In this document: piece after piece, positions 1-25,472 of the stretch | How positions within the stretch are numbered: position 1 is the stretch's first letter | Layout: each line of letters starts with the position of its first letter | IMG/VR virus record: IMGVR_UViG_3300030099_002396 | Span: 1-25,472 of that record | Strand: one strand, 5' to 3' | Origin: a virus | DNA: 25,472 nt | The notes under the pieces: model-generated | Told to the model about the DNA's origin: nothing | Seen by the model: the letters and a program-made list of their open reading frames with translations, nothing else | Databases searched by the model: none | Made by a program: the position numbers and the translations under genes

Positions 1-63
1 GTTGCTAAACACTGTTCAGTATGCAGGAAGGTACCTAAGAGCAAGGTGAACACTGTTCGGTAA
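1..63 (+). CDS. Possible 3' end of an upstream gene (partial)
   Basis: Frame 1 is open from the left edge to a TAA at 61-63, giving 20 residues that include a His-Cys-x2-Cys stretch (HCSVC) followed by basic residues, which could be the tail of a small zinc-ribbon-like protein. Twenty open codons at a window edge can occur by chance, and the same DNA carries two repeat half-sites (13-20 and 45-61), so it may equally be non-coding. The function is unknown. Confidence 0.25.
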   Translation, partial: VAKHCSVCRKVPKSKVNTVR

Positions 64-94
64 ATGCTCCTTCTCCATTACTAGCAGACACTAT

Positions 95-156
95 TCTACT
101 AGTGAGTAGATTATTGCCCCCTTCGACGATGACTCACTTATCTACTGACGAGTAGG
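95..156. repeat. Two copies of a 6-4-6 inverted repeat
   Basis: TCTACT-AGTG-AGTAGA at 95-110 is a perfect 6-bp dyad with a 4-base spacer. TCTACT-GACG-AGTAGG at 141-156 is the same dyad with one mismatch in the outermost base. The two copies start 46 bases apart. Their half-site differs from that of the larger array that follows, so they may bind a different protein. Confidence 0.7.
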
Positions 157-172
157 TTACAATGTACGAGGT

Positions 173-332
173 ACTGTACGTCTGTTCAGTAGTGAACAGC
201 GTTCAGCAGCGAGGGAGGGTGAACAAGTGTTCAGTACTGTACAGGTGTTCAGTGGTTGGGAGCTACTACTGTACAAGTGTTCACTGCTCATCTGTTCAGT
301 TACTACTGTTCAATACTGATCATCTGTTCAGT
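173..332. repeat. Array of 18-bp palindromic repeats (operator or iteron array)
   Basis: Six copies fit ACTGWACA-NN-TGTTCAGT, an 18-bp palindrome with 8-bp half-sites and a 2-bp centre: 173-190, 218-235, 236-253, 268-285, 283-300 and 315-332. Copies at 218 and 236 are directly adjacent, and copies at 268 and 283 share three bases. The right half-site TGTTCAGT is nearly invariant; the left one varies. Further half-sites or 1-bp-spacer versions lie at 13-20, 45-61, 191-207 and 307-314. A separate perfect dyad CTGTTCA-GTAG-TGAACAG occupies 182-199. Repeated palindromes of this kind usually bind a dimeric HTH protein (operator) or a replication initiator; TerS binding is also possible. Confidence 0.85.
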
Positions 333-356
333 CGGTAGGGGTACCCCCCCAAAGTG

Positions 357-387
357 TTGACATGCCCAGATTTGGGGAGACTAAAAA
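357..387 (+). promoter_or_regulatory. Possible promoter just downstream of the palindrome array
   Basis: A perfect -35 hexamer TTGACA lies at 357-362, 25 bases after the last palindrome. The best -10-like element is TAAAAA at 382-387 with a 19-base spacer, which is poor. If active, the array would sit immediately upstream, where an activator would bind. Confidence 0.25.
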
Positions 388-443
388 ATATCTGGATGAC
401 TTTTTAAGGTTTTGATTGTTTTAGGGCATTGTGGACATGTTTT

Positions 444-452
444 TGTTATACT
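444..452 (+). promoter_or_regulatory. Possible extended -10 promoter for rusA-terS-terL
   Basis: TGTTATACT at 444-452 fits an extended -10 element (TGn followed by TATACT). No good -35 lies at the normal distance, as is common for extended -10 promoters. It would give a leader of about 55 bases before the RusA start at 513. Confidence 0.35.
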
Positions 453-512
453 ATTTTTGCAGATGCTTTTTGAGTGGTATATTTATTTTGAATAATCACG
501 CAGGAGTATACA

Positions 513-965
513 ATGTACGCAGGTTATGGAGCAGGCATGGAAGAGACCAAAGGAACGATACCTACAAAAATACAAACATTTATAGTCAGAATGAATCCGG
601 TAGCGAAGGGTAGACCGAGATTTACGAAGACAGGTAGAGCTTATACTCCGAAAAAAACGAAGGAGGCAACAGATGTTATTGCAAAAAAAATAGAAGAGAA
701 TCGTGGAGAGCAGATTGGTAAGGGTGTTCCGGTTTCTTTATATTGTAAGTTTATGTGTAAGCGTCCGGTTAGTTTGGGTAAGGGTGATAAGGTGTTAAAG
801 ACAACGAAGCCAGATGTAGACAACTATTTAAAGCTGGTGATGGATGCTTGTAATCAATCAGGAGTTTGGGAAGATGACAGTCAGGTGGTTGAGGTTCTTG
901 CACAGAAATGGTATTGTGCAGATTATCAGGAGCCAGAGATCCAGATACAGATAAGTAGGTTATAA
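513..965 (+). CDS. rusA: RusA-family Holliday junction resolvase / endodeoxyribonuclease
   Basis: This 150-residue protein is a RusA-type endonuclease that cleaves branched DNA such as Holliday junctions. It has the family's PxxKGRPRF-type N-terminal stretch (residues 29-37), then KPDVDN (100-105) with Asp101 and Asp103, Lys107, Asp111 and a GVWEDDSQV stretch carrying Asp121/Asp122. These match the RusA catalytic aspartates. The start at 513 has a good ribosome-binding site (AGGAG at 502-506). The gene sits directly before the terminase genes and is probably co-transcribed with them. In this late position it may trim branches from replicated concatemers before packaging, although the host gene serves recombination. 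Family assignment is secure; the packaging role is inference. Confidence 0.9.
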   Translation: MYAGYGAGMEETKGTIPTKIQTFIVRMNPVAKGRPRFTKTGRAYTPKKTKEATDVIAKKIEENRGEQIGKGVPVSLYCKFMCKRPVSLGKGDKVLKTTKPDVDNYLKLVMDACNQSGVWEDDSQVVEVLAQKWYCADYQEPEIQIQISRL

Positions 966-966
966 A

Positions 967-1344
967 ATGAAGATTACACAGAAGCATAAGAAGGCTGCGT
1001 TGTTATGTGCGCAGGGGTATTTGAGTTTAAAGCAGATAGCGAATGAGGTGGGTGTAGCTCGTCAGACGTTGGTGCAGTGGAAGACCAAGGCAGATTTCAA
1101 GGCATTGATAATAGGGTATAATGAGCCTTTGTTTGATACAGAAGTTCGAGAGCGTAATCTTTTAGACCAGGCGTATAAGACGTTGCAGATTGTAATGGAG
1201 AATGGTCAGAATGATGGTGCGAAGGTAAATGCAGCCAAGTATGTGATTGACACGTTTCGTAATAAGAAGGGAGTCAAGGGTAAGTTTACGAACGCGAATG
1301 ATGGTGAGATGAAGAACATCTTGAAGTTGGTAGAGGATAAATGA
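967..1344 (+). CDS. terS: Terminase small subunit (HTH DNA-recognition protein)
   Basis: A 125-residue protein starting one base after the RusA stop and overlapping TerL by four bases (ATGA). Residues 1-45 form a clear helix-turn-helix of the kind found in phage small terminases: QKHKKAALL, then LSLKQIANEVGVARQTLVQWK with the recognition helix near 30-41. The rest is charged and probably helical, suiting oligomer formation and contact with TerL. Small terminases bind the packaging initiation site and stimulate the TerL ATPase. The call rests on the HTH, the size and the immediate TerL neighbour. The ribosome-binding site is weak, so translation is probably coupled to RusA. Confidence 0.85.
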   Translation: MKITQKHKKAALLCAQGYLSLKQIANEVGVARQTLVQWKTKADFKALIIGYNEPLFDTEVRERNLLDQAYKTLQIVMENGQNDGAKVNAAKYVIDTFRNKKGVKGKFTNANDGEMKNILKLVEDK

Positions 1345-2885
1345 GCGTACCGTATATATCGTACAAGATTCCTAGAAGGCATCGTAAGGATTTGCAGGAT
1401 GTGTTAGCGGATCCGATAAAGTTCTTTCGTTTGTTGCGCGTGCAAGACAAGTATAGTGGTGCGTACAAACAGTTTGACTTGTATCCAGAACAGGAACAGT
1501 TATTGCAGCAGATATGCAACAGTAAGAAGATTATTGTTGTGAAGCCGAGACAGATTGGTGTGAGTACTCTTTTGAGGGCCTATGCCTTTTGGAAGGTGTA
1601 TACGAGTAAGGATCCGATTAAGTATGGTGTATTGAGTTTCCATGATCGTTCTGCGAAGCACTTGAGGAAGATGGACAACAACTTTCTTGCAGGATTGCCT
1701 GAGATGTTGAAGCGTCATTGTTCGATAGACAACACAACGGATTTGATTTTTGATGACACGCAAGCTGGCCTATCGTCGTATACTGCTAGATCTAGTGGAG
1801 GAACTCGTTCATTTACGTTGAACGCAGCGCATTTGAGCGAGTTTGCTTTCTATCCAGATCAGGAAGAGGTATTGGCACAGGTAGTTGCGACAGTAGGTAA
1901 GGGGCAGATTGTAATAGAGTCTACTCCTAATACAGTGGGTGATGTATTTCATAAGCTGTGTAAGGAGGCTCCTGACAATGGTTGGACATTGGTAACGTTT
2001 TGGTGGTGGCAGCATCAGAACTACAGGACTCCAGCACCGACCGACATGATATATACAGAAGAGGAACAGAAGCTCATAAACTTGTATGGATTAGATGACG
2101 ATCAGATTCAGTGGCGTAGAGAACAGGTATCGACCATTGGCATTGACAAGTTTAAGCGAGAGTACCCTGCATCGATAGATGATGCTTTCTCGTTTGGTAG
2201 TTCTGCCTATTTTGATCCAGATGCGTTGGACCGTATAGAGCCTATTATCTTTGATGGTAATGAGCGAGTATACGAGAAGGAGGTATACAGTGATGACGTA
2301 TATGCAGTTGGAGTGGATGTGGCAGGTGGCGTTGGTGGGGATTATAGCTGTATTTGCGTTGTGTCTTGTTCTAGCCGTGAAGTAGTATATCAGTATAGAT
2401 GCAATACGATTACTCCTGTAGAGTTCTCTGAGAAGATAATGCACATTGCACAAAAGTATAATGAAGCAATGGTATTGTGTGAGTCAAACAACCACGGACA
2501 TGTAGTGATACAGAAGTTGATTGATTATGGGTATACTAATCTTTGGTATAGTACAGAGGGTAAGCATTGGGTTACGAGTGCAAAGAGTAAGATTGAGGCG
2601 TATGAGATTTTGCGTGAAATGATTTCTTCTGACATGTTATCGAGATTGGATATGACTACGTTGATGGAGTTGCGTAGTATGACTATATATAAGGTTGCAC
2701 CAGAGGCTCCTAATGGGTTGCATGATGACTTGGCTGACTCATTGGCATTGGCATATAGGTGTGCAAGAGATATACCAAGTTATATGGTTCGCAATGCAAA
2801 GCAGGGATTAATGGATAGAATGATTAGCAATCGACGAGCAAAACGTATAAGATTGATGCGATTACCTTATAGGAGTGCACAATGA
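1341..2885 (+). CDS. terL: Terminase large subunit (packaging ATPase-nuclease)
   Basis: A 514-residue packaging motor and headful/cleavage nuclease. ATPase domain: Walker A-like KPRQIGVST at 68-76, Walker B region ending in Glu167 (AHLSEFAF), and coupling motif ESTPN at 193-197. Nuclease domain of RNase H fold: Asp326 in VGVDVAGGVGGDYS, Glu381 in CESNNHG, and Asp462/Asp463 in HDDLADSLALA, which form the expected metal-binding set. The length is normal for the family. The start overlaps the TerS stop as ATGA, and the end overlaps the portal start in the same way. All catalytic motifs are intact. Confidence 0.97.
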   Translation: MSVPYISYKIPRRHRKDLQDVLADPIKFFRLLRVQDKYSGAYKQFDLYPEQEQLLQQICNSKKIIVVKPRQIGVSTLLRAYAFWKVYTSKDPIKYGVLSFHDRSAKHLRKMDNNFLAGLPEMLKRHCSIDNTTDLIFDDTQAGLSSYTARSSGGTRSFTLNAAHLSEFAFYPDQEEVLAQVVATVGKGQIVIESTPNTVGDVFHKLCKEAPDNGWTLVTFWWWQHQNYRTPAPTDMIYTEEEQKLINLYGLDDDQIQWRREQVSTIGIDKFKREYPASIDDAFSFGSSAYFDPDALDRIEPIIFDGNERVYEKEVYSDDVYAVGVDVAGGVGGDYSCICVVSCSSREVVYQYRCNTITPVEFSEKIMHIAQKYNEAMVLCESNNHGHVVIQKLIDYGYTNLWYSTEGKHWVTSAKSKIEAYEILREMISSDMLSRLDMTTLMELRSMTIYKVAPEAPNGLHDDLADSLALAYRCARDIPSYMVRNAKQGLMDRMISNRRAKRIRLMRLPYRSAQ

Positions 2886-4564
2886 AAGCAAAGATTGCAG
2901 AGGCGTTGTTTCGTAAACACGAATCATATTGGGATGAGCAAAAGGCAGAGTTGAGAAAACTTCGTTCTGCGTACATGACCAGGTATTGGGATAAGGACTA
3001 CGCACCTGATCAGGTTTTGATTGAGACAACACGTGCGTATGAATACATCGAAGGTTATATAGCATCGTTGTATGCACGCAATCCTTCTGTGATTGTCAAG
3101 GGTGATGTACGAGGAAGAGGGGATTCACAGAAAGTTCAGGCCCTATCCAATGCGTTCCTTGATAAGGTTCGAACACAGATAGAGGATGTGTCACGACTCG
3201 CTTTGATATACCCATGTGCTTTTTTAAAACTGTATGCGACACAGCATCCAGATCCATTTAAACGTGTGGGTGTGTCAGCGGTTGCGGCATGGGATGTGAT
3301 TGTAGATACAGATGCACCAAGCTGGTCTGAGCAGAAGTATGTTGGTCACAGATACCACATGACATTACAGGAAGCCAAGTCTAAGTATGGTAATAAAAAG
3401 TATGCAGCACATCAGCTGATTCGATTCTTAGATTATGATAATAGTCATGACAACTCATCGTATGCAGTAAACTTGTCAGCATTGAATGAGAGTGGTCAAG
3501 AACCAGATAGTCCATTTGAGTATATACAGGTTGTAGAGTTTTATGACCTGGAGAACAACAAGATGTATGTGTGGAGTCCAGACTACGCAAATGGTGAGAA
3601 GTGGTTGTATGATGGTGTTGAGATTGAGATTGGTGATGGTGAGAATACAGAGGTACAAAAGTATGATCAGATACCATTTACTGACGCGGCTAATAATCCT
3701 TTGGCTCCTTTGGTCCCTTTATTCTTTTCTCGTCAGCCTGACATTCCTATGCGTGGGTATTCAGCACTTCGTAGAGTCTACTCGCAAGTAGAAGAAACCA
3801 ACATTATTCGTACATATCAGTCTACAATGGTACGTAGAGCAGCACGACAATGGATTGTAAAGAAGGGTGTGTTTACCGATGAGGATATGGCAAAGCTGGC
3901 ATTGGGTGCAGATGGTGAGTACATTGAGGCAGAGCTTAGTCCAAGTCAGAATCTTAGTGGCTCGATACAGGCAGTTCCTCACACAGGTGTTCCTCCTGAG
4001 TTGGAAACATATATACGTCAAGTCAATGATGATTTCCAACGTGGTAGTATTATGGCTCCCTTCACGAGAGGAGAAGCTACACGTGCTACGGCAACAGAGA
4101 TTACAGCATTGGCTTCGTACAGTTCCAGTGAGATTGGGCGATTGGCGCGAGAACGTGATGCAATGATTGAGTATGCAGCATCTGTATATGTAAGTATGAT
4201 GAAAATCTTTTTAGAAGATGATCCTGACGTGATTGTTATAAATGGAAAGACACAGGTTGTACGAGCAGATGATTTAGATGGTGATTTTAGTTTTTACGCT
4301 TTAGATGCAGGAGCGACACCAGTATCAGAGGCCGTGAAGAAGCAAGACTTTTTGAATGCAATCGGTACTTTAATAGAGCTGGGTGTTCCACAACAAAAAG
4401 TTTTACAAGAACTCGTGCGGAGACTGGACCTTCCAGAGGATTTTTTGGAGACTCAAGTTGAAGGAATACAAGATTTAGCACAAACACAACAACAACCTTC
4501 CCCTACGGCAACGATTGAACAAGGAGTCCCTGGATCTCCTGAACAAGTTGCTCAACTACTATAG
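2882..4564 (+). CDS. Portal protein
   Basis: A 560-residue portal, the twelve-subunit ring at the head vertex through which DNA enters and leaves. The call rests on position directly after TerL, on size, and on typical content: a helical N-terminus rich in charged residues, a middle region with repeated Tyr/Trp-rich strands (GYIASLYARNPSV, WDVIVDTDAPSW), an RVYSQVEETNIIRTYQ helix near residue 300, and a region around 380-425 with TRGEATRATATEITALASYSS, which resembles the 'ATEI/ATEV' helix of podovirus portals. The C-terminal 40 residues are Gln/Pro-rich and probably flexible. It overlaps TerL by four bases and is followed after nine bases by the Met-rich gene. Confidence 0.92.
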   Translation: MKAKIAEALFRKHESYWDEQKAELRKLRSAYMTRYWDKDYAPDQVLIETTRAYEYIEGYIASLYARNPSVIVKGDVRGRGDSQKVQALSNAFLDKVRTQIEDVSRLALIYPCAFLKLYATQHPDPFKRVGVSAVAAWDVIVDTDAPSWSEQKYVGHRYHMTLQEAKSKYGNKKYAAHQLIRFLDYDNSHDNSSYAVNLSALNESGQEPDSPFEYIQVVEFYDLENNKMYVWSPDYANGEKWLYDGVEIEIGDGENTEVQKYDQIPFTDAANNPLAPLVPLFFSRQPDIPMRGYSALRRVYSQVEETNIIRTYQSTMVRRAARQWIVKKGVFTDEDMAKLALGADGEYIEAELSPSQNLSGSIQAVPHTGVPPELETYIRQVNDDFQRGSIMAPFTRGEATRATATEITALASYSSSEIGRLARERDAMIEYAASVYVSMMKIFLEDDPDVIVINGKTQVVRADDLDGDFSFYALDAGATPVSEAVKKQDFLNAIGTLIELGVPQQKVLQELVRRLDLPEDFLETQVEGIQDLAQTQQQPSPTATIEQGVPGSPEQVAQLL

Positions 4565-4573
4565 GAGTATAAC

Positions 4574-5059
4574 ATGTCAATACCACAAGAAATGATGATG
4601 CAAGCAGAAGCAATCGGAGCCGGAATGGATGCGGCCCAACAACAAGGAATGGAAATCATGACACCTCAAGGTCAGTATTCAGCACGTGCGCTTAATGCTG
4701 TTGTAGATGTAATCAATGAGATTATGCCTATGTTTGGTGAAATGAATCCTATGCCACAATACACAGAAGATATGACAATGATGCCACAGGAACTTATGAA
4801 TGCGCTTATGGCAATCATGACTGTAGCAGAGCAAGCTGGTGTTCCTATAGAGATGGAACTTAGTGCGATTGTATCAGACAATGATTTGGCTAAACTTGCA
4901 GCATTGATTAAACGATTGGTAAAAGACCAAACTTTAAAAGACTTTCTGACACAAGGTGAAACAGAAGAAGTTACAGAAGAAGTTACTATGGAATCTGCCC
5001 CTGCGCCCGAGGGTGGTATGGAAATATCGGATGAAGAACTATTTGCCCAGAGAGTATAA
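4574..5059 (+). CDS. Methionine-rich head protein of unknown function
   Basis: 161 residues with no family that I can name with certainty. About 20 are Met, 18 of them in the first 94 residues (runs such as EMMMQ, IMPMFGEMNPMPQY and EDMTMMPQELM). The middle (95-125) looks helical, and the C-terminal 40 residues are acidic (EEVTEEV, DEEL). It lies between the portal and scaffold genes with a strong ribosome-binding site (AGGAG at 4564-4568) and its stop overlaps the scaffold start as TAATG. The position suggests a head-assembly or portal-associated protein. The Met-rich amphipathic part could bind a partner's hydrophobic surface; that is inference. Confidence 0.8.
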   Translation: MSIPQEMMMQAEAIGAGMDAAQQQGMEIMTPQGQYSARALNAVVDVINEIMPMFGEMNPMPQYTEDMTMMPQELMNALMAIMTVAEQAGVPIEMELSAIVSDNDLAKLAALIKRLVKDQTLKDFLTQGETEEVTEEVTMESAPAPEGGMEISDEELFAQRV

Positions 5060-5922
5060 TGTCAGAAGAGAACAACGATAATACAGCAAACCTTGAAACC
5101 GTGACTCCTACGGAGGACACTCCTGCAGTCTCCGAACAACCAGAAGTCACACCGAATGATCGACCATCGATTGATAACTACAAGGATGATTATGACAAAC
5201 GAGTGGATGCTTTATTGGCTCGTCATGAAGCAGAACAACGTGGTGAACCAGCACCAGAACCAGAAGGACTTCGAGAAGGAGAATCCTGGGACAAGTTGTT
5301 TGACCAAGCAGATGAAAATAGTCAAAGAGCAATGCAGCAACTTCGTGCAGATTACACACGTAAGACGCAAGAGTTGGCTGCAGAACGTAAAGAACTTCAA
5401 GAGCAGGCTCAGCATCTTCAAGCGATGAAGATGAACCTGGAAGATAATGCTGCATACAAAGCGATTCAAGAAGCGGCTCAACAAGATACAGGTGATTTTG
5501 ATCCGTATGATACAGCCTCATTTGAACGATATGTAAATAGGATTGTGGCTGAACGTTTGCAATCGGTATTACAACCGATGGCAGAGCAACAGATGAAAGC
5601 AACTGCACAAACTAAGGTACAGTCTTTTATGAACAATCATCCAGATTTACAAACAGATGAAGCATTGAAAACAGAGGTTCGTCAAACATTACTTGATAAC
5701 GAATCTTTGTCACTACAAGATGCGTACTGGATTGTAAAGGGAAGACGCAGTCATAGTGCATCAGAACGAGAAGCAGTACAAAAACTAGCATTTAAGAATG
5801 CTGCAAAAGCAAGTGGACTCAAAGTAGGAGTAGGCCAGAACAAGGGTGCAACAGTGCCCAAAGGTGCTAAAAAAATGAGAGCAGCAGACTTGTACCAACA
5901 TTTACTTAAACAACAGAAATAA
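5059..5922 (+). CDS. Scaffolding protein (capsid assembly)
   Basis: A 287-residue highly charged protein. Residues 1-75 are acidic, Pro/Glu-rich and likely disordered. Residues about 85-140 form a Gln/Glu/Ala/Lys-rich coiled coil (YTRKTQELAAERKELQEQAQ). The rest is helical, and the C-terminus is basic (KGAKKMRAADLYQHLLKQQK), as expected of a scaffold tail that contacts the capsid inner face. It sits between portal and capsid genes, the standard scaffold position. No Ser/His/Asp protease signature is visible, so it is probably a plain scaffold. The TAATG overlap with the preceding gene suggests coupled translation. Confidence 0.88.
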   Translation: MSEENNDNTANLETVTPTEDTPAVSEQPEVTPNDRPSIDNYKDDYDKRVDALLARHEAEQRGEPAPEPEGLREGESWDKLFDQADENSQRAMQQLRADYTRKTQELAAERKELQEQAQHLQAMKMNLEDNAAYKAIQEAAQQDTGDFDPYDTASFERYVNRIVAERLQSVLQPMAEQQMKATAQTKVQSFMNNHPDLQTDEALKTEVRQTLLDNESLSLQDAYWIVKGRRSHSASEREAVQKLAFKNAAKASGLKVGVGQNKGATVPKGAKKMRAADLYQHLLKQQK

Positions 5923-5924
5923 AT

Positions 5925-6041
5925 ATGTTATACAATAATCATGTCGCATTGTGGATTCCCCTGAAAACAGGACACGTTGAAGCAACTCCCCCACGAGGAT
6001 ACGAGGCGATGGATACAATAAACCCTAACGTAGGAGCCTAA
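5925..6041 (+). CDS. Small ORF of 38 codons between scaffold and capsid genes
   Basis: ATG at 5925, two bases after the scaffold stop, is followed by 38 sense codons and TAA at 6039-6041, one base before the capsid ATG at 6043. The ORF therefore fills almost exactly the gap that otherwise looks intergenic. The peptide looks protein-like: it contains HVALWIPLKTGHVEATPPRG and ends NPNVGA. It has no clear Shine-Dalgarno sequence, so it would rely on re-initiation from the scaffold gene. The capsid gene's own ribosome-binding site (AGGAG at 6032-6036) lies inside its last codons. No family is recognised. Its place suggests a minor head or assembly protein. Confidence 0.6.
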   Translation: MLYNNHVALWIPLKTGHVEATPPRGYEAMDTINPNVGA

Positions 6042-6042
6042 C

Positions 6043-7170
6043 ATGGCAATCCAACCCGACATTCTAGCGTCAACCCTGCGTATCTTGAAAGATCGTGAGG
6101 TAGACAATACATTTAAAAACATTCCATTGCTTGATGCAATCCGTAGTCACGGAGCAGTTATCGAGAGTGATGGTGGTAGCAAGGTAAACTGTCCTGCTAT
6201 TATGACTGAACATTCAATGATTACTCAGCTGTCTAGTGGATACGAGTCTGTAAATCTTGCAGTTAAAGATCCTCTTCGTCAGACTGAATACAACTGGTGT
6301 GATTTTATTGCTCCTGTAGTAATCACTGAGAAAGAACAACTATCCAACAAAGGTGACCGTGCTGTAATCAACATTGCAGAAGCTCGTCTTAAGTCTGTAA
6401 TGGGTATGTTGCAACGTGAGTTCTGTAAGCAAGTTGTAAACAACGAGTCTACTATTCTTTCCGAACTTCAAACCTTGTCTCCAAAAGGAGCAAACGGTTG
6501 GTTTGGATGTCAACCATTTGGTTCTCAAGAAGGATTAGTTGGTGGGCTTGATAAGGCTACATATACAGATACATTCCAAAACCAATATGTAGATTGCCCA
6601 TCTGCTTTCCCTGATGAGACTGATCATGCTGTTCGTCTTTTCCGTGCAATGAGCAAGTTGTATATTGATTCTCAAGTGTATGCTCCAGAAGGTGAAGTAG
6701 ACATTATTCTTATGTCACCACGATGCTACGAGCTTTACAAGAATAGTTTGTTTGCTCAAGAGCGTTACACATCTATTCAAGAGCAACGTGACATGGCTGG
6801 TAAACTTGGACTTATGTTCAATGGTGCAAAGGTTTATGTTGAGCCTAATCTTGCAGGGACATTTGTACAGACTGATCTTACAAAACCTGCACAGAATATG
6901 AGTGGAGTTGACATTACTTTTGGAACTTCTACTAGTAATCATTATCAAACTGACGGTGCTGCTGTTGGTACTATTGATGCAATGTTCTTGAACTCAAAAC
7001 TTATGTCATTGTACTTTGATCGTGATGCTTACTTTGAAATGGGTGAGTTTGAGCGTATCAGTGGATATGCAGCAATGGCCGCAAACATCATGACTCGTAC
7101 ACAACTTGCTACTGCAAACTTGTCTGGACATGGTATCCTTATCAATGCATTTGCTACTATTAATCCATAA
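6043..7170 (+). CDS. Major capsid protein
   Basis: 375 residues, called from position after the scaffold, size, and HK97-fold-like composition: an N-terminal arm (residues 1-45), a long helix near 105-135 (DRAVINIAEARLKSVMGMLQREFCK) resembling the spine helix, and a C-terminal segment ending in FATINP. There is no prohead-protease-type N-terminal extension. The start at 6043 has a strong ribosome-binding site (AGGAG at 6032-6036). Codon choice differs from nearby genes: leucine is often CTT, whereas the terminase and tail genes lean on TTG, consistent with very high expression. I cannot name the exact capsid family. Confidence 0.88.
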   Translation: MAIQPDILASTLRILKDREVDNTFKNIPLLDAIRSHGAVIESDGGSKVNCPAIMTEHSMITQLSSGYESVNLAVKDPLRQTEYNWCDFIAPVVITEKEQLSNKGDRAVINIAEARLKSVMGMLQREFCKQVVNNESTILSELQTLSPKGANGWFGCQPFGSQEGLVGGLDKATYTDTFQNQYVDCPSAFPDETDHAVRLFRAMSKLYIDSQVYAPEGEVDIILMSPRCYELYKNSLFAQERYTSIQEQRDMAGKLGLMFNGAKVYVEPNLAGTFVQTDLTKPAQNMSGVDITFGTSTSNHYQTDGAAVGTIDAMFLNSKLMSLYFDRDAYFEMGEFERISGYAAMAANIMTRTQLATANLSGHGILINAFATINP

Positions 7171-7180
7171 GAGGTGAAAC

Positions 7181-7678
7181 ATGGCTACTCAAAACTTATT
7201 ACAACGACTTGATCAAGCATCAGAGACTACAGGTTCTTCTGTTAATGCATCAAATCGTAGAATCGAAGAAGTGTTTATTGCGTCAGAAGCAATCACAGCA
7301 GGCGACTTTGTTTGTCTTGACTTGAGTAAATCTGCTGACAGCGATAAGATTTTGTTTGTAAAGAAACTAAATACAACGGCAATCACATCATTGGGTGTAG
7401 GAGTAGCAATCGCTGCTGCTGCAGCTGGTGAAAATGTTCGCGTATGTATTCGTGGAATGATTTCAGCAAATGTTGTATCTACTGTTGCACAAGGTGATCG
7501 TCTTGTTTCTTCATCAACAGCAGGTCGTGCTGAAGTTGCTCCTGAGTTCCGAACTGATTTGGGTGATGGAACAGGTACAACTACAGGTACAGTTGCTCAA
7601 CAAAGAAGTATTCTTGCGGTTGCTGTTTCTATTGCTACATCGAATATTGCTACAGTATACGTTTTCCCCAAGTTCTAG
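7181..7678 (+). CDS. Capsid cement/decoration-like protein
   Basis: 165 residues. After a polar N-terminus (about 1-28) the sequence is nearly all short beta strands with small residues: EEVFIASEAITAGDFVCLDL, SLGVGVAIAAAAAGENVRV, GMISANVVSTVAQGDRLV, ending SNIATVYVFPKF. This 'value, age, ..., Gly-Asp' beta-barrel pattern resembles DUF2190-like cement proteins that stud capsids. It follows the capsid gene with a good ribosome-binding site (GAGGTG) and precedes a strong terminator, so it closes the head operon. It shares the capsid gene's codon bias, which suggests abundance. Confidence 0.75.
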   Translation: MATQNLLQRLDQASETTGSSVNASNRRIEEVFIASEAITAGDFVCLDLSKSADSDKILFVKKLNTTAITSLGVGVAIAAAAAGENVRVCIRGMISANVVSTVAQGDRLVSSSTAGRAEVAPEFRTDLGDGTGTTTGTVAQQRSILAVAVSIATSNIATVYVFPKF

Positions 7679-7696
7679 GCATTCTCCAACAATGCT

Positions 7697-7736
7697 GGGC
7701 TAGGTTATTCCATTCGGTCTAGCCTAGCCCTTTTTT
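7697..7736 (+). terminator. Rho-independent terminator after the head genes
   Basis: Stem GGGCTAGG (7697-7704) pairs perfectly with CCTAGCCC (7723-7730) across an 18-base loop, followed by six T (7731-7736). It separates the abundant head proteins from the tail genes, whose first ribosome-binding site (AGGTGA) begins at once afterwards. No new promoter is visible after it, so the tail genes probably depend on partial read-through. Confidence 0.88.
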
Positions 7737-7747
7737 ATAGGTGACTC

Positions 7748-9055
7748 ATGAATCTACAAGACATTCGACAATACATTGCCAACATCATTGACTACGATCC
7801 ATCTACAAATCGTGAGTACACACAGCAGATAGATGACATTATTAATCATCATTATCGTATGTTGTTTGCTGAGAAAGCATTTACTTTTGCACAGAAGGAA
7901 GTAAAGTTAAGTATATACACAGATGATACACGTACCGCATCAGGAGCATGGAGTGCGGTATCAAAACTTACAATCGTTGATGCTACAAGTGATTTACCTA
8001 AATGGATTGAAGGTAACATTGTAGAGATTGAAGGAGTGGAGTATGATGTATTGTACAGAGATCCAGTGACTTTGACTCGGTTTTTTATTGATGCAAGTTT
8101 TGGAATGTTTACATCCAAGACTATAAAGTTTAAACAAAGATTTATTCGTCTTCCCCAGGATTGTGTAAGTTTGCTCCAGGTTGGAAGACGTTCTGCTTCA
8201 ATCTCTCCGTCAGCAGTAGGGCGTTTTATTCCTTTGACCAGGTATGAAGATGAATACTACAACTTACCTTTGGATGAAGTAAACATACCCAACTATTGGA
8301 TTATACAAGATAGCATTTCGATGCGTTCTCCTACAGTTGCTCCGAGTGTTAGTGCCAATGCAACATCAGCTGGAAAAGGTGTTCGTAGTGTTCGTGTTGC
8401 ACAAACATATGTAAAGTGGGATTCTAGTGGTCAGAAGTATGAGATGGAAAGTGGTTTGTCTCCATTTTCATCAGAGTTACAGCTGGGTGATGCACAAGAG
8501 TTGCGCGTATCTTTACCTGTATTGGCTTCTCGTATTCCTTTTGCACGACGGATATATATATATGATGCGGCTACAACACCGAACTTTAGAGGCATATATC
8601 AAGCAAAAAAAGTAGATGTTGGTGGTGGTGGTAATGTTGACATTGAGTTTACTCAGACAGCATTTGAAGATGGAACATTTGTATTAGATACAGAAAGGTA
8701 CAGTTATTTTGAGGGATATGCACAACAGTTACGTTTGTATCCTCGTCAATCCGAAGACTTTGAACTATCTGTACGATATGTGTATCGACCTGCGCGATTG
8801 CAAGAAGACACAGATACACCAGAACTTCCTCAGTCACATCATCTCATACTTGCATATGCATGCCTTATGGATGTATTAAATAAGCATGACAATCCTACAT
8901 TGGCAGGAATATATCGACGTAAGTATGAGCGTGAGGTTGTAAAGATGGAACAGAGATTCTTGACACAAAAGCCTAGAAGATTTGTAAAAGGATTTATGAA
9001 GGAATCCGGTGTTGATACAGTACCGATGTTTACTCCATTAAAGAGAATCCCATGA
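7748..9055 (+). CDS. Head-tail adaptor (tail tube A-like) protein with inserted beta domains
   Basis: A 435-residue protein. The N-terminal helices (1-50) and C-terminal helices (about 365-425, with QSHHLILAYACLMDVLNKHDNPTLA) look like the helical core of podovirus adaptors such as T7 gp11. Between them lie a beta region (70-150) ending RLPQDCVSLLQVGRRS, typical of this family, and a second Ig/FN3-like domain (about 212-303) with GLSPFSS (236-242) and FARRIYIY (265-272). The adaptor ring would join the portal to the nozzle encoded next. The gene follows a terminator and overlaps its neighbour by four bases. The family call is from architecture and context. Confidence 0.75.
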   Translation: MNLQDIRQYIANIIDYDPSTNREYTQQIDDIINHHYRMLFAEKAFTFAQKEVKLSIYTDDTRTASGAWSAVSKLTIVDATSDLPKWIEGNIVEIEGVEYDVLYRDPVTLTRFFIDASFGMFTSKTIKFKQRFIRLPQDCVSLLQVGRRSASISPSAVGRFIPLTRYEDEYYNLPLDEVNIPNYWIIQDSISMRSPTVAPSVSANATSAGKGVRSVRVAQTYVKWDSSGQKYEMESGLSPFSSELQLGDAQELRVSLPVLASRIPFARRIYIYDAATTPNFRGIYQAKKVDVGGGGNVDIEFTQTAFEDGTFVLDTERYSYFEGYAQQLRLYPRQSEDFELSVRYVYRPARLQEDTDTPELPQSHHLILAYACLMDVLNKHDNPTLAGIYRRKYEREVVKMEQRFLTQKPRRFVKGFMKESGVDTVPMFTPLKRIP

Positions 9056-11127
9056 AAGATACCAATGCGAAAGTAGACAATCTGAAAGGTGTCCATGAAA
9101 ACTATCCTCAACCGATAGAGACATTACAGGAACTTGTAAACTGGCAAGTTGATCAGTACACAGGTGGATGGTCTAATCGTTTGGGATATGAAAGATATGA
9201 CAGTACAGCCAATGACTTTGATCCATTTTTAATCAATCGTGTAGACAGTATGTTTTATGTGCAGCGACATCAAGGCGCACAAGATTCAATACTGTTTGAG
9301 CAGAATGGTTTTTTGTACCAGCTTAATGATTTTGATGGAGTATTAAAAAAGAATGTATTGTCTGAAGGGAGAACACTTCCTCGTTCATCTGAGATAGGTA
9401 CACAGTTTTGCCAGTTTGGTAGATATATAATCTATGCCAATGGATATGACAGGCCCAGTAAATCAAGATTGTGGCCGATTACAGACTATTCTACATCCAA
9501 CTATTTGGTAGAGTACCCATTGGGATTTGATGCAGCACCATCTGCTCCTGTTGCATGGGGAGTACTTAAGACTGCATCATCTCCTGGTAAAAATGAAATC
9601 TCTATAGAGTTTAGTGAAGAACAAAATAAAGGAATGGGGATACTTACTGCTGCAGCACCAAACATGTATAAGTACAAAGTAACGTTTGTAAATACAGCAG
9701 GTGCTGAATCACCATTCAGTTCTTCTAGCAATGTCTCTCAATGGGACTCATCAGGAGGATCAACACAAAGTAGATATGCTATTGGAGTAGAGATTCCAGT
9801 AGGTAATAATGATGTGATTGCTAGACGGATATATCGTACAAAGAACTTTTCATCATCTGGTGGTGCAGATGGTGACACATATTATTTTGTTGCAGAGATA
9901 CCTAATAATGGAGATGATTTTTTTATTGATGACATACCAGATACAGGTTTGGGGAGCCAAGCAGATTCTGAGTTAGAGTCTATACCTTTTCCTGCAATAG
10001 GATGTAGATACTTGGGTAGTTACAAAGATTGTTTATTTATAGATGGTGGTCGTGATGATGACTTGACGTTGTTTTATAGTCATCCTGCAAAGCCGGACCA
10101 GTTTGCAGCATTAAACTTTATTACTCTTTCACATAGAGAAGGTGGTGGACTTACTGGATTGTTTTCATATTTTAATAATCTGTTAGCATTTCGTGAGTAT
10201 AGTATAGACATCATTCGAGGAACATACCCTAACTTTAATGCAACCAACTTGGTAAGGTATATAGGAACAAGAGCAACCAATACTATCGTAGGTGTAGAAG
10301 GACTTGGTGTTTTGTTCTTGAGCTATGATGGAATCTACAGTATCAATATAAACTTGGATTACAATGATCATCCCAATGTTCAAAATGTAACTCCACATTT
10401 ACGTGATACTTTTGAGCGTATTAATAAAGATGCAATATGTAAAGCATCGGCTGTGTATTCAAAAAAGAGAAGAGAATACATTGTGCATTTTCCTGTAGAT
10501 GGAAGTCCTGTAAATAATATGGGATTGGTGTATCATACAGATAAACTTGCATGGTCAATCCGAGAGAACATTCCAGCAGGTCCATTGATTGTAACCTCTA
10601 CAGGTGACGTTATGTTTGGAATGAATGACGGTTCAGTTTCTCCAAACAATGAGCATGGTATTATGGTATTGTCTCGTAAACGTGCAGCAGGAGCAACAAT
10701 AACAGAGGATACAATGACAGACAATCCTCCGTTGACTTCGATAATGCGTAGTGCTTGGTTGGATATGGGAGATCCATCTACCAAGAAGAAGATACATAGT
10801 GTGTATCTTTTCATTGCTACAGGTGGGGACCAAGATATATCGTTGAGTTATTACATGGACTTTAACTACAACAGTCAAGAGCTTACAGAAGCCCTTCGTC
10901 AGCAACGCCCAGATTTTGAAGACCAAGTAGTATATGATAAAGTGATACTTAATAGTGGTGCATACTGGGAAGAACCTTTGGTAACAACGATTCGATATGA
11001 TGTTCATAGTGCAGCATGTTCTCATTTTCAGTGGAAGATAGAGACAAATGCTGATGTACATGTGATAGGATATGCCATAGACTTTACAGGAAATGGTATG
11101 CGAGTCATACAAGGTAAGAAGTTATGA
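9052..11127 (+). CDS. Tail nozzle/hub protein (beta-propeller-like)
   Basis: 691 residues, mostly beta. It begins with an NYPQPIETLQELVNWQVDQYTGGWSNRLG region that resembles the start of podovirus nozzle and hub proteins. Blade-like repeats follow (SMFYVQRHQGAQDSILFEQNGFLYQL near 66-91; LGSYKDCLFIDGG, LFSYFNNLLAFREYSI and LGVLFLSYDGIYSI further on). An Ig/FN3-like insertion at about 204-296 has AESPFSS (218-224) and IARRIYRT (256-263), and resembles the insertion in the adaptor gene just upstream. The likely role is the distal tail tube (compare T7 gp12 or P22 gp10). It starts as ATGA over the adaptor stop. Confidence 0.72.
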   Translation: MKDTNAKVDNLKGVHENYPQPIETLQELVNWQVDQYTGGWSNRLGYERYDSTANDFDPFLINRVDSMFYVQRHQGAQDSILFEQNGFLYQLNDFDGVLKKNVLSEGRTLPRSSEIGTQFCQFGRYIIYANGYDRPSKSRLWPITDYSTSNYLVEYPLGFDAAPSAPVAWGVLKTASSPGKNEISIEFSEEQNKGMGILTAAAPNMYKYKVTFVNTAGAESPFSSSSNVSQWDSSGGSTQSRYAIGVEIPVGNNDVIARRIYRTKNFSSSGGADGDTYYFVAEIPNNGDDFFIDDIPDTGLGSQADSELESIPFPAIGCRYLGSYKDCLFIDGGRDDDLTLFYSHPAKPDQFAALNFITLSHREGGGLTGLFSYFNNLLAFREYSIDIIRGTYPNFNATNLVRYIGTRATNTIVGVEGLGVLFLSYDGIYSININLDYNDHPNVQNVTPHLRDTFERINKDAICKASAVYSKKRREYIVHFPVDGSPVNNMGLVYHTDKLAWSIRENIPAGPLIVTSTGDVMFGMNDGSVSPNNEHGIMVLSRKRAAGATITEDTMTDNPPLTSIMRSAWLDMGDPSTKKKIHSVYLFIATGGDQDISLSYYMDFNYNSQELTEALRQQRPDFEDQVVYDKVILNSGAYWEEPLVTTIRYDVHSAACSHFQWKIETNADVHVIGYAIDFTGNGMRVIQGKKL

Positions 11128-11735
11128 GCAAGAAGTGGACTGAAGCATATCCAAGAGACAATGCGATTGTAGATTACAAAGAGTTTAATCGTGGATACAA
11201 TGAGTACAAGTCATCGTTTAATGGTGGCATTGACCGAACAATGATGCCAGCTGGTGCGTTTGGTAAAGCAGCAGTACAAGATAGAGCGTTTCATTCTATA
11301 TCTTTGTTTCGACGTGGAGACTTGAATGTGTTTGTAGATTCTGCTACAGGTGCAGCAGTAGGAGATTTTCGAGGACCTTCTTATAATACATATAGTGGTG
11401 GTTGGGTTACAGTAGATGAGATTGATGTACCTAATATGAAAGATGGAATGATGCATTGGGAGTTTTCATCTCACATATACAACAATACATATTATGTAGA
11501 TAATCCCAAGAGTGTAAGTATACGATTGTTGTTTGATGGAGTAGAGGTGTGCAATGCGTATAAGGTTCCAAGTCCTGTTGTAACATTTCGTATGGTGTGT
11601 GATTTTCCTATGACAGGAGCACCCAATAAAGCTACAATACAAGCTCGTTCAGTATCTAAATCTAGCACAGAGAATACAAAGTGTTTGTTTACTTTATTGG
11701 CTATGCAACACTTGTTTATAGGGAGATGGAGATGA
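11124..11735 (+). CDS. Virion/tail-appendage protein, family unknown
   Basis: 203 residues. A short helical N-terminus (residues 1-35: KKWTEAYPRDNAIVDYKEFN) precedes a region predicted to be mostly beta, rich in Trp, Tyr and Val (GGWVTVDEIDVPNMKDGMMHWEFSSHI). The layout, helix then beta sandwich, is shared with the next two genes. It overlaps its neighbours by ATGA on both sides and so belongs to the tail operon. A tail-associated or fibre-adaptor role is inferred from position only. Confidence 0.7.
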   Translation: MSKKWTEAYPRDNAIVDYKEFNRGYNEYKSSFNGGIDRTMMPAGAFGKAAVQDRAFHSISLFRRGDLNVFVDSATGAAVGDFRGPSYNTYSGGWVTVDEIDVPNMKDGMMHWEFSSHIYNNTYYVDNPKSVSIRLLFDGVEVCNAYKVPSPVVTFRMVCDFPMTGAPNKATIQARSVSKSSTENTKCLFTLLAMQHLFIGRWR

Positions 11736-12523
11736 GCAGAATAACAAACAGTAATCCTCCCAAACGTGGAGAACAGCTAACAAGTACAGAGTTGAATCAG
11801 GTATTTACAGAAGCTAATGCTGCATTTCCTATGGATGGAGACAATGTACGCAATGAAGGTATTGAGCAACCATCATTTAATCTTAGTGGTACAACAGGAA
11901 AGTCAGGGATTATATTGATTGCAGCGGCAGATGATGATGAAACAAGTAGTACAACAATCACAGGAAACTCATCTACTGTAAGTCCTGTGGCTCCTACTAC
12001 AGTACATACCTGGAACTTTACACAAGCATTTAATAGTGGAAAGATTATTCGTGTATATTGGCAGTTTGAAAATCAAATCACAGGAAATGCTACTACTCCA
12101 GTTCAACCTACATATAATGCTTTATCTTGGGCTGTATGGTTGGAGTGGCAGCTATCAAGTGGTGGTGCTTGGGATGCTGTTCCGAATCAAGGAGACTTTG
12201 ATAGAGTAACAATAGGTGAACCTACTTCACAAACATATGGATGTACTATTGTTAATCATGTTTTTGTTCGAGCTCACAGTTCTAGTACAAGTTATGATTT
12301 TCCTCCTGACAGAACAGGATATGGGTGTTGGTGGTATAAAGCAGATCAGAACTATACAATCTATGGATTACGTTTACGTTGTAGAGGACCGATAATAAAC
12401 AACTATGATACTACAGCTAATAGTAATACATGGTTGTTATTGGGTGGTAGTTCTTATCCTGCAAATCATGAGATAACAATAGGAGACAGCAACATAGCTT
12501 ATCTTTTGATGGAGGAAGTATGA
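11732..12523 (+). CDS. Virion/tail-appendage protein, family unknown
   Basis: 263 residues from the ATG at 11732, which overlaps the previous stop as ATGA and has GGGAGATGGAG just upstream. An in-frame ATG 51 bases earlier would bury the start in the previous gene, so 11732 is preferred. Residues 1-55 are helical (KRGEQLTSTELNQVFTEAN) and end in an NVRNEGIEQPSF stretch, a pattern often seen at the base of phage virion attachments. The rest is probably beta-rich with many Trp and Thr (WAVWLEWQLSSGGAW). It could be a fibre-base or tail-surface protein; no enzyme motif is visible. Confidence 0.7.
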   Translation: MSRITNSNPPKRGEQLTSTELNQVFTEANAAFPMDGDNVRNEGIEQPSFNLSGTTGKSGIILIAAADDDETSSTTITGNSSTVSPVAPTTVHTWNFTQAFNSGKIIRVYWQFENQITGNATTPVQPTYNALSWAVWLEWQLSSGGAWDAVPNQGDFDRVTIGEPTSQTYGCTIVNHVFVRAHSSSTSYDFPPDRTGYGCWWYKADQNYTIYGLRLRCRGPIINNYDTTANSNTWLLLGGSSYPANHEITIGDSNIAYLLMEEV

Positions 12524-13173
12524 GTATAACTTTTCCTAAGACCTGGAGTGCAGAACAGCTGAATGCTCAGGATGTTCGAGGTAACTTGGATGCGATGAAG
12601 AACAAACAACAACAGTTGGGTGGTTCGGATATGCAGACAGGAGCCAAATGGATTAATACGCATCATCTTATGCAAGGTAGATATACAACAACAACCAATA
12701 CAGTAGAGAACATCTCAGGTACATTTGGTGGTCGTAACAATGGTGCTTTTTTAAATCGTACATCTTATTGTACACAGTATATAAGTGATGGATTGTCAGA
12801 TGCAAAGGTTCGTAAATACATTCATTATACGAATATAACTTTTGATATACTTAGACCATGTACTTTATTTTTTCAGTGGCATATGATTCATCAATCGCGT
12901 AAGGATGGTTCTACAGCAGGAGCAACACATATACACGTCGGATTAAATAGTCCTATCATTGCAGGAGTGTCTGTTGATCATAGAGTAGCAGAACAACCTA
13001 ATGCAAGTACATTAGATGTGTTGGTAGATGGGACACATATTACAAATGGTTTTATACTTCGTGATATAGGATCACAAATAAAAGGCTATAATATAGGATT
13101 GACAGGCCAGTCTACAGCAGAGCAATGTCAGAATGTATCATGGTCAGTATCACTTGAATGTTTTTACATGTAG
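12520..13173 (+). CDS. Virion/tail-appendage protein, family unknown
   Basis: 217 residues. The N-terminus (KTWSAEQLNAQDVRGNLDAM, then AKWINTHHLMQGRY) repeats the helix-then-anchor layout of the two preceding genes, followed by a beta domain with several His and Trp residues (LFFQWHMIHQSRKDG, THIHVGLNSPIIAG). It overlaps the previous stop as ATGA and ends ten bases before the first ejection-protein gene. Its role is inferred from place in the tail block. The similarity of this trio is by eye and weak. Confidence 0.7.
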   Translation: MSITFPKTWSAEQLNAQDVRGNLDAMKNKQQQLGGSDMQTGAKWINTHHLMQGRYTTTTNTVENISGTFGGRNNGAFLNRTSYCTQYISDGLSDAKVRKYIHYTNITFDILRPCTLFFQWHMIHQSRKDGSTAGATHIHVGLNSPIIAGVSVDHRVAEQPNASTLDVLVDGTHITNGFILRDIGSQIKGYNIGLTGQSTAEQCQNVSWSVSLECFYM

Positions 13174-13182
13174 GAGCAACAC

Positions 13183-13956
13183 ATGACAGGTTTGGAACTC
13201 GCATTATTGGCAGGTGCAGGTAAAGCACTATTGAAAGGAGGGATTGGAGCAGCCAGTCAGTTTGGTTCTGCACAAGACTTAAAGTTGACTCCTGAGCAAC
13301 AAAAGAGATTACGTGAGCTGGAGCGATTACAGGCTCGCAATGCTTTGGGTATGACACAAGGTGAACGTGAGTTATATCGTAGTCAAGCAATGACTCCTGT
13401 ACAAGCAGCAGAGCGTGAGGTTATGGCTAGGTTTGGTGCGGCACAGAACATTGCAGACATTGGACAAGGTACAGCGTTTCGACAACAACAAGCTATGGCT
13501 GATACGGGACAAGCGGCCAGAGCACAGGTATCACAAGCAGTGGCTCAACGAGATGCAGAAGTAGCTCAACAACAAGCAGAAGAGAAAGCAAGATTAGAGG
13601 AACAACAACGCCAGGCCAAAGCCCTTGAACGTCAGGCTGCACTATCACTAGTAGGTGGTATTGGAGAAGCGGTTACAGGTGCAGCAGAAGTAACTGCAGA
13701 GCATAAACTGGCAGAAGAGTTGTATGACAAACAAATAGATAATCTAAAAGGTGCAGCCCAAGCAACAAGTCAAGGAACACAGAACATGTTGGGTATTGGG
13801 AAATCAGCTGGTATGCAAGCAGTTGAAGGTATGAAAAAACCTATATTGGGTGCAGATGCTGTAACGGCAGTTGAAGGTATGGAAGTTCCTTTTAATCCTT
13901 TACAGGGATTTACTTATGAACAACTTATACAAGCAATGTTGGCAGGAGGATACTAA
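13183..13956 (+). CDS. Internal virion (ejection) protein, gp14-like
   Basis: 257 residues, rich in Ala, Gln and Gly. Residues 1-30 are hydrophobic and Gly-rich (LELALLAGAGKALLKGGIGAASQFG). Residues about 38-155 form a long charged coiled coil (QQKRLRELERLQARN; AQQQAEEKARLEEQQRQAKALERQ). A second Gly/Ala segment LSLVGGIGEAVTGAA follows near 160. Two small-residue hydrophobic stretches around a coiled coil suit a protein that inserts in the host envelope on ejection. It is the first of three such genes, matching the order of T7 gp14-15-16. A strong AGGAG precedes the start. Confidence 0.72.
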   Translation: MTGLELALLAGAGKALLKGGIGAASQFGSAQDLKLTPEQQKRLRELERLQARNALGMTQGERELYRSQAMTPVQAAEREVMARFGAAQNIADIGQGTAFRQQQAMADTGQAARAQVSQAVAQRDAEVAQQQAEEKARLEEQQRQAKALERQAALSLVGGIGEAVTGAAEVTAEHKLAEELYDKQIDNLKGAAQATSQGTQNMLGIGKSAGMQAVEGMKKPILGADAVTAVEGMEVPFNPLQGFTYEQLIQAMLAGGY

Positions 13957-15620
13957 TGTCTTTTGAAGTAGCAAGGATGATTGTTCAGTCTTATCGACAA
14001 GATAATCAACAACGTATTAAAAGTTCTATGGAGATGGCTTACAAAGAAGCATTGAGTGCTTTTCAGTCTGAGCAAGAAGCGCGTAAAGCTGCACTTGAAA
14101 TCTTGGAGATGGAGCAGAAGGCTTTTGATTCTTATGTCAAAGATATAAGCAAGTTGAGACGAGACATTATTAAAGGTGAGACAGTATCTGCGAAGAAAGT
14201 TGCAGCCATTAAGTTGCGTAATGCACGTGGTCAAGCAGCAGTAGATAGATATAATCTTGAAGGAAAACGTAAAGAAGCATATAATAGAAAAAGAGATAGA
14301 TATGAATCACAACTGGCTCGCGCACAAATAGGTCAAGCTGGTGCAAATCTAGATTTACAAGCACAAGACCATGCAAACACTCGTGTACTAGCAAATGACA
14401 TGTATACTACAGGATTATCAAGTGCAGTAAATCAGTTGGCTACAGCAGTAAAATCTGGTAATCGTACAGAAATGGAAGATATATTATCTGAAAGAATATA
14501 TGAAGAAGTTTCAAAAGGATTGGAAGAAGGACCGAGAGGTCAATCTGGATATACAGGAACAAAAGTTCAACTATCTCCATTTCGTAGAGCAGATGTAGGG
14601 TATCAAATATTAAGAGATATAAAACTTCGTACAGGTTTGGATGATTCAAATCCAGAAGTACAACGTGTAAAAGATTTTATATTTGGTGGTTATGAAAGTT
14701 TACTTGAAGAAACAAAAGACAAAATAGGTATATTAAGTGATGTTGCATCTATATCTGAATCAGAAGTAAACGAAAGGTATGAAGAGGAACGACAAAAATA
14801 TATAGAGAATAAAGGAAGAGGTTTTGCTCCTAGTCGATTGGGTGATCGGCCTAAGCGTCCTGGATTTATAGAAAAAGAGTTTATACCTGAAGAACTGCCA
14901 GAAGGTGTAGATAGAACTTCATATGAAGGATTAAGAGAAGCGGCTACTCCAGTGTTTAATGCATTGCGTGATGATTTTCAGATTGATGCACAAGAACTAG
15001 AGCAGTTGGAAAAGATGTCTCCAGATGCTTTGAATGCATATCGGCAGCTACAACAAATAGCGATTACAGATCCATTGGCAGTAACTCAAGAAGAACAGTT
15101 ATTGCTTGATGAGCTTGCTTTGAAAAGACAGATGAATATACTACAGCAACGTGGACAGATAGCAGGTATGCGTCCTCAAATGAAAAGTCCTGAAGCAATA
15201 AAGAGTAGAGCAGCAGACATAGCTGAACCTGCCAAAGCACAGAAGTTTGATCCAAGCCAGTTCTCTCCTGCTCAACAAAAGTATTTTGCAACAGAACGTA
15301 ATGCTTATGATTTATCTGAAAAGAGTGACAATGATATTAGAAACATTGGTGTACCTGAAAAGTTTGGATTATCATTGTTTAATGAGACTTTTGATAAAGG
15401 AAGAAAGTCATACGTAGATGGACAATCATATGATACTGTATTGTCAAGATTAGAGACACAGTTTGAAGGAAGACCGGAAGAACAGTTGAGAGCATTGGCA
15501 GCATACAATAGCAGAGCAATGGCATTGCAACGTGCATCTAATCCTCTTATCTTTTCAGATGGACAAAAGAACACAGACTACCTCGAAGCATTAAAGGCTA
15601 TAACCCCAAAGGTAAAGTGA
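13956..15620 (+). CDS. Internal virion (ejection) protein, gp15-like
   Basis: 554 residues, almost wholly helical and charged: a coiled coil at about 10-125 (MEMAYKEALSAFQSEQEARK; RNARGQAAVDRYNLEGKRKE), a middle with YEEVSKGLEEG and acid/base-rich helices, and a C-terminal part with QLQQIAITDPLAVTQEEQ. No catalytic motif is visible. It is shorter than T7 gp15 (747 residues) but holds the same place, between the gp14-like protein and the very large third protein. The start overlaps the previous stop as TAATG, with GGAGGA upstream. Confidence 0.7.
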   Translation: MSFEVARMIVQSYRQDNQQRIKSSMEMAYKEALSAFQSEQEARKAALEILEMEQKAFDSYVKDISKLRRDIIKGETVSAKKVAAIKLRNARGQAAVDRYNLEGKRKEAYNRKRDRYESQLARAQIGQAGANLDLQAQDHANTRVLANDMYTTGLSSAVNQLATAVKSGNRTEMEDILSERIYEEVSKGLEEGPRGQSGYTGTKVQLSPFRRADVGYQILRDIKLRTGLDDSNPEVQRVKDFIFGGYESLLEETKDKIGILSDVASISESEVNERYEEERQKYIENKGRGFAPSRLGDRPKRPGFIEKEFIPEELPEGVDRTSYEGLREAATPVFNALRDDFQIDAQELEQLEKMSPDALNAYRQLQQIAITDPLAVTQEEQLLLDELALKRQMNILQQRGQIAGMRPQMKSPEAIKSRAADIAEPAKAQKFDPSQFSPAQQKYFATERNAYDLSEKSDNDIRNIGVPEKFGLSLFNETFDKGRKSYVDGQSYDTVLSRLETQFEGRPEEQLRALAAYNSRAMALQRASNPLIFSDGQKNTDYLEALKAITPKVK

Positions 15621-15621
15621 C

Positions 15622-18600
15622 ATGGCTACACCACAAACAATAGAAGAAGCAAAAGCAGAGCTGGAAAGATTACAGAAAGCTCTTTCTTCAGGAGAGATTG
15701 ATTTAGCAGAATACGGTAAACAAGTTGGTCCTATAATGGGATTAATGAATATAGCTTTGGAAAGACAGACACAAATAGAAAGACCGATTGGTTCACAAAC
15801 AGCAGAGTTAACTTTAGAACAACCTGATTTAGAACGCAAAGCAAAGTTTGCTCAGGCAAAACGTGAAGCAGAACTGGATGCATTAAGTGGTAAAGAAGAG
15901 GATGTATCTGAGCAGTTTAAACGTGCTACAGAAAAGATAGAGCGTGAGTTGTATCCTCAAAGGTTTGCAACAAAAGAATACATTGAGCCTATACCTGCTT
16001 CTGCTTTTGTGAGTAGAGTACGAGATCCAGTAAAAGGATTAGTACGTGATATAGATACTGGAGAGTTACGAAAGGCAGGTTTTTTAGAACTACTGGGTGA
16101 AGGGATGAAGCGACAGGTGCTTCAGACTCCTAGAACAAAAGTAGAGACAGAACAGGAAGAAGCTCGTCAACGTCGAAACATGGTACAAGATTTAAGAAAA
16201 CGTGGTGTATCAGAAGAACGTATTACGGAACTATTAAATAAATATGATGTTTCTGCTTCAGATCCTTTTACTGTTTTATTAACAAAAGGTATACCAGAAG
16301 AAACAAAAAGATTAAGAAAGTTTCTTCCAGAAGCAAAAGATCCTTTTTCAGCAGGGATACGTGCTTTGGGAGAAACTTTTGAAAGAGATGAAATACAAGA
16401 TAAAGATAAAACACTTGTAGTAGAATCTCCGTTTGAATGGGGTATACGGACATTGGTTAATAGTGGTAGTGCTGCTGTAGCACCCATAATAAAAGAAGCA
16501 CAAGATGTTGTGAGTATGTTAACAGGTGCTCCAGTATCTACACGTAAAGGTGCAGGCTATCAAAAGACAAAACGTGATGAACTTGGAATGCAGTTTATTA
16601 CAAACTTTTTATTGAATCAAGGTGTTTTCACACAGCAACAGGCACAGTTAAATCCACCGGATATAGAATATGATGGTTTGTTTAATATTGCTACACAAGG
16701 TTCAACAGGAAGTTTTCTTACAGGTTTAATGGGAGAAATCGGTGCACCTATAACAGCAGTTGGTGTACCATTTGAAGCAGCAAAACAAATAAAGATGGCT
16801 CAACGATTGGCATCTAAACCATTACGTGCATCTCAGTCAGTAAAAGCACAAAAGGTAGGAAATGCAATCAATAATCCTATTGAAGCTATTCGATACGAGG
16901 GACAGAAAGCAGAGATTGATGCAGCACTTCGATCAGTAGATGAAGGATTGACAACACAAAAGTTAGAGAAAGAGATAGCAGAACAAGGTGGAGTAATCAA
17001 TCGTTCTTCGTTGCGAGAGAAAGCAGCACAGAGAACAGGTGACATTGTAGGTTCTGTTGCAGCATTAAAAACAGCTGTAGAAACTGCTGAAAGACTTGGT
17101 GCTGAAGCAATAAATCTACAGCGTCTAAAGATTCCTCAATCTACTTTTTTAAAAGGATTTTTTGAAGGAGCAGAATCATTGCCTGTTTCAAGGGTAAAAC
17201 AAAAGATTACAAACTTTGAAACACGTTTATCTCAAGTACCTGAAGTAGGAGAAGAGATTATTGCATTACGTAGAGTTAATCAGATTTCAGATGATGTTCG
17301 TGATTTTATTAACTATGGAAAAAAATCTAAAACAGATGCAAAGATTATTAATCGTAATGTTAATAAAGCTCGTTGGATGAATGAAGATATTTGGAAGGCA
17401 GTAGAAAATGATGTGCCTCAATCATTAAAAAAAGATTGGCGTAAAGGTCAAGACCTTACATTAAAAAGTTTTCAAGCACCATTAAAGGCAGATGAGATTG
17501 TTGAACTTGGAAGGATTTGGAAAAAACTAAATGATGCAAATGTTTGGGATAGCATTCCTACCAATCTGAGGACATATAAAAATGTGTATGAATCTGTTCG
17601 AGGTTCAGTTGCAGATGTAATGCGTGATAACTTTTTACGAAACATTCCAGATGATTATATATATGTTTCACAAAATGTAGCTGTACCAATGAAATCATAT
17701 AAGTCTCCTGCATTTGATACATATAAAAATGAGATACAAAAGTTATTAAACTTTAGTCCTCGTGTAGTTGGTGATGAAGTTCGGTTTGTAATAAACAATG
17801 ATAGTTTGAATGCTATAAAACAAAGAATACAAAGAACAGGAATGAAAATACCTGAAGATATAGATCTTCTTGCACCTAAACCATTGACACAATCTCAACT
17901 ACAAAACTTAACTTCGGCTGTATCCGCTGATATAGCGTTGGAGTTGTTAGATGGTGTTCGATTAAAGACTGGAACAATGACTGCTCAAATGGCTCGTATG
18001 CCTGCAGGAACACCTAGACAGACTTTAATAAAGACAGGAAGCACACCAGCTTCTTTCCGTATACAAAGAAAAGGATTTGTTAATGCGTTGCGTTTGATTG
18101 CTTCTGAAAAACCTATATTAAATCAACTGGGTTCAAGGTTATCGAATGGTTTAAAAAAGATGCGTTCAAGTTTTTTTGGTACGCCTACATCTCCTCTTCC
18201 TCCAACTTTGCAAAGATTTTCAGATGATGTTCAACGTGCGCACAATGCAGCAATGGATCAAGTATTAAATCGGTATAAAGAGGCTGCACGTCTTGCAGAC
18301 CCTGGGAAAGAGACAGAAACATTTAATGAGGTATTGCGACAAGATTTAGAAGAGGGTGTACAACAATATAAAGTAAAGATAGATGAGGAGACTATTCGTC
18401 AGGATCTAGCTATTTCTTGGTTGACTGATCCTGGTTTTACACCAGCACAAAAACGTACTCAACAACTTAAAGTTTTAAATACAAAGTATGGTGAAGCAAA
18501 TATAGAAGAGTTTATGCGTGAGCAGAACATAGGCAATACCTATGATGATTTATTGAATAACATAGATTTTATTGAACAAAATATGGAAGTTGTGTTGAAT

Positions 18601-21525
18601 ACTTCTGCGCGTGTTAAGCAGTGGAAATCTGCATTGGATGATTTTTTTACTTCAGGTCCTGGGAAAACTGCTGAAGCAAGATTAAAGATAGGTGAAAGGT
18701 ATTATCAGTATATAGAAGATTTGGTACGTGTAGATTCTCAGATGCCTTTTTGGACACCTGATAATGTGTTGCCTTTGAATGTAGAGAACTTTAAAAAAGT
18801 GATTGAGGAGTTACGAAATAAAGATAAGTTTTTAAAAACGGTTGGATTGTCAGGAATGAAACCTTTGAATCCAACAGAATACTATACACTTCCATTGTTA
18901 AATCGTTCGTTTGAAATACAAAGAATAAAAAATATGCAACAGTCAATCAATCGTTTGATTGATGAATCTCCAGATATGTTTATTGATTTAAATAGAGTAC
19001 ATTCTTTGAACCCTGGATTTAATAATACAAAAACGATTGCAGAAGATCTTACATTTAAAATAAGAGAAACAACAAATCTTGCAGTCAAAGAAGGACTTTT
19101 AAAAGAAGAAGCTATAAATACTCTTAGTCATCAAATAAAAGAATATTTGTTTGATGGTTTTGCAAAAGACTTATGGAGAAATAGTAGCAGAAAAGTACAA
19201 AAAGCTTTTTTTGAACAATACTTAACAACTATGATTCGAACAGAAAGTGCTATTGTAAAAGATATGGATGAGTTTATTACAGCTTTATATAGCAATAACA
19301 TTTTTAAAAGCAATACTTTTACGCGTATAGAAAACAAAGCACAACAAGTTATTGATGAGGTAAATAAAACATTTTTTGAAATGCGGCAATCTCCAGAACA
19401 AATGGGTTTTCCTGAGATGGGAAAGGTAACATCTTTAGAAGAACAGATAAATATTATTGCTGAACTTGAAAAAAATCTACCTAAGATTGTACAAGATATG
19501 AAGATAGATTATCTTCGAGGTCTTGTATTAAAGACTGATGGAATCTTTGATGGATTGTTTAGTCAGCAGTTGGCAGCAACAAATAAATACTTTGCTCAGT
19601 ATGGTGCAAATAGTGATTCACTTGTTACTGCAATGACAGAGTTGTCTCCAAGATTTAGATACATAGGCTCTAAGAATCTTGCAATCATCTATGGTGCAGA
19701 CATAGAGAAGCAAATCAATCAGTTATTAGATATGGTCGACAACACAAGTTCTTCGCAACTTAGTAGGTATTTTGATCAGTTGGCTAACTACAAACAAACA
19801 GATCTTTTTACTTTTAGTTATATTGGGTATTTTCTTAAAGAAGCATGGGCTATGGGTAGACGTTGGGCTATATCAAACATGTTGGGTGGTGCATATGACT
19901 TAGCTCTACGGTATTTTGGTGTAAATACTTTTACTGCTCCTGCAATATACTTGACTACATTGGGTGATTCTTCAATGAAAGCAAGTACTTTTACTAAGTT
20001 TACACGTTCTGCTTTTACAGGAGGTACAGAAGTTGTAGCAGAAAACTTAGCAAGTCGAATAGGATTTAGTACAGGAGTAAATAGCAATAAGTATTTGTAT
20101 GCACCAGCTGAAGAAGTAATCATAAAAGCTCAACCTGGAGGAGCAGTACGTGATTATACAGCAGGTGAACTTCGAGCATTGACAGAAGAGTATGGTATAA
20201 ACTTTAGTCGTGCTGATGCAGATTTTTATGATACTCAGTTTTCAAGATTTTTGGTAGATACAAAGTTGAATCCAGATGGTTCTTCTCGTTATGGAAAACC
20301 TTGGTTAAGTTTTATACCTAGTAGTATTAGAAAAAGAATGTGGGACAATATATCTCCATCTAGGCGTAATGTATTTACAGAGGTAGGTAGATTACAAGAT
20401 ACACAACAAAGACGATTGGTATTTATAGATGCTCTTGAAAATGGAGAAACAGTAGGACAAGCAGCAGAAAAAGCAAGACGTTCTATTTTAGATTACAACT
20501 CTCTTTCATCTTTTGAAAAGCAAAAGATTGTTCCTATAATATACTTTTATCCATTTATGAGAACAATGGGTGCAGAAGTTATTAATGCGTTTTATCGTGG
20601 AGTAACATCAGGAAACAATATACCATTTAAAGTATTGCAAGTTCAAAATGCATTGAATCGACAAATGTCAGAACATTATGTGGACCAACAAGATGAACTT
20701 AAGAAACGTTTTTTTAATGTATATAATGGAACAGTAGATGGTGTGGACTTGTATGCAGGTGGTATGATGAATCCACAGGTAGACATGTTTGATATGATGT
20801 GTAGAAGTGCATTGGTTATTGCAAGTGGTTTTGAAGAAGATCCTTTTGTGCGTACAACAGAACAAAGATTAATGAAGATTAGTGCTGCCTTTATGTTGGC
20901 AGGTACAAAAGCATTAAAGACAACGATTGAAGGTAATCCCTTTTTTGGATTGGCATTAGAATCATATAATGTAGATTGGGGTAGAAGACCTATACCATTT
21001 CCATCTGAACTTATACTTGAAGCAGAGTCTGCAGGAAGATTGCCAGAGCTTGTAAAAATGTATGGATTGGTAAAACGACCGTACAAAACAGTTGGTAGAC
21101 CTTTGAGTTCACAAGGTGATTATTGGGATTTTCCTAAAACTGATAAGGGATTGGAAAGTTATCGTTCTTATTTATTTCATAGAGTAATCGGTCTTACTGC
21201 GTTTAATATAATCGCATACAAGGGAGGATGGGTAGCTGCACAATCACGTGGTCAAAAGGAAGTTACACGAGCAAACATATATTCTCGTCAGGATTTAACA
21301 ATCACAGATCCCAATGATCCAACGAAGACAATCACAATCAAAGATTTTACATCATATGCAAAGGCAATCGGTAGAGGAGAGTTGCAGTTATCACCAAATG
21401 TATTGTATACATTATATCGTTTGGGCCAGACTCCAATGAAGAGTGTTCCTATAGAACAAGTGGAAGAAAGAATCCTACGTGATATAGATAGAACATTAAA
21501 AAATAAGTTGCCTAAAAAGGAATAA
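15622..21525 (+). CDS. Giant internal virion (ejection) protein, gp16-like
   Basis: The largest gene here, 1967 residues against 1318 in T7 gp16. It is helical and charged through most of its length, with a coiled-coil-like N-terminus (IEEAKAELERLQKALSSGEI). A more hydrophobic region lies near 1403-1455 (AWAMGRRWAISNMLGGAYDL, then FTAPAIYLTTLG), which could be membrane-active. I saw no lysozyme or lytic transglycosylase signature of the kind found at the N-terminus of T7 gp16. The likely role is to form the periplasmic part of the DNA-ejection channel. A tape measure is less likely because no tail-tube genes precede it and fibre genes follow. The start lies one base after the preceding stop. 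Confidence 0.75.
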   Translation: MATPQTIEEAKAELERLQKALSSGEIDLAEYGKQVGPIMGLMNIALERQTQIERPIGSQTAELTLEQPDLERKAKFAQAKREAELDALSGKEEDVSEQFKRATEKIERELYPQRFATKEYIEPIPASAFVSRVRDPVKGLVRDIDTGELRKAGFLELLGEGMKRQVLQTPRTKVETEQEEARQRRNMVQDLRKRGVSEERITELLNKYDVSASDPFTVLLTKGIPEETKRLRKFLPEAKDPFSAGIRALGETFERDEIQDKDKTLVVESPFEWGIRTLVNSGSAAVAPIIKEAQDVVSMLTGAPVSTRKGAGYQKTKRDELGMQFITNFLLNQGVFTQQQAQLNPPDIEYDGLFNIATQGSTGSFLTGLMGEIGAPITAVGVPFEAAKQIKMAQRLASKPLRASQSVKAQKVGNAINNPIEAIRYEGQKAEIDAALRSVDEGLTTQKLEKEIAEQGGVINRSSLREKAAQRTGDIVGSVAALKTAVETAERLGAEAINLQRLKIPQSTFLKGFFEGAESLPVSRVKQKITNFETRLSQVPEVGEEIIALRRVNQISDDVRDFINYGKKSKTDAKIINRNVNKARWMNEDIWKAVENDVPQSLKKDWRKGQDLTLKSFQAPLKADEIVELGRIWKKLNDANVWDSIPTNLRTYKNVYESVRGSVADVMRDNFLRNIPDDYIYVSQNVAVPMKSYKSPAFDTYKNEIQKLLNFSPRVVGDEVRFVINNDSLNAIKQRIQRTGMKIPEDIDLLAPKPLTQSQLQNLTSAVSADIALELLDGVRLKTGTMTAQMARMPAGTPRQTLIKTGSTPASFRIQRKGFVNALRLIASEKPILNQLGSRLSNGLKKMRSSFFGTPTSPLPPTLQRFSDDVQRAHNAAMDQVLNRYKEAARLADPGKETETFNEVLRQDLEEGVQQYKVKIDEETIRQDLAISWLTDPGFTPAQKRTQQLKVLNTKYGEANIEEFMREQNIGNTYDDLLNNIDFIEQNMEVVLNTSARVKQWKSALDDFFTSGPGKTAEARLKIGERYYQYIEDLVRVDSQMPFWTPDNVLPLNVENFKKVIEELRNKDKFLKTVGLSGMKPLNPTEYYTLPLLNRSFEIQRIKNMQQSINRLIDESPDMFIDLNRVHSLNPGFNNTKTIAEDLTFKIRETTNLAVKEGLLKEEAINTLSHQIKEYLFDGFAKDLWRNSSRKVQKAFFEQYLTTMIRTESAIVKDMDEFITALYSNNIFKSNTFTRIENKAQQVIDEVNKTFFEMRQSPEQMGFPEMGKVTSLEEQINIIAELEKNLPKIVQDMKIDYLRGLVLKTDGIFDGLFSQQLAATNKYFAQYGANSDSLVTAMTELSPRFRYIGSKNLAIIYGADIEKQINQLLDMVDNTSSSQLSRYFDQLANYKQTDLFTFSYIGYFLKEAWAMGRRWAISNMLGGAYDLALRYFGVNTFTAPAIYLTTLGDSSMKASTFTKFTRSAFTGGTEVVAENLASRIGFSTGVNSNKYLYAPAEEVIIKAQPGGAVRDYTAGELRALTEEYGINFSRADADFYDTQFSRFLVDTKLNPDGSSRYGKPWLSFIPSSIRKRMWDNISPSRRNVFTEVGRLQDTQQRRLVFIDALENGETVGQAAEKARRSILDYNSLSSFEKQKIVPIIYFYPFMRTMGAEVINAFYRGVTSGNNIPFKVLQVQNALNRQMSEHYVDQQDELKKRFFNVYNGTVDGVDLYAGGMMNPQVDMFDMMCRSALVIASGFEEDPFVRTTEQRLMKISAAFMLAGTKALKTTIEGNPFFGLALESYNVDWGRRPIPFPSELILEAESAGRLPELVKMYGLVKRPYKTVGRPLSSQGDYWDFPKTDKGLESYRSYLFHRVIGLTAFNIIAYKGGWVAAQSRGQKEVTRANIYSRQDLTITDPNDPTKTITIKDFTSYAKAIGRGELQLSPNVLYTLYRLGQTPMKSVPIEQVEERILRDIDRTLKNKLPKKE

Positions 21526-21527
21526 GC

Positions 21528-21908
21528 ATGGAACACTACAAACTATTAGAGACGTATGACCAGCAAGTAGGAACCAGCTTTGTAGGTTTTGACTTGCTTC
21601 CTACTCAGCGAGGGTATCGTGCGTATCCTACATTGAATGGGACATTGTCTGCATTGTGGATATATGGTGATAGTTTGAGTGGAGCCAACAGTTTGACAGT
21701 GCGTGTTACTGAGGACACAGATGGAGACAAGTGTATTATTGGAGATACACAAGTTGGATTGTCAGCTGGCATAACAACAGCAACAATGACAAGTAGTGTA
21801 ATCAAGATTGAGATTGACGTAGCAGATACCTGGCCTACGAAAGTATGGGTGAAGACAGATACAGGAACAGTCAACGTGCGTGAAGTCAAGATAACCTGGA
21901 GAGTGTGA
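21528..21908 (+). CDS. Small beta-rich virion protein, probably fibre-associated
   Basis: 126 residues starting two bases after the giant gene's stop, with AAGGAA upstream. The protein is mostly alternating polar/hydrophobic strands (LSALWIYGDSLSGANSLTVR; SSVIKIEIDVADTWPTKVWV) and looks like a single beta-sandwich domain. No family is recognised. It lies in a three-gene run with two fibre-type genes and may form part of the receptor-binding apparatus. Confidence 0.65.
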   Translation: MEHYKLLETYDQQVGTSFVGFDLLPTQRGYRAYPTLNGTLSALWIYGDSLSGANSLTVRVTEDTDGDKCIIGDTQVGLSAGITTATMTSSVIKIEIDVADTWPTKVWVKTDTGTVNVREVKITWRV

Positions 21909-22180
21909 TGACAATCCCTAGTAATGTAGACGCGTTTGGTAGTAGCTCAGGTGCTTTTGGTACAGGTAGTATTTCGGATGATGTCAGTACACAAATCAAT
22001 GGTGTTACACAGACATTCGTTACTGCTCAGGCCTTTAATACAGACAGTTTGGTGATATATTACAATGGAGTGAGACAGAGAACAGGGGTGGAAATCACTG
22101 TCGTCGATGCTCGAACATTCACAACAACATTTATACCTGTATCTGGCACAACGTTAGTTGCAGAGTATCAGCCTTTATAG
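21908..22180 (+). CDS. Small fibre-type protein
   Basis: 90 residues from the ATG at 21908, which shares one base with the previous TGA and has GGAGAG upstream. A GTG one codon earlier is possible. A Gly/Ser-rich N-terminus (residues 1-35) precedes a beta domain with SLVIYYNGVRQRTGVEIT and a final LVAEYQPL. The NGVR...T...TF...P.SG..L pattern is common at the ends of phage fibres and resembles the C-terminus of the next protein. A structural role in the fibre or its tip is inferred. Confidence 0.68.
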   Translation: MTIPSNVDAFGSSSGAFGTGSISDDVSTQINGVTQTFVTAQAFNTDSLVIYYNGVRQRTGVEITVVDARTFTTTFIPVSGTTLVAEYQPL

Positions 22181-22188
22181 GAGAATCC

Positions 22189-23058
22189 ATGGCTATTCAA
22201 CTTGTTCGCGACCAGTTAGTAAACTCGATTATTAACGTAGACAAACTTGCAAATGCATCTGTATCGTTTGCTAAACTTTTATCATCAGACATTGAAACTA
22301 ACCTTGCGAGTTCAGCGTCTGCATCTAAGATTGCTACTGCTGCTGCAATCAAAACTTATGTAGATGCTCAAGTACCAGACACCTTCCAAGGTGGAGACGG
22401 TATCACTATTGATGCATCTGGAGATCCGGATGTAATCGCTGTTGATCTTGCTACCAATCCTGGTCTTCAGTTTACTAGTTCAAAGCTGGACCTTAAACTA
22501 AAGAGTGAATCTGGTGGTAGTCTTACAAAAGATACAAACGGATTGTATATTGCTGATAACGCAATCGCAAATGCAAAACTTGCAAACTCTACTATTTCTG
22601 GCAAGGCTCTTGGTGCAAACCTTGATTCTTTGAGTGCTGGTGATGGTATCTCTATGACAGCATACAATGGTTCTGCTGCTGTTTCCAACCTTACAGTTGA
22701 TCTTGATGGTGCTACTCTTGCAAAAGGTGGAAGTGGTCTTAAGGTTGCTGATGCAGGAATCGGAACAGGACAACTTGGTAACTCAGCTGTAACTATTCCC
22801 AAGGTTGCTTTTGCTCCTCAACTTGACCAGCTTACAATCCAAGCATCTACAGTAGCATACAATCTTTCTACTGAAGTTGCATCTGGATGGGAAGCTGGAG
22901 TTTGTGTATATCGTAATGGTCTTTTGCTCAAGCAAGTAAACTCTTCTCCTTCTGATCTTGATGAATATGCAATCTCATCTTCAGGTGGAAATACTACAGT
23001 AACCTTTGGTGGACAACCTGCTTCTGCTGATTATTACGTAGTTCGCTACTGGGCATAA
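22189..23058 (+). CDS. Tail fibre protein
   Basis: 289 residues with a strong ribosome-binding site (AGGAGAATCC). The N-terminal half has the repeated short strands of trimeric fibres: NVDKLANASVSFAKLLSSD, ASASKIATAAAIKTYVDAQV, then NAKLANSTISGKALGANLD, GDGISMTAYNGSAAV and GTGQLGNSAVTIPKVAF. The C-terminal 85 residues form a distinct domain containing VYRNGLLL and ending in YVVRYWA. Together these suit a fibre with a shaft and a small tip. Codon choice (many CTT leucines) resembles the capsid gene, implying high copy number. A terminator follows. Confidence 0.78.
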   Translation: MAIQLVRDQLVNSIINVDKLANASVSFAKLLSSDIETNLASSASASKIATAAAIKTYVDAQVPDTFQGGDGITIDASGDPDVIAVDLATNPGLQFTSSKLDLKLKSESGGSLTKDTNGLYIADNAIANAKLANSTISGKALGANLDSLSAGDGISMTAYNGSAAVSNLTVDLDGATLAKGGSGLKVADAGIGTGQLGNSAVTIPKVAFAPQLDQLTIQASTVAYNLSTEVASGWEAGVCVYRNGLLLKQVNSSPSDLDEYAISSSGGNTTVTFGGQPASADYYVVRYWA

Positions 23059-23071
23059 TCAAACTATAAGT

Positions 23072-23104
23072 CCTCTCCCATAATAATGGGAGGGGCATTT
23101 TTTT
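23072..23104 (+). terminator. Rho-independent terminator after the fibre genes
   Basis: Ten-bp stem 23072-23081 with 23086-23095 (CCTCTCCCAT against ATGGGAGGGG; one T-G wobble), a four-base loop AATA, and seven T at 23098-23104. It lies 14 bases after the fibre stop and separates the virion genes from the lysis cassette. Confidence 0.92.
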
Positions 23105-23116
23105 ATGAGGTTTGTC

Positions 23117-23350
23117 ATGGATAAAGAGAAACTGATTGGCTTAATATTGGGACAGGGTGGTGCAACAGTATTGGCGTGTATTGCTCTTTGGTACATTTCT
23201 CAGTTGTATGTTGAGCAAATACAGACTATGATGGAAAAGTGTGATGGTGATCGAATCATGTACCAGCTACACATTGAAAAGCTATCATTAAAACTAGATG
23301 ATATATCAACAGATGTTAAAGATATAAAAGATGCCCAAGCAGATAAATAA
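23117..23350 (+). CDS. One-helix membrane protein, candidate holin
   Basis: 77 residues from the ATG at 23117, which has GAGG at 23107-23110; an ATG at 23105 touches the terminator T-tract and lacks a ribosome-binding site. Residues about 3-27 form a single hydrophobic helix (LIGLILGQGGATVLACIALW), followed by a charged coiled coil (QIQTMMEKCDGDRIMYQLHI and KLSLKLDDISTDVKDIK). A short one-span protein near an amidase gene suits a small holin such as T7 gp17.5, but a spanin-like or other membrane role is not excluded. It overlaps the next gene by 20 bases. Confidence 0.7.
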   Translation: MDKEKLIGLILGQGGATVLACIALWYISQLYVEQIQTMMEKCDGDRIMYQLHIEKLSLKLDDISTDVKDIKDAQADK

Positions 23351-23642
23351 AAAAAACATGAAATGTAACTCTCCAAGAGCTTTACGAAAAGGAGAACCAG
23401 GTTACGGGAAGAAGAAGAAGGTAGTGCTTGGATGTAAATCTGGTAGACAAAAGCTCATAAAGTATGGAGCAAAAGGATACGAGCACAACTATTCTGATTC
23501 TGCCAAGTCATCATTTCGCGCACGACACAAATGCTCATCGAAGAAAGATCCAACTACAGCAGGCTATTGGGCTTGCAAAGATCTTTGGCCTGGTGGAAAG
23601 AAAACAAAAAGACCTGGTGCAAAGAAGAAGACAAGGAGATAA
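23331..23642 (+). CDS. Very basic Cys-containing protein (marine phage family, function unknown)
   Basis: 103 residues, rich in Lys, Arg and Gly. Four Cys (12, 35, 68, 82) lie in KCNSPR, VVLGCKSG, SFRARHKCSS and YWACKDLW. This pattern (basic 'KKKVV.GCK.G..KLI.YG', then 'SFRARHKC', then 'YWACK.LW') I recognise from small uncharacterised proteins of marine phages. The Cys residues may bind zinc, and the basic tail could bind nucleic acid; both are inference. The ATG at 23331 lies inside the preceding gene; an in-frame ATG at 23358 is an alternative start and removes nine residues. Neither has a good ribosome-binding site. Confidence 0.75.
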   Translation: MPKQINKKNMKCNSPRALRKGEPGYGKKKKVVLGCKSGRQKLIKYGAKGYEHNYSDSAKSSFRARHKCSSKKDPTTAGYWACKDLWPGGKKTKRPGAKKKTRR

Positions 23643-23643
23643 G

Positions 23644-23826
23644 ATGGGTTGTGGTTGTAAAAATAATATGTCTAACAAATATGGAGGAACCATGTACGGA
23701 AAAAAAACCAGTAGAAAAGTAAACAAGAAAGAAGCTAAAGCTTATAGTACAATAAAGGTACGCAAAGGCGGTATGAAGAAACCATCTGCGAAAGGTTTTC
23801 GTGGCTACAGCTACAGAGAATACTAA
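23644..23826 (+). CDS. Basic small protein with Cys-Gly-Cys N-terminus
   Basis: 60 residues. The start at 23644 lies one base after the preceding stop with an excellent AAGGAG upstream; a longer reading from 23464 would run through the previous gene in another frame and is rejected. The N-terminus is MGCGCKNN, followed by a Lys/Tyr/Gly-rich chain (YGKKTSRKVNKKEAKAY, FRGYSYREY). It has no known domain. It is one of four small basic proteins in this cassette. Its stop overlaps the next start as TAATG. Confidence 0.7.
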   Translation: MGCGCKNNMSNKYGGTMYGKKTSRKVNKKEAKAYSTIKVRKGGMKKPSAKGFRGYSYREY

Positions 23827-24008
23827 TGCCAAAGATTGATATAACTCCTGCATCATGGGTGCAGATTTTTGCTTTGATTGGCAAGCTGGTTAACTATGCT
23901 CAAGGTGGTTTTACTCAAAAGGAAAAAGAAGAACTTGTAAAAGATCTTTTAAAAATCTTGGGCGTGTTGGCTGCGGACATTCGCGAGGACTTTGATGCCG
24001 AGGGGTAA
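23826..24008 (+). CDS. Small helical protein before the amidase gene
   Basis: 60 residues starting in a TAATG overlap and ending inside the amidase gene. A short hydrophobic N-terminal stretch (SWVQIFALIGKLVNYA) is followed by an amphipathic helix (QKEKEELVKDLLKILGVLAADI). It is neither clearly membrane-spanning nor cytosolic. Its place between a candidate holin and the amidase suggests a lysis helper, but the family is unknown. Confidence 0.65.
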   Translation: MPKIDITPASWVQIFALIGKLVNYAQGGFTQKEKEELVKDLLKILGVLAADIREDFDAEG

Positions 24009-24423
24009 GCGTACCATACGTAGAATCATAATCCATCATAGTGCAAGTCCAGTATCTACAACGGTAGAAGACATTGACCGCTGGCATAAGGAACGTGGCT
24101 GGCGTGGTATTGGGTATCACTTTGTATGTCTTGAGGATGGGACGATTGCTCCAGGAAGACATATCAATAAACGTGGTGCACATACTAAAGGTGAAAACTA
24201 TGACAGCATTGGACTTTGTGTAACTGGTAACTTCCAAGACTACCATTGTCCTAAACCTAGGTTTGATAAGTTGATGGCTTTTGTTGGTGAACTTATCGAA
24301 AAGTATGATTTATCGTGGGACCATGTTTTTTATCACAAGCAGTTTGCGAACACGTTATGTTGTGGTCATTTTCTTATCGAGCAGATAAAGCAATATATGA
24401 AGGGAAGACGTGGTCAATGTTGA
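23995..24423 (+). CDS. N-acetylmuramoyl-L-alanine amidase (T7 lysozyme-type endolysin)
   Basis: 142 residues, close to T7 lysozyme (about 150). It should cut the amide bond between MurNAc and the stem peptide at lysis. Zinc ligands: His14 (IIIHHS), His114 (FYHKQF) and Cys122; the His-to-Cys spacing of eight matches T7 His122/Cys130. Tyr41 in GYHF matches T7 Tyr46. The T7 Lys128 position is Thr120, as in animal peptidoglycan-recognition amidases. The usual CPG after the ligand is CCG. The ATG at 23995 (GAGG upstream) is preferred to a TTG one codon earlier. There is no signal peptide, so export needs a holin. It overlaps both neighbours. Confidence 0.93.
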   Translation: MPRGKRTIRRIIIHHSASPVSTTVEDIDRWHKERGWRGIGYHFVCLEDGTIAPGRHINKRGAHTKGENYDSIGLCVTGNFQDYHCPKPRFDKLMAFVGELIEKYDLSWDHVFYHKQFANTLCCGHFLIEQIKQYMKGRRGQC

Positions 24424-24746
24424 AGAAGTTTTTAAAGAGTCATCTTGCACATGGTGAGCTCAAGAAGATTGCTATACGTGCAGGCATCCATCAGAACAGT
24501 GTGTATGCATGGGTGAAGGGACGCAACCAACCGTCGGTTGTGTCTCTTATATGGTTCTTTCGTGCATTGGCTGAGATAAAAGAGAAGGACTATGTGTTAT
24601 TATGGATAGAGTATTTGTTCACCCTGGAGGGTAGTAAGGATGCCAGTAAAGAAGTACAAGAGTGGTTACAAAGTGTCAGGTACAAAGACCAAGAAACCAA
24701 TGACAAAGAAGAAAGCAGTCAAGCAACAGAAAGCAATCTACGCTAG
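24417..24746 (+). CDS. XRE-like helix-turn-helix protein
   Basis: 109 residues from the ATG at 24417, overlapping the amidase stop by seven bases; an ATG 102 bases earlier would lie in another frame of the amidase gene and is rejected. Residues 3-45 look like a Cro/CI-type HTH: LKKIAIRAG (15-23) then NSVYAWVKGRNQPS (27-40). The middle is hydrophobic and helical (DYVLLWIEYLFTLEG) and suits dimerisation; the C-terminus is acidic and polar. It may be a late regulator. Its last 107 bases are also read in another frame by the next gene. Confidence 0.75.
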   Translation: MLKKFLKSHLAHGELKKIAIRAGIHQNSVYAWVKGRNQPSVVSLIWFFRALAEIKEKDYVLLWIEYLFTLEGSKDASKEVQEWLQSVRYKDQETNDKEESSQATESNLR

Positions 24747-24768
24747 GAAGAAACGTGGCAAAAGATAG
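24640..24768 (+). CDS. Very basic 42-residue protein, overlapping gene
   Basis: ATG at 24640 to TAG at 24766-24768, read in a different frame from the HTH gene over 107 bases and overlapping the next start by 14 bases. GGAGG lies at 24626-24630. The peptide is extremely Lys/Arg-rich: it starts MPVKKYKSGYKVSG, continues KTKKPMTKKKAVKQQKA and ends ARKKRGKR. Such short basic proteins commonly accompany DUF5872-type genes in aquatic viruses, as far as I recall. Nucleic-acid binding is the obvious guess. Confidence 0.72.
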   Translation: MPVKKYKSGYKVSGTKTKKPMTKKKAVKQQKAIYARKKRGKR

Positions 24769-25087
24769 CTGTTACAAGAAGGTCAAGAAGTCTTACAAGA
24801 AGTTCCCAAGTGCACGTGCAAGTCAGGCCATAGCCAAGTGTCGAAAGGGTAAAGGAAAGGTACGCAAAACAAAAGCCGGAACATCCTTGAAACGTTGGGA
24901 AAAGGAGAAGTGGGTAGATACACGTACAGGAAAATCGTGTGGTGCAAAGACTAACAAGAAACAGTATTGCAGACCTACCAAAAAAGTCTCAAGCAAAACT
25001 CCAAAGACTGCATCACAAATATCTCCAGCGAAGAAGCGAGCCAACATCCGAAGAAAGTCTCAGGGAAAACGAGCCAAGAAAGCGTAG
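24755..25087 (+). CDS. DUF5872-like basic protein
   Basis: 110 residues with a GTG start at 24755. It is rich in Lys and Arg (histone-like composition). Landmarks: ARASQAIAKCRKGKGKV, SLKRWEKEKWVDTRTGKSCG (46-65), KKQYCRPTKKVSSKTPKT and a C-terminal SPAKKRANIRRKSQGKRAKK. The RW.KEKWVD...GK.CG...YCRP..KV..KTPKT pattern is, to my memory, that of DUF5872, found in algal viruses and marine phages with no known function. DNA or RNA binding is plausible. It is the last plus-strand gene; its TAG directly abuts the stop of the convergent gene. Confidence 0.78.
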   Translation: MAKDSCYKKVKKSYKKFPSARASQAIAKCRKGKGKVRKTKAGTSLKRWEKEKWVDTRTGKSCGAKTNKKQYCRPTKKVSSKTPKTASQISPAKKRANIRRKSQGKRAKKA

Positions 25088-25472
25088 CTATAGGTCGGGA
25101 AGGAATGGAGCCTGTTTATAGATTTCAGGTATCTTGGGTTCGAGCATACGTTGTTGGATGACATACAGGTACTGGTCCTCTATGTCTTCACGTGTTGCTA
25201 TCTGATCAACACATCCGATATATCCATGTACAGTAGAGGTCTTCAGGAACTTGACTCCTTCTGCTTTTGCTCTTGGTGCTTTTATTCTATGCATGTACAT
25301 TGACTTGACAGCAGCGACAAACATATCTCCATTGTACCAGTAGTGTCGTCCTGTCGGTATGTCGACGTACACGATATAGTTTGGTACGTATACCAGGTAC
25401 TCTGCATATCCCATGGTAGCTGTCTGTAGTATCTCAGCAAAGAACGTTGGGTATCTATCTCCACAGTTAGCT
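25088..25472 (-). CDS. Gene of unknown function, 5' end beyond the window
   Basis: The minus strand is open from the right edge to a TAG at 25090-25088, giving at least 127 residues. The ATG at 25414 is not a convincing start because it lacks a ribosome-binding site and the frame stays open upstream (residues such as DRYPTFFAEILQTAT), so the gene probably begins outside the window. The visible part is mixed alpha/beta and rich in Tyr (YLVYVPNYIVYVDI, GRHYWYNGDMFVAAV, SMYMHR). No family is recognised. Its strand suggests it belongs to another, possibly early or replication, transcription unit that converges on the lysis genes. Confidence 0.75.
   Translation of the reverse strand, partial: ANCGDRYPTFFAEILQTATMGYAEYLVYVPNYIVYVDIPTGRHYWYNGDMFVAAVKSMYMHRIKAPRAKAEGVKFLKTSTVHGYIGCVDQIATREDIEDQYLYVIQQRMLEPKIPEIYKQAPFLPDL

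Follow-up and report, generated by a model that had tools for sequence, protein, structure and literature searches.

We analysed a linear IMG/VR record of 25,472 nt (IMGVR_UViG_3300030099_002396, positions 1 to 25,472), which we call the window; it holds the late part of a viral genome, from a family of uncultured marine viruses of bacteria. Its left end falls inside an intergenic gap, and the genes that follow run in the order RusA, TerS, TerL, portal, capsid and later genes. The rightward late operon starts with a RusA-type resolvase gene (513-965, + strand), followed by genes for a TerS-like HTH protein (967-1344, +) and TerL (1341-2885, +). A Cro-like HTH protein that occurs family-wide is encoded at 24417-24746 (+); its HTH was read by eye, and PHROGs gave no match to the protein, nor Pfam to the longer frame at 24315-24746. 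Small lysine/cysteine-rich proteins, one of them a DUF5872 protein, are encoded towards the end of this operon (23331-23642 and 24755-25087), similarly in the relative G012.

A search with TerL as the query found 16 close relatives and then 57 wider ones, all uncultured. Three of the genomes, G001, G002 and G003, are complete and circular-mapping, with sizes of 31-33.5 kb; their ends overlap by 98-99 exact bases, which suggests circular assembly and not mapped termini, and fixed genome ends were therefore rejected as the explanation for the contig ends. In the complete relatives, the gap spans ~930-970 bp between the late operon and a leftward early operon, outside the window, that encodes an RHH protein and then a 747-aa VapE-type primase-helicase. 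The gap, described in an earlier sequence-only reading as the only large non-coding stretch, is thus larger than the window shows, beginning to the left of base 1. A possible adenine-type DNA methyltransferase-like insert, recognised by eye, lies between TerL and portal in G003 (25485-26204), and a C5 methylase gene follows the late HTH gene in G002 (17710-18618). Deposited phages gave no nucleotide match to the window, a phage collection gave no match to the portal protein, and GTDB genomes held no TerL relative, and hence no prophage relative by TerL.

Palindrome classes in the gap

Six 18-bp palindromes lie at 173-332, as the sequence-only reading had reported, and match the pattern ACTGWACANNTGTWCAGT: P1 (173-190, one mismatch), P2 (218-235, two), P3 (236-253, none), an extra copy (268-285, one), a site 47 bp after P3 (283-300, two) and a last site (315-332, one). 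P2 abuts P3 exactly, and the sites at 268-285 and 283-300 share 3 bp, again as reported. With up to three mismatches allowed, a cut-off that, like that for the second class below, was chosen after the sites had been inspected, these six are the sole matches in the whole 25.5-kb window, while dinucleotide shuffles (n=100) held a mean of 0.83 sites and a maximum of 4, with six reached in 0/100. The class, which we call P, can be written ACTGWACA-NN-YGTTCAGT, with a 2-bp centre and with certain columns that accept W, R or Y. Its right half, TGTTCAGT, is nearly invariant across the six sites; the left half is variable, and one copy only is exact.

Further half-sites had been noted in the same region, and these mostly belong to full palindromes of a second class, Q (NYGAACA-S-TGTTCRN), which has a 1-bp centre. 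Q-class palindromes lie at 4-20 (GCTAAACACTGTTCAGT, covering the half-site at 13-20), at 45-61 (GGTGAACACTGTTCGGT) and at 191-207 (Q1, AGTGAACAGCGTTCAGC), and a weak site with three mismatches, containing the half-site CTGTTCAAT, lies at 298-314. The separation of the two classes is evident from the intergenic regions of 13 relatives, where 24 convergent TGAACA/TGTTCA pairs have a spacing of 1 and 29 have a spacing of 2, against 0.1-0.2 expected, with zero observed at spacings 0 and 3. A third palindrome, class B (CTACT-N4-AGTAG-ATTA), was read from the sequence at 94-113 and 139-159.

From the early to the late side, the gap contains AT-rich DNA with direct repeats of TGAACA, class B, the P/Q array and then a G/C-rich inverted repeat, an A-tract and an extended -10. 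The motif TGAACA is 13-40 fold denser in the gap than elsewhere; in relatives its direct repeats lie upstream of the array at 8-11 bp steps around an AT-rich stretch, a part that is cut off in the window. The G/C-rich inverted repeat (GGGGTACCCCCCCAAA ... TTTGGGG; 338-377), which includes TTGACA at 357-362, is conserved across the family in the alignment. The probable -10 of the late promoter (447-452, + strand; extended, TGTTATACT) is likewise conserved in the alignment and begins about 115 bp past the end of the array; a promoter scan scored no better than shuffles.

Retention and replacement of the array

Most relatives keep the array in position. The common layout is P1 Q1 P2 P3 Q2 P4, in which the P sites are about 47, 18 and 47 bp apart, and the window has extra P copies. 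Across 36 loci, there are 53 P sites per 58 kb upstream of TerL and 10 per 312 kb elsewhere. P-like sites are found at the matching place, just before a C-rich block, in some distant relatives (L112 and L125, 54-56% TerL identity), and viral contigs outside the family have few matches to the pattern. The array is missing from some close relatives (L006/G002, L007 and L014). Since some relatives with conserved genes, though not most, lack the palindromes, the array, though real, is dispensable or replaceable.

The repeat classes come and go independently. G002 keeps the iterons and Q sites and has no P site anywhere in its gap, and L007 likewise has Q and no P. Conversely, L009 has four P sites and no exact Q, and G012 and L098 keep P, lack Q and have direct repeats changed to GACAACAG; P palindromes therefore do not covary with iterons. 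In L091, many Q sites accompany iterons changed to CGGAACA. The sequence-only reading had taken the conserved half-site to imply one dimeric binding protein, and a single binder for all sites is made doubtful by the independent loss of P, Q and iterons.

Other repeats occupy the spot of the array in several relatives. L016 has five TTGACAATCTGTCA-like copies about -1150 to -1030 from TerL, and L014 has a TTTGGCACGCTCTTTGCAACTGCAAGARCCATGCCA repeat about -1064 to -990 from TerL. In the gap of G002, class-B palindromes are amplified to about eight copies. L127 (6300-6400), L110, L114 and L116 (53-55% TerL identity) have tandem TTATTCACAGG repeats resembling DnaA boxes, which in L127 lie before the C-rich block, equivalent to the spot of the P array. 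Arrays of several kinds (P, Q, class B, DnaA-like and GACAACAG iterons) are thus exchanged at one spot, a small natural series in which changes of origin and switch specificity could be studied.

Resemblance to LexA operators

The P sites resemble the annotated LexA motif of deltaproteobacteria, CTRHAMRYBYGTTCAGS (PMC2248561). Scored on the better strand against this delta/Myxococcus consensus, which may not be that of the host, the six sites in order match 16, 16 (P2, with 14 on its other strand), 15, 14, 15 and 15 of 17 positions; G011 holds a 17/17 site, and Q sites score 9-11. The phage sites share with delta/Myxococcus LexA boxes a 16-17 bp near-palindrome, a GTTCAG right half and W/R/Y at the same columns. 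They differ in that the phage gap holds 4-6 copies at fixed spacing, at least 115 bp from the predicted promoter.

P-type sites also occur in bacteria. Scanning GTDB for ACTGTACANNTGTTCAGT yielded 54 loci, many of them in Myxococcota/delta genomes and some beside recA, a LexA gene or a dnaE2-like gene. A looser pattern, CTGWACANNYGTTCAG, had 67 occurrences in 141 Myxococcota-phylum genomes, of which 33 held a match, compared with 4 for a reversed control, and about 13 in 200 Pseudomonadota genomes, compared with 3, where both samples include centre genomes picked for holding a match and take their phylum names from the record titles of those genomes. At about nine of the 20 myxococcal loci that we fetched, the site adjoins recA, imuA-like (RecA-fold), recN-like, dnaE2-like or radical-SAM genes. 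Given the enrichment over the control and the repair-gene neighbours, P-type sites in those Myxococcota-phylum bacteria are very probably genuine SOS boxes.

We propose, with a probability of about 0.4, that the P palindromes form an SOS-type operator cluster that gates the late genes beside a predicted origin. The P sites would be operators of the SOS-box type on which LexA acts in Myxococcota and in other bacteria once classed as deltaproteobacteria, placed in the divergent early/late control region and adjoining the predicted iteron origin. The host LexA or a LexA-like protein would coat the cluster and keep the late operon (RusA-TerS-TerL onward) silent, until DNA damage or replication stress strips LexA off and the late genes are turned on. 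We infer LexA as the binder, a host with this type of LexA, in which the P sites would themselves serve as SOS boxes, and an effect on late transcription; the phage may read its host's damage alarm.

There is a precedent in the Bacillus phage GIL01, in which repression of the late promoter P3 takes place at tandem LexA boxes (PMC6182141). We count as a likeness to the family that GIL01 is a non-integrating phage with a late promoter repressed in this way, and that it has several LexA boxes in its control regions (PMC6182141, PMC4551915). By contrast, GIL01 is a linear extrachromosomal Bacillus replicon that uses a helper, gp7, and an activator, gp6; we identified no counterpart of gp7 or gp6 in the family, and saw no phage-encoded LexA homologue there.

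Several observations weigh against LexA control. The 115 bp from the array to the predicted late -10 is far for a classical LexA block. P, Q and the iterons have the half-site TGTTCA in common, for which a single phage binder would be the simpler explanation. The DnaA-box-like repeats at the same spot in L127 and others point to an origin role. Distant capsid relatives, weak in both phyla, are commoner in Pseudomonadota (9/299) than in Myxococcota (2/284), counts that lean only slightly against a myxococcal host. Moreover, at least 17 LexA motifs have been reported (PMC8565304), and the probability of a chance match of P to one of many such motifs is not negligible. With the predicted promoter 115 bp away, the half-site shared with Q and iterons, and several LexA motifs available, we regard the LexA match as suggestive and not conclusive.

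Replication origin and phage-encoded binders as alternatives

Three functions had been suggested for the array from the sequence: an origin, an operator cluster or a TerS packaging site. The first fits the surrounding region, the second fits the array best, and the third is disfavoured. We take the gap as the probable origin region, where the P array may contribute to initiation. The main alternative, possible if on balance less likely than not, is that the array itself belongs to the replication origin as an origin-proximal element, or is the operator that controls it, with the primase-helicase or an initiator of like specificity binding TGAACA both as direct iterons and in the inverted repeats of the array, by analogy with iteron plasmids that have operator inverted repeats and with lambda O and its palindromic iterons. 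Features typical of origins are present: the family has its own primase-helicase (PF05272, E 2e-64), which ends in a predicted winged helix, a candidate DNA-binding domain, and iteron sets flank the AT-rich stretch in relatives, where the enrichment of TGAACA and its regular direct repeats fit this role. The DnaA-box-like repeats of L127, at the spot of the array, likewise favour an origin.

The closest likeness is to satellite phage P4, whose ori/crr type 1 iterons share the TGAACA core (annotated ori type 1 repeat, TGTTCACC) and mixed orientation, with an ori that also lies between divergent operons and with alpha as an early primase-helicase. L015 shares the 25-mer AGGTGAACAGAGGTGAACAGTAAAA with the P4 ori; it lies about 1250 bases upstream of TerL, with its P4 counterpart near 9396-9413. 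The likeness has limits, since P4 repeats are mostly direct or scattered, and the family's P palindromes are separable from iterons. The family protein is VapE-type and has no detectable sequence homology to P4 alpha, and homology between the two was rejected for want of a profile match. A fold search with the C-terminal region of the primase-helicase returned generic winged helices among the matches listed, and the P4 origin-binding domain was absent among these; the full-length model was too poor to use (mean pLDDT 52.7), and tblastn with the C-terminal domain alone gave no useful match in phages. As for lambda, its iterons are inverted repeats (PMC5043065), and both systems have tandem inverted repeats of ~18-19 bp thought to bind dimers; unlike those of lambda, which lie inside the initiator gene, the family's repeats are intergenic, in DNA of 45-50% GC with no clear AT-rich melt region close by, and we identified no lambda O homologue in the family.

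An automatic scan of cultured phages adds to the case for an origin near such primase-helicases. The densest k-mer cluster lay beside the VapE-type gene in five of nine (Staphylococcus phi2, Paenibacillus Lena, Streptococcus IPP36, Pseudomonas LPPA36 and Marinobacter PS3), and the scan detected no such cluster by the gene in Bacteroides BT03, Parabacteroides PM116P6, Corynebacterium Stiles and Burkholderia Mica. The iteron arrays by VapE-type genes in cultured phages are likely to be unannotated origins. In SaPI Rep and Cch2, iterons are bound by the C-terminal domain (PMC7581432). Phage-specific iteron arrays by a VapE-type gene were seen in L132 (39921-40186), L133 (35148-35403), L134 (11101-11354), L136 (10977-11141) and L140 (11043-11316). 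The link between VapE-type primase-helicases and adjacent iterons makes origin finding testable for many phages. What separates the array from this origin is its independence: P persists with GACAACAG iterons and Q with CGGAACA, so the classes do not covary, and G002 must still replicate, yet has no P.

We consider it unlikely that the palindromes serve an early/late switch as operators of a phage regulator, such as the Cro-like HTH protein (24417-24746) or the RHH protein. The gap does separate divergent operons, both proteins are conserved family-wide, the pairing of RHH and primase-helicase mirrors orf56/orf904 of pRN1, and relatives carry differing palindrome arrays at one spot, as immunity operators would. 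However, G002 lacks P sites, yet its HTH protein has exactly the recognition region of the window phage, and the DNA-binding strand of the RHH protein does not differ among G001, G002 and G003. The HTH protein, named in the sequence-only reading as a possible binder, is universal in the family and has the same recognition helix with or without P, and hence no specific tie to the array. No genuine gene is common to the P-bearing genomes and absent from G002, and none has the phyletic pattern of P. Because TerS and the DNA-binding regions of the HTH and RHH proteins are unchanged in G002 and no gene tracks P, a host-encoded binder is favoured.

A host binder could also act in another way, which we consider quite improbable: the array could be a copy-number sensor, in which replicated genomes with 4-6 boxes each titrate the host LexA, so that firing of the adjacent origin would turn on late and host repair genes together, only after replication begins and with no need for a phage repressor. 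Least probable is a TerS recognition site (pac or cosB-like). The array does lie just upstream of the RusA-TerS-TerL genes, and an HTH is predicted in TerS, but the protein is 100% identical in G002 and 86% identical in L007, neither of which has P palindromes, and TerS was rejected as the binder.

If the P palindromes are indeed SOS-type operators bound by the host LexA, an uncultured marine phage family would leave its late switch to the DNA-damage repressor of its host. Few studied phages use the host repressor in this way, GIL01 being the best case. The type of box would then narrow down a host that the sequence alone does not reveal.
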